64,000 bases of DNA, from contig OZ038382.1 of the NCBI GenBank assembly GCA_964036045.1, positions 5,828,289 through 5,892,288 on the forward strand. The letters are read 5' to 3'. This document shows, piece after piece, positions 1-64,000 of the stretch. Position numbers and translations under genes: made by a program. The stretch comes from Eutreptiella sp. 'Long Island Sound 2002'. Taxonomy: Eukaryota; Euglenozoa; Euglenophyceae; Eutreptiales; Eutreptiaceae. Below the pieces are notes generated by a model. The model was not told the origin of the DNA and made no database searches. It saw only the letters and a list, made by a program, of their open reading frames with translations. Every line of letters begins with the position of its first letter. Positions within the stretch are counted from its first letter, which is position 1.

Positions 1-225
1 TCTGGGGCAGAGATGGACAACAACATTGACGTGCTCTCAGTCCCAGGCACACCACCTGTACAAAGAGCAGCAAAGAAGAGGGTTGAGACCCGGTTGGACA
101 GACTTGCCAAATGGTTTCGTGCTGCACCACAAGATGTACATGCTCAACGTATAGGCAGGGAGAACAGGCAAAGGGCAAGGAAGGCCCGGGAGGCAGTGCA
201 AACCTCGGATGATGAAGGCACCTGA
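1..225 (+). CDS. C-terminal fragment of an unidentified protein, cut by the window edge
   Basis: The frame is open from the first base and stops at a TGA, so this may be the last exon of a gene entering from the left. An internal ATG lies at base 13. The product is short and highly charged: a Pro/Val-rich start, then a Lys/Arg-rich helical stretch containing RLAKWF and RENRQRARKAREA, ending in the acidic tail SDDEGT. It resembles a nuclear basic region, but no family is recognised. A chance frame cannot be excluded because composition is the only evidence. Confidence 0.35.
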   Translation, partial: SGAEMDNNIDVLSVPGTPPVQRAAKKRVETRLDRLAKWFRAAPQDVHAQRIGRENRQRARKAREAVQTSDDEGT

Positions 226-771
226 GATGTGCAGTGTTGCTCACCATGAGTGAGAGAGAGTAGTACCTCATGTTTCCTCTTGAATAACACCGAATCGATG
301 AAAGTGAATATGTGGTTCATCCTTTGCAACAGCGACATGTCCTCCAAAGGGCAGTGAAGTCTGTAGGGCCGGACAATTTGCACACGAGAGCAACTTTTTT
401 TTGGCATTTTTCCCAATTCACGCGGGTTGCGCACGGCAATGGTGGAGCATTAAAGGCCGAGGTGCAATCCAAATTGCATAAAAAAGGAGGAACTCTGGCC
501 ACTGCAGAGAAAAACAAATATTTTAGGAGATAAAACAGACAAGATTTCCAAGATAGAAATGAGTGATAGAAAAAAAACAAACAATATTTCAGTAGGTAAA
601 GAAAAACAACATTTTCAACGCAGAAGTGAGTGACAAAAAAAAAACAGTGTAGGCTTTTCAACACAAAAAGGAGTGCAGGTTTTGAAAATACAAAAAGCAA
701 GACAAACATTTTACACAAATAGCAAGAGTGCACACTGTAGAAAAAAAAAGTGTAATAGTGTAAAGTGTAAA

Positions 772-1613
<842 letters not shown>

Positions 1614-1966
1614 AGCAATCACCAGGAGGGGGTGGCCGGGGCTAACTCGGAGACACGCCGGCCGCAAACCCCAAAACGGGTAGTTCTGCCCCTAGTGCCC
1701 GTGGCGATGTCGGGAGAAGAAAGAGGCAGCCGATGACAAAAAAACCCCCCAACCGTGACACCAGTGAGGGGGCTCGGCAGGGGTGGCCACAAACCAAAGC
1801 GGACAAGAGCGCCGGTAATGCAGCACCACATACCTCCAGGAGCAATCGCTGGGAGAAGGTGCCCGGGGACAGCCGGGATACACCTTGGCCTAGGACCCCA
1901 AGACGGGTAGCCTTGCCCTTGGGGCCTGCGAGGGAGCCGGGAGAGAAGGGTGGCAGCCGACGGCCA
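1614..1966. repeat. Degenerate tandem duplication, period about 227 bp
   Basis: The stretch from 1,614 to about 1,738 (AGCAATCACCAGGAGG ... GAGGCAGCCGATGAC) is repeated with substitutions from 1,841 to about 1,966 (AGCAATCGCTGGGAGA ... GTGGCAGCCGACGGCC). Both copies share CCCCAAAACGGGTAG or CCCCAAGACGGGTAG at matching places. Open frames cross it on both strands, but their Pro/Arg/Gly-rich products look like read-through of GC-rich repeat DNA. Confidence 0.7.
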
Positions 1967-2399
1967 ATGGGCCCATGGATCGAGACGCCCGTGACAGGGG
2001 ATTGGGACGTGGGTGCCGAGCTTGGTACGGGCGGTCGCGGGTGGACGATACCCAAGTGCACCTACGAGAACCGGTTGGCTACCCTGCCCGTGAAGGTGGG
2101 GAGTGGGCCCTGTGGCGGTGAGGCTGTTAACCAGTGCACCGTCACAGGGCTCCGCTTGCAGAAGACCTATCAGACCGCACGGCCAATTGAGGGTGGGGAC
2201 TGACTAAGCGTGGGTCGGACCCCGGGGGAACCCAAGTGGTCGCCCATGAGGGGGGCCTTTCACCTGGGAAACCTACGGCGCAGCAGGAACCCCCCACCGT
2301 CGAGTGGCCGCCACACAAAAAGGGTGACGGTAGGAGGCTACATTCCCGTGGCCGACAAGAAGTCAAATCAAGTCAAGCAGAGTTGCAAAACTTGTTGTC

Positions 2400-4200
2400 T
2401 GAACCATGAGAATCCTTTCTTTATCCATCCAAAAGACATGGCTTTTCAATCCAGAACCCTTACTTGTGAATCCTAAAAGTCCTACCTTCCCAGTCTCAAA
2501 ATCCTTCCATCCCCATCCCAAAACCGTGTCCTCTCAATCCCAAGCGGTCCATCCCCCAGGAAAAGGGGAATTGCAAAGCTGGGGAGGGGGGATTTCAAGA
2601 GGGGGGGGGGGGTTATGCATTTTCATTTCCTCGGGGCGGCTGATTTCTTGCCCACACCATGGCACGAAGTTGGGTGGATTATGCAGCCCGTTTGTTTTTC
2701 CCTACAATTGGGGGCCCAAAGCGGTAGGCATTGTGTTGCCACTTACGTTTTCTGTGCCATTGAAACACAGGGCTACCTAGAAAAAGGAGGGGAAAACCCT
2801 TGCCAGTACAGGACCAACGCCCAGGATCCCACTGTGGACTAAAACCCTCCTGCTAGGTGGACAACCTGCGGTCACCTGGTCACAAAAAATCCCCCCTTCA
2901 TGACAAAACCTCTTGTCCAAAAAAAAATACCCCAGATCTGAACAAAAAATAAACGAATGGTGAGAAAGATCCGCACCCCTCCCTGGGGGGGGGGTCCCAA
3001 TCTGGGGAGGGAGGTTTGTACCATACCACAGCACAGGCTGGGCGGGACCCCAGAACACTACTGCACACCAATGTCAGATCCAAATTGGTTGTCAAGTATC
3101 TTGCCTTGACCTCTTGATTCTTGATTGTGAGATGGTACCACAGTAGGCCACATTGAATTTAAAAAAGTGAAATAGTTGAACACAAGACCTGCATGCGACT
3201 GTGCACAATTGCACAGCCAAAAATGTAACATCTGAATGAAAAATCCCACTGGCTTAGGTAGGAACGAGGATACACATGATCAGAGCTGGGCAATCTCTGC
3301 AAACAACCATTGTGGACACCGGACGATATTGAGGGCAGCCCTGTGCTCAGGGGTATCACTACATTCATTTGAAGTACATGGGGACTCAGGAGGAAAATGT
3401 GTGCAGTTGCTTCTGGTGAATACCAAAAAACCTCCGACTTTGTACCAGAAACCCCCCTGTTTTGCAACAAAAAAGAACCCAAGAAAAAAAAACCCCGTTT
3501 GTCCCCCCTAAAAACCCTACTGAGCCCCACGGAATGGACCCCCGCAAAAAAACCTGGGAGGGGGGCGCCCCTGTCACCAACCTTGTTCTGTAACCCTGTT
3601 GCAACCCTGCCTCCACTTGGTTCCCAACTCACACCCCAATCCCCCCTCACACCCCCATCCTACACCCTGTTGCCGATACTATTAACTCCCAAAAATTTAC
3701 TCAAAAACCCAATGAAATGTACTTTAAACCCCCCGAATTGTACCCTTCCCCCCCCTTGTCCTTCCCCACCCCAGGGAAAACGGTCCCCCGCCACCCTCTG
3801 GGGGACGGTCACCAAGTGACGGTCGCCCACCACCCCCCGGGGGACCGTAGTACCGCCCTACTTGCACACTGTGGGGCACAGAAATTGTGGGAGAAGACGA
3901 AATGACATGCAGAGCTTGTCACAGTGACAAATGAAAGCAAGTAATGCAACAATATGAAAATCATGCGCGCGCTCAATGGGCTGCCAATGTAATGAAATTT
4001 ACTCCTTGACTCGCTAGGTGTAGAATTTCTTCGTCCTGCTCCATTTGACCTTGAATTCTTGAACATGCTCACCACTTTCCACAGGAATGCTTTGGACAGC
4101 ACCCTTGGGCGGTGGCTTGGCCCTTTTGGGGTTCACCAAGTGACGGTCCCCCACCCCCCCCTGGGGAAGGACAAGGGGCGGGGGTACCATAAAGACACCC
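2400..4200. other. Intergenic, C-rich degenerate repeats, no gene seen
   Basis: No gene is visible. Between about 3,420 and 3,850 the plus strand is strongly C/A-rich, with loosely repeated units of the type AAACCCCC...TGTACC. These resemble the array just downstream at 4.2-4.5 kb. The motif GGGGGACGGTCACCAAGTGACGG occurs near 3,800 and its second half recurs near 4,135. Long G runs occur near 2,604 and 2,987. Confidence 0.5.
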
Positions 4201-4204
4201 TAAT

Positions 4205-4480
4205 TGTCAAAAAAAAAACCACCAAATTGTACCAAAGAAAAAACCCAACTTGTACCCAAAACAACCCCCAAATTCTACCAAACCCCCCCCTGAAATGTAC
4301 CACCAAACCCCCGAACTGTACCCCCCCCCCCCCCGAAATGTATCAAAACACCCCGGGGGGGGAGGGGGGTTGGCACGTTTCGGGGCGTTTTCTGGTACCT
4401 TTTATGTCAGGGGGGGGGGGTTGGTACATTTTGCGAATTTTCGAGGGTTTGAGTGTACAAAGGGGGGGGGGGTTGGTATT
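4205..4480. repeat. Tandem array followed by its inverted copy (foldback)
   Basis: The left half, to about 4,350, repeats units of the type AAACCCCCGAACTGTACC. The right half repeats the reverse complement (GGTACATTTTGCG, GGGGGGTTGGCACGTTTCGG). The switch lies in a C-run to G-run junction near 4,350. The two halves could pair into a long imperfect hairpin. No coding function is proposed. Confidence 0.7.
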
Positions 4481-5984
4481 CACCATAGTTGCTTCTCAAG
4501 TCCACATGGTGTATGCTTGTTATCACCCAACTGTGGGTTATTCTGTGTGTCCCCATCTTGTTGAGAAAATGCTGCGAAAGCCTGCAGTAATGCAGTGTGG
4601 GTCCTTTATGTCCTCATCCTGTGCTTGGGACTGCAACCCGATTGTATTTCTTAGGGATGCATTCTCATGCATGTTGCGCACATGGTGCACACAGTGCATG
4701 CATTGGGGTTGTGTCAAGAAGGGTGCTACGACAACAACGACATTTGAAAAACCCTCCACCCCCCCCCGAAAAACTTTGTATGCCAAAACACTCCAGGAAA
4801 CCCGCTGTGCACTACAAAACCTTTTATGACAGTAACAAAAACAACCCGGAAACCTCCAACGAACAGCATTTTGAGGGGTTCCTGAAAGGAGACAAGGACT
4901 TTAGTCCTGTATGGTGTGTGCACAGTGTGTTCTCGGTGTATGCACGGTGTATGCACGGTGCAAGCACCGTGCAGATACTACTTCTAGATGTGGATCCAGC
5001 CATGGTGCATGTTGCTAGACCCTGCATGGCTGTCATATACATCCAGTTCACCGCATGTGATTGCCACTACTGTTTGTTGTTTATACACACATGATCAGTT
5101 GGTTGGTTGGTAAGGGCTGGTGATGGTCGAGTGCAGTGATCAGGATTTTGAGGGCTGGTAATACTTGTCGAGGGCTGGCAAAAATTTGTTGGGCGCATGG
5201 ATCGAAATTTGGGGATGTTGCGGGATGTTGGGGTCGCTGTCACAATGGATGTGATGTACAGGCTGCACTCTCGATGGTTGGTGCCCAAGCACCCCATAAA
5301 ATATATTACAATAGGCCACATACATAAAAAGTGATGACATGCCTTGTGAAGCACAGATCATGGAATTGCAGGCAGCAGGTGGTGGCATGCAGCAAAGGGG
5401 GTGGCCAGAAGAACAGTACAATGTGGACAGAAATGATGGAAAAAAATTCGCGGCGGGACGGGGAGGGCGGAAGGGCACAAAGCGCCTATCTTTGTTGTAC
5501 AGGCTTGCACACAGGACAGAGTCTTGGTGCGTATCACGCACTAGAGGGACCGCTTGGGTCTGTGCCAGCAACCTTCACATCTTTCCTCCTCGGCAGGGCG
5601 TCATATCAAGGGTGTGCAGCGCACCGCAAGGGGCTGTGCTGCGAGGAAAATAGACCCATGTCTGGTCCGCAGTCGGTGTGGCTGCGCGCACGACAGCACG
5701 AGTACCCCTTCACTGCTTGCCTGATGATCACATCCCCAGTCAAAAAGACCAACGGCCAGTGGTGACATGACAAAATTACAGCAACAATTCAGCTCTATTT
5801 GGGGGTGTTTGTGCACAGCGCGCATTGTACAAGGAGAAATTGGGGGATTTTAGGGCAACTAGCAATATTCTTGCCTATACAGACCATACTACACCCCCAC
5901 TATGTTAGACAACCCCACGTTTCACCCCACCCCCACCCCCCAAGCCACCCACTCAGTTTCATGTTTTGTAAGAACCTTGCGGCC
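4481..5984. other. Intergenic, no gene seen
   Basis: No convincing gene. Notable content is a cluster of GCACGGTG words near 4,920-4,980, including GCACGGTGCAAGCACCGTGC, which is a perfect short dyad. A loose repeat of GAGGGCTGG follows at 5,100-5,200. Confidence 0.5.
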
Positions 5985-6190
5985 GATGAAGGAAGTATGA
6001 ATGCAAGTGGCCTTTTATATGCACCATCATGACACCCTACCTCAAAGTACGTGAACAAACCCAACTTTCTTGATGGACCCTACTTGTCCCAAATTATAAC
6101 ATCTGGTGCAGTGCCAGGCATGAGTGGACAATCCAAACAATGTTCCCTCGGTGGCCAATTGCAATCGTTAGCTTCCGAATGGCCAGCATA
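5985..6190 (-). pseudogene. Degenerate PIF/Harbinger transposase fragment
   Basis: On the minus strand the segment encodes TIAIGHRGNIVWI, matching the D-x-x-G-x-I-x-W-I block of the better preserved Harbinger relic at 26.5-26.8 kb. The nucleotide sequence also parallels that copy: plus-strand GGCCTTTTATATGCACCATC here versus GGCCTTTATAAGCACCATC there. Stops and small indels interrupt the frame, and the Asp of the first DDE position is lost at the matching spot. It is a short dead relic. The assignment rests on similarity to the second copy in the same window. Confidence 0.5.
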
Positions 6191-7529
6191 CATGAAATAA
6201 GATATCCAACTTTGCGCTCAGCGCACGCACAGTGCGCAATACGCCCCCATTCTGTTGTCGTTTGCTGTTCCTGCAGCCCCTTCTTTTTTGCTGTCCTTTG
6301 TGCCGTGGCTGTCATGGACCCACAGATCCTGGCACTGGACAGTACATGCTGACAACACCCGGACACAAAGACTGTCCGCTTCACATCACAACTGGTCTGA
6401 GAAAGACGTGGGAACTGTTCGTCCCCACGTTGTACACGGAGCACTAGACCGGCACACAAGCGGCACGGAGAAGGAACGTGGAACTTGGTTAACAGACTGT
6501 GTACGCCTGCACTCCCACCAGAACGGGAACTACTTTCAGGGACAGAAGAGGGGGCCCGAGAGAGTTGTATCTGCAGGGGAACGAGCGGAAGTGCAGGATA
6601 CTGCACAGAAACCCCTTGACAACAAATGGTGTTGCAACCGTCGCATGCGGCGTTGACGGTTGCAGATCCGAGACACAGGGAATACTGTTGTGGATCTGCG
6701 CGGGGCTGACGTTTGGGCAGGGCAGGGGGGCGTGCCCTTTCCACCTGGTCCAAAGTGGTGGTCCGGCACAAATTGCAGTGGACCAGTGAAGCGTCTCAAG
6801 AAGCGTTGCGTGTCTGTCGTCTGACGGGCCGGGGCACATGCACAGACTGGGCCAAGGGCGTTTGCATCATGTGCCGGTGCACACACCGGCGTACCGTGTG
6901 GACGGACCCCCCGCCCCCCCCCCACTCCACACGGCCCCAGCGGCCGCGTGTACAATGGCTCAGGGACTGCAACAGCAACAACGTCGGCACGCACCCCGAC
7001 CCCTGCCGTTTGAGACCAGGGCCGCAGTGCACATCGCGGCAGCAGTGGCAGGGCTCCTCCGGTGAAGCCGGAAGACAGAGGGAACTGCAAACTTAGGGAG
7101 AGGACCGGCGCCGGGACAGGTGTACTTGTCCACACGTTGGGTCAGGGGGCGTGGTCTAGTAGTCGTCGGGGGTCAGGGTCGCGCAAGGAGAGATGCAAAG
7201 CGCTGATGCCTTGATGCTACACAACCAGAAAGCTGGTCCCCGAGATGCGCGGCTTCCCAGCGCAGGCGACAGCACTGGCACTTACCTTCTTTGGGAGCTG
7301 GAAATTGATGTTGGTTCGCGGTTGACGTGGCGCGGGTGGAGATGACTTGGATCGGAGTCGGGGACAGTCAAAGCCCAGCCCGCTGCAGGCACAGGGGGGG
7401 CATGGCGCGCGGAGTGGCGGAAGGGGGATCCAGCGCGGAACTACCAGCCTTCAGCGGATCAGGGCGGGTGGCGAGAGAGGCTTTGGGCACACTTGCGACG
7501 AGTGGCAGGCACCGTGTGCATTGCCGCTG

Positions 7530-8453
7530 CTGAGCCATACACTGGACGAAGCAGTATCCTACTGAGTTGTGGATTATTTTGTTTTTAACTCATTATCTGA
7601 GTTTTGGGACTGAGTAAGAATCTGAGTAGCCCTGTGCATGGGAACACAGTAGTTACTGCGGTCACCTTGCCATCGAGGGAAATGGGTCCAAAATAGCCTA
7701 CTTTTCGCACAGTGCACGGTGCGCCCCTGTAGGGCCACATGGGACAGGGCTGAGTATTGACCCCGTCGGCCGCTATTAGACGGTTTGCTTTGGAGGACGG
7801 GCCGGCGGGGGGGGGGGGGGGGTCTTAAAAAAGGGGCGCTAAAACAGCCCCCGAGCTCCGTACCACTGATGTGGGGCAGCAGCAGCAGCAGCAGCAGGCG
7901 CGCCATCGCGTAAGTGCGTCCTGACGGTGTCCCTGATCTCCGAATTGAACTGCGTGGCACAAAAAAGAGGGGGGCAGACTCGTGCAACGAAGGCAGGAGG
8001 GGCTGACGGGCTGACGGGTGAGTGTCAGGGTCGTCTACCCCAAGGCCCAACGCAAGGCCCCGGAGCCGAGCCCACCGACACACACAACACGAAGGACACA
8101 CACGTCGGCAGCGCGTCGGCGCGGAACGAACGCTGCGCGGCGCCTCCCCAACGACCCGTGAGTCCTCACCAAACGCCTGCCACGGTGTACACACGCAGCG
8201 TAGCGGGGGGGGGGGGGGGGGCGGCAGGTCGCGGGCGGTGCGTGGCTTCTTTGCCGGACGTCTCTCTGCGGGGGAACATGGCACAGCCCGGGCACCTGTT
8301 TTTTTTTTACTTCGGGTCCGACGCGCAGTTGCCGTACCTGAGGGGGGGGGGGGGGGCAGACTTGCCACCAGCGTCTGCCGGCCCAGACGTGATCAGATGG
8401 AGCAGGGTCCTACTGAGCCACACGCTGGACGCAGCACGTTCCTACTGAGTTCC
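7530..8453 (+). repeat. Pair of 40-bp direct repeats
   Basis: The block CTGAGCCATACACTGGACG...TCCTACTGAGTT near 7,530-7,569 recurs as CTGAGCCACACGCTGGACG...TCCTACTGAGTT near 8,411-8,453. The copies differ at only a few positions and are about 0.88 kb apart. They could be the ends of an older insertion or two copies of a dispersed repeat. Confidence 0.65.
7877..7897. repeat. (CAG)7 microsatellite
   Basis: Seven perfect CAG units in non-coding GC-rich DNA. Confidence 0.9.
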
Positions 8454-10625
8454 GGTGGTACAGGGGGCGGGTATTACCGAGTAGCCTTTGGTGCGGGGCC
8501 AGTTCCTAGTGAGAAGCCGTTTCCCTGCCGGACGCTAGCGGCGTGTCTGGGGGGGGGGGGCGTAGATCTGTGCGCCAGGCACCTCCGTGTCCCGTTGCCA
8601 TGGACGCCCTCGACCCTGGGCCACGCTGTGTGGCACTCCACGGGTGCCCCGCCACGTACGTGTGGGCGGAACGTGCCCATACGGAGTGCCGCCGGCAGCG
8701 GCAGAGGACCGGCCCGACCCCACCACCGGAGCAGTGGTGGCCCTCGGCTGGCGATTGGTCGGGGGCCACAGCGGCGGCCGGTGGCGGACGGCGTTGCCGG
8801 TCGGGTAGCGCACATGGCCACCGGGTGGACCCCGGTGTCCGCGCCCCCAAGCCCTGCGCTCCCGCCAAAATGGAGAGCATGAGCGGTCTGGGCCGGGGGG
8901 GGGGGGGGGGGCGGACGGCCTGAGCCCCAAAATTAGCCAATAAACCTCCGCCCCAAAACGTTCCAAACGACTTCCCGGTTTTTTTTTCTTGCGAAACGGA
9001 TGGTCAATATTGATGGACTGGATGGCCCCGCCGGAGCCACTTTCAGCCGCTCGTCCTCCGAGGCCATATTTGAGCCCGGCGGCCTGTCCAAGGCCATGTC
9101 GGGACTGACCTCGCAACCCACGACCCGGCGACGGGGGAAGAGGTCGATCTTTATCGTTTGTGAGTTTCACTGCGGTGCACAGTACATCAGCCGTTGCGGC
9201 ACGAATGCCTCTCTGCCTTAATGAAACATGCGAAGAAAAAATCAACTGAAACATACACAAAAAGCGCCGTCACTCAGCGGACACAGCGCCACGTGCCGTG
9301 TCACGCGCGGTGCCACGTCCGGCGCAGTGCCGCGCAACGCGCGGTGCGCGCGGCGATCGCTCCCGTGTTCGTGATGCGGCTGGAGCCCTAGTTCTGTCAG
9401 GGCCATCCATTCAGACCAATGCACACACACAAGCGATACGCCATGTTCAACGTTGGAGTCTGACCCCACCAAATTCATGACTGCAAACACATAGAACCGC
9501 AGCGTCTAAACTGTCACGCGGCCGTCTCATTGCACACCGGTGATCCCGGTGGCGTCCACCGCTGAGGGGACGAAAGGGAGGCAGTGGGGCGTCCCACTCC
9601 CGTGCGGACCCGCTACGGCGGGGGGCGCGCGGCCGGCACATTGCCAAAGGCAAAGGCCACTTCGCACCACCGTAGGCCGCGGGGCACGCCTGCGGAAGGG
9701 CGCGGGGGCAGCCACGAAACGGAAAGGGGGAGGCGGGCGGATGGGGAAAGCGTTCCAGTGTGCGCCCGCTTTGGAGGGCGGCACTTGATCACGCGGCCAT
9801 GCAGTCGGTGGTCGGCGGGTCCGCCCCGGCGTAAGGCAATGAGGGAGAGGGGCGGCGGGGCACACTCGGAGGTCGGCATTTCGCCGCCTCTTCACGAATC
9901 GCCGTATTCGGGCGGTGCTGCGGCGTGTGCGCGCGTGCAGCCGCGATGTCGGAAGGGCCCGAGGGGGTGATGTCGCTCGGGCTGTTATCGCAACGGATGC
10001 CCCCCCCCCCCTCTCCAACAGCCGGCCCCACGCCCCCGAAACGGCGGTCGTGCACGCCCTGAACGGCGTGGGTTGCCCGCCGCCCTGCCACCGGGTCGGA
10101 GTCCGGTTCAGTCGTCAGTGTGAACGAGATACACATCAGCGGGTGCAGTTGGTACCGGTCCCACTGCAAACCACCCCCCCAGATATCTGTCAAAAATCCG
10201 GGGGCTGGGGGGTCTCGGGGGCGGCAGTCCTGAGGCAGTCATGGGGCGAGATGCACCACAACTTGAAATACTTGTCAGTCCTACGGCCTCACGGTTTGGG
10301 ACCAAAAAAGTTTGCGGGCCGTTTCGCGGCCCGAGCGAGACCAACAAAGGCCCTACCCGTCACACTGCCGGAACCGCTATCTTTCAAAACGCGAAGGGGC
10401 GGGGGGGGTCACACACAAGGACCGGGCCCGGCTGCGCCCCCGCCCCCCCCCCCCCCCGGAGGCTGCAACCGCCAGCGGGCCCTTCGGTGCGTACCGGTAC
10501 CGGACGGCGAGAACCGCCGGTCCGGGGGTGATCATAACGAGTGTCTGAAACAAAACGGCGGCGGGTTGTTAGGCGCAGTCCTGCCGGTGGACTGGGCTTG
10601 CGTCCTCGGGCGGGGGCACGCCGGC

Positions 10626-11023
10626 CTAGATCTGGGCCTGCAGCTCCTTCCGGGGGCTGTCCAGGGGCGGCGGGGGCGGGGCCCGGAGCGGCGCCTGCCG
10701 GTACATCGCCCCGGACGCGATGCACAGGCACAGGAACGCGAGGCCTTGGGGGGAGGAGTGCTGGTCCCACAGCAAAATGTTGGCGACGAGAGTCAGGATC
10801 TTGTTCATCACGCCCACGACGGTGTACGTGGTGGCGGTGACGACGCTGCGGCAGTGCCAGCCGCTGTAGGAGATGCCCACGCCGATGATGCAGGAGACGA
10901 TGAGGAGGCCGGTGGAGGAGACCGTGAAGTGGGCCTGGGGAAGTTTGGTGTGCTCGTTGTTGACGAAGAAGGCGAAGAAGAGCATGAACGGCATCCCCAG
11001 GACGTTGGTGTACCAGACCGGGC
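10626..11023 (-). CDS. Transporter exon 4 (C-terminal helices and stop)
   Basis: Starts after GCCTTCTCAG in phase 1 with PVWYTNVLGMPFMLFFAFF. It continues through the conserved TATTYTVVGVMNKILTLVAN segment and IASGAMYRQAP, then a proline-rich cytosolic tail. A long frame on the opposite strand over the same bases is a shadow of this GC-rich exon. Confidence 0.85.
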
Positions 11024-13857
11024 CTGAGAAGGCGCAGGAGCAGGAGACAGCGGCCGGGCCTTGCCCGCCCCCGGCTCCCCTGCGCAGGCGCACGCTGAAA
11101 GTCAGGAAAACGACGGTCAAACGGGGTCCTCTGCTTAGACAAGCCCGTGCTTGCGCGCGACGCGCGGTACCAAAAGAAGGCACGTGGCGAACGCCTGCCC
11201 ATACCTCACCTCACATCAACACAAACAGCGTTGGGCTGCAATTACCAGCAGAATGTTGGTATGAGCAGGAGGAGCCACCACAACCACGGTCCAGCCCCCC
11301 TTTCCCTCTACAATCGGAGGACAACCGCGTCACGTTACATTGCTGGCCACAAAAAACGCGGTCAGAGAAAACCAGGAAAACGACGGTCAGAGGGGGTCCT
11401 GTGCTTGGACAAGCCGGTGCTTGCGCAAGGGCGGGGTAGATAGCCCAGGAGCAAGAGACAGAAGCGGACGTGGGAGTCGGAGGGGAGATGGACGGGGAAG
11501 TGGACGTGGAGTGCGGTGGCAGTAGGCGTGCGGGGGGGGGGGGGGCTGGGAGGGGAAAGGGGCCACACGCAGGTCATGAAGCGCCGTGCACATGCGCGTC
11601 CTGGTCTGCATCGGCAGCAATGTGTGGCAATTCTCTGAGACATCATGGACACATTTCCTGCTGCATTTGCTACCATGTGCCATGGCACTGCGATCTCTTT
11701 GCTTGCCCTTCTGTTGTCAACACCGAGGGTGTTTGCATGGTACTTCACAGTAACATGCACACATGGATTGGAAGAGAGGAGGGGTGGAGGTCCGAAACCA
11801 GGGCTCCTTTGGGGGGGGGGGGTACAGGGGGGGGGGGGTCCACCCCCCCTCCCCCCAGCCCCAATGTTGTTGAGTTCTTGGAGGCACCGAATGCGCCAAA
11901 GAAAATTTTTGATTGGCCAAAGGCCAGGAAGAAAATTTGGCCCAATCTTTTAGGGGGGGGGGTCCAGGGAGGGGCGGGGCGGGATCACCCCCCCCCCCAA
12001 GTGGTGGCGAGTTGTTAACAGGAGCCCTGTCCGGAACCCAAAAGTTTGTGCACCAAAAATGGCCCGAATGGGACCTGCGTGCGCAAGAGGGTTTCCCTGA
12101 AGCGTAGTCCCAGGAGCGCCTTCCCAAGGATGTATTAGACCGGCTGACAACCGTAGGAGGGGCCACCCGGCGCATCCGTGAAGGTGGGCTAAGCGGCGGG
12201 AGCTTCCTTAGAGGCCTCCGGATCACTGATACTTGCAGGTCGTCAGGGTCGTCAGAAACAGCCCCGGTGCTCCGCAACTCCTACTCCCGTCCCCATCCCC
12301 ACCCCTCTTCCCATCTTCCCATCCACAACCCACCCACCCATGCGCCACTGGAGGAGCCCCCCTGGACCCAGATTTTGTCGTGGGAAAAGATTCATTCAGA
12401 AAAGAACTTCACCAACGGAAAAATTGATTCAATAAACGTGGAAGTTGGTGTGGGGAGTGGTCGGAGGAATGAGAATGGTTTTGTGTGTGGGCACGTGGGT
12501 TGGGTCAGGGATGGTGGGACTGGAGCAGCGTGGGGCTGGGGATGGGGGTGCGGGGGAGCGGGAGTGGGGGTAGGGGTGGGGTGTGTGGGCGGGGTTGAAG
12601 GCGAGAGTGGGGCTGGAACTGAGGAGGGCAGTGGGAGTGGGGGTGCGGGTGGCAGTGGGGGTGGGGCGGACGTGAATGCAAGCCGGCGGGGGCAACGGCG
12701 GCTGGGGGTGGCGCACGGGTGGGTGGACTGGAAGAGGGAATGGGGGAGGGGACGGGAATGGGAGCAGGGGTTGCCATGGGACTCCAACAGCACCACGCGA
12801 GTGAAACGGGGCTGTTTCGGACGACCCTGACAACCTGCAAGTACCAGTCATCCGAGGGCCTCTGAGGCCTCCCGCTGCTCAGCCGGCACCTTCACGAATG
12901 CGCCGGGTGTGGGGTCTGAGGGTGGTCGCCGGGGTGGTAGCCATAAGAATCAGGTTGGCCCCACTGCGTACGACGGGGGAGCACTTGCGCCGCACGCACA
13001 CTTTTGGAGGTGGTGTCCCCGGGGGAGGCATTCCGGTCACAGGACACGAGACTTGGCGTGCACGGAAAGCGCGGCACATGTCTCATGCCGGCAGAACAGC
13101 AAAATGCATGGCCAAGCAGACGCCTCGCCAACACTGCATCCTGCATTTCTGGGCAGGGGCTCGCATGACCGGCCCCCAGAGGTTCGATGCGGGGACCCTT
13201 TCTCAGCAATGCCCCCGAGGCCCAGGGCTCCTTTTAAAGGGGGGGGGGGTCCATGGGGGGGTCCATCTCCCCCCTCCCCCAGTGGTGCTGAGTGTTTAGA
13301 GGCACCAAAGGCGCCGAAAAAAAATCCTAGTCTCAACTAATTTTTTGATCGGCCGAAGGCCCGGAAGAAAATTTGGCCCAATCTTTTAAGAGGGTGGGGG
13401 GTGGGGGGGTGGAGGGGGGGGGGGTCCAGGGGGGGCTGGGTGGGTGGTGTGGGATCCCCCCACCCAGTGGTGCCGAGTTGTTAAAAAGAGCCCTGCCTGA
13501 GGGATGGATGTAGGGGGGGGGGGGGGGCAAGAGCGCCCCCGATGACGAAGTGATGGTTGCGAAACCCGGCCCGCAAATTTTGGCCAATTTTCACACTTTT
13601 TGATCGATGAGAAAAAAGGGGATTTTTGACCACCACCAAATTCATCTTCGTGTTCAGCGCATTCCGCTGATCAATTTGCTGGGCCTCGTGACGTTTTTGA
13701 GAAGAAAAAAATTTGGGGGGATTTTGGACCACCTTTGGCCGGTCAGAAAACTTTTCAGTGGCTGCGGCGCCAAACTTGACCCTTTACCATACGAGGGACA
13801 GAGGAGTTTCGTAATCTTCATTTCGTCATCTCAAGCCCCTCAGAGCCCCGCCCACCC

Positions 13858-13892
<35 letters not shown>

Positions 13893-16800
13893 AAAATAAA
13901 TGGGCCACTATTACATTCATCCGTGATGCCCACCCCCCCCATCCAAAAAGGGGTTCCATTGACCACACACCCTTCAACCCTCCTTGAGGGCCCCTGCAGT
14001 CTTTGAAGGCCCACTGGAGGAGCCCACAAGAACCATTTTTCGTAGTGCATCACCGTCGCGGGGCAGTCTAACGACGATGTTGAAGTTCACACCGTCTCCC
14101 AGAAGTCCACCGTCTGCGGAAGCCTGCCGCTGGGTCCCATGGCCGGCGACGGGGGGAATGGTTCGTCCGTTCAAGGGCTCGGTATCAGGGGTTTGCTCGG
14201 TGATACTGGTGGGGGGGGGGAGGGGGCGATCAAGGCCTTTCCGGGATTTTGGCCAACCCAGCCCCCCACCAGATCCGAAAAATCTCTCCGGGGACAAATG
14301 AATTTCTTAAAGAAGCCGGATAATGGAGGCCGGGCTCAGACCCATTCACCCCGCGCACCCCCGAATGGAAAGCTGTGTCATAGCAGTGCAAGGGCACGTA
14401 CACAGCAGGACATCAGACAGATGCTCGTCAGTGGCCACCAAACGACCACAGGTGCCTTTTTGCCCACACGAAAGCGGCATTGTTCGGCAGTGGTACGCAC
14501 GAATGCCGACGCCATGCTGAACCATGTCACCCCTACGCTAGAGCCCATTGAGAGAACATGGGAGGGAGCATTCGTGGGGTATATGCACCGGGGGTGCCGA
14601 GGTGCGGCCCTTGGCACCAACACCCTCCCCCGCAGCCCCACCCCAGCCCCCCTCAAAACGGCCAAAATGAGAATGTCCGGTCCACATTTGGTCCCAAAGT
14701 GGACCCAAGTGCCAGAAAATGGTTTTTGGCATATGGTGGGGGATACATTTTCGTTTTTACTCCATTTGTGTATACTCAAAATACTTCATGGGGAATCCAA
14801 ATATGTTTGTAAAACATGAAACATGTTTCTGACCCCTGACCTCCTCCATCCAGCCCCCCAAAACTGGCTGCTGGGACCGGATCCCTGAGGGGGTAGAATT
14901 TTTTTCAGAAACCCCACAAATGTGTGTTCAAAATAATCAGTGCGACGAGGGGATCATTTTGGGGTGTATATGTCAGGGTACCCGGAACCCCAGCCCGGCT
15001 GCCCCCCCCACAAGGCCCCCTGTGTGACATATAGTCCATCTGTGGTTTCTTTACGGGGCCCTGGACAGTCACCCGTTTATTCTTCATCGCATGATGCAGT
15101 GTCGATCTTCTCCTGAAGCCCCCCCCCACCCCTTCAGAGGTAGGGGGTGTCGGTGTCGGGGGCTGCACCTGGGCGCCCCCTATGGCCGTATGCAGGGGAT
15201 CCTATACCAGGAGGGGCAGCCACCCCCCCTCCCCCCGCGCTGGTATAAATCCCCCCACTTCTTGTCAATATTAACAAAAAGTGAGCCAACCGGTCGGGAC
15301 ACTGAACTGTCGTGTTGTGTTTTGTTGCAGGCCCTCTGTTTTTCTCCGTGTTTGGCGTTACCAATGACTAAACTGCTTCCAAAACTGGGGTGTTTCCAAA
15401 ATGTCGTATTGACCAAAAGTGAGCGGGGGGGGGGGGGGTAGTATCGACTCGACCAGCCACTGAGCAATCCCCTGCTCAGGCTTCGCACGTCCCACTGCGC
15501 TCTTTCCACTCCTGCCGGGGTACCCGCAATCACTTGCAATAGCTCTGCCGCGGGAACTGCTCCCCTGACGGCCGTATGGCACCATTCATGACCACACAAG
15601 AAAATGGCGCGCACCGCGCCCGGGGGACAAGGGGGGTCTAAAAAGGGGGGGTCTAACAAGGGGGGGTCTAACAAGGGGGGGTCTAACAAGGGGGGGTCTA
15701 ACAAGGGGGGGTCTAACAGGGGTCCCCCTTGTTAGACCCCCCTTGTTAGACTCCCCCTTGTTAGACTCCCCCTTGTTAGGCCCCCCTTGTTAGACCCCCC
15801 GGGGGAACCCCCGACGCCCTGGCGCAGGCGCAGCACCTGACACGTGCATCGTCACGGAGGACACAATGTGCTTTCCGAAGCACATCTCAAAGCACAGCGC
15901 CCCCAAGTAGAGGAGGCACCAGGAGTACGCATGCCAGCCCTGCACGTGGAAGGAGTCGTCCACGCTCACGTACCCGGCGGCACCGAGGAGAATGCCTGGA
16001 GGCAAGAGATGGAGGCAGGGATTTGCTGGAACGGGAGGGCGCTCTAGGGGCGACCTCAGAGCAGTTACAAAGCGGTTGGGGCGCACCGTAAAATCGGTTG
16101 GGGGGCGGTCACCGGCCGTTGGAAAGGCGGGTGGGGGTGGTACTTGGGTTGCAGACATGCCTTCAGGTAGCCCCACCCTGCCCACCTCAGGGTGCAGTTC
16201 AGACGACCCATCGGGGTAGATTGTATTCCAGCCCTTTTCGTGGTACACTTGGATGGCTCACGCGTGCTCCGCTCTCAGCGCCTCTGCCTGTTCGTATTTC
16301 TTTTTGCGTTTCCGGGCTGGGAACCGTAGTTTGGGGGCAGGGGGGGGGGGGGAGGCACGACCAGGAAGCCCCAACGCCCACACACACGAGACAGTTCTGC
16401 GCTTTTCCGGACCCCAGCACATCTTCGTGACCCCATCTGCCCTCGACCACCCTTCGCACCCGTTCAAAGCCCCTTCACATTCATCACGAACAACCTTCAC
16501 TACCCGTGCACAGCATCTCATCATCCGCGTCATCACTGCTCAGGCCTACCGGTGCCCTTAATGACCCCATCTACAGCCCGTCTTCCACTCATTGATTTGC
16601 GGTTCTGAACAGCCACCCCCTTGTGGCTCATTTGGCGCATGCCGCTCTTGCAGTCCTCCGTCTACTTTTTTGTTATGAGGCCAGAGTTTTTTTCTCCCAT
16701 GGCTGTCCACTATTACCGCACCCTTCCCTTAAAGAGACCCCCAGGGGGGAAGAGGAACACCGTCACTTGCACATTCGTGCGAAACAAAAAGCACCCAAGA

Positions 16801-19800
16801 TCCTCTACGAAGTACGCTGCAGGTACTAGCGCATAGTCGACCCACGGGGGGGGGGGGGGCAACGTCAAATGGTGAATTCCCCCCAGGGGTGGGGGACACC
16901 GTTATGGGTGGGCTATTCAAGGGGGGTTTAGGGGGGGGGGGGGGTGCCCGGCGCGCTACTTTTGTATCAACTATCCCGACTTTAACCCTGGATTTAGCCA
17001 CCTTTGCCAGGGGTACCCACAGTAGGGGGCGTTTCTTTGGCATATTGCAGCCCCCCTATGGGTGATGGGAGGCAGGCAGAGGATCCCACCAAAAGAGAGG
17101 GCTTACGGCGGTGCAGAGGGCCATAATGGGGCGCGAGGCAGACACTGTGTACACACTGCGCAGGTATTGAAAGGGTCATGTGTAGGAAAGGACTGTGGGG
17201 AAGAGCAATCGGAGAGATTTCAGACCCACCCACACTCCTTCATGCTTCTGCAGGTCTGGCAGACAGTGCAGTGTGCCGAGAGGAAATCATCGGGCCACGC
17301 CAGCGCCGAGGGACAAAGCCTTAGGTACAGTCCCGTTGGCTGCGTGTGTCTGTTGTCCCCATGACACCCTAGGCATTTGCAGTCCAGACACATGCGAGTC
17401 GTGACTAGTTGCTGCGAAAAACCCCCGGGATCTGCGGTACGTCCGCACCTTCAGGCAGCGTAGGGCAGGTTACGACCAGCACTGGGGGTGATGGGCTGGG
17501 TATGGATTAGATAGCCTGGATAGGCTGGAGACCGGATGGTGAGGCACAAACCACACTGCGGGCCGGGCTCTTGGGGAGCCCCCATACAGAGTCCCTGGGC
17601 CCCCAGCCCCAACAAGTGCAGATTCCCATGCCTGAACCCTGCACTACCGCACACCTAGGAGAGCAAGCAGTGACTGTCTATTCGGCAGGGCCCGGTTCAT
17701 GAAAGCCCACTCCAGCACCGCCACGATAATGGGGGTGCATGAGCGGAACATGATGACAGTGTCGACGTTGGAGCTCTCTAGGGCCTTCATGTTGCCGAAC
17801 ACCCCCAAGGAGAAGCCAAGCAGGTACAGGAGGTACGGCTTTACCTTGTCCCATTCAAAGTCATCGACCTTGAGAAGAGCAGCATGCAAACACTCTGGAC
17901 CAACGGCACCCATAGCGCTTGCCCTACAAAAGCAGCCTGCAACACTCCTACGGGGGAACGGGTGCTCGGTACGCGCATTGCCCGCGAATTGTGAAAGCAG
18001 ACTATTTCGAAAGGTTCGTTGACTGACGACTGGCCTGACAACTGCCTAAGTCTATCCAAGAGGAGGTGCGCTGTCTTCTTCCCTCTGGCCGATGGACATA
18101 TCTCTATGATGGGATTGGTTATAATATCGCACACCGCGCATCACAGGATTCTGCATGCATTGAGAAATTCCAGATAAGGGAATGTGGCCCCCTGCCCTCT
18201 TGGTACTTTCTGCAAACATGGCCTTTTTTTTGGTCGTTGTTCTTTGCTAATTGATGAACATAGCCCTTTGGGATTATGGACGCACCTCTCGTGGAGCACA
18301 CAAGTCAGCATTTTTTGTTAACATGTTGGAAAACCACCGTCACTGAGAGCAGTGAGTGCTACTACAATTGGCTTAGAAAAAACCCATAACACCCATTGCC
18401 TGCAATCGCCGTGCTATTACAATCACATGCTTTCCTTTGATGGCATCATCCGTTGCTGCAATTTGCTCCACATGCCATTTACATTATGGTATTCTCACTG
18501 CCTATCACCCAACTTCCATGTTGCCCAAAAAGGAACCACAGTATGTATCCGCCCCCTCTTTTTGCCCAATCAGGTAGACCAGCCTCATAATTGACAGTAA
18601 GGCCCCACCCTATCCAAAGCAGAGAGGAGTGATGTGGCTTATAATCCCTGCCACATTGAGTCTCTAAGGCAGAGAGGAGGAACGCAGCTACAACTACGAA
18701 ATCCACTGCTGTGGCGGGGCCAGTCCATTACAACATGGAGTAATGAACAAGGAATGGGAATTGGTTGCATCTCCCCTCAGGGCCTGTGAAACATGAAACA
18801 AAGGAATAGCACGAATGGAAGTAGAGAACATGAAGCACCAAGTACGGGAAAAAGTTGCCAAGTACTCAAACGTTCTCCCACAGCACCGCATGGGACATCG
18901 CCCCAAGCCACGAAATTGGGTCCAGTGAACCATAAAGTAAAAAGGTGCACAGCGCATGCATGCTGTGTGCATGGTGCATCCCGCTTCCCCAGAAGCCAGC
19001 ATTGAGAGCAGCGAAAATCAGTGAGGGAGAACAAACAGACCTGTCCGGAACAGATAAAACCAACGTACAAAAGTTGCAAACTTCATTGTGTTCCTCTGCC
19101 CTGAAAGACCCAATTTAGGGTTTTTTTTTTTGGGAACGTTACCTTTTGAGCTTTTATGCTGTATTCTCTTCTTACTTCATTGCAGAGCTGAATTGCTGGA
19201 CCCCATCCCACCATAGTCGAATGTTCAATTAAAATCAAGCGGTAGCCTGTAAAAGCTGAAGAAGTAACACAGCGGCCTAAAGGGAGCACACAGAAGCATG
19301 AGGCACGAAGCACAAAGGGGTTAGAATAGGAACGTGCACTGCGAGTGGGCAGGGAGTGTACATTCAGTCCGCAACGTTCAAACCCTCAGTGCAGTAGTGT
19401 GGTGTTCTTGCTGCGGGCAATCACCACTTGGTCGCTGCTCTCTTGGTGCTGATGGTCGGTCAGGGGGGGTGCATGACATGTAGTTCCCAAAAGGGTGCAC
19501 ACTGTGCATACACCATAGTGCCATGTTTGTGGGGTGAGGTATTTGTGGCAGAGCAGTGTTACACTCACAACCGCAACAAGACTACACAAACGCTTCACCG
19601 GGGCTCGCAAACGCTCCACAAAACCAACATGAGCATGACGCAAAATTGCATGATGCAAACACTGCATTTGACGCGCATCACAAAATCACTACAAATGAAT
19701 TGAACAAAAAGTACACCATTACACCACGCAAATACCACCCAACCATCACCCAACAATGTGCAGGTTGGGTCAATGTTCATGGTGTCTGTGAAGTGCACTG

Positions 19801-20634
19801 GTGTGTTACGTTTGTGTAACGTTTGTCTAATGTAGCGTTGTGTTTCTGATGCGCAGTGCTCCGGTGAGTGTTTGTGTCGCTCTTTGCCGTGTAGTTCGTG
19901 CAGAGTTTGTCTCTTGTCTGGTTGGTGTCAGTGCACTGCTTGTGTGGGTGCGCGCTGTCTGTGTGGGTGGGCGTGTGGGTGTCTTGTTTGTGTATGCGTG
20001 AACTGTTTGTGTGGCTGGGGACTGTTTGTGGGTATGTGTGTGTGCCAATTGCCCCGCCGCAGGGGTGTTTTTTCATGCAATGAGTTCCAGCATGCGGCAG
20101 TTCTTTGCCTGCTTGTCCAGGCATCTCTCGATGCAAGTGGCGTATGCACAATCCTCATCAGGCTGTGAGGCTGTGGGTCAGGCGGCCTATGTACATTTTC
20201 TCCTCTGGGCAGCGGCGTGTGACACTCTACCACCATTATCAGTTGCCCCATGCACCAAAGGCACATGGTCCCCTTGGGCACCCCTTTGATCTTCTCGGTT
20301 ATTATACCCAGGCGTATTCCTTTAGTTGAATCCTCTGTCTCCGCGTGTGTGTGCATGTGTGTGTTCTGTTTGCGAGTGGATGCACTGTTTGTGTGCTGCT
20401 CTATTACAGTGGTGCAGGACATGGGCACCGCAATGCAGATACTTTGGACACGCCCGTGATCTTCAGGATGCTAATGAACGTGGCGGTGACGTAGAGCTGC
20501 GCAAAAGTGACCAGCGACGGCAGAGGTATGAAGGAGAGCACCAATTTGTTGACCAGGAGCATGGAACTGGAGCAGAGGGAGTACGCAACGATGGCCACTG
20601 CCACCTGATGCGGACTTGGCACTGAATAATCCAT
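10626..20634 (-). CDS. GDP-fucose-type nucleotide-sugar transporter, four exons
   Basis: Predicted Golgi membrane antiporter that would import a nucleotide sugar in exchange for the nucleoside monophosphate, supplying glycosylation. Exons in coding order are 20634-20443, 17868-17655, 15995-15837 and 11023-10626. They join with phases 0, 1 and 1 into exactly 321 codons including TAG (320 residues, normal for the family). All introns are GT...AG. The protein is hydrophobic throughout. It carries VDTVIMFRSCTPIIVAVLEW, GYVSVDDSFHVQGW, KHIVSSVTMH, VWYTNVLGMPF and TATTYTVVGVMNKILTLV in the order seen in plant GFT1/GONST4-like transporters of the NST/triose-phosphate superfamily. The start is the first in-frame ATG of exon 1. 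An acceptor-like CTTTTCAG at 20660 suggests an upstream 5' exon. Substrate is inferred from overall pattern only; GDP-mannose or another sugar remains possible. The introns (2.6, 1.7 and 4.8 kb) are filled with repeats. Confidence 0.85.
11104..11429 (+). repeat. 55-bp direct repeat pair, third relative at 50.7 kb
   Basis: GGAAAACGACGGTCA is followed by GGGGTCCTCTGCTTAGACAAGC at about 11,104-11,158 and by GGGGTCCTGTGCTTGGACAAGC at about 11,374-11,429. A third, more diverged relative lies near 50,706-50,742. The pair sits in transporter intron 3, next to exon 4. Confidence 0.7.
11799..12029. repeat. G/C-hairpin foldback element, copy 1
   Basis: Terminal inverted repeats CAGGGCTCCT and AGGAGCCCTG enclose two modules, each with poly-G next to poly-C, and a central AT-richer block containing GGAAGAAAATTTGGCCCAAT. 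The right end reads GTGGCGAGTTGTTAA just inside the inverted repeat. No coding capacity. It resembles a miniature foldback element, and copies 2 to 4 share the core but not the arms. Confidence 0.65.
13223..13495. repeat. G/C-hairpin foldback element, copy 2
   Basis: The arms CAGGGCTCCTTTTAA and TTAAAAAGAGCCCTG are complementary at 14 of 15 positions. The interior repeats the copy 1 plan: GGGGGGTCCA motifs, the block GGAAGAAAATTTGGCCCAAT, then CCCCCCACCCAGTGGTGCC and GAGTTG. It lies 1.2 kb from copy 1 in the same transporter intron. Confidence 0.65.
13861..13891. repeat. (CA)n microsatellite
   Basis: About fifteen perfect CA dinucleotides in transporter intron 3. Confidence 0.9.
14206..14272. 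repeat. Short G/C hairpin
   Basis: CTGGTGGGGGG at the left is matched by CCCCCCACCAG at the right, about 45 bases apart. This is a small hairpin of the same general type as the larger foldback copies. Confidence 0.5.
14640..15010 (+). repeat. Dispersed repeat, copy A (second copy near 62 kb)
   Basis: Shares ordered blocks with 61,930-62,310: TATACTCAAAATACT, then a run of T, then TTCAAAATAATCAGTG or TTCAAAATGATGAGTG, then GGGGATCATTTTGGGGTGTA or GGGGATCATTTTGAGGTATG, then a GGGTACCC and G/C-rich end. Each copy itself contains two related sub-blocks. No coding potential. Confidence 0.7.
15630..15801. repeat. 16-bp minisatellite followed by its inverted copy
   Basis: About six units of GGGGGGGTCTAACAAG run to about 15,720 and are followed at once by about five units of the reverse complement (CTTGTTAGACCCCCC type). 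The two halves could fold into a hairpin of some 80 base pairs with almost no loop. It lies in transporter intron 3, ending about 35 bases from the exon 3 donor. Confidence 0.95.
15837..15995 (-). CDS. Transporter exon 3
   Basis: Starts after CTTGCCTCCAG in phase 1, rebuilding a Gly codon, and encodes ILLGAAGYVSVDDSF, then SWCLLYLGALCFEMCFGKHI. It ends at GTGTCAG before GTGCTG. The donor lies only about 35 bases from a perfect-looking inverted minisatellite pair (15,630-15,801). Confidence 0.85.
17655..17868 (-). CDS. Transporter exon 2
   Basis: Begins after a pyrimidine-rich acceptor (CTGCTCTTCTCAAG) with VDDFEWDKVKPYLLYLL. It carries two membrane helices with the family block NVDTVIMFRSCTPI, then ends in phase 1 at CTAG before GTGTGC. 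Both boundaries restore the frame with the neighbouring exons. Confidence 0.85.
19556..20047. repeat. CA-rich array facing a GT-rich array (imperfect inverted pair)
   Basis: From about 19,556 to 19,765 the plus strand is a degenerate array of ACACAAACGC-like units. From about 19,790 to 20,047 it is a degenerate array of GTTTGTGTGGGTG-like units, the complementary sense. GT-rich units reappear at 20,335-20,400. The pair lies in transporter intron 1. It is less regular than the 15.7-kb and 57-kb pairs. Confidence 0.55.
20443..20634 (-). CDS. Transporter exon 1 (first membrane helices)
   Basis: Encodes MDYSVPSPHQVAVAIVAYSL and then SSSMLLVNKLVLSFIPLP, the N-terminal S-x-x-L-V-N-K signature of nucleotide-sugar transporters. 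It ends at AAA before the donor GTATCT, phase 0. If the acceptor at 20660 is used, the exon is longer and begins with untranslated or additional coding bases. Confidence 0.75.
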
Positions 20635-22919
20635 GCGCCACCCGGTGGGAAAAGATTCGCTGAAAAGCAGAGCATATTTGGCCATGGCACTGTGGAAAGC
20701 TCGACCTGTTCTCCCTCATTTCTCCACAACCTGGCGATGCTGCATACCTGAAGCACCCTGTGCATTACTGCCCTTGGGCCCTAGCGTCCCTGGCCATCAA
20801 TCCTGTGACATCTACACTGGCTGCAGCAAATTGCACGTTTGTATCCAAGCTCTGCCGTTGTGCGGCTGGCTCCAAAACAGCCCAAGCATCGTAAACCCAT
20901 CGTATCAACAAATATACATTGGAAAAAGGGAGGATTGATGTAAAAAAAACTGCATTTACAGTGTCATCACTATGTGTTCACTTGCTGTTGAGGAGTCCAA
21001 ATTTTGTGTACAGTGAACAGTGCACCCACCTTACAACCATGATGTGGGGCCAAGGTGCTTCTGCATGCCTCGTTGTCCCCACGGGAAAGGGGGAAGGGTT
21101 GCCTGGGCCTCTATTGTGGAGTGACTTCCCCCATCACTGTTGCACCCGTCAGCAGCCACTGACCGCAGGCGCCGGCATGGGAGGGATGCCAAGGGGCAGA
21201 TACAGCACTTGTGAGCAGAGGGCGACTGTCTAAGGTAAAAAATGTCAACAATTTGTTTCTAAAACTCAAAGCAGTGTGTGCACACTTACTCAGCCTTTAC
21301 CCCCCCCCCACTTCAGCCTTCATGGCGCCCCCCCCTCCCCCCCAAATGTGCTGTGGAACAACTAAGTACGTGAAACTGGAACAACCAACTGGCAAACCAA
21401 CTTTCCCATGTGACAAAAAGCGTCACATTGGGACCTGTCAGAACCTCCCACATCCCCACCTGGTGCAAACCCACTCGGTCGTCAGAGGCTTGGGGTTCGC
21501 TGGTCCTAGCGGGTTTCCACATCGGTTGGGGTGGCGTGTGGAGCACCTTTTGGGGGCATGTTGACCATGCCAAAGAACGTCCCCTGGCCCACGTTTGGCA
21601 CACGCCCCGCGGCTGCATACAACAACAGCAAAGCGGGGGTGGCGACCAGGGCATTCGCAGCACCAAGGCCTAAGACTAGCGACAAAAAGGCCTACAATGC
21701 CCCCTCCTCTGCCCCTGTGGAACGGCAGCAGCTCTGAGTCCGTGGGTGTACCCCTACTGGAGGCGGTTGCCGGATGACACGGCGGAAGAACGAGACACAC
21801 ATGCGACGAAAGGATAATGTTGAACTGTGATTGGTGGTTCGAGGGGCATCAATGATCAGGTTGCAATGTCCGCATTAGGCTTCGGCTGCGCCTGCCCCAC
21901 AGCTTTCATTGCCCACTGTCCTCGACGGCACATCCAGCGCATTCCGGTTCTCTGGTGTGTTCCAGCCCTATCCCTCCCTGAATCGTTGGGGTTGCGATCG
22001 TCCAGGCTCTGTTGGATTAGGCGTACATGCTGGTCAAAGGTCACTCCGTCACCGTTCGAGGGGGAGGGGGGGCGGAAAACTCAGCAAATGTGACTGGGCA
22101 TACACAATATTTGTTCACATCATCTACTTAGTTGTGCCAGATCCGATGAAACTCGTCTGGTGTTGTATCATTCACACCAAGAGTGGAAATGTTCATTCGA
22201 AGATAACAAGGCGTAAAAATGTCTCTAACACAGCAAGTTACCAAAAAACAGGTCTATGGCGAATGAATTGGTGAACCAGACAAAGTAGAAAGCATAACAA
22301 GTGGTACGGTGCATCACAAACCTTAACCTTAAGGGTTGAAAAAGCCACATTTCGTTGCTTCGCATAAAGGCACCATTTAATTACAAAATAAATTTTCCAA
22401 CTATTACATACAGTGCAGCTCTTCAAAACAGCCGCAACAGTGCCAGCAGCAGTGTCTAGATGAGAGCGTTGCCAATTGGGGATCCCAAGGGGCTAGGGGG
22501 CTCATAAGCCGCAGTGCAACCCACCAAATCCAGCACAGCCTACCCCCAACTACCACCTCTAGTGTAGCTATACCCCCCCCCAGTTCTCCCTGACTTTACT
22601 CCTGCATGTTAATTGCTTTCCCCATGCAGGTGACACCCAAGGACTAGCGTCCGCCATGGGGTAACAGCTCAACGTGTAGACTGCACTGGAATTCTCTGAG
22701 GCCACACCTCTCCAATCTATCTCTTAGGATCGTGAAATCTGTCCCCCAACCCTAGAGTTCCCCTCGGAAGACCCATGACAACTCCTTGGTGAGTGGTGCA
22801 TTTTGAAACAGGAGCCTTAGGACAATACAACAATTAGTGTTTGGCAAAACCTTACAATCAGCATGGTGCATTTGCTTTTGTCATTCCCTGTGTACAGTTT
22901 TGGGTTATAGGGGGAACAG

Positions 22920-22942
22920 GTGCACGGTGCGCGCACGGTGCA
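22920..22942. repeat. Tandem 11-mer of the GCACGGTGC family
   Basis: Two adjacent copies of GCACGGTGCGC/GCACGGTGCAC. It is analogous to the paired GCCCGGCGCGC units at 26.1 and 26.8 kb and to single copies elsewhere in the window. Confidence 0.6.
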
Positions 22943-23070
22943 CACCGTTTGGGGCAATTACCCAGCTTTCAACCCCCAATTGGACCCCCACAAAACGGCA
23001 GCACACAGCAACATTGGAACCCAGAAAACATCCAATCACATGAGTTTCTTGCAGTCCAAAGTGCATCTAG

Positions 23071-23116
23071 TATGGTATGGCACCGTATGGTATGGTATGG
23101 TATGGTATGGTATGGT
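23071..23116. repeat. TATGG pentanucleotide microsatellite
   Basis: About eight TATGG units with one interruption (CACCG). Confidence 0.85.
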
Positions 23117-24779
23117 AGCGTTGTGAGGGGCCCAGAATAGTAGCAAGAACCCGCTCATTTGCACTGCTGCGGTTGCAGAAGACAGGGGTACCAGCGCGAA
23201 CCCAAGACAACAACATTGTGTTGCTGAGCTATAGACCAAGGAATAGCATGTACAATGCAGTCCTGAGGGCATGCAGGGTGAAAGGGGGCACCAGCTCAGC
23301 AACACGGCACCTCACAGGGCAACAGCAAAGCAAAACAATGGCGTCAAGTAAATTGTCTAAAAAAAAAAAGATGCACGGTGCGTCCCGCTCCCACATAGAG
23401 AAGAGTGATACAGAACCACACACAGCCGTGCAAGGGATGGGCTGGGATGGGAGTGTGCCCACCACCAATCTTGACGGATCCTGAAGCGCCTTCCCTGGAG
23501 ATACTATGGCAGACCTGTTCAGTCATCTTAGGCTCCCCTGAGTTGGACTCAGGGCTACAAGGCCACCGCAGACCGTGGGTGACCGAGGCAGAGTGAAACT
23601 CGAAACATACCCATGCACATGCACACATGCATAAACAACCATGTCAATTCATGGTCTTGCTTGGAGGCACTAGGCCCTACGCAAAGCGACTGGCACTAGA
23701 TCAGCATTCAGACTGCACAGCGCGCGCATGATGCAGCTGTTCCCCCGCTATAGTACTGCCCTGCTGGCACAGGTCGATCTGGTTTGACATGCAAGATGTT
23801 TTGGTTTCGGTCCAAAACAAGGCTCAAAAGCGAATGAGGAGGTGAACCCTCTCCTCTACTGTCCTATAGCACTCCCTTTGGTGCGTGAATGTGCGCAGGG
23901 CAATTTGAATTTTTATCGTGCAAAGTTTATGATGAATAGATGAGTGGACCACCATCTGATTTCCGGTAACGGCATGTTTTCTTGTGGGTCACAAAAACGG
24001 GATCATCTTCACTGCACCATTTGCTTGGGCACTAATGAAATGGAAAGACACACTCTGTCCGTTTTGCATCCAATCGATCATGCGGTGCATACAGCGGAGC
24101 ATTGAGCGAGCACGCAATGCCACAATACGTGGGTCTTCTGGTGCAAAATGCATGAGAACGTCTTCGGCTGCCTGGTACATTGTGGCCAGAAGTGGCAGGT
24201 TGTCAACTACAATCATAGATTACCAGAATCCATGCAATTGGCAAACGGTAAATTATGAAAACATGTGACTCGCAGGAAAACTATGGGCCTGCAATTCTTT
24301 CTGCCGGCTCAACTGCTGCATGCATATGTTGGAGGGGCCACAGTCAAATGAAACCTCGACCAGAGTTACCAGGGTACTACACCAAAGACTGCAATACCAA
24401 GCTATTCAAGCACTTGGCCTCCGGTAGATAGTCATGACATTGGTCCACTCGGAGTTGGAGGACAACTAGGATTCGCGAACAGGACGACTGTGAGTCTCAG
24501 AGGTACGGGAAGTGGTCCAACGAAACTACACAATCGCATTACAAACTACAATTCAAAATTTACAATGGCCACTGACCACATCATCAATTCCGCAAACCCC
24601 ATTATGTTGATGTCGCGATGGTCCTCATTGCTACGAACATGTGGGTGTACGCAGACACAAAGATGAGCTGGTCCGTTGGCACAATGGCCCACAAAGGCCA
24701 ACAAATGATACAGATTGGCTCAGAGGTAGGTATGCACCGGCGGCCATGCTACTGTTGAAGGTCAGGGGCTTTGGTGGAG

Positions 24780-25097
24780 TCATACTGCTGTCTTCTTTTT
24801 GCAATTGTGACATGATGCCTTACATTGCGAAAGGTCCTCCTTCGTTTGCATTTCCTCGCAGCCACACCTCTCTGCACGGTCTGTAAGGCAACAAGCCTGG
24901 GAATCCGCACCGCAGGGCCGCTTGCAGCAAAAATCGACTGAACAGGGTCCTTCACAGCCAGCCATTGTGCCCAATGTTTCCACGCATCCGCAGGCGCCTC
25001 GCTTACAGCATGATGTCGACGTGGATGAGCAAGGAACTCCACAGGTACTCACAAGCGTGGCAGTGGCCACTACAACCAGAAAGCTGATCAACTTCAT
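24780..25097 (-). CDS. Small secreted cysteine-rich protein
   Basis: A 105-residue product starting MKLISFLVVVATATLVSTCG, a typical N-terminal secretion signal (one Lys, then a hydrophobic core). The mature part is about 85 residues with 18 cysteines in CC, C-x-C and C-x3-C spacings, for example TSCCKRGACGC and DFCCKRPCG, and a basic C-terminus. This suggests a disulfide-rich extracellular peptide. Function is unknown: defence, protease-inhibitor, metal-binding or cell-wall roles would all fit, and no family is recognised. The ATG chosen is the one that places the signal at the N-terminus; an in-frame ATG 13 codons upstream also exists. A donor-like GTGAGT occurs near codon 15, so a small intron cannot be excluded. 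Confidence 0.6.
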   Translation of the reverse strand: MKLISFLVVVATATLVSTCGVPCSSTSTSCCKRGACGCVETLGTMAGCEGPCSVDFCCKRPCGADSQACCLTDRAERCGCEEMQTKEDLSQCKASCHNCKKKTAV

Positions 25098-26112
25098 ATT
25101 TGATACTTGAGCAACAAGGCACTGGGCAGTCTGCACGGATACAAAGGACAGCCATTACATAATCCGTCATACACAATCAGAAACACCGTGCGGTAACACC
25201 TCCAAGACTGTTCTTCACAGGAAGGCCCCAAAGCCCCGGGCACAAAGAGAGCCCTGAGCAAATGGTCACCTGATGAACCTCCAACCACCACAGTTGTGCT
25301 CCACATTACCAAGACACCGCAAATCACCAAAATTCCCTCTTCCCTGGAAAGAAACTAGAGTATGGATGCGTGAATCATGTGGCAACCTCATAACTGACTA
25401 AATTGCCCTATTGACGGCGAGGCCCTTCCCTGTCCAAAGCAGAGAGGAGTCCTGTGGCTAGGTTAAAACCACACCCTTCTAACATCCAAGTGTCCAGTAG
25501 TTTGTTACCTCCTTGCCTGCCACCTGGAGAACAGTGTCAGGGTGAGGCTTTAGGGCCCTCATGAAGCACGAGAAACGAAGTCAAAGTAAGCAAAGAAGTA
25601 TGGGGTCCCCTGTTCGAGTCCCTCCTGCTCCTCACACGGTCCCTTCTCCCCAAGACCCCTGTACGATCTCCTCCCCAAAGTCCCTTCTGCTCCAACAGAA
25701 ATTCTCTTGCCCTTCCCTCCCTTCTTCCCAGGGGTCCCACCTGGACCCCTCTGGCCCCCCAGGGTATCCCCTTTGCTACTGCTCTCCAAAGCCCCTCCTG
25801 CTTCACCAGCACAACCAAGAGTCCCTCCTTCCCCCCGCAACTCCCTAATGATCCACAGCCTAAGAATGCCTCTTGGCACCTTTGCATTGCCCCGTTCCCA
25901 TATTTGTTGAATCGTGTGTTCTTGGAGGCTGTGACTTGGGCCATACCACTGGTGACAGCCTGCAACTGTCTAGTTCTATTGGTAGAGACAAAGGTAGTAA
26001 AATACTGTTGGTGGGGGCCCGGTGCGGGAAAGCATGTTTTTTCGCATGGATGTTTGCATCAGGTTGTTCAAATTGGTAACACCCGGAAGAAGTGTTTTCT
26101 GGGGGAATGTTT
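25098..26112. other. Intergenic, includes a pyrimidine-rich tract, no gene seen
   Basis: Between about 25,600 and 25,850 the plus strand is strongly C/T-rich, with degenerate units of the kind CCCCAAAGTCCCTTCTGCTC. Overlapping frames there are compositional artefacts. Nothing else is recognised. Confidence 0.45.
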
Positions 26113-26136
26113 GCCCGGCGCGCGCCCGGCGCGCTA
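26113..26136. repeat. Paired 11-mer GCCCGGCGCGC, left copy
   Basis: Two adjacent copies of GCCCGGCGCGC followed by TA. An identical 24-base block occurs at 26,844-26,867, so the two bracket the Harbinger relic as direct repeats. A half copy followed by the same CTACTTTT occurs near 16,946. Confidence 0.75.
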
Positions 26137-26282
26137 CTTTTAGACTATGTTCCCCCCGAAGAGCCCCCAAGCACAACCCTTGGAAACGCCCTTAGAATTA
26201 GGTGACCCAAACTGCCCCAGCTCAAGAAAGTTGCAAACTGGGGTACACAGTACCACTCTCGCTCCTTTAAGGGCGATCTTGG

Positions 26283-26829
26283 TCAACAAGCAAGTTGGGA
26301 GAATGGGGGGTTAGGATAGCACAACCGCATCGATCTCCAGTAGAAGCGATAGGCGTTATTGAGGTATCGCGAACAGTAGAGCTGCATCATAACATTGGTC
26401 CCACTAGTGTGGGTGTCAATACATTCAGTACAATAGTGCTCCTTACACTCATCACAAACTGCGACGGTGGAGCGCTTCTGGCAACACAACACACACACTT
26501 CTGCCTCATCCTCTGCCTCATCTTGCGTGCCACAACCGAGCAAACAGCTGCTCAATGCGTGCCCTATACCACCCGTGCACGTCATTGTAACATTGTTGGC
26601 GGGCTGTCAAAGTGCCATTCTTTCTTCCAATGAGAGGCACAATGACATGAATCCGGCCTTTATAAGCACCATCATGGCCCCCAACTTCGAAATCAAAGAA
26701 ATCACCTCGGGTACGAGAAGGTCCATACCCATCCCAAATCAAAACATCTGCCGATGTCCCGGGGGCCAAGGGGCAAATCCATATAATGTTGCCCAACATA
26801 TCAACGGCAACAGTCCACCGGCAGGGCAC
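26283..26829 (-). pseudogene. PIF/Harbinger transposase relic with C-terminal zinc-finger segment
   Basis: The frame to 26,518 encodes the C-terminal DDE catalytic region: AVDMLGNIIWICPLAPGTSA, FEVGGHDGAYKG, then LTARQQCYNDVHGWYRARIE. The three acidic residues expected of a DDE transposase (Asp in VDMLG, Asp in GHDGAY, Glu in ARIEQLF) are all present. Translation then meets a stop at HAR. A +1 shift at that point continues into an acidic linker and a Cys-rich finger (CVLCCQKRS, CDECKEHYCTEC). The coding segment is therefore frameshifted or depends on an intron not identified here. Upstream catalytic sequence is not clear. It is related to the 6.1-kb fragment. The protein would excise and insert its own element; this copy is probably dead. 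Confidence 0.7.
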
Positions 26830-26843
26830 GGGTCACAAAAGAT

Positions 26844-26867
26844 GCCCGGCGCGCGCCCGGCGCGCTA
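26844..26867. repeat. Paired 11-mer GCCCGGCGCGC, right copy
   Basis: Identical to the left copy at 26,113, followed by ACGTTCCCC instead of CTTTTAG. Confidence 0.75.
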
Positions 26868-29368
26868 ACGTTCCCCCTCTTACATGCCCAAGCTGTTGGA
26901 AGTGCGTGCAATTTGCAGATAGCACTTTGTTGCTCACTACTGTGGTAGCCCCGCAACAGGAGGTGTGTGTGTATGCATGTGTGCAAAAATGCCAAATACC
27001 CCACAACAGTGGGTTGATTCAATTTCTCATTCAACTCACCGTGTTCTGACAGGGCATTGTCTTGCTTGCCGTCGCAGACCAGTGCCTTGATCTCACATTG
27101 TTCTACGTGTTGTCGTGCATCTAACTGTAACCCTACTGTCCCTAGATGAGCAATAGTGTGTGTGGGGGGGGGGGGGTTCCGCATGTGAATGCATAGGCCA
27201 AGGAGAACACATTTTCCGTTTTCTTCAGTGGCATGTTCTTCTTGTGCCAATCCATGTTTCCCCAAAGAGCAGCGCAACGTTTCTTGGCGCAGTGGGCAGT
27301 CACCGCCTACAAAACCTGCCACCATCTGTACAAACATCACAGCATCCTCTTTGGGTCACCTCAGACCAGGCCTGAAGGGGGCACCAAGGGGGGCCATATC
27401 GTAGTGCTCGCACAAAAAAGCTGCCAAAATTTGCTCGAAAGTCCTGGTTTACCACATCCAGAATGGGGACAAGGATCGTGTGCCAAGGTCATGACCCACA
27501 GCGTACTAATGATAGGCAACCATGTGTCTGTTGTCATATTCATATGAATGGAATGTGGGATAAGGGCTCATTTGCAAAAGAAGCGGCAGCATCCCCCTCC
27601 CTTGCCAGAATTATCCGATGATGTGACTGGTGATGGATTGGTGGGTTTTGATTTTCAGGGAAACATTGCCGAGTTGGCACATGTGCGAGAAACGGTATGT
27701 GTTTGTAGCACACAGGTCATGGGACATGGGTTGGAAAAGAGGATGGCGTGGCAGGTGTCCGGGCTGCTGCCACCTAGCGTTCCATCGGTGGCCATGATGG
27801 CATTAGCCTGGCTTGTAGGGTCCAGTGGTACTTCATGGAGGGCACCTTTTCTCCCTTCATGCCACATATTCCTGTCACGGCCGTTTCTGGGTAGTTTCGA
27901 TACCGACTTGTTGACAGCCCTTATTTCGTGTTGTTGCAGCATTGACAACAAACTCTTCAACCACACAATGTGCTATCTGGCATAGGTCTGCATTTACAAA
28001 AATACTTAGCATTTCAACCAATCACGTACTCCGAACCGCCATGGCATCTGATTGGTCAACATAAACACAGTGCTTCAGGTCGGTATAAAAACGAGCACAA
28101 ATGCACATAATGAAAACAAATCCAAGAGATGCAGCTTAGTCCCCAGGTACTTACAATGCAAACAACCGGAAACGTCTGCTGCAACTTGGACAAAATGTCA
28201 TAACTCTGGCTTGTGGTTGGTTTATTGGTTGGCCACTCAGCTTGCAGAGGCTGTTTGTGTGCATATATAGGACCTGTTTTGGTTTTATGCCTGTGGCCAA
28301 ACCTCACTGTAGGGATGAATAAACGTGTCGAGAAACAACCCCACAAATGAAAGAGCTCAGCCTGATTCATCAAAGAAGCGCGGAGTACCTGCAGGTCACA
28401 CACCTAAAAGTACAACATGGTCCCACACATTTCAGTGATGTGTGAACTGGTCAGAAGGTTGATCGCAGCAAAAGGTTGGAAAGAAAACAAGCAAAATATG
28501 TTTCAACTTCTCACAAGACAAGAGATGAGTTGTCAATTGCTCAATGTTTGCAGCAAAAGAAAAATACATCATGGTTGCAATAGTTGCTGCCAAAGGCCTC
28601 AAATGGGCAAGGAGAAAGAAGTGCCTTGGTAAAGGAACGCAACACGGTTTGGCGTTGAACACCAAAAGCATCAGCATAACTTTCCTGGCTCACCTTACAG
28701 CGCGATGCAAAGGAGAAGGCACTGATGCCACAGCGTTGTTGACACATTGGATACCACACCCAATGGCGAAATTTGTCAGCTTGGTATTGCAGCCTTTGGT
28801 GTAGTGTCCTGGTGCGCGCCAGAACGGGCCCGTCTCATCCAATGCCATCCCTGGCCCCAGCCCCTGCTGAAGCATCTGCGCCAGCCCGTGTGCGTGCTTT
28901 GTTGGTGCCAGCTGGAATTTAGGGCAGGACCCAGCAAGCCACGTTTTGGTGCGTCTCCTCCTGTGCTCCATCCCGCTCCGCTGCCTGCGCCACTCAACCG
29001 TGCCAGCTGCCTGCACTTCACCCCACACCACATGCCACCAGCTTCGCATCAAGAGGGCCACTAGGTATGATACAGGAACCTTTTTCTGTCTCTTGGACGT
29101 GGTCTTGCCTCTGGAAGTATCCCCCCCCCGTTGTCCTAACTACGCCAAAGTCCCAAATTAATACGGTCCCTACGCCTACTGTAGCTTGGACAAGGCCATA
29201 GCTGGGACAAAGCGGGGGGGGGGGGGGGTACCAGCAAAGTCTCAGACGGTCTCCCCGTTGCCCCAAGAGCAACCTACATACCCACTCCGAATGCCGGATC
29301 TCTATCACTCCCACCACAGGGTCAGGATTCACTGTAAAAATACAACCATCCTCCCACCAGCGAATCGA
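26868..29368. other. Intergenic region, possible transposon remnants only
   Basis: No intact gene. A minus-strand stretch near 28,600-28,720 encodes SFASRCKVSQESYADAFGV, then QRQTVLRSFTKALL, which resembles a helix-turn-helix start of a transposase, but it is short and unsupported. A long G run lies near 27,162. Confidence 0.4.
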
Positions 29369-29488
29369 CCCATGGGCAGAGCTTCACTTAGGGGGGGGGG
29401 GTCCAAGGGGGGGGGGGGTCTCGGACCCCCTATCCCCCCCCCTCCCTCCACTTGTGCTGAGTTGCCAAGTGAAACTCTGCCCATGGGG
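29369..29488. repeat. G/C-hairpin foldback element, copy 3
   Basis: The arms CCATGGGCAGAGCTTCACTT and (reverse complement) CCATGGGCAGAGTTTCACTT match at 19 of 20 positions. They enclose a G-run, TCCA, G-run, C-run core ending GTGCTGAGTTG. The core matches copies 1 and 2, while the arms are unrelated to theirs. Confidence 0.75.
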
Positions 29489-30890
29489 CGTCGTCAGACT
29501 GATACTCCCGCTCATCTGGAACGATTGTGTGAAAAATGCCGTGGAGAATGTGCACAATTGTTCTCACACAAACCCAACACACGCACGGATTCACACCCAC
29601 CCATGCTGCACGTTGACACGTGCATGATTTGTTGCAGCAGCCGAGCCCTCGCTCGCCCGCCTCGCATTGTGTACATGGGTCAGGGGTGGCAAAGTGTGAA
29701 AAGACCACATCTGTGATACATCACGACAAGCGTGCGCCATAGGCCGATCATGCCGTCACAAGAAGGACGTGCGGCCTGAAGCCCTCAGGCTTCGCGCCAT
29801 TCAGCTGGGGCCCACGCACACACACACATAGACAGGATCAAGTGTGTTCAGTGCTGCAGTTGGACACTGGGTATCGTCCCTACTTGTGTTCTTACTACGG
29901 CCTATGAGCCAATTGTCTGGTGCCCTGCCCTGCCCTGCCCTGCCAATTGTACGCCTTGGTCGCACATCCACCTGACGGGCCGAGGGCACGGACAGCTTCC
30001 TTTGTTTCCTGACAGGCCGAGTGGAGATTTCGTGGGTCCCTCGGCACCTGGAAGCGGCACATGGGCAGAGATCCACCTGGGCCGGGAGTGGGGATGTTGC
30101 CACCCGCGTACACCCTAGAGGAACACGGAGTATCATGAAGTGCGCTCGAGCACCTGAAAGGGAAAGCACAGGGAACAAGCCCTCGCTGAGTGAGGAATCG
30201 GCCCCACCGCCCGGGGGTGGGTCAAGGAGTGGGTGGGTGGGCAAGGTCCAGTTTTTGGCAAATGGGGGGGGGGTCCCTTTTTGGGGGGTGTGGGGTCAGC
30301 CAGGGATTTGGGACAGGGTCGAACACAGTGGTTGGCTGTGGCTCATGGACATCATCCTTCGCAGACTCTTGTTTATTCCCCTTTCATTATTTCTTGTCAC
30401 CCTCCCATGTCAGTGAAGACCTGCAAGGGTGGGGTGCCGAAGGGCCTGGCGACCTTCCTCCGAACTGAAGCCAACCACAATTCTGGGGTGCAAAGGTTTC
30501 CATACATTTTGGGGTCGGGGAAGGGCTCAGTTCATCCCCCCCGCACCCCTGGAGTGCCTGCGTGGGTGAGTGGGTTGGCTCGGGCTGCTGGGACCCCAAA
30601 ATTACCCCCCCCCATCCCCCCAGGGCTCATTAAACAATGGCTTGACAGGGAATCCAGCTCGAAGATTGAGTTTCAACCCACTCTTCCTGGCCACTGTCTG
30701 CGTTGGGCTGCCGGCCACGGTTTGTGCCTGCAGCCTATGCGCAACACATATTCATGTGCCCATGCCCACAGCCGATGCCCATCACCACTGCCTATATCTC
30801 ATGCGCATAGCGCGCCTGCGACATGCACCGCAGTATCCCAAGTCCCTAGTGCATCCAAAGCTTTGGGGGCTTCATGATATCACGGTGCGA
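29489..30890. other. Intergenic, no gene seen
   Basis: Contains four CCCTG units near 29,923-29,943 and poly-G tracts near 30,265. Pro/Gly-rich frames on the plus strand lack domains. No terminator or poly-A signal could be assigned to the kinase gene that ends at the right edge of this stretch. Confidence 0.45.
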
Positions 30891-32471
30891 TCAAGAGGGT
30901 GCTGGCTGGACTTGTGGTCCGGCAGCTTTGCTTGGAGATCCGTGATGCTTTGGCACATCATCCAACCTGGCGTCTGCAGCGGTTGCTGCTGATAGTAATC
31001 CAGCAAACACGCCACTCGCTTGTTGCCATTCCGTTGGATTTTGGGGCTCATAGCGCTCGACGGTACAAGAATCGCGGACCACGCGGCGTAGGTCCTCCAA
31101 CGACTGCAAGTCCCCCAGTGCAACGCTTTGCAGCAATAGGTTGCCAATGGCTGTCGCTTCCACAGGGCCAGCCAGCACCACCCGGCCCGTAGCATTGGCA
31201 CAAAATTGGTTGAGTAATCGGCTCTGGCTGCCACCCCCCACGACGTGCAACGTCGTGATTTTCTTCGAGGTGAGGGTCTCAATTAGGTCGAGGTACTCGG
31301 CGTACAACAACGCTAGGCTCTCCAGGACGCACCGCGCGAACTGGCCCGGGGACTCCGGCGCTGGCTGCCCCGTTGCTTTACACCATTGAGAGATTTCCGC
31401 GGCCATATCCGCCCGAGGGTTCAAGAACCGCGCGTCGTTTGGGTTGATTAGCGACCGCAATGGTGCGGCTTCTTCTGCGATTCGGTTAATCTCGGCGTAG
31501 TCTACCTCCAGCCCTTCCGCAACCCATCCGCGTCGTAGCTCTTGTAGCAGCCAAAGGCCGCTAATGTTCTTGAGGAATCGTATCGTGCCACCAAACCCCA
31601 CCTCGTTTGTGAAATTGTGCGCGAGCACCGCGTCGTTGATCAGCGGGCCCGACAGCTCCACGCCGATCAACGACCAAGTTCCTGAACTAAGGTATGCCCA
31701 ATCGTGCCCCTCCGCAGGCACGGCGGCGACTGCGGCGCCGGTGTCATGGGAGCACGTGGCAATCACCTCGAAATCTTGCTGACCTAATTCCGCCAAAAGC
31801 TCAGGCTTGAGGCGACCTAGGCGTGTGCCGGAGGGGACAATCGTAGGGAAAATGCGACGCGGTAACCCAAAGCGGTTGATTAAGTCCGCAGACCAATCGC
31901 TCATAATTGGATTGTAGAGTTGCGTGGTGCTTGCGAGGGTGGCCTCCGCACACACCTTACCGCACAAGAGATAATGGAAGTAGTCGGCAATGTTGAGGAA
32001 GTGCTCTGCACGTGTCACAAGCTCCGGGTGCTGCTCCATTTCAGCCATCAATTGATACAACGTGTTGAGCGGCATGAATTGAATGCCCGTTTCGGAGAAA
32101 ATTTGCGCGCGACCCACATCCGCAATGGCGGTGTCATACGTGCGCTTCGTGCGGGGATCGCGATAGTGGTAGGGAGTGCCTAGCATGAGCTCCTCCGCAT
32201 TGAACAACACATAGTCGACCCCCCAAGAGTCAATACTGAAGCTTGCAATGGGGAGTCCACGGGTTGCAAGGGCAGCTAGACCGCGCTTAAGCTCCTTGAA
32301 GATAACCCATAGGTCCCAACGAAGAGTTCCTTCAATGTCTATGGGGCCCGTGGGAAAACGTACCACTTCCTCAAGTTGCAGCTTCCCATTACACAGAGTG
32401 CCCAGAATGACTCTACCACTCTCGGCCCCAAGGTCACACGCAACGTAGTACTTGTTTGTTGAAGCGCTCAT
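30891..32471 (-). CDS. rhaB: Rhamnulokinase-type FGGY sugar kinase, bacterial type, intronless
   Basis: Single uninterrupted frame of 526 codons. The family reaction is ATP-dependent phosphorylation of L-rhamnulose to L-rhamnulose 1-phosphate in the cytosol. FGGY hallmarks appear in order: CDLGAESGRVILG (phosphate loop) near residue 12, SIDSWGVDYVLF near 80, ATCSHDTGAAVAAVP with the catalytic Asp near 240, LSSGTWSLIGVEL near 260 and VVGGGSQSRLLNQF (adenosine site) near 420. Nothing essential is missing. The recognisable domain ends near residue 490, at WQQASGVFAGLL. About 35 further low-complexity residues (Ala, Pro, Ser, His) follow, unlike the family's usual end. Absence of introns among intron-rich neighbours, with eukaryotic repeats on both sides, suggests acquisition from bacteria. 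No rhamnose isomerase or aldolase partner is nearby, so the pathway context is unknown. Confidence 0.9.
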   Translation of the reverse strand: MSASTNKYYVACDLGAESGRVILGTLCNGKLQLEEVVRFPTGPIDIEGTLRWDLWVIFKELKRGLAALATRGLPIASFSIDSWGVDYVLFNAEELMLGTPYHYRDPRTKRTYDTAIADVGRAQIFSETGIQFMPLNTLYQLMAEMEQHPELVTRAEHFLNIADYFHYLLCGKVCAEATLASTTQLYNPIMSDWSADLINRFGLPRRIFPTIVPSGTRLGRLKPELLAELGQQDFEVIATCSHDTGAAVAAVPAEGHDWAYLSSGTWSLIGVELSGPLINDAVLAHNFTNEVGFGGTIRFLKNISGLWLLQELRRGWVAEGLEVDYAEINRIAEEAAPLRSLINPNDARFLNPRADMAAEISQWCKATGQPAPESPGQFARCVLESLALLYAEYLDLIETLTSKKITTLHVVGGGSQSRLLNQFCANATGRVVLAGPVEATAIGNLLLQSVALGDLQSLEDLRRVVRDSCTVERYEPQNPTEWQQASGVFAGLLSAATAADARLDDVPKHHGSPSKAAGPQVQPAPS

Positions 32472-33085
32472 GGGCTTACTGGGTTGTTAAATCACGACCC
32501 TGGCCGTTTAAGAGCAAGTCAAGGGAGCGCAAGTTCAATGGTGGGCTTCCAAAAGCCATTTTACCATCATAGCTAATGCCCAGAGAATAGAACAAGGCAA
32601 GTAGCACGTACAAAGTCTAGCATGCATAATGGAAGGGGTCATCTTGTGTCAATGGACGGATTTCCGTACAACCCACGGACAACCATGACAATGAATAATC
32701 GAGCCTCATGTGCAATGACCTTCTCCGCGACGGCTTCTGGTTGCATCCCATTACCCCCCCCCCCCTTGTCCAAGCGATGGCAAATGACCAGAAATTGACG
32801 GAACCAGCGCCTAGTGTTGCTTGGACAAGGGTGTTGCTTCCGCGCTGCAACTTGTGTGATTCACGTGTAGACATGATGTACTATTCTGAAGGCCAAGAGG
32901 TACAACACGCTACAAATGCCCTCTTGGCCAACAGAGCTGCCTTGACACAAAATATGAACTTCGTGCTTCTCAAAACCAAGGTATCAGGAAGCACACATGG
33001 CACACAGTAGAATGAATTGAAAAACACACCGCCAAAATCAACGGTGCAAAAATTGACGGAACCAACGCCTAGTGTTGCTTGGACT
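32472..33085. repeat. Upstream region of the kinase, with a 32-bp direct repeat
   Basis: ATTGACGGAACCAGCGCCTA followed by GTGTTGCTTGGAC starts at 32,794 and recurs at 33,052 with one early substitution. The same CTTGGAC end also lies at the LINE insertion site. The region should carry the kinase promoter; no specific promoter motif is supported. A run of nine to ten C lies at about 32,755. Confidence 0.6.
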
Positions 33086-33229
33086 TAGGCAATGCTTGGC
33101 CATAGAACAGTGGAAAGTTCAGCGATAGGTCCCCACCGACAGACCTACGCCCTCACTCATCAAGTATCACGCGGCGGAGCCGCGGCACAAATTGTCCCAT
33201 CTGTCCAGCAAGGCGCCGTCACACATAGT

Positions 33230-34303
33230 TCAAAGCAGTCCGAGAGCGCCACTGGCGCCCTCTCTCGCCTCTTTACCTGACCCCCCCTCCCTCCGGCGCC
33301 TCTTTCTACTGTCACTGACATCCGTACTAAACTCGTCACTGTCACTCCCCATGGCCCTGCCCAACCGCGTATCACTGACGTCGGTACTGTATTGCTCCTC
33401 ACCGTCTGAGCCAGACAGGGACTCCCCAAGTTCTGAAGACGAGGAGCTTCTCGTGTCACTACTGGACCCCCCCCCTGAGTCCACCTCTGGACCTGCTTCT
33501 AGGTCCCACGTCTCCGCCATGGGCTCCAGGCCCAGGGCATCCCACTCCGTTACTCGACGTCTCTTGGACAGGGGTAGCAGGTTATTCAGGTGTAGCTCCC
33601 TGCCCTTCCCTGCCAGTTCGTCTGCCGCCTCGTTACCCTCCACATCGAGGTGGGACGGCACCCACCGGACTTGCAGCTGTTCCCCCCCCATCCGTCGCAG
33701 CAGGTCAATTTGCTCCCATAAATCTCGATGTCCGACCTCCCCCGTGGACGTCCTCCACCCGTGTCTCTTCCATTTCTCAGTCCAGATTGTGATACCTTTG
33801 AACACATATTCTGAATCCAAGACGATCACCATGCGTTCCCCCACCGCCCGGCTGAGCATCGCGTGCAGGACCCCCCGCAGCTCCCCCCTGCTGATGCTCT
33901 GACACTCATGGGCCGGCACATGCGCTGAAAAATTGCGGGTGTTGCGCGGCCCATACCACACGCCATAGCCCGCTTGCATCGAGCCCCGCACGCGTTTCGC
34001 TGAGCCATCCGTGTACACCACTACCCACCCTTCCTGTCCCATGCGTTCCAGCTCGAGCAGGAGAGTTTTCTTGTGTTCTCCCCATTTCAACTCCTTTTTC
34101 TGCAATGTCCCCGGCTGCGTCGCCGGCTTTCGTGCCGTCGTGGGAGCCCCGGGCGTCCGCTGAAACATCACCCTGGACTCTCCCCAGGCCTGCAACTGCA
34201 CAATTAGGTGCTGCAAGTCAGCCCGGTTGCAGGACATGTTGCGCTCACTGCGCCAACTCTCCAGGCCCGCCCCCCACAGCGCCACAAAGTCATGCAGCGA
34301 CAC
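33230..34303 (-). CDS. RNase H domain and acidic tail of a LINE-type polyprotein
   Basis: RNase H removes RNA from RNA-DNA hybrids during retrotransposition. The full catalytic set is visible: VVVYTDGSAKR (Asp), SISRGELRGVLHAM (Glu), MVIVLDSEYVFKGI (Asp) and VRWVPSHLDVEGNEAADELA (His and final Asp). The remaining C-terminal 110 residues are Ser/Asp/Glu-rich, with the repeated motif STDVSD and a basic RKRRRRE end. The frame continues upstream without a shift through a TAG at 34,304-34,306 into the knuckle segment, so it was probably once part of a longer protein. The first codon after the TAG is GTG and no natural start is evident. Host RNase H1 is unlikely because of the flanking target-site repeats and the tail. 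Confidence 0.75.
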   Translation of the reverse strand: MSLHDFVALWGAGLESWRSERNMSCNRADLQHLIVQLQAWGESRVMFQRTPGAPTTARKPATQPGTLQKKELKWGEHKKTLLLELERMGQEGWVVVYTDGSAKRVRGSMQAGYGVWYGPRNTRNFSAHVPAHECQSISRGELRGVLHAMLSRAVGERMVIVLDSEYVFKGITIWTEKWKRHGWRTSTGEVGHRDLWEQIDLLRRMGGEQLQVRWVPSHLDVEGNEAADELAGKGRELHLNNLLPLSKRRRVTEWDALGLEPMAETWDLEAGPEVDSGGGSSSDTRSSSSSELGESLSGSDGEEQYSTDVSDTRLGRAMGSDSDEFSTDVSDSRKRRRREGGSGKEAREGASGALGLL

Positions 34304-34306
34304 CTA

Positions 34307-34564
34307 CTGCCGTTGGTACTTCACTTCACACCGTAACCGCCACTGCGCCCGCAACCCCGCCCACAGGACTAGCCCCTGCGTGGTTTGCATCGACAGTAGG
34401 GGGGCGTCCAGCAACAGTCTGCTCGGTTCCATTGACCCCCCCTCCCATGACACCAGGCCAAAGGCCTTCCGGACCGTGTCAAACATGAACCCCGAGAAAA
34501 AGCATCGCTTCAATACGTGCTGGTGATCTTCCGCCCGCCCATCCAGCGGGCACATCTTTCCTCC
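34307..34564 (-). pseudogene. Zinc-knuckle segment of the truncated LINE
   Basis: In frame with the RNase H segment but separated from it by one TAG. Encodes CPLDGRAEDHQHVLKRC, the post-RT C-x2-C-x-H-x-C knuckle of LINEs with the second Cys replaced by Asp, followed by WEGG and W-rich linker sequence. Homologous frame beyond 34,580 is lost at the insertion boundary and a poly-G tract. Confidence 0.55.
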
Positions 34565-34699
34565 TAGGCAATGCTTGGACAAAAGGGGGGGGGATACCTT
34601 GCCAACGGATCTCCGACTTCACCATATGCATGGCTGTAGCAGTTTTGTAAGAAAAGTGTTTGCCATCCTTAGGTTGCACAGGGCACCACAGCACAGAAA

Positions 34700-36312
34700 T
34701 GAATGGCTCCATAACCCCTACTGTTTGGGGGGTCCCCAACGCTTCACAAAGGGGGCAAAATCAGCACTGGCCCACAAAGGGGCAGATTGGCTACATAACC
34801 CATACTGTCTAGGGGGTTCCCAACCCTTAATAGCGGGGGACAAAATCACCGGTGGCCCAACAATGGGCAAAGTGCCTACATAACCACTGCCGTTTGGGGG
34901 GGGGTCCCCAATGATTTGAAGCTGGGGACAAAATCAGCAGTGGCTCAGAAATGGGGTGATTGGCTACATAACCCTAGCGTTTGAGGGGTCCCAAACGCTT
35001 CAGAGCAAGGGACAAAATCAGCAATAGACCACTAATGGGCAAATTGGCGACATAACCCCTACCGTCTTGGGGGTCCCCAACTCTTTAGACCGGGGGACAA
35101 CATCAGCAGTGGCCCACAAATGGGCAAATTGGCTACATAAGCCCAAGCGTTTGTGGGGTCCCGAACGCTTCGGACTAGTGGACAAAATCAGCAATGGCCC
35201 ACAAATGGGCAAATTGGCTACATAACCCCTCACATCTTGGGGGTCCCCAACGCTTTAGAGTGGGGAACAAAATCAGCAATCACCCACAAATGTGCAATGT
35301 GGCCACATAACCCTTGCCGTCTGGGGGGTCCCCAAATTTTCACAGTGGGGGACAAAATCAGCAGTGGCTTACAAATGGGGAGATTGGCTAAATAGCTCCT
35401 GCCGTATGGGGGGTCCGCAACGTTTCACAGAAAGGAACAAAATCAGCAATGGCCCACAAATGGGCAAATTGGCTACATAGCCCTTGCCGTCTGGGAGTCC
35501 CCAACACTTGAAAGCAGGGGAACAAAATCAGCAATGGCCCACAAATGGGCAAATTGGCCACACCAACCCCTCACATCTTGGGGGTCCCCAACGCTTTCGA
35601 GCGGGGAACAAAATCAACAATCACCCACAAATGTGCAATGTGGCCATATAACCCCTGCCGTCTGGGGGGTCCCCAAGAATTCATAGTGGGGGACAAAATC
35701 AGTAGTGGCTCACAAATGGGGAGATTGGCTACATAGCTCCTGCCGTATGGGGGGTCCCCAATGTTTCACAGAAGGGAACAAAATCAGCAATGGCCCACAA
35801 ATGGGCAAATTGGCTACATAACCCCTGCCGTCTCGGGGGTCCCCAACTCTTTAGAGCGGGGAACAAAATCAGCATTGGCCCACAAATGGGCAAATCGGCT
35901 GCATAACCCTTGCTGTTTGGGGGATCCCAAACGCTTCAAAGCGGGGGACAAAATCAGAATCGGCCCACAAATGGGCAAATTGGCTACATAACCCCTGCCG
36001 TCTTGGGGGTTCCCAGTGCTTCACAGCACGGAACAATATCAGAAGTGGCGCACAAATGGGCAAATTGGCTACATAAGACTTGCCGTTTGGGGGATCCCAA
36101 ATGCTTGAGAGCAGGGAACAAAATCAGCAGTAGCCCACAATTGGGCAAATTGGCCACATAACCCGTGCCTTCTTGGGGGTCCCCAACGCTTCACGGCGGG
36201 GGACAAAATCAGAAGTGGCCCACAAAACGGCAATTTGGCTGCATAACACTTACCGGCTGGGAGGTCCCCAACGCTTCAAGGCGGGGAACAAAATCAGCAG
36301 TGGCTTACATAT
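34700..36312. repeat. 85-bp tandem satellite, left block
   Basis: About nineteen monomers. Spacing of AAATTGGCTACATAACCCCT landmarks is 85 bases over consecutive copies (35,041; 35,126; 35,211; 35,296). A typical monomer reads GGGGGTCCCCAACGCTTCA, AGCGGGGACAAAATCAGCA, then GTGGCCCACAAATGGGCAAA. Neighbouring monomers differ at several positions, and some alternate types recur, suggesting higher-order repeats. Apparent reading frames across it are repeat artefacts. Confidence 0.95.
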
Positions 36313-38603
36313 TCCTTTGTCTACCACGCACAGAACGGAATCAACGTTTTTTGTTCGTCAAAAATGAATCCGTAAAGTTTTGTTGTTCCGGGGGGTTTTC
36401 GCACGTGTCGGACGTCGTGGAAGCATCCGTTTTGTTCATTTCCACCGTTTTCCATGTGAGAAGCGTATCGTGCCGTTGCCTCTACCTTGCCTTTCGTGCT
36501 TCGTGTGCCGCGCGTGTTACGCGTGTTACGCGTTTTCAGCGTTTGATTCTAGGTGTGCCTCTGGAAACCAAATAACAGGTGTCGCATTTCCGTGCAGGGC
36601 GTGTTCCGCGTGCCGCGCGTGTCGAATAATATGCTTCTGGATGCCGGAACCCACGTTTTGCGCGAGCTACGCGTCCTCCTGTGCCACGGCCCTTTCTTTA
36701 TGCCCGCACCCCTTTTCCCGGAGAGCCACAAGCAGTGGCTTGCCAAGGGGGCCACTTGGGGAGCTGGGGGAACGCGGCCACGCTGAAGCACAACGCGTTC
36801 ATCGTGTTCCACATCAAACAACAGATATGTATGTGATTGTTCAACGGGGTGGAGTGCGGGTGTTGTGCCTTTTGATGCCTCCCACGTCGATGCCGTTCGT
36901 TTTGCGTTTCTGTTTTTGCTTCTGGGGCCGTGCCACACATTTCTTCACCGCCGGCTGGCATGCAGCCTGGGTGAACCGCAAGAAGGTCGGCAACAACGAT
37001 CGCCGAGAGGATGAGATTTTCCTCACGAACGTGACCGCATACCAAGTATCCATGCATGACACGTGCCATGTTGTTTTGTATGTTCGCACCGTCCCCAGTG
37101 CCCATTAAGCTGCCCATCCACCCCAACTTTGCTGCCTACAGATTAAGACCAAGAAAGGTAAGCCGCGCGATCCCGCAAAAGTCCAAGATTGCCGTGCCAA
37201 GCCGGATGGATGGTTCGAGTATACAAAGGTTGTTTTTCGCGCAATGCGTGTTGCATCTGTTAGTGATTCTGCCCCGTGTCATACGTGTTTTGCGCGTGTT
37301 GTGTGTTCTGCGCGTTCCGGTGATGTGCCTCTCGTTCCGCCTCTGGGGGCGCCATTACCGTGCTACACGTGCTGCGCATTCTGCAGATCCAACAGAACCG
37401 ATTGTGGACCTGGTTGGAGGGCGAAGACAAAGAGAGTGAGGAGGAAGAGGAGGAGGAGGCATCAGCAGACGACGGAGACGAGGAGGAGGAAGAAGAGACT
37501 GAGGAGGAAGAGGAGGACGAGACAGCCCATGGCAAGAAGCAGGCCCGAGGCACACTGAAGAAGCCGAAATGAGAGGAGGGGCATTCCGAGGACGACCCAG
37601 AGGACAACCCCGTTGTGCCGGAGAAAGGGTCTTCCGCGAAGGTAGCACGGTCCACCATGCTGGAAGTCAAGCAGGAGCCACAGACAATGGCAGAGAAGAA
37701 GAAGCGGAAGTCAGAGGAGCGGAGCCCGCCCAAGGTGCCACCAAAGAGGTCCGAGGCGGAGATGCCCAAGAAAAAGAAGGACAAGGACAAGGCACCCTGT
37801 GGTCAGGTGTCCTTTGCGATTTCCGGGAACGGCCCACAGAAGAGCATCAGTGCCGCACCGACAAGAGTAGAGAAGTTCCAGCACGAAGGCGGGTACGACC
37901 ATGATCTGGACACAATGCAGAGAATCTTGGAGACGGACTTCAATGCGAGTTTGGGCAGATTGGTGATGCACTACAAGGAGATGCACTACAAGGAATGCTC
38001 GTCGGAGGAACCCAAGTCCAGGCAAGAGATCGGTTTGGCAGTTCCGCTGCACACCAGTGTCCGGGCCCTGAGCGTGCAAAGCGTGCTGAGATGCGGAACC
38101 AAGAATGCCCAGTCGGCTGCAGCAGCCCGTGAGTATTTCGAAAAGCGGTATCCCTCGAGTAGCCTGCGGCAAGTGGCGGAGGGGTTGTTGAAGGGCCTTT
38201 CGGTTTGTATGGGTTGCGCCGCCACACCGCAATGGCCGTTGGACCTCAGCCTGCCATCGGAGGGTATCAGTCTGGCCAAGCTGAAGATGGAGGGCCTGCG
38301 AAGTGGTCGTGGAGGTGGCGGGGCCGATCGGGTCAGCGCAATGGGTATCGAAGACATTGTTGACATGGAAACAGATGTTTTGCAGGTGTTGCGCACGGCC
38401 TCTGTTGTGCTTCTGCAACGTCGTGCCGCGTGTCATGCGCGTTCCGCGTGTTCTACGTGTATGCTTCCAACCTGCCTCTGGAGGACCATTCACGTATTCC
38501 GCGTTCTGCAGGACAAGTTCGTCCGTTACGTTCAGATGGCCAGTCTGATGGCGCACGAGTTGGAAGAAGAACGGAAACGTCCCCTCTGTAGACAATGGAA
38601 TAT
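36309..38603. mobile_element. 2.3-kb TIR element inserted in the 85-bp satellite
   Basis: The ends ATATTCCTTTGTCTAC (36,309-36,324) and GTAGACAATGGAATAT (38,588-38,603) are inverted repeats with one mismatch in sixteen. The satellite flanks (..GCAGTGGCTTACATAT and ATATGGGCGGATTGGC..) join exactly into the uninterrupted monomer seen at 39,160-39,185 (GGCTTACATATGGGCAGATG). The surrounding few hundred bases at 36.2 kb plus 38.6-38.9 kb also match 39.06-39.42 kb closely, so that locus is a paralogous empty site. The duplicated target is TA or ATAT; palindromic ends make the two indistinguishable. The interior carries one spliced gene. The superfamily is not recognised. Confidence 0.8.
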
Positions 38604-38622
38604 GGGCGGATTGGCTACATAA
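36736..38622 (+). CDS. Unknown multi-exon protein carried by the TIR element
   Basis: Proposed exons are about 36736-36828, 36966-37045, 37142-37228, 37387-38385 and 38512-38622. Every junction is GT-AG and keeps phase (1, 0, 0, 0). The product starts with HLGSWGNAATLKHNAFIVFH and FLTNVTAYQ, then a Lys-rich exon (KTKKGKPRDP, PDGWFEYTK). A strongly acidic Glu/Asp run and a basic KKKRKSEERSPPK region follow, then a helical C-terminal half (HDLDTMQRILETDF, AAAAREYFEKRYP). Acidic and basic tracts suggest a nuclear, nucleic-acid-associated protein. No transposase motif or known family is recognised. A TGA at 37,570-37,572 interrupts exon 4 in frame, with matching charged sequence on both sides. 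The last codons read through the right inverted repeat and borrow the stop from satellite DNA. The 5' end is not located. Confidence 0.5.
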
Positions 38623-40545
38623 CACTTGCCGGCGCGCAGAGGGGGGGGGTCCCCAACGCTTCAGAGAGGGGGATAAAATCAGCAGTGGCCCACAAATGGG
38701 CAAATTGGCTACATAACCCCTGCCAGCTAGGGGATCCCCAATGTTTCCCATGCCGGCAACACAAGCACCAAGAGTAATGCGGGAACAGCCAGCGGGTTCA
38801 AAGCGGGGGACAATATTAGCATTGGCCCACAAAAGGGTAAATTGGGTACATAACCTGTGCCGTCCAGCGGGCCATCAATGCTTCAGAGCGGGGAACAAAA
38901 TTAGCAATGGCTTACATATGGGCAAATTGGCTACATCACACTTGCCGGCTTGGGGGTCCCCAACGCTCGCAAGCGGGGGACAAAATCAGCAGTGGCCCAC
39001 AATTGGGCAAATTGGCCACATAACCCGTGCCGTTTGGGGAGTCCCCAACGCTCGAGAGCGGGGGACAAAATCACAAATGGCCCACAAAACGGTAATTTGG
39101 CTGCATAACACTTGCCGGCTTGGAGGTCCCCAACGCTTCAAGGCGGGGAACAAAATCAGCAGTGGCTTACATATGGGCAGATGGGCTGCATAACACTTGC
39201 CGGCACCGGGGGGGGTGGGTCCCCAACGCTTCAGAGAGGGGGATAAAATCAGCAGTGGCCCACAAATGGGCAAATTGGCTACATAACCCCTGCCAGCTAG
39301 GGGATCCCCAATCCTTCACAGTGGGGGACAATATTAGCATTGGCCCACAAAAGGGTAGATTGGGTACATAACCCGTGCCGTCCAGCGGGACATCAATGCT
39401 TCAGAGCGGGGAACAAAATTAGTAGGCAAATTGGCTACATAACCGCTGCTGACTAGGGGGTCCCCACCGCTTTGGAGTGGGGGACAAAATCAGCAGGGGC
39501 CCAGGCATGGGCAAATTGGCTCCATAACCCCTACTGTTTGGGGGGTCCCCAACGCTTCACAAATGGGGGCAAAATCAGCACTGCCCACAAAGGGGCAGAT
39601 TGGCTGCACAACCCATACTGTCTAGGGGGTCCCCAACCCTTAACAGCGGGGGACAAAATTGCTAGTGGCCCAACAATGGGCAAAGTGGCTACATAACCAC
39701 TGCCGTTTGGGGGGGGGGTCCCCAACGCTTTAGACCGGGGGACAACATCAGCAGTGGCCCACAGATGGGCAAATTGGCGACATAACCCCAACCATTTGGG
39801 GGGTCCCGAACGCTTCGAACCAAGGGACAAAATCAGCAATGGCCCACAAATGGGGACATCAACGACATAGCCCCTGCCGTCTAGGGGGTCCCCAACACTT
39901 AAGAACGGGGGACAACATCAGCAGTGGCCCACAAATGGGCAAATTGGCTACAAAAACCCTGCCGCCTTGGGGGTCCCCAACGCTTTACAGCGGGGGACAA
40001 CAACAGCACCAGCCAACAAATGGGCAAATTGGCTACATAACCCCTGCCGTATGGGGGGTCCCCAACGCTTCGGACTCGGGGACAAAATCAGCAATGGCCC
40101 ACAAATGGGCAAATTGGCAACATAACCCCTCACATCTTGGGGGTCCCCAACGCTCGAGAGCGGTAACAAAATCAGAACTGGCCCACAAAAGGGCAAATTG
40201 GCTGGTCCCCAAAGCTTCACGGCGAGGGACAAACTCAGCAGTAGCCCACAAATGGGCAAATTGGCTACATAACCCCTTCCTTTTGGGGGATCCCCAACTC
40301 TTCAGAGCACGGAACAACATCGGCACTGGCCCACAAATGGGCAAATTGGCTACATAACCCGTGCTGTCCCGGGGGTCCCCGACACAACACTAGAGCGGGG
40401 CACAAAATCAGCAGTGGCCCACAAATGGGAATTGAGCGACATAACCCGGGATGTCTTCGGGGGTCCCCAACGATGCAGAGCGGGGAACAAACTCAACAAT
40501 GGCCCACAAATGGGCAAATTGGCTACATACATCTTTGTTTCGGCT
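38604..40545. repeat. 85-bp tandem satellite, right block
   Basis: About twenty-two monomers of the same family as the left block. 39,061-39,420 is a close copy of the sequence on either side of the TIR element. A small foreign stretch near 38,745-38,800 interrupts one monomer. The array ends at the last GGGCAAATTGGCTACATA near 40,537. Confidence 0.95.
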
Positions 40546-42409
40546 ACATGAGTGGGGAGGCCTTGCAATCATAGTTCTAATTGATGAGTGAGGGCAAGAA
40601 TTCGATGAAGAGAGAAATCAGCCTTGCCATTCCTCGTGATAACCCTACGGGCACTGCAGATTGAGCGTTCATTCATACAATGAGCTCGTGAAAATGCTAA
40701 TTATGCACCTTGTTGTCACCCATTTGTAGGCCCACAAGAAAGATGTTTGTGTGGCTCAGAACCAAAATTAGATTCCTTACCGAGCAAATACAAAAATTTT
40801 TATAGTATGGTATGGTACCTATGGTTTATTCTGTGGTTTTCTGCAGAGGTCGAACATGAAATTAACTGCTACCCTTCGAAGACTCCTCCCTCAGTTGCTT
40901 TGACTGCGGTCCACTCACGTCTAGTTGTGGTATTGGCGTGCCCTTTCAGGGTGCCGCCTGCGCACCGCGCACACCGCACACGCTGCGTCATTCGAGTATC
41001 CCAGGTTTTATGCCATGCTGCACAACATAGCCCCAACTTGGAACAGAGTGAGGGGGTGACATGCAGCAGACATGCGCATCAGGGTTCATGGATGCGGCCA
41101 AACACACGTGCCCTTGTGCAGTGTGGGCGGCGGCCTCTCTGGCTTAGCCACCCTTGGGGATATCACCGCATTTATTTTTACATCCCACCCTGCTCTCTTT
41201 GACCCCTTGAGTGCCTGGGCGTCATCTCCTCCCCCCGTTCAGGGCAGAAATTAACCCTGCCTGCCCAAGCATACAGCCATCAAACAGCACCTGTTTAACA
41301 AAGAAGTGGGACGGTCAAAAATAGAAAACAGAAAATTTGCAAGTGGTGCTGTCAGTGGCCCCTGTGTTTAACTGACTTTTGTTTGTTTTGTTGACTGGGG
41401 CTAGTTGTTTAACAAAAGTCCAGGGAAGGGGTCAAGAGCAGGGGGGAGGGGTTTAAGGGGTATATGGGCCTGTTACTGACCAACAAAAAACACAAAGCAG
41501 GTCCCCCCATAAAGGGGGAACCCCAATTCCATGACAAGACCGCTGTCACTATCACTGTCACTGTCACTGTGTCACTCCCACCGTGTCACTGAGTCAGTAT
41601 CCACATCCCTGATGGTGACAGTGGCAGGGGGACCTGTAAAGACCTTGCCACCCCACCCATTACCAATCAATGAACATTCTCCAGAAGTGAAGCAAGGTGC
41701 AGAATGGGGTAAGATGTATGCAGGGAAGGGGCAGGAAATGCTTGTCCCTTGCTTATCCATCCCCTTAGTACTGCTCAGTCACGGGACCCCCCTTTTCCAC
41801 ACACACACACACACACACCCCTATGTTGGGGAGCTCGAGTGACCCCCCCCCCCCCACCCACACAATCCACCCAACGGATGAATTTTGGCGATTAATTATT
41901 TTTTGTATGCAATGAATCTGTCCTTCTGCGCACCTAACTAACTAATTTTGCCAATTAATTCTTTGTATCAGGCTGTTTGTGACCCATGCGTGCCAAATAA
42001 TTAATCAATCTGTTAAATGTCACATTTGCTTGGTATATGCTTGGTCTCCATCAACCCGAACAGAGGAGATGTCTGCGCCTGCAAACTGAGGGACTGGTAA
42101 TGCGATAGGTGCTTCAGTTCGTCACAAACTTGTTCACCTCGTTTTGTTTCCCAGTGAAGCGGGTGCTGTCTCAGCAACAACCAGGTGGATCTGCACACTG
42201 CAACATTTGTATCGCCATGTCAGCGGACAAGGGCATGCCGCACCAGAGGACAGCAGAGTCAAAGAGCATGGAAAATGGTGTGAATTAGGGTGATGACGAC
42301 AGGCACTGTGGTTTGAATGGATCAAGCGGGAAATTAGGCATGTGCTTTGCAACCCCAGGACAGGGGGGGGGGATCGTTTGGGGCCCTGGCCAACCCTAAC
42401 CTAAATTTG
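40546..42409. other. Intergenic, no gene seen
   Basis: Contains a TATGGTATGG scrap near 40,805, a CACTGTCACTGT tract near 41,545, a (CA)n tract near 41,800, and GCGCACCGCGCACACCGC words near 40,965. No frame has a recognised domain. Confidence 0.45.
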
Positions 42410-42646
42410 CTACAGTGCAAATGAGCATGAAACGTGGGAGTCAATCACAGAAATAATGTGTTGTTGCTTCGCAAACCTGTGCTCCACATCACCATTACAA
42501 AACATTGCAACAGCAGTTGCCCTCAACCCAGGGCTCAACTTGTGCCGATCCTTGACATCAATCAAGCTTGCCAAGCTGAACAAACGCTCCACAAGGGCAG
42601 CAGTTGCAGGGAACCATATGTATGGTGCAACCACATCATATATCAA
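42410..42646 (-). pseudogene. hAT transposase C-terminal dimerisation fragment
   Basis: The minus-strand frame encodes WFPATAALVERLFSLASLID, then KDRHKLSPGLRATAVAMF, matching the hATC dimerisation signature (P-A-x-x-A-x-x-E-R-x-F-S-x-A-x, then R-x-x-L-x-P). In the intact family this region holds transposase monomers together. No catalytic region was found upstream on the same strand, so this is a fragment. It ends at a stop after SCSFAL. Confidence 0.75.
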
Positions 42647-45600
42647 GGAGCCACGAGCTTGCCAAAAGGGACAGTTCTGCTTGTCAGTAATTCCGTCCTC
42701 TGTGTCCTGTTCTGAGTTTTCCCCTCACCAACACCTTTAAAAAGCCGAAGCAGGAGGGGTTGCTGGCAGGGGAGGGAACGAGAGGCTCGTAGGGGTGCCT
42801 TCATTTAGAAGTAGGACAATGTACCCCTCAACCTCGCTCTCCTTGACTCTTTGGTGCCTGAGTGTCCTCTCACGCCCCCCACACCCAGCGAAGAACCCCT
42901 TGCACCCCACCCGGGCACCAGCCCTGCAGACGGTGTCATTTAATCAACAGGAAAAAATGCCAGGTGGAAAATAGCAGGAGCACCTGCAAAAAATTGTTTT
43001 CTGGCAGAAGAGACACTGTTGCGGCCCCCGTTTGATTGAAAAAAAGAGGATAGAGTTGCGAGCCGGGGGGGGGGGGGGTAGGCGGTAGACAGGTAGACAC
43101 TGGACAGACTGGGTCCCCCACACTGAAGGGGGGGACCCCACGCGAAATATGCAGCGAATGCACATGCACATATTTGGAATGTTCATTCAGAACAGCCCAC
43201 CCTTCTCATATTCTGAAATATTTGGAAATATTCAGAACATTCGGAATTGGCAGGTATAGCACTGATTTGCAAATATTTGGAAATATTCGGAAAGATTCGT
43301 TTCCAGATCAGTGGGAAACCCTGCCTCTTTGCCCATGGACCGCCCCCCTCGGAGATATGTCCATACTAAAACGTTGTGAACGGGTGGCGTGTTAAACGCA
43401 GTGGGCAATCACCGATTCTTTCTGGACTCTTTCAGCGTGCCTGTTCCGCACTCGCCATTCTTACGGTCTTCGCAGTGCCAGTCAGGCTTTGAGGCATTGA
43501 TTTGCAGGTCGCTTGCAGTGCCCTAATCAGCAGACCGACTCTCACATGAGGCCAAGCCCCCGTCAGACGACCAAACACCACGGCCATTGGTGCACAACAT
43601 GCATGCAATGCAATTTCCGCGTGTCTTTCCGTCGGTCCACTGTTTCTAACCCCATGGCACCTTGAGAAGGGGGATGCTCAAGTGAAACTGAGTCCTATGC
43701 ACTCCTCGTTCACGTTGCCAGGTGGCAGCATTGCGCCTCAGAGGCCGGACATCGGTTCCCGGGGCAGCACCAGCCTGTGCGGCACCGCTTGTGCGCTGGG
43801 CATCCGGGAACCTTGCAGCCCTGCGGCCCAAAGGGAGGAGCATCCCCCTCCCCTCCCCATTGGCCATAGCCATGGGCATCAGCTTTTCTGGGACCCCCAC
43901 CCTCCAATTGGCACCACCGAGTGAGGTCCGAGGAGGGGGCGGGGGAGGCCCTCCTGGCGTCTTGGTGGTGTAGGGTTGGTGGCACAATTCATGCAAATGG
44001 CAAACACCAAAGGACTTCTGACCGCGTGCTCCGTCCCGGTTGCGCACCCAGGCGCACCTACGGGATAGGGCCGCAAATTGCGGTCTTGGCATTCTCCGCT
44101 GCCCACACCGAAGTTGAGTCGGGCATCAGCACCTGCGAAGGCAACGCAGCCTGAAAGACCGTGGTGGATGCCGCCCCGTTGCAGAGGGCCACCGTCATCT
44201 TGACCGCAGCATGTGGCCGAATGCATAGTGCTGTCACCGCTTTGACTGCCCTCAACTTGAAAGCCTATGAGACATGCAGTGTGCAGCTGGACCAGGACTT
44301 GCATCCACCCGCATCCACCACCGTGATGCAGGGCGTGGTGAAGAGCCAAGAGCCTTGGACGGTTAGGCCCGCTGTTACAGGACGTCTCGTCTGGCATCAA
44401 TGATCTTCTGATCACACCAATGGCAGTCACAAGGAGTTCCACCTTCTCAGTTAGCCAAAAGGAAACGACGAAACTTTTCATTTGTGCGGTTGGGCTTTAT
44501 CCCGAGCCAAAGGACAAAGTTCCGCCCCGGGGCGCTTTGGAGGACTGCCATGCTCCACTCAACCTCGAACGATTAGACTCGAGAAGGCGTCCGGCACACC
44601 AACTAGTACGTCCACGGTCTTGGCCTTGCGATCTTAACTTGGATTTGCCACGTTTGCGGTCAATGGATATACATGCACCGCAGGGGCTCGCGTGGCCCCA
44701 CGACCATCCACATGTCACGTGATCCATCACCTCTCTGTAACCCATTGGCGATGTCCTTGGCCTCCCCGGATACCTCTCCAACCGAGGGGAACTCCACCAG
44801 CCAGCACCCTCGCACCAACACCCGAAGACGACCCGAGGGAACCGGTGAGTCTCCATGGAAGCCAACCATCGACGACTATCCGACTGTAGAAACGTCTACA
44901 AATGCAAAGGCCCATAGGGGACAAGCGTCCGACTCGTGCATTCGGCTCTCGGTGTCGGAGCGCGAGTCACATGTCCGTTGTCGGCAACTTTGCGATACAC
45001 TACTCCGCCGGTGCGGGAGCACCTTTGCGGCGAAGGACAATTCTCATGCATATGCCTAGAGTGTGCCTCCTTCGCACGTGTTTGGCGTGTGGCAGCGGCT
45101 CCGATGCATGTGCGTGCACTGGTCTCCATGGAATTCGGCATACTAGTTTGATTCCCTCTCGAAAAGATTCCCAATTGAAGCGCACTCCTTGGTCTAGAAG
45201 CGATGGATGAAGTATTCATTTGGAGGCCCGATTGTGCAGAAAGTCTGTGAGGGAATCCGAAAAATTGTCCTTCACGGGCGTCCGCTGGTGGGGCTCTTGT
45301 GCCGGGCGGGCGCGGGGTGTGTGCTCGAGATCGTCGGTGGGGCTCCCGAGAGTGCTGCAGACGCCACTCGACGGAGAATTCTCCAACGCGCCGGTCGCAA
45401 AAGCGCTCGCAATGGGGTCGTGATGTTGCAAACGCATCATCTCCCGACGGCGACGGTTGTGGCAAGGTTTGGAATCTGCACCCACTTTCACGCCATCCTA
45501 AGAGTAGGTCGGATAGAATACACGCACGTAAGGATGTGCCATGTGCATGCATGCATAGGTACATACGATTATTGCTTCGAGTGGTAAAGAGTTGGTGGTG

Positions 45601-46651
45601 GATCCGTCGTCTTGTTGACTTGATGAATACTCATGCGTTACTTGTGCACGGCACAAATGTGAATAATGATGTAATGGTAGTGGTGTTGCCTTCGCAGCAA
45701 GGTCCGACAACTAGGCTCTTGTCGTAGTGTGGCCCTCGTGCTCATTTTCCTTGTTGCGTTGTGGGTTGTGGGGTGCGCCCGAAGTGTGCTGCATATTTGC
45801 TTGTGCCCGTTGATGTTCCGCGGGCTATGGGACACCGACTGTTGTGATGCAACGGATTGGGCACTCGCCACTCGTGTGGTGCAAGTCTCTCCATCTGTAT
45901 GGGCATCCGTCGGTCGCCGGGTACCCGGGTGGGTCTCAAATGCATCAAATCAAAGTGCAAAGAAGCAAAGTAAAGCAAAGGAATACAAATGCAACCACTC
46001 TCGGCCATAGCCAAGGGTCGATGCGAAGCGCGCAACACGAGCCAACCCGAAGCTAGCCCTAGGACCCCCAAGACACCATTGGCCCATTGCCTTGGTGCCC
46101 ATGTATCGTCTTTGTGGGGGGGGGGGGCGGGTCCTGGGGCAAGTTGTGCTAGATACCCGATTTATCACGTTGCAACCCCATGTGTTTTCGCTGCGTACCC
46201 CTTTGTGGTAGTCTCTAGTAATCTCCTTGCACATGTGCTTTGCATCTCGTTGTCATAGCTTGCAAGTGGCTACATTGTTACAAAAACGACATCAAATCTT
46301 GTGGATCAAGCCACACCGTTTGGGATCGACAAAAGTAATGTTCTAGCTTTTCACACCTTTGGTGGTTGATGGCAGCACCCACCATAATTGAACGGAAGCG
46401 GCAAAATAACTGACTTGAATCCAACTACGGTTTGCCCGCATAATGACAAAATGCACAAGGCAATGATAGACGCAAGGGTCCCCATGTATCCCAAAACTTG
46501 CATGACAAAGGGCACATGTCAAGCACAAGACCGCAACATCAACATCAAGCAATTGTGTGTTGCGGGAGCCCAAGCATGAACGCTGATGCATAACCCTCGC
46601 GAATTCGAGCCGGGCAAGCATAGTGGCAATGCAATGCATCTCGCCCATGGG
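42647..46651. other. Intergenic, overlapping unsupported frames, no gene recognised
   Basis: Frames of 100 to 220 codons overlap on both strands between 43.6 and 45.6 kb, but none shows a domain, signal peptide or splice-supported continuation. A run of AAATATTTGGAAATATTC-like direct repeats lies near 43,205-43,290. G runs lie near 43,065 and 46,118. Confidence 0.4.
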
Positions 46652-46858
46652 TCACCATTGAAGCGCAGGACACACTTCTGTCAGGTAAAACAATGCCTCA
46701 CCATTGTCAGCGTTGTAAGCAGGGTGCACCCCAGGAAAATCTTCTTCGTGTAAAAGCTCTTGGCACTCAAGGCACACCCGCTCCACGTGGTAATAATCTT
46801 CCGGATCACCCATAACCTGCTCAACCATCATGAAGAAGGTGGCATGACAGCAACTCAT
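46652..46858 (-). CDS. Small acidic hypothetical protein
   Basis: A 68-codon frame with ATG, composed MSCCHATFFMMVEQVMGDPE ... RVCLECQELLHEEDFPG, with a C-x2-C pair and many acidic residues. The composition is more protein-like than that of other frames in this region. There is no family match and no second exon was identified, so it may be chance. Confidence 0.22.
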   Translation of the reverse strand: MSCCHATFFMMVEQVMGDPEDYYHVERVCLECQELLHEEDFPGVHPAYNADNGEALFYLTEVCPALQW

Positions 46859-47423
46859 TGTGGTGTTGTGGAGAATATAACACGGAGGGAAAAGGAAGAC
46901 TGAAGAAAAATACGATCAAGAACGGAGGTGGCCAAGATGGTGGAGCAAGTACAAGTAAATGCAAACGAAGGCACGTGGTCGGCTTGGCAATAGAGCATTG
47001 ATTCCATGAGTTGCAGAGTGCACGAAGAGCTTTGTGTCTCTACACCTTCGTATCTCAATTGTACAAGGTTAGGATTTGAAGAGCGAAAAGGCTCTATTCT
47101 GAATTACTTTGCCAAGCTCCCAGCATGATATCTCTGATGTGCTTCTGGCCGGAGCTCACGGGTGGACTGAGTGACTGGCATTTGATATACAAGGGGGCCT
47201 GAATGTGCGGGCATCTACCGGTAAGAATGTGTCAGCATTTCGTGGCCGGCATTTTTATCTCGCAAAATCATGGCAAAATGCCATCAGACCGGTGGCATTT
47301 TGTGGGCTAAGCTACGTTAAGCGGGCCGGCGTTTGGAGAACAGGTAGGTTAGCGCGACAGTTCCAGTATAACCGGAATACCCCAGCCGCTGGGCACAGTG
47401 TGGGTTAAGTTCCTCTTGGCTCT

Positions 47424-48562
47424 ATGGCTGATCCGGAAGTCGACCCCATGGACTGTGATGAGGTACAGTGACCTGCACTTTCTCACCTTCGAGGAAACGC
47501 ATCAGCGGTCGCACATGTACGTATGTCAGCATTACATGTGCACCTCATTCAGTCTCCGAGTCCGGACGGGGACGTGCTGAACAAGGATAAGAAGTTTGGT
47601 GCCAACTCTTACCACTATTGGCATAATCATGGGAAGGATCGAGCAGCGAGTGGAGACGTGGCGCCACCTCCAAAACACGAATTGGTGGCAACCGAAACGG
47701 TATGTGGTTGTGGTATGCAACCGCAAGAACACTTCGGTCACGCAAGATCCTTTGGAGTGTCTATTTTTTTTCGTTGATACGACTATGTTTCCATGTTGCT
47801 AGGGAGCGCACGCCCCTACTTCACAACAAGTAGTTCCGGTTGAATTTACGCCGGAGTGGGATTCATGAAGTACACCCTTGCTATCATGCTCTTTTCTCTT
47901 AGCGCATGGTTGACAAGCGTGTAGAAAATATTGCGAAGTATGCTTTCTCGGATGGGAAGAAGAAGGTGCAAGTGTATGTGGATTGGCCCGGTGTTGGTGC
48001 CAACGCACACAAGGTGAAGGTCAACTTTGAGAAGCAGCAATTTGATCTTCGTATCGAGGAAGAGAACGTTGATTACCGTTTGTTTGTGCCAAATCTACGC
48101 AATGAAATCATTCCGGAACAATCAACGTTCAAGTATCGTTTTTGCTCGATGCGCGTGGTTGGGTTTCGGTGGAGTGGTTCCATCTAGATCTTTTGGGAGG
48201 GCAAACGTTAAAGACCTCGCACCTCGATCTTGCCGATCTTGCCGTTCCGTTGGGTGCGACAAGTCTCGTGTGTTGGCTTACACCAACGAAAACCACGCAA
48301 TGCCACAAGTATCGAAATGCGATGTACGACTGCGTTTGTGCTCGCACCGTGGCATTCTTGGCAACGTGCGTGTCCATTGACAACCTTGTTGCTCAATCTT
48401 AGTCAACGTTGTGAGTGGAAAGGAGACGACATGAAATGCTTGCAAATTCTTGGCCTATGCATGCTGTGTGTGCTTAGGGTGAAGGAGAATCAAATCGTGA
48501 TCAATTGTCAAAAACTCGAGGAAATCTCGTGGTATGAATTGAAGAAGCCGGCATCTCCGTGA
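47424..48562 (+). CDS. CS-domain (CacyBP/p23-like) protein, complete, four exons
   Basis: Exons 47424-47462, 47553-47699, 47903-48132 and 48478-48562 join with phases 0, 0 and 2 into 167 codons including TGA. All introns (90, 203 and 345 bases) are GT-AG, with donors GTACAG, GTATGT and GTATCG. The protein begins MADPEVDPMDCDE. It continues with an N-terminal motif FGANSYHYWHNHG and PKHELVATET, then a complete CS beta-sandwich: KKVQVYVDWPGVG, KVNFEKQQFDLRI, YRLFVPNLRNEI and ENQIVINCQKLEEISWYELK. CS domains act as co-chaperone or adaptor modules binding Hsp90 or ubiquitin-ligase parts. The closest pattern is calcyclin-binding-protein type, but no SGS or Siah-binding tail is present. The start is the only ATG giving a clean first exon. 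Confidence 0.88.
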
Positions 48563-49252
48563 TGTTGTGGACTCCAATCGAGTCCGCGAGTTCAAGCAAG
48601 TGTTTGGAGGTTGCTTTGCCCATGGACATGGTACAAGTTTCGAGTCTGTCTGGGGGATCCCGGATTGCATCCGCGGAGTACATATTTGTGAATACATCGA
48701 ATTGAATGTCGAATATATTGTCCCCGCCTCATGGGCTGGACATGTCAGTGGCCTTCCTTTTCTGTGGGCATTTGTGTTCTATGGTGTGCACGGCGAAGGT
48801 GATTCAACAAAATAATCGAAATGAGGCATCAATCGATTGCACATTTTCATCACAATAATGGGAAAGCATGCAAGAGTGGCACGTCGTTGATGTGGCACCT
48901 CGCATTCCATAGCATAAGCCCTTTGAATATCAATCTTTTGGGCTTCATAGAAGTCACATTGATGGCTAGCTTGAGTTACATGCAAGTTGTGGTGCTTCTT
49001 CGGATTTTCATCTCTTTGCCCGTATGTTGATTCCGAAGGGCGTGCAAAGCGGGAGTAGGTGCGTGCAATGTCATCGGCCGACGTTAGCGAACCTCACGTT
49101 GTTCGCCCACATCGTTGTGCTGCCCTCCTAGTGTAATGAAACAACGATTAAAGCAAACAACGTGGTTTGGAGCAATATGTTCAAATTGTTTGGAAACGGA
49201 AAATTGGCGGACCGTTTGGGCATTCGCTTGTCCTTTCCGATTTTGTTAAAAT
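48563..49252. other. Downstream of the CS gene, no gene seen
   Basis: No convincing coding frame. This stretch should include the 3' untranslated region of the CS-domain gene. Confidence 0.4.
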
Positions 49253-49782
49253 TGAAGAGAACGGATGGCGCATTGCCTAGATGTGATGTGCCCATGTCAA
49301 TGGAACCGTAGCACCCGTTTCTACTGGACGAAAACCCGAAATGCAGCAGCGAGTTGTCATTGTAACCATCAGCGGAAGCAATATAAACTTCTTGTCGGCT
49401 TTCTAGATCAGGCTATGGGCCCAAAAACTCCTTCACAACTGCAAATTTTTGTTTGATGCTTTTTCGCAACAAAGGTGGGGATCACAACACAAGAGTGCTA
49501 TGCATTCGCGGTTATTGGTGATTGACGACTTGAAGAGAACGGATGGCCTATTTGCCTGGATGTGATACACCCTTGTCAATGGAACCGTGGCTCCCATGTT
49601 TCTATTGGGCAAAACGCGAAATGCAGTGACTAGTCGTCATTGCAATCGTCGCAATGGTAGCAATAGTAGTAGTAAAATCTGCTTGTCGGTTTGCTATTTA
49701 GATGTGCATGAGGATATGGGTTTGTAAGTACAAATTTTTTTCTTTGATGCTTTTCGGCAATAAAGGTGGAAATCACAACACA
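49253..49782 (+). repeat. Tandem duplication, unit about 275 bp
   Basis: Copy 1 (49,253-49,490) and copy 2 (49,531-49,782) both begin TTGAAGAGAACGGATGGC. Both share GTCAATGGAACCGT, GAAATGCAG and CTTGTCGG, and end TTTGATGCTTTT..AAAGGTGG..ATCACAACAC. Copy 2 has gained AGTAGTAGT repeats. No coding frame is conserved between copies. Confidence 0.85.
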
Positions 49783-52590
49783 TTTGTGGTTATTGTTGAT
49801 TGACGACATCTCTTGACGTCATCTCGCTATCGTTATGTCACATCACTCTTGCGACACCAGACAACACCAAACAGCAAGCATAACACGGAAGGACATTCTC
49901 CTTTGGTGGCAAAAACCATTTTAAGTTCCATTACCGCATGTTTTCGGATTTTGTTTTTACGGCATTTGTCCGGCAGTGAACCCGGTGGGCAAGGGTGAAA
50001 ATCAAAATTCTAGAGACCACACACACACGGAGGCATTCATGCTTTTCTTTGCTCTTAAGGCCCCCTAAATGCAAAATGCGCCCGGAATGCCCATGATAGT
50101 GCTTGCAATTATGGCGTTCTACCCCATCCTTGCTGTCCTTGCTGGCAAATTCATTCATCCGTTGACCAAAGTTGGAGGGTGCTCTCTAACATCGATATAA
50201 GAGTTGCAACACTAGGCCACGGGTTCCGGATCACCAAGTGTTACAAGTCATCCATCCGCCGAGTTTGCAAGCACAGTAGAATGTGTTCACCATGCCTCAA
50301 ACCTGTGGGACTATGTGGAGACCCGTAGTTTGGGAGGGTTCCGTGTGATTTCACTCAGTGATGCATACCTGTGGTACGGACTCTAGCGGTGAAACTAGCT
50401 AGCGGTGTTCCACGCGTGCTCGCCTCTAGTTCAGTTTGTTTGTAGCAAGCCCTACACTCAGCTTTTGGTGCATTCTATTCGCTGGCGATGGCCAAATGTT
50501 TGCAATGTGTTGGGCTAAGATGGACTAAGCTTCGCAACCAATTCACGGTTCACCAGTTCACCATTTGTTCACAAATTCCCCAACCGCAACCCCAGGCACC
50601 CCCGTGAAGTTTGTTTGGCGAAAAGTGTATGGATACTTTTGGGTTTATGGTCCTCAATGTGGCTTGTTGGACGTTTGTTTTGCTAACACTATTTGGATGG
50701 TTAGGTGGGGTCCTGTGCTGAGACAAGGCCATGCTTGTGCACGACACAAAGGGTAGGGAGGGAAGCAACCAATCTGCAACCAAGCAACCTGAGCCACATT
50801 GGAGGCCAAACCTTGGGCAACAATTTTGGATTGGTTAAGTGGGAGGCATTTGGATGGTGGATTTATCCTAGCAATCTACACCATTTTGCTGCCTGCTTTG
50901 TATGTGGGTGGCAGTGTTGCGCCCCTGAATGCAAAAATTGGCTTCAGCATCAAACACGGACAACCACAAAAGTGCTCCAAAAAGAACAATGAGACAATGG
51001 ACAGTGGAGGGATATCATTGGAAGAGGTGGTGACAGTGATGGCACAATGGAGAGCTACCTGGTCAAACGACAATAGAACGCACAATGTGCACACACACAC
51101 ACCGCGCGTGCACCAGAACTCATGGTTCGGTCGCCTAGTAGTAGGATTTAGGAGTTGAACCTCGCAGTTTGTGCAACATTTGAATGATTTGGGCGTCACA
51201 CACACACGCACCTGCACACACACGCATACACACACACACACCTAACCACACACACACCACTATACCACTAGGTGCTGGGAACCACAAATGCAGCACACTG
51301 TCTCCCATCATTTTTTTTTCAAGGTTCCCCACCTCGTCTGATTCCTTGCACGTCCCAAAATGGTCAGGTGCGATTCAGGCTCGCTCTCATCGGCCCGCCA
51401 CAAGCCACCAGTGGTCGATACGTGGTATGTCGTTCCCCATGACATGTAAGGGAGGGTTGATGATGAGGATAACAAAGGGTAGTCAGTGATGAGGATACAC
51501 ACCCACCCACACCCAAACACACCCAAACACACGTACCAGCACACCACCCACCCACCCACACGCACAACGTGCACACACCGGAGCTGGCCCGGCGGAAGCC
51601 ACGGAGGCACCACCCCACTTCCAGGTGGTCCTGGGGCAGCAGGCCAGGTTCCGCCCCAAGTGCATAACAGCACTGGTCAAGGGGCATGCAGGGACGCACA
51701 CCAAGGATGATACCAAAAAAAGGCAAGATGGCTGGCATCGCATTAGAACCTAGTGAACACATTGTGCCGTTACATTCCGGTAGGGTGATGGATCGGGGTT
51801 TACAGCAACTACAGAAGCGAAATCATGGGAGTCATTCAGATGCACAGTAAGTTTGCCAAGTGGATACTGGATGGTAGGGACATCCGAAGTGGTGTAGCAT
51901 TCGAATGCACCAAATGCAGGAAACAGCACGTCATCCTGGCAGGGGTGCTCTGTCGTCCCGTCTGCAGATTGTATCAGATGAAAATCACATCAAAGCAAAC
52001 AGCATTGGGTTGGGTACCCCACAATGTCGTTTTTTGCACATCATCACACTGTTGATTGTCCAGCTCAGATTTGTTCGGGAATGCAGGAAAGGAAGAATGA
52101 ACAGCATGGAGGTCAGGCTAACATAGATGGGCGGCAGGAGGACATTCAGGGTTAGTACCATACATGCACCGGGTGAAGGTTCACTCTACATCCACCTAAC
52201 AAAGTACGCAAGCAGGGGTTCGAATGCCAGTGGCGCACAAACGGCGGAAGTTGTTTCCTTCTCTTTTCTATTCCCAGCCCCAGACAACCGTCGGGCCCTG
52301 GTGTACCTGTGCATCGGTGGTTGGTGGCCTGGCCGCGGGGAAGGCAGGCGACCAGGGCTCAAAGGGAACCTGGCGGTGATGCCGCACAGCCCGGACATCC
52401 CTGCCACAGCCCACAGGCCAATGACCATCCATCCTAACTGTTCCACGGACCATGAACTCCTTTTTTTCGCGTTGAGGTCTCCCCGCGCATAAAACGGCCA
52501 TGGTTGTAGAGGGGGCGAGGTTCAGGATGCGGCGGTGGGTCAGCCTAGGGGGTGGCACACACACACACGCGCGCGCACATACACACACAT

Positions 52591-52625
<35 letters not shown>

Positions 52626-52797
52626 CATATACACAGACAGCGCAAATCTGGCTGCCGCCTCGCAGCTGCATATGGATCCCCCTCGTAAATGATACAGAGC
52701 ACAAACACACACGCACACACCTGGCGGCAGCATGTGACGCAATTTGTTTGGTCCGCGCTCTTCCAATGCCGTATGATGTCAGAGTGTTGCACGCAGC
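49783..52797. other. Upstream of the NOS gene, no gene recognised
   Basis: Contains (CA)n tracts at about 51,196-51,260 and 51,495-51,560 and an AC/GCAC tract at 52,556-52,636. It also holds the third relative of the 55-bp repeat near 50,706 and a GGATCACCAAGTGTT word near 50,230 that recurs near 59,288. Frames are unsupported. The NOS promoter is expected near the right edge, but no motif is assigned. Confidence 0.4.
52556..52636. repeat. AC/GCAC microsatellite tract
   Basis: AC dinucleotides pass into about nine GCAC tetranucleotides. Frames through it encode meaningless Thr/His/Arg repeats. Confidence 0.9.
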
Positions 52798-52968
52798 ATG
52801 GAACGTGTTGATGATTTTGATGCTGAGGCGGCCGCTGCCTTGGAAGAATTCACAAGCGGCATGGCGCCCCTTTCCGACCAGGACAAGGTCATGGTCCAGG
52901 AAGGCTGGAACAAGGTGTTGGCATGGAAAGAGACCTTCATGGAAGCGATGGCCATCCGTCTGTGTCTT
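52798..52968 (+). CDS. Globin-NOS exon 1
   Basis: Starts MERVDDFDAEAAAALEEFTS, then PLSDQDKVMVQEGWNKVLAW, which matches globin helix A with its invariant Trp, and KETFMEAMAIRL (helix B). Two phase-compatible junctions to exon 2 exist: donor GTATGC at 52,969 with acceptor at 54,575, or donor GTTGTG at 52,979 with acceptor at 54,564, which adds a few residues. A transcript is needed to decide. Confidence 0.7.
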
Positions 52969-55900
52969 GTATGCACAGGTTGTGCCCCAAGTACCCATTC
53001 TTCAATTGCACGCTCACTGCACATTCACCACCACCCCATTTTCAAAAGACAGATTGCGCCCCGGGCCTACGCCTGCACCCAGACACTCACAGATGGCAAA
53101 CAGCAGGCGTTCGAATTTGATTCATTGGATGTTCCGGTTCGTTGGGCAATGACAATGGGGACTGGAATGAGCTGGGCGGATGGGCTGGCTGTGAAGTGTG
53201 TCTGGCGTGGGGCATAAAGGCTCAGAAATCTGGGTTGATTTATGTGCGTTGGTCATTTGTTAAAGGATCCGTTATGCAGGGAGGGGCAGTGAGACCCTCA
53301 GTGCAGGCAATGAGAACTCAGGGCAGATGGGAAGTGAAGCAGAAGTGGTCCAAAGTGTGACGAAGCGCAACTGAAGTGGACTGTAGTGGAAGCGAACTGT
53401 AACACAGTGTAACAGAAGTATGCAACGGGGGTACTATGAAGTGTCAAGGGGGGGGGATAAAAAGAAGCTATCAATGGGAATTGGTGCGAGGCAGCCTGCA
53501 GGCACTGCTGGTATGAAACAACCGGGAGCAACACAATGCAGTAGGAAAGAACAGAAAAGGATTTCTAGTGGATGGGCAGCAGACCCATGTGCAGCCCCAA
53601 CACCAGATTCCACCCCAATCTCTTCTGTGCTGTGGTCAAGTTCAACCACGAACACGTACCAAAGTAGTAATCTGTAATGGCATTGCATCTCCTACCTGAC
53701 CATTGTGTGAGGTCTGCCTTCAGGAGAAATGTGCGCACAGTGCAACACGCAGTGTACAGTATTGGGGTGTTTTGCACGTGCACGTGAAAGCGGTACCCCA
53801 CACAGACTTTTGTCCTTGTACAGCACACAGTCCATGGCCAATGCAAGTTGTGATGAGTTTAGCACTGATGAAAGCTCAGCGAGATAGCATTGCTCGTGAC
53901 GCTCGCTCTAATTTTCCCTTTACTTCTCCCCTCTATCTCTCTGAACCCTGACCTGAAGGAACCTGTGTCATGCCGGCCGAAGAAGAGTGCCAGCTGCAAG
54001 CAAGGCATACATGGCAACGTAAGGGGACGTGTGTTGTGACATGTAGGCTCTTCTGGGGAAGGTCGGAAACACGGGGCCGCCGTGTTTGGACAGGCACTTG
54101 TTAGGACTCGCAATGTGCGCTATCAGCAATACGGTGATGTGGCGAATTCCCTTGCGCCATCTTCGGGCTGAAGGCCACTGGGCACCAAGGCTCTGGTTCT
54201 CATTTATCCTCTTTTTCGGGCTCCTCATTGCTGACGTCTGCCGCTGATGACACAGCAGGGGAGGAAGCAAACAGACATGAGCCCCCTGTGAGGCCTCTTG
54301 TCGGCGTGATGGGCGGTGCCCCGCATTACGGAGGTGAACGGGCCTCCGTGGCAGGGGGTGTGTTGGCAGCTCCAACGGCCATTGCTTCGATGAGGAGGGA
54401 GAGTGGAGCCTTTTGTGCTGTATGGTAAGCCCAAGGGCTGCTAAACTGCTTCCGCAATTTGCGCGTACAGTGCGATGCACGGCACGCATGAGCCACAGAT
54501 CCAATAAGTGTATCCAGGTTTCGCTTCATGAACGCATACCAGCTTCGGTCTGCTTCTCAAACAGGTCTGCCGCAGGTGCTGAAGAATCTGCACTCAGAGT
54601 TCCCCGACCTGCTCTTCAGCACGTTGGATTGCACCGTGCGGGCCCTCAACCCGGACCGCCATGTGGTGCACCAGGAGGCGTACCGCGCAGCCTGCCCCGA
54701 CGCCACTGGCCGCGATTCGCATCTGCAAAGATTCGTAGACCAGGGCTTCAGCCCAAAGTGGTGGCGTGCCACGCTGAAGGTCTTCGTGTGGGCCCTACGC
54801 ACCCACGTCCCGTCGATGGGGACAGCGGAGCTCGCGGACCTCGCTTGGCCAAGCCACCAATCAGTGTTCGCGCGGTTCTTCTCGCTTCACGTTGCGGCTC
54901 CGGCCGTTGAGACCGCGGTCGCGCTCCGCAAATACATGCGCTCCCCCATCTTTGGTGGACAAGGCGTGCAGGGGCACTGGGCGGACCGCATGCGGGACGA
55001 CCCCAGTGGGGCCTCGCTGGGCGAGAAGTTCTTCCGGCGGCTCCTGGGCAACAACCCTCAGCTCATGGACTACTTCAAGAACGCGGATATGGACACGTTG
55101 TCGCTGCACATTGTCCGGGCCCTGGACATTATGGTGACCTCTGCACCAGAGGTCCGCGTGCCCGGGAACAGGATAGGGCGACTCCAAAATAGTTATGCGG
55201 AGGTTGAGGCATGAAAATGCAGATGAAGGAAGGCTCCTCGCGACAACATACGGATTCGTTCATTTGTGTTCGTGCCGTTATCCGGAAGTACCAACCGGGG
55301 CACCAGGGCACCACCCAGAGGACGGGCCCTTCAACGACCGACCTCCCAACGCCGCCACCGCCCCACGGAGACAGCGCAGGGTACAATCGGCTGAAGCGTT
55401 CCAAAACGTCCCCGGGGGGGGGGGGGGGGGGGGAGGGACTTGCTTTAATTTTCATTCCGACGGGGGGGGGGCTCCCCCCTGGACCCCCTCCCCCCCTCCC
55501 CTGGACCCCCTCCCCCCCCCCCCCGCTCAAGCAAGTCCCTGGGGGGGGGGGGGGTTCCGTAAAAGATCAGTCAGTATGCCATCGCGGTGCAGGAGTACGG
55601 TGTGGTCAAGCAGTGGGAACAAATTTGGAAAATATTGTTTTGAACCACTACTTGATGCATAGATGACCCCTGCTAACCTAAATCCACTAGTGTGGACTTT
55701 TGACTCCAAATTCCCGGCATTCATGGGGCAAAGCAAAAAGAAATGTTGTGTGTGTTAGCAGTGGGGACACATTCCCTTTTCGAAATCAATGCGAATTGGC
55801 GACGGTAATGCTTTTCAACAGAGGTTCCACCTCACCGAGAAGGTTTGGCCCCGTCGGTGTTGAGCTATGTCAACCACCACAAGATGGTATTTGAGCCAGT

Positions 55901-58834
55901 TGAGCCCTTTTTAGCCCGTTTTGAGTAAAAGAGTCTCTGGAGCCGCCTTGGGTACATTTTTTAGTTAGAGGAGGGTTACTAAGCTTTGGACGGCTTCTCA
56001 AATCAATTACAGGGGTTGGAATTAAAAGGCAATTTGTTTTTGGAAGCTCCAATCCTACCGTAGCATGTGTGTACGGTGCGCCCCTCGTTGGTGCTATTGG
56101 TGCACTTCAGGATGTTGAGGGAGCGGGAATCGCTTGCACATGTTTCTATTCATCATCGTTTATCATTTATCGACATAAGGGGGCCCAAGGCAATACATGG
56201 CAGTCGAACGCAGCAAATGAAGGTGTAATTTCATTCACGAATGCTGACCATTGGAGGAGGCCTCAGACCACAGGAACACGGTCTCAGTCAATTTGGCTGC
56301 CAACGGCAGCAGCAACAAGAGCAGTTGTGCCTTCCGCATGCCCCGCTCTCGTGCCCAGGTCGGCGTCGCCGGAGGCACGCTGCAGCGACGCCTGCAGCAC
56401 CTTGGAGAGGTGCACCGGCGGATGCTCATCCCCACACGCGTGTACGAGGTGATGGCCGAGGAGATGCGCCTCGCCATGGAGTTCAAGGACCGCCCGGACG
56501 GCGCCTTCACAGGCGCCGAGATGCAGCAGGCCTTCACGGAGGTGCACGACCGGAACGTGCGGCTCATCATGCAGCCCATGGCCCGCGAGGAGAAGCTGCT
56601 GTCCGCGGCGGAACGGTGGTTCCTGGACGTCATTGTGCCAGAATGGGGCTGGTCGCCGGAACAGCTGTCCAAACGAATGATGGACGTCCGTTTGGAGGTG
56701 TGCGTGTGTGAACCAACACTGCCACTCCACGGCCACCAGCCCTGAACAACTGCCAACAGCCGACTGCCTTCAAACAAGCGATAATCGGCGTCGGTTGCCC
56801 GCCGACCGCTGACTGCTGAAAGCCGGTCAACCAGCACCCGACTCTCCTGCCCGAAACCAAACCGAAGCGCGTCTCCCATGCCGACGACCATGTTGAGGCG
56901 ACACAAGTCGCGTCTCACCACGAAATGCCACTCCGCCATTTGCTTATCGCGTCAAACGCGCGGTGGCCGGGGCACGCCTTCTGTGTAGCGGAACTTGGTG
57001 ATGCGTAATGTGATGTGCTGTGCGGTGCGGTGCCGTGCGGTGCTGTGCTGTGATGTGATGCGTAATGTGATGTGATGTGATGTCTAATGTGATGTGATGT
57101 GATGTTGTGTGATGTGACGCGGCGCGATGCAATGTGTCGCGACGTAATGTGATGACACGTGAAGTGATGTGATCCATTCTCGCTCCTTGGGGTTGCACCA
57201 AATTGGCACAACTCCTGTTAAGGCGCGCAATCACATCACATCACATCACATCACATCACATCACATCACAGCACATCACATCACATCACATCACATCACA
57301 TCACATCACATCACATCACATCACATCACATCACATCACATCACATCACATCACATCACATCACATCACATCACATCACATCACATCACATCACATCACA
57401 TCACATCACATCACATCACATCACATCACATCACATCACATCACATCACATCACATCACATCACATCACATGGCGCAGCGGATTTTGAATTGCGGGAAGC
57501 CCCCAAAAAGAGGTGGTGGCGGAGGTCCGGGCCGAGGGTGTAACTGACCGGGACCACAAATAAGGCATTGTGAACTCTGGCGCTGACGAAATTTTTTGGG
57601 ATCAAAAATGGTCAAAACTGGGGGGCAGACGCCGCTCCACGGACTCCAGACCCCCTCGTTGCGCTGACTCCAAGCGATATGGCGCGTGCGGAGCCCAGGG
57701 ATTTTCAATCACGCGGGGAGGGGGGGCAATATAGCCCCCTGGCCACCCCTCCCCCCCCCCCCTCAAAAACAAAAGTTGGGGGGGGTCAATGGACGGACCC
57801 CTTAAAGCCCCCTGGGATGGCCCGCAGGTGACCGGGAGCGCAGCTCTCAGAAGAAGTGAAAACGGTCACTGCAGTGCACAGGTCCCAAACCGGGCGGTTG
57901 TGATGTGATGTGATGTGATGTGATGTGATGTGATGTGATGTGATGTGATGTGATGTGATGTGATGTGATGTGATGTGATGTGATGTGATGTGATGTGATG
58001 TGATGTGATGTGATGTGCTGTGATGTGATGTGATGTGATGTGATGTGATGTGATGTGATGTGATGTGATGTGATGTGATGTGATGTGATGTGATGTGATG
58101 TGATGTGATGTGATGTGATGTGATGTGCTGTGATGTGATGTGATGTGATGTGATGTGATGTGATGTGATGTGATGTGATGTGATGTGATGTGATGTGCTG
58201 TGATGTGATGTGTTGTGATGTGATGTGTTGTGAGGTGATGTGATGTGCTGTGACGGAGCCTGCCGACAAAAAATCAGTTGTTGCGATATGATGTGTTGTG
58301 TGGTGTTGTGTCTGTCTGGCGATGGGTGTTGTACTGTGCGGCTCTCTGTTGCATCAACGCGGATCCCCTCCGGTCCTCCCCCCCCCAACAGGTCTCACTG
58401 ACGGGCACGTACAGTCACACACCCCAAGAGCTGGAATACGGCGCCCGAGTTGCCTGGCGGAACACTGCGCAGTGCGTGGGCCGCATCACGTGGAACGCCC
58501 TCGTGGTGCGCGACCGGCGGCACGTGACGGACCCGGCGGAGATGCTGAAGGAGTGCGTGGAGCACCTGCAGACGGCCACGACCGGGCCCAACGTGGTCAC
58601 GATGATGACGGTGTTCCGGCCCCTGAAGCCGGACGAGACCGAGGGCCCCCGGTTCTGGAACGACCACTTTGTGCAGTACGCCGGGTACCGCGGCCTCCAC
58701 CCCGACGGGGGCGTCCTCGGGGACCCCGCGACCGTGGAGTTCACGGAGTTCCTCGTCGAGAAGGGGCTGTGGCAGCCGCCCGCGAAGTACACGGCCTATG
58801 ACATCCTCCCGCTGGTGCTGAAGGTGCCCGGCAG
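52798..58834 (+). CDS. Globin-nitric oxide synthase, 5' part (globin-like segments plus NOS oxygenase)
   Basis: Four exons join in phase 0: 52798-52968, 54576-55151, 56359-56697 and 58392 to about 58834. About 509 codons are read before the frame leaves the last visible exon. Order: an N-terminal globin-like segment, a second globin-like segment with a proximal-type His, a helix matching the pre-oxygenase helix of NOS, then the NOS oxygenase domain with the heme-thiolate motif. The enzyme family makes nitric oxide and citrulline from arginine. A globin module could oxidise NO to nitrate, as known for the globin-NOS of the cyanobacterium Synechococcus PCC 7335. The arginine-binding Glu region, the rest of the oxygenase, and the calmodulin and reductase parts are not found. 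Either intron 4 runs beyond the window (over 5 kb) or the gene is truncated by the retroelement region after 59 kb. Confidence 0.82.
54576..55151 (+). CDS. Globin-NOS exon 2: rest of globin-like 1, start of globin-like 2
   Basis: Encodes VLKNLHSEFPDLLFSTLD and then HLQRFVDQGFSPKWWRATLK, in the position of globin helices F and G but with Phe where the proximal His is expected. The first segment may therefore not hold heme in the usual way. GVQGHWADRM and EKFFRRLLGNNPQLMDYF follow, matching helices A to CD of a second globin. It ends at SAPE before GTCCGC, a weak but in-phase donor. Confidence 0.7.
55434..55540. repeat. G/C-hairpin foldback element, copy 4
   Basis: The arms AGGGACTTGCTT and AAGCAAGTCCCT are perfectly complementary over 12 bases. 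Read on the minus strand, the interior has the same GGGGGTCCAGGGG core as copies 1 to 3. It lies in the second NOS intron and is flanked by longer G runs. Confidence 0.7.
56359..56697 (+). CDS. Globin-NOS exon 3: heme His of globin-like 2 and NOS linker helix
   Basis: Starts after CTCTCGTGCCCAG. LQHLGEVHRRMLIPTRVYEV aligns with the F helix of globins (proximal His, then Ile-Pro, then Tyr). The second half, KLLSAAERWFLDVIVPEWGW and KRMMDVRLE, resembles the helix leading into the NOS oxygenase core. It ends in phase 0 at GAG before GTGTGC. Confidence 0.75.
56998..58310. repeat. Three pentanucleotide arrays in alternating orientation inside NOS intron 3
   Basis: 56,998-57,176 is a degenerate GATGT array. 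57,231-57,470 is 48 near-perfect TCACA units, the opposite sense. 57,901 to about 58,253 is about 70 TGATG units, with a degenerate tail to 58,310. Opposed arrays could pair into hairpins of 170 to 240 base pairs with 54- or 430-base loops. The 430-base spacer holds no gene. His/Thr/Ser repeat frames on either strand are artefacts. Confidence 0.97.
58392..58834 (+). CDS. Globin-NOS exon 4: N-terminal half of the NOS oxygenase domain
   Basis: Starts after CCCCCCCCAACAG with VSLTGTYSHTPQELEYGARV, followed by AWRNTAQCVGRITW, the NOS heme-thiolate signature with its Cys. RFWNDHFVQYAGYRGLHPDG, GDPATVEFTEFLVEKGLW and YDILPLVLKVPG follow, all collinear with animal and bacterial NOS. It probably ends at GTGTGT (58,835). 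An alternative donor GTGCCC lies at 58,824. Confidence 0.9.
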
Positions 58835-59575
58835 GTGTGTTTTCCCGGCGGCTGCGGCACGGCTGTGGACTCCCCATGGGCCGAGTGACCACCAACGGTT
58901 GGCTATAGCGCGGATGCAGTGGGTTTTGTCGTCCTGTTGCACAGCCCACACTTGTGCTTGGGCCCTCCCCACACTACCTTCCCCCCTTTCATTCTCTGAG
59001 ACCAGCGCTCTGGTCCCAGGGCAGAGGCCGTCCCTGTTGACAGTGGAGGGGGGCTGCCCCCCCCCCCCCCTTTCCAATGCCTCCCCGGGGCTCGGGGAAG
59101 GTTCCAGTCAGTACTTATGGTGTCTGCACCAGTCTGTTCGGTTTTCGAGGAGGAAACTGTCGACAGTGTTCATCCGCAGGCGGCGGGGTGGCCATGCTTC
59201 ACATGAGGCCCTTCCCAAGACAGTGACATTTAGAGGGTGCTCACCAGCGCTGACTTGGGAAATGTGACACAGGGCCAGGGGTTCAGGATCACCAAGTGTT
59301 GCCCATCACAAGGGCTCAGCATTTCCAGGCATTTTGCCATTAATATTTGTACCCCCCTCTCCCTCCCCCACTCCCCGCCAACATGAGAGCTGGACAGTCG
59401 TCCCTCCGCTCACAAGTGCGGCTTGTGCCTCTTGGCGTCCCTCCCACGCCGGTGCCGGCCACGCTTCACAAGAAATCTTTCCCAGGACAGCGAAGGTCGA
59501 AGGGTGCTCTGGACCAACATTTTTTTGTGGTGACGGGGCAGTCTAGAGGGGACCGAGGCGGTCCAGTGTGGCAGT
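58835..59575. repeat. Post-NOS region with a diverged 55-bp direct repeat
   Basis: GGCCATGCTTCACATGAGGC...AGGGTGCTC at 59,190-59,241 recurs as GGCCACGCTTCACAAGAAAT...AGGGTGCTC at 59,458-59,511. Continuation exons of the NOS oxygenase were looked for here by eye and not found. Confidence 0.55.
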
Positions 59576-61051
59576 GTGGCAGGGGACATGGGACAGTGTG
59601 CAGGATACACAGCAGCTCAGGCTTGGAAAGTGCTGAGAGAGAAAAAGGAGTTCCAGTGTAAGTGCAAGAACGCACGAGTACAAAAATGGCTGGAAGAGAC
59701 GGACAACGAAAGACTACGGCGCCGGCAGGTGAAGGCCACAGCCGAGCACGGAAAAGGGGTAAAGGAACAACAACGAGACAAGAACACAACCGCCAGGGAT
59801 GACGAAGTTGACTACTTCGACCACCCATTTCGAGATGGCAGTGATATTGAAGGAGAAGAACATGCAGAGGAGAAAGGAAAAGACCTCCGGAACACGGGGG
59901 CTGCTCCTGGTCAGGACCCGACCCCAATGGAGGGGGGGGGTACCCTTCCCCCCCCTCTACGCACAGTCACTCTAAGTGTATTTCCCTCCCAGCGACCGAT
60001 TGGTCCATTCCGTCTGTGTGGGTGGGCAGTTGGGGGAAATCTGCAAGCCTGAAAAAGATGTCTCCCATTCCTTATGTCCCGCATTGACAGTCTGCGGCCA
60101 CATGGAAGGCATTCTGGCGTGCGCGCCTGCCTCCATTTCTCATAGAGTTTTCCTATCAAGTTTTGTGGGCCAAACTCAAAGTCAGGAACGACTCCAGAAC
60201 TGGACCAAATTCCCATGGTGCCCTATTTGCACGGCCATTGAATCTGTTAGCCATGCAACCTCGGAGTGCAGCTACCATGCCCTTGGGGGGGGGGCACAAT
60301 TGATTTCTGCTGGGCCCTGCCTACGCGGATGGTATCGGCTACTCGGTGAAGGCATTGCCTACACAACATTCTTTCTCCACACCACAGGGCATCATAGGAT
60401 GGACGGCTAAGGCTGCCCATTGGTCCCCGAGGAATCAAGTCAAACACAAGGCATCTTTACCCACACATGAGAGTTTTCTTTTTCAGTGGATGAAAATCTT
60501 GGGGCAAGTAATTTCCCGGGAACCTCTACAGTCTTATAGCAAAGTGCTTTTGCAGTTTCATGACGCACTGGCCTCGCTGGTGCAAACCGGTGCACTTCCA
60601 GCTGAGCGTATCATGATTCTTAAACACAACTCCTCGGCTGTCCAGCAAAGACCTCAAGAAGCGGAAAGCCCAGGAACGAAAACAGCAGTTAGCAGTTAGC
60701 AGAGGAAGCCAAACAAATCATCTCCCAACTTGAGGAGGATATATGGACCTTAGCCTTCACAGATGGCTCAGCGAAGCACCATCCCAAGATTGGTTGGGTA
60801 GCTGGATACTGTTGTGTGGTGTTGGGACAGTGGGAGGCTAAAGGCTTTCTCCCCCCTTCCATGGCACAAACAAACAACAGAGCAGAGCTACAGGCAGTCA
60901 TCACTGTACAGGAACACTTTAGGTCAGTTGACCTTCGCCTGGTGATCATCACCGACTCTCAATACATATATGATGGCCTCAATGGGGCAATGGGGCTTTT
61001 AGATGGCGAGCAGCGGGATGGGTTGGTCAGTCAGGGCCAGTGTGTAATGTA
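59576..61051 (+). pseudogene. Decayed LINE-type retroelement end with zinc knuckle and RNase H
   Basis: In order: a charged Lys/Arg/Glu-rich frame to 60,052 of uncertain relation; the knuckle CPICTAIESVSHATSECSYH near 60,218-60,280; a linker; then RNase H from about 60,720. RNase H residues are visible as LAFTDGSAKH (Asp), NNRAELQAVITV (Glu) and VIITDSQYIYDGL (Asp), with the C-terminal His/Asp part missing. Successive parts lie in different frames. One cause is visible: TTAGCAG is tandemly duplicated at 60,689-60,702, a 7-base gain just before RNase H. It is a second, older element of the same general kind as the one at 33-34.6 kb but not closely similar. A role in disrupting the NOS gene is possible. 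Confidence 0.65.
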
Positions 61052-61929
61052 GACCTGTGGATAACACTGGGGTAGGAGGGCTCCATTATATCATGTTCTA
61101 TCACTCCCTGAGAGACCAGTTGTCAGTTTGGAGCTACCTGCCACCCCCACCCCTCGGCGAGCTCCGGCAGTTCCAAGGTCGCTTGACATCAATGACATTA
61201 TCACTCCATCACGAGATACACCAGCGCTGAGCAGAACACCAATCCATACCCCTTGCCATGACACAGATCCTATCCTGCCAAAGTGCCTGGATTTTTCAGA
61301 TCAAGACGCTAAGATGCTGTCCATTGTTCATCATTCACCATAAATTGCTCGTCAGCCTTCTACAGTGTCCATCTCTTCACATGACACTGCCAGCACAGTA
61401 AGTTTTCATGAGTCAGATGTTGCCGACAATCCTGAAAATAGGTGGATGGCTCTAGGGTTAATCGCCCGAGAAACACCTGCTCAGCCTCGCCTTCCACGGC
61501 GGCTGAACACCCCGAGTACAGAAGCCAGCTCACACCATTATGGTTACGACAGTGACAGATTGTCTTATGCATCTGGATGTCAAACGCCAGACACGGATTC
61601 TAACTAGCCTGGCCCGAACCCGTAGGCCACGCGTTTGGCCCACACACCCCAGTGAATACCCTTCCCACCTTTCCCCAAACGCGGAGTGCAAACTGACCTC
61701 ACTTGGCCGAGTAGAGCCAGCGAAAGCAAGGTGAGTAGGATTGCAGTCAGCCAATGGGCGCCCGAAGTGTACTGCTCGATGTAAACACCAGGGTGTTGAA
61801 TCAAACAGGCTGGTTCAGTGGAACACCACAGTGCATCATAGTTATGATCTCGAATGAACTGCCGAACATTGTTGCATATGCATACCAGGACGTGCATGTG
61901 TGGAGCGCTTTGTGACCTGCTGCGGCCCC
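61052..61929. other. Intergenic, no gene recognised
   Basis: A plus-strand frame at 61,128-61,343 is Pro/Thr/Asp-rich (LDINDIITPSRDTPALSR) and might be a continuation of the neighbouring retroelement, but it has no domain. Confidence 0.4.
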
Positions 61930-62310
61930 CCTCTACAAACCCCAAAATGGTTGTATGGAACAATGGGTTTTGTGGGCGCCAGAAGCGCCGGAGATTTTGG
62001 TTTAGGCATACGGCGGGGGGAATTTTTTTTGTTTGACCCGATGTGTCTATACTCAAAATACTCAGAATTTTGTGGAGAACTCAAAAACTGGTTAAAAACA
62101 CAAAAAAGTATTTTGACCCCAACCCGACCTCCGGGCCGGACCTTGGCTGATGGGAGCCTAAGTTGATGGGCAAATTTTTTTGAAAAATTTTTCTACCCCA
62201 GTTGTGTACATTCAAAATGATGAGTGTTTCATGGGGATCATTTTGAGGTATGTATGTTGGGGTACCCACCGACCCCCCCCCCCCCCCGGGGAGCCCGGCG
62301 GCTGGCCACC
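61930..62310 (+). repeat. Dispersed repeat, copy B (partner of 14.6-15.0 kb)
   Basis: Carries the same ordered landmarks as copy A: CTATACTCAAAATACT, a T-run, TTCAAAATGATGAGTG, GGGGATCATTTTGAGGTATG, then GGGGTACCC and a G/C-rich hairpin-prone end (CCCCCCGGGGAGCC). Confidence 0.7.
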
Positions 62311-63052
62311 CGGCCCGCCGACCCCCAAGGTTTGGCTCAACCAAGGGGTTGAGGGGTTGGCCCCTTGGGTGGGGGTTGGGCGTCCCCCCCCTTGCGACCC
62401 CCAAAACGGTTGCACACCCCTCGGGGTCACACATTGGCTGGCGGCAGCCGCCGTGCTTTGAAACAAGAGGGGCCTTAGAGGGGAAGGAACAGGAAAACGA
62501 AAAGCAGCCGAGGAATTTAGGCGCAGCAGCAAGGGAAACAACGGTGGGCACGGGATCGCAGGGCATTGGGGCTGAACTAGTGGTGGGCCAGGGTGTGCGG
62601 TTGGTAGGAATGAAACAAGGGGATTTGGAGGGGTGCAGGGGAATAATTGAAGAAGGGCAAGGGGGAAATTGGCTTGCGCAGAGGGGGGGATGTGGGAGCC
62701 TCCCGAAGGAGGGGAGGGGGGCTAGCAATGGGGCTCCCGTGACAGAACCCTTGGTAAAGTACCAATTTTTTTGCCATTTTTGCCATTTTTTCACTGAATT
62801 CCGGAACTAACTCCCGCCGGTCCCTACGGGGTATAAAAGGGGCACGGGCAGGGCCTAGGGGGCAGTTCCCTAGTGCGCTCAACCTTGATGCTAGGGTTTG
62901 ATGTTTCACAGGTGTGACACCCTTGTGGCACATCCGAAGGGGAGGGGGGAAAAGAAAAACTTGAGGACTGGGGGTGCCCAGGGCTCCTCCTCAGGAGTCG
63001 CAATGCCCTCCGTCTGTACATTGTAAAAATCTGTACTGTGTCACTCAGCATC
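62311..63052. other. Intergenic, G-rich, no gene seen
   Basis: Gly/Pro-rich frames only. Near 62,765-62,790 the word TTTTTGCCA is repeated three times (TTTTTTTGCCATTTTTGCCA). Confidence 0.4.
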
Positions 63053-63160
63053 CCACGGAGAAACAAATGGAAGATATGGCACGAATTGCTTTGGGGAGTG
63101 TCTCCAAAGTGGCACAGATTGAGAAATGGTTTGCACACCGCCGCGGCCTGGAGTTTTGAA
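63053..63160 (+). pseudogene. Homeodomain-like C-terminal fragment
   Basis: After an acceptor-like GTGTCACTCAG the frame reads HPTEKQMEDMARIALGSVSK, then VAQIEKWFAHRRGLEF and a stop. The pattern P-x-x-x-Q-x-x-x-h-A...Q-I-x-x-W-F-x-x-R-R is that of homeodomain helices 2 and 3, whose W-F-x-x-R-R face binds DNA. No matching helix 1 exon was found upstream. It could be the last exon of a split gene, a relic, or chance. No promoter or partner supports activity. Confidence 0.4.
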
Positions 63161-64000
63161 GAGTGAGGCTCGGTGAAAGCGGCGCTGCGGATAGGTGACT
63201 CCTGGTGTATTGGCTGCTGGGGAAGGGATACACTTGATAGTGGACGACCCAGTGAGACTCATGGCTCAACCAAACCGCGCAAACATCTTAGCAGCTGAAC
63301 TAGGGATAAAAAAAATATGGACATCAACACATACAGCACCAGTACCCATACCACACACCAAAGCAACCAACCACACAGGGGCACGGAGAGGGGTGCGGGG
63401 ACTATAGAGTGGTGGGGCACTGATGTTGGCGGCAACCGAACCACAATTGAACCAGTGACTGGGGGACAGGGTCACCGATGGCGGATGTGGCCCCGTCACG
63501 ATTCGGATTGGGGACTGATTTGGTTGCTAGTGGCACAAGAGGCCACATCACCAATTACAACGCTGACACCACCTGGAATGGACAACCCCCCTGCTGCACC
63601 CCAGCAACAACCCCAGCAACTCCAACCACGACGCCAATGCCACAGCAACACCAACACCAGCAACGGCGGCTGCACACACCCACACCACAACAGCAGAGGG
63701 CAGCCAAGGACAGCCCATGGCAGCCATGAAAAGACGCCTGGGGCACTACAGGCCCTGGTTGACCAACAGACACTTGACAGGGGAGGGGGGGGAGGCTGCG
63801 GGCTCCTTCCTTGCCCCAACTGCGGGGACGCATACCAAGGGGAACTAGCCCTGGTCCTGAACCCTTAGTCTGACTGCAGGTGCTACGTGCATGGTCTACC
63901 ACCGTTGCGCCAGCTAAGGCCATCAAGCTAGCTAACAGCATGAAACTACGCCCAGGACAGACTGGGATATGTGGTTGAGCTGAAGCAAGTGGCCAAAACC
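63161..64000. other. Right end of window, low-complexity frames, no gene recognised
   Basis: CAAC/CAGCAAC-rich DNA around 63,590-63,720 gives Gln/Pro/Thr-rich frames. A short PCPNCGD motif near 63,815 is too small to assign. Confidence 0.4.

Follow-up and report, generated by a model that had tools for sequence, protein, structure and literature searches.

A SyNOS-type globin-nitric oxide synthase gene pair of Eutreptiella with replaced residues in the arginine and pterin pocket

Background

Globins and a nitric oxide synthase (NOS) are joined in a single chain in the SyNOS of Synechococcus sp. PCC 7335 (PDB 9q05, 9q06 and others; PMC12922734, PMC6104048), in which an N-terminal Ca-sensitive C2 domain, a first globin without the proximal His, and a second globin with F8 His and CD1 Phe accompany an oxygenase of the NOS fold with its heme Cys. 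The heme-free first globin is termed a 'pseudoglobin' and its cryo-EM structure has been solved; NO dioxygenase activity belongs to the SyNOS globin (PMC12922734).

Globin-NOS proteins without the C2 domain are represented by P0114-P0119, from metagenomes, and P0123, from Sorangium sp. So ce1151, all predicted as single open frames. In eukaryotes, the N-terminal globin arrangement is found in P0129 (an Epithemia diatom) and P0169 (Tribonema minus), and PMC8728061 reports such genes in the diatoms Pseudo-nitzschia and Skeletonema. Klebsormidium KnNOS2 and a chlorophyte NOS-globin, compared here only by their description in the same paper, also combine NOS and globin, but with the globin at the C-terminus. 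Among the papers listed for euglenophytes, none bears a title that marks it as the study of a NOS gene.

Results and discussion

Structure of the gene

The window, i.e. the whole stretch of 64,000 nucleotides of contig OZ038382.1 that was analysed, comes from the 2.28-Gb genome of the euglenophyte Eutreptiella, probably a photosynthetic one. By rbcL, Strombomonas comes closest among the named matches listed. A first-pass annotation had placed four exons with a NOS oxygenase core at 52798..58834. These are the first four of the 12 exons of a gene, A, which extends 21 kb beyond the window and encodes about 1,375 amino acids in an open multi-exon frame with GT-AG at all 11 splice joins of the model. 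Position 58834 is not the end of the gene; eight further exons lie downstream, and the remaining oxygenase, FMN, and FAD/NADPH exons that were to be looked for on the right are found from window coordinate 64914 on.

52798..52978, + strand: exon 1, start Met and first pseudoglobin helices (residues 1-60)
54565..55151, + strand: exon 2 (residues 61-256), remaining pseudoglobin and initial third of the second globin, matching SyNOS
56359..56697, + strand: exon 3, second globin F-H helices and oxygenase N-terminal helices (residues 257-369)
58392..58834, + strand: exon 4, NOS oxygenase core including the heme Cys (from residue 370)
58835..64000 in the window, + strand: intron 4 of the gene model, the whole intron reaching window coordinate 64913
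64914-65355, 67604-68008, 69104-69327, 71014-71450, + strand: exons 5-8, outside the window
73814-73977, 74954-75166, 75797-76141, 84729 to about 85070, + strand: exons 9-12, outside the window, the last being certain only as far as about 85070

All four exons had been joined in phase 0. This holds for junctions 2 and 3, whereas junction 1 is in phase 1 at 52978|54565 when fitted to the single-exon read-through of a paralog, D, and gains seven residues by this 21-nt correction. The phase-0 junction 52968|54576 was dropped, because paralog D reads through that point. The exon 1 donor (CAG|gttgtg) was picked to match the read-through, and exon 2 is bounded by the acceptor tctcaaacag|GTC and the donor GAG|gtccgc. 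Both joins flanking exon 3 are contiguous in paralog D; altogether, 7 of the 11 joins, including all three in the window, are intron-free in the D model. Exon 1 aligns with SyNOS from chain residue 175 on, and its start Met matches those of the intact relatives P0115 and P0119, which have a similar start point and no C2 domain. A missing micro-exon before exon 12 was considered and dropped, since the direct join yields a well-aligned reductase motif. A stretch in which A and D resemble each other, at window coordinates 76228-76500, looked like an exon; it is probably a dispersed repeat, though unproven, and was left aside. Rfam gave no matches on the window.

Domain order

The order of the domains, namely pseudoglobin, globin, NOS oxygenase, flavodoxin, and FAD/NADPH reductase, is that of SyNOS, with which the protein is colinear. 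The proposed intron-split eukaryotic globin-NOS gene is borne out. Exon 4 alone matches Pfam NO_synthase (PF02898) at E 8e-48 and SyNOS (PDB 9q05_A, chain residues 514-655) at 7.3e-51. Exons 1-3 as joined by the earlier phase-0 junctions (362 aa) match 9q05_A at E 2.9e-28 (query 23-361, chain 175-510). The full protein matches NO_synthase at 1.9e-99 (333.5 bits across residues 334-691), Flavodoxin_1 at 2.2e-20, FAD_binding_1 at 3.9e-18, and NAD_binding_1 at 1e-11.

The reductase signatures GSETG, RYYSIxSS, GVCSxYL, GPGTGLAPMMGFL, and VCGDA are all present in both A and D. None of the 18 invariant flavodoxin columns is lost in either protein, and one of 45 invariant FNR columns, that of A residue 1149, is lost in each.

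No C2 domain was found in A, unlike SyNOS. A profile of the N-terminal region (about 160 residues, 27 relatives) gave no match at E ≤ 10 in the plus-strand frames of the upstream regions of exon 1 (32.8 kb) and D (9.3 kb), in a search whose positive control, P0159, had probably itself contributed to the profile and which a domain split into very short exons could escape. The best tblastn match (E 0.012, 29% over 75 aa) is on the minus strand. A also differs from SyNOS in its 11 introns, and it has replaced both the globin Tyr B10 and four residues of the arginine/pterin pocket (Glu, Arg, Trp, and Gly).

Its closest relatives are P0114-P0119 and P0123 (43-50% identity), which form the sister clade in the oxygenase tree (support 98/90). 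P0114-P0116, P0118, and P0119, with 1,375-1,397 aa, have nearly the length of A, while P0117 and P0123, in their listed form, have a shorter N-terminal part. The pocket Glu, Arg, Gly, and Trp are kept in all seven, and Tyr B10 in all six that have the region; unlike A, all are predicted as undivided frames. P0129 and P0169 resemble A in their N-terminal globin, but show no replacement of Glu, Arg, Gly, or Tyr B10 and lie on other branches of the tree.

Globin segments

Two globin-like segments had been claimed, and both are found. The first alone matches SyNOS 175-327 at E 1.3e-11, while the second lies just under the Pfam Globin cut-off (2.9e-4; 21.7 bits against 22) and scores 17.4 bits in the full protein. 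The residues concerned are as follows.

54747..54749, + strand: Phe at the F8-equivalent of the pseudoglobin (column assigned by eye)
55032..55034, + strand: B10 codon of the second globin, Phe where SyNOS-type relatives have Tyr
56413..56415, + strand: proximal (F8) His of the second globin (His in 45/51 relatives)

As had been noticed, Phe takes the place of the proximal His in the first segment, and the His is present in the second. In the F8-equivalent column of the pseudoglobin, chosen by eye in the alignment, none of 51 relatives has His (M 24, V 11, L 11, F 4, I 1), and both A and D have Phe. The duplicated, possibly heme-free half, regarded as unusual by the first-pass annotation, is not new, since the first globin corresponds to the known SyNOS pseudoglobin (PMC12922734). 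In many relatives a His stands four residues past this column, where A has Trp. The second globin of A keeps both F8 His and CD1 Phe. Its B10 column is Tyr in 48 of the 51 relatives (Phe in two, Ile in one), and Phe in A and D.

Oxygenase pocket

The residues are given in iNOS numbering. Most of the pocket losses were invisible to the first reading because the relevant oxygenase exons lie outside the window.

58473..58475, + strand: heme-thiolate Cys codon of A (Cys in 190/190 homologs, A, and D)
65101 (window coordinate), + strand: Ala codon replacing Glu371 in A, outside the window

The stacking Trp188, present in 190/190 homologs, is kept in A and D; Trp366 is also kept. In contrast, the arginine-holding Glu371, found in all 190 NOS homologs from bacteria to fish, is Ala in A and D. 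Likewise, Gly365 (190/190) is Ala in both, and the pterin-contact Arg375 (189/190) is Lys in both. Trp457 of the pterin site (181/190; the rest being four gaps, two Tyr, and one each of His, Ser, and Gly) is Ser in A and Ala in D. Position 346, presumably the equivalent of nNOS Val567, is Ile, Val, or Leu in 189/190 homologs, but His in A and Phe in D. The change of Arg375 to Lys is a conservative one. In a computed NOS model (PMC13291759), Glu371 is the residue that holds the substrate, and Arg375 forms a bond to the pterin. For nNOS Val567Phe, PMC6120233 gives a 100- to 300-fold decrease in L-Arg and NOHA affinity.

Among the 190 homologs, 49 columns reach a conservation of 95% or more. A keeps 42 of them and D 44; Gly365, Glu371, Arg375, Trp457, and the Asp of the 'DHH' stretch are the five lost in both. 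The losses thus number seven in A and five in D, against 7 to 9 in five of the homologs. With 84 oxygenase invariants and leave-one-out counting, A loses 13 and D 10, while the median of 55 relatives is 5 and the maximum 10. An earlier count against controls (median 0, maximum 5) was dropped as evidence, because the controls had helped to define the columns. The number of losses in A and D is unexceptional; the case stands on which residues are lost.

Paralogs and selection

At least four NOS loci (A, B, C, and D) were seen in a genome search that scored the best candidates. Paralog D lies head-to-head with A, 250 kb away. It is intact, with an open multi-exon frame of 1,391 residues and GT-AG at 12 of 13 joins; the start of its exon 11, at 29835, has no AG acceptor in the model. 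Paralogs B and C, assembled from exon pieces with approximate ends, keep the oxygenase Glu, Arg, and Trp, and C is a globin-NOS with a canonical pocket, distant from A in the oxygenase tree. Between A and D, the overall dN/dS is about 0.27 and that of the oxygenase about 0.22, values that are rough at a dS of about 1 and a GC3 of 0.85-0.88. The oxygenase has the lowest dN/dS and the highest identity (72.5%) of the domains. The stem branch of A and D is long, at 0.51 changes per column. Among the sequences examined, the pocket changes occur in no other species, and they come from one genome only.

Interpretation

These patterns argue, with somewhat better than even probability, for a gene under selection that encodes a SyNOS-derived, NADPH-driven heme redox enzyme and no arginine-to-NO synthase, its oxygenase pocket serving another ligand, most likely a non-arginine substrate. 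Electrons would still run from NADPH by way of FAD and FMN to the heme(s), as the heme-thiolate Cys and the globin F8 His have been retained together with the FMN, FAD, and NADPH motifs. L-Arginine and tetrahydrobiopterin would no longer be held in the usual way in the oxygenase, and O2 bound to the globin may no longer be stabilised by Tyr B10; it is on these losses that the proposal that A is not an arginine-to-NO synthase is based. Since A and D lack the arginine-holding residues, they probably have a different job, and normal NO synthesis in the cell would be left to the canonical genes B and C. The combination of NO-making and NO-consuming activities in one chain, as read by the first-pass annotation, is probably wrong, considering that the arginine Glu, pterin Arg and Trp, and globin Tyr B10 are all replaced. 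A more specific reading, that A and D form a new class of NOS-derived heme-thiolate monooxygenase with its own diflavin reductase and globin, a non-arginine substrate, and no canonical pterin site, is suggested more doubtfully by the sequences.

The kept F8 His, CD1 Phe, and reductase motifs, together with the NO dioxygenase activity of the SyNOS globin (PMC12922734), would also suit a pure NO scavenger, in which the oxygenase has turned into a structural scaffold for the dimer and the second globin, fed by the reductase, consumes NO in the manner of a flavohemoglobin. This appears unlikely, considering the Phe at B10 of A and D against Tyr in 48/51 relatives, and the lowest dN/dS being in the oxygenase and not in the globin. 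A paper cited in PMC3820574 states in its title that the B10 hydroxyl is indispensable to E. coli flavohemoglobin, both for binding O2 and for catalysis. It is rather improbable that A is still an arginine NO synthase, with other residues compensating for the Glu or with pterin and arginine bound differently. The heme Cys, Trp188, Trp366, and the overall oxygenase fold (PF02898, 333.5 bits) agree with such a function, but the Glu is found in 190/190 homologs, several other pocket residues are altered too, and the Asp two residues before the Glu site is also Asp or Glu in close relatives that retain the Glu.

Electron transfer in NOS runs between subunits, and A and D might therefore heterodimerise with paralog C as regulatory pseudoenzymes and tune its electron supply. 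The cell does possess a globin-NOS with canonical pocket in C, and A and D retain the reductase motifs; the distance of A from C in the tree and the loss of the pterin-site Trp, however, make this very unlikely. Least credible of all is a decaying gene or an assembly artefact. The long A+D stem branch and the one D junction without a canonical acceptor in the model point that way, but there are two open multi-exon frames (1,375 and 1,391 residues) with GT-AG at 11/11 and 12/13 joins, dN is far under dS, and identical changes occur at two separate places of the assembly.

Conclusion

The interest of A and D, under the preferred reading of a re-tasked SyNOS-type enzyme, lies in their having lost the Glu while keeping the heme ligand and the reductase motifs and staying under purifying selection. 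A NOS-domain match in an alga should accordingly not be taken as evidence of arginine-dependent NO synthesis. The two genes would extend the SyNOS type to the euglenophytes, and, if the reading is true, the pair would offer a natural way to test which other functions the NOS fold can take on.

Structure and extent of the globin-NOS gene

The first-pass annotation had proposed that four exons join globin-like segments to a nitric oxide synthase (NOS) oxygenase core:

52798–58834, + strand: first four exons of gene A

Both parts are borne out. Exon 4 is the oxygenase core (PF02898, E 8e-48), and the joined product of exons 1–3 (362 aa, junctions as first proposed) matches residues 175–510 of SyNOS, the globin-NOS of Synechococcus sp. 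PCC 7335 (PDB 9q05_A), at E 2.9e-28; the first globin-like part alone matches SyNOS 175–327 at E 1.3e-11. The search with joined exons 1–3 gave four different sequences with E of 1 or less: two are SyNOS, and the others are an engineered repeat protein (1.7e-5, no single stretch passing) and a weak single-domain globin (0.015). On these PF02898 and SyNOS matches, therefore, the globin-NOS observation stands, far beyond chance.

The window lies at C5:5828289–5892288 of a 2.28 Gb assembly of 2205 contigs. The exons thought to be missing to the right were found, so that gene A comprises 12 exons and runs beyond the window. Each of its 11 joins conforms to GT-AG, and its product has 1,375 residues, counted to the last certain one. 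The proposed phase 0 does not hold at junction 1, which was corrected to 52978|54565 by comparison with the paralog D. In the full-length protein the globin falls under the Pfam threshold.

Pfam matches in the gene A product (residues)
334–691: NO_synthase
725–854: Flavodoxin_1
970–1168: FAD_binding_1
1199–1308: NAD_binding_1

According to PMC12922734, SyNOS consists of a C2 domain (1–134), a pseudoglobin that binds no heme (179–339), a globin (340–473), an oxygenase (474–852), a flavodoxin and an FNR domain, and at the dimer interface the pseudoglobin stands in for the zinc site. Gene A has the same architecture but without the C2 domain, for which a profile built from 27 relatives gave no match over 32.8 kb of upstream sequence. 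Two metagenome proteins, P0115 and P0119, begin close to the point at which the gene A product does. The "duplicated, possibly heme-free sensor half" of the first-pass annotation is therefore real as a globin-like segment but not novel, as it corresponds to the known pseudoglobin of SyNOS. Diatom globin-NOS and green-algal NOS-globin are likewise already in print (PMC8728061, PMC7554344).

NOS loci and the paralog

A genome search with NO_synthase gave 12 exon matches, which resolve into four loci; 16 genomic stretches around them were retrieved for gene modelling.

NOS loci found in the genome
A: the window gene, C5
D: C5:5630705 down to 5602543, same chromosome as A, opposite orientation
C: contig C20
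B: contig C6

D was modelled as 14 exons encoding 1,391 residues; its product is 65% identical to that of A across 1,364 aligned positions. A canonical acceptor is lacking at one of the 13 joins of this model, between exons 10 and 11. Four intron positions are common to the two genes, compared with 11 introns in A and 13 in D; all four are in the reductase half and none in the globin and oxygenase part, which suggests intron gain or loss after the duplication. Seven of A's joins are uninterrupted in D, and nine of D's in A (the doubtful exon 10/11 join counted); such mutual read-through stands in, in part, for RNA. Introns placed between an exonic AG and GT number 4 of 11 in A and 2 of 13 in D.

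Introns of gene A also hold repeats and other elements:

57230–57471 and 57899–58253, intron 3: pentanucleotide arrays (ATCAC)n and (TGTGA)n, mutual reverse complements
60693–61052, intron 4: RNase H domain (PF00075, E 2e-12), a probable retroelement fragment

In their best register, in which 456 nt separate them, the arrays are 100% complementary over 242 nt, and they might fold into a very long hairpin. Runs of at least 8 exact units are absent from the retrieved stretches around B, C and D; related repeats are present in C.

Elsewhere in the assembly, contig C2205 is taken as plastid because it bears rbcL and an ATP synthase gene. Its rbcL is green-type. Of the 120 matches listed, those to named species with a comparable length that come closest are Strombomonas acuminata (93%; Euglenophyceae) and S. 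costata (92%), and a 435-aa piece reaches 96%; the host is thus a probable euglenophyte alga. Large contigs carry further rbcL copies, complete or almost so (C7:94068808, C2:24394161, C2:94527090), which are probable nuclear plastid DNA.

Globins

In the second globin, B10 is Tyr in 48, Phe in 2 and Ile in 1 of the 51 relatives with the region, and Phe in A and D; F8 is His in 45 of the 51 and in A and D. By eye, C retains both Tyr B10 and F8 His. At the F8-equivalent column of the pseudoglobin, picked by eye, none of the 51 has His, which occurs four residues on in many. According to the title of a paper cited in PMC3820574, E. coli flavohemoglobin requires the hydroxyl group of its B10 Tyr both for catalysis and to bind O2.

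The proximal-His column of the second globin is Trp, Trp, Tyr, Tyr and Gln in P0151, P0156, P0159, P0161 and P0121, so the heme ligand may have been lost several times among SyNOS-type relatives. P0002 and P0003 (~550 aa) comprise, by eye, pseudoglobin and NOS oxygenase only, the second globin and reductase being absent. P0141, P0144 and P0149 are longer forms with PF18599 attached, two of them named cyanobacterial, and P0165 and P0168 presumably carry EF-hand domains in the chain.

Altered oxygenase pocket

The oxygenases of A and D were aligned with 190 of 193 homologs, which are non-independent, many being closely related to one another; P0001 and P0092 (fragments of A and D) and P0004 (too short) were excluded. 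Residue numbers are presumed to follow mouse iNOS; those of Glu371 and Arg375 fit the functions that PMC13291759 describes for these residues.

Oxygenase positions in the 190 homologs and in A and D
Val346: Ile/Val/Leu in 189; His in A, Phe in D
Gly365: Gly in 190; Ala in A and D
Tyr367: Tyr or Phe in 187; His in A and D
Glu371: Glu in 190; Ala in A and D
Arg375: Arg in 189, Cys in 1; Lys in A and D
Trp457: Trp in 181, gap in 4, other in 5; Ser in A, Ala in D

Heme Cys194 and Trp188 (both 190/190), together with Trp366, are unchanged in A and D. Conservation reaches 95% or more of the homologs at 49 columns, 42 of which are retained by A and 44 by D; Gly365, Glu371, Arg375, Trp457 and the Asp of the DHH stretch are lost in both. 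Against the nearest relatives the altered block aligns gap-free as far as the Leu that follows the Lys, and at Glu371 each gene carries an Ala codon: GCC at window coordinate 65101 in A, and GCG in D. C and B retain the Glu, Arg and Trp.

How unusual these losses are was judged against 55 SyNOS-type relatives (P0165 and P0168 excluded). Of columns invariant in these, A and D each lose 0 of 18 in the flavodoxin, 1 of 45 in the FNR and 1 of 6 (B10) in the globin; 0 and 1 of 9, respectively, are lost in the pseudoglobin, and 13 and 10 of 84 in the oxygenase, nine of them common. The first control counts of oxygenase losses (maximum 5, median 0) were biased low; leaving each relative out, and also dropping rows >70% identical, gives a median of 5 and a maximum of 10 (Tribonema P0169). 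By count, D is unexceptional and A exceeds the highest relative only slightly. Five of the 190 homologs, some fungal or short, likewise lack 7 to 9 of the 49 conserved columns. Because loss counts in relatives reach similar levels, the case for altered function rests on which residues changed: the five positions lost in both genes are unaltered in all 55 relatives (Trp457 in 53, with 2 gaps).

Selection and origin

Between A and D, dS is 1.01 and dN 0.27 (Nei-Gojobori). The separate domains have dN/dS of about 0.23 for the pseudoglobin, 0.29 for the globin, 0.22 for the oxygenase, 0.27 for the flavodoxin and 0.31 for the FNR, ratios that are rough with dS near 1 and GC3 of 0.85–0.88. Identity between the paralogs is highest in the oxygenase (72.5%), and codon changes are most frequent at third positions (629), followed by first (347) and second (282). 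The low ratio and the third-position excess indicate that the altered oxygenase is still under constraint.

In an oxygenase tree of 53 rows, A and D group together (support 100/100), separated from the rest by a long stem (0.51); their sister group (98/90) is made up of the metagenome proteins P0114–P0119 and Sorangium P0123. C groups with P0154, and B with the plain NOS of the P0182/P0185/P0188 group. Both the sister group of A and D and their mostly unshared introns would be accounted for if the A/D lineage came from bacteria and acquired its introns afterwards.

Possible function

Among the open-licence papers listed, no title matched a euglenid or Euglena gracilis NOS gene, and nothing fitting NOS pseudoenzymes or an altered arginine site in algal NOS appeared by title or abstract start. 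Electrons from NADPH would pass to FMN as in other diflavin reductases, and should be able to reduce the oxygenase and globin hemes. The Phe of D at Val346 is taken to be at the equivalent of nNOS Val567. According to PMC6120233, nNOS Val567Phe lowers L-Arg affinity 100- to 300-fold, and a role of the Glu371 equivalent in holding the substrate is described there and in PMC13291759. Without Glu371 the guanidino group of arginine would have no anchor, and Arg375 to Lys and the loss of Trp457 would alter the pterin site. With both changes, ordinary NO synthesis by A and D would not be expected; the still constrained pocket would instead be expected to take another ligand.
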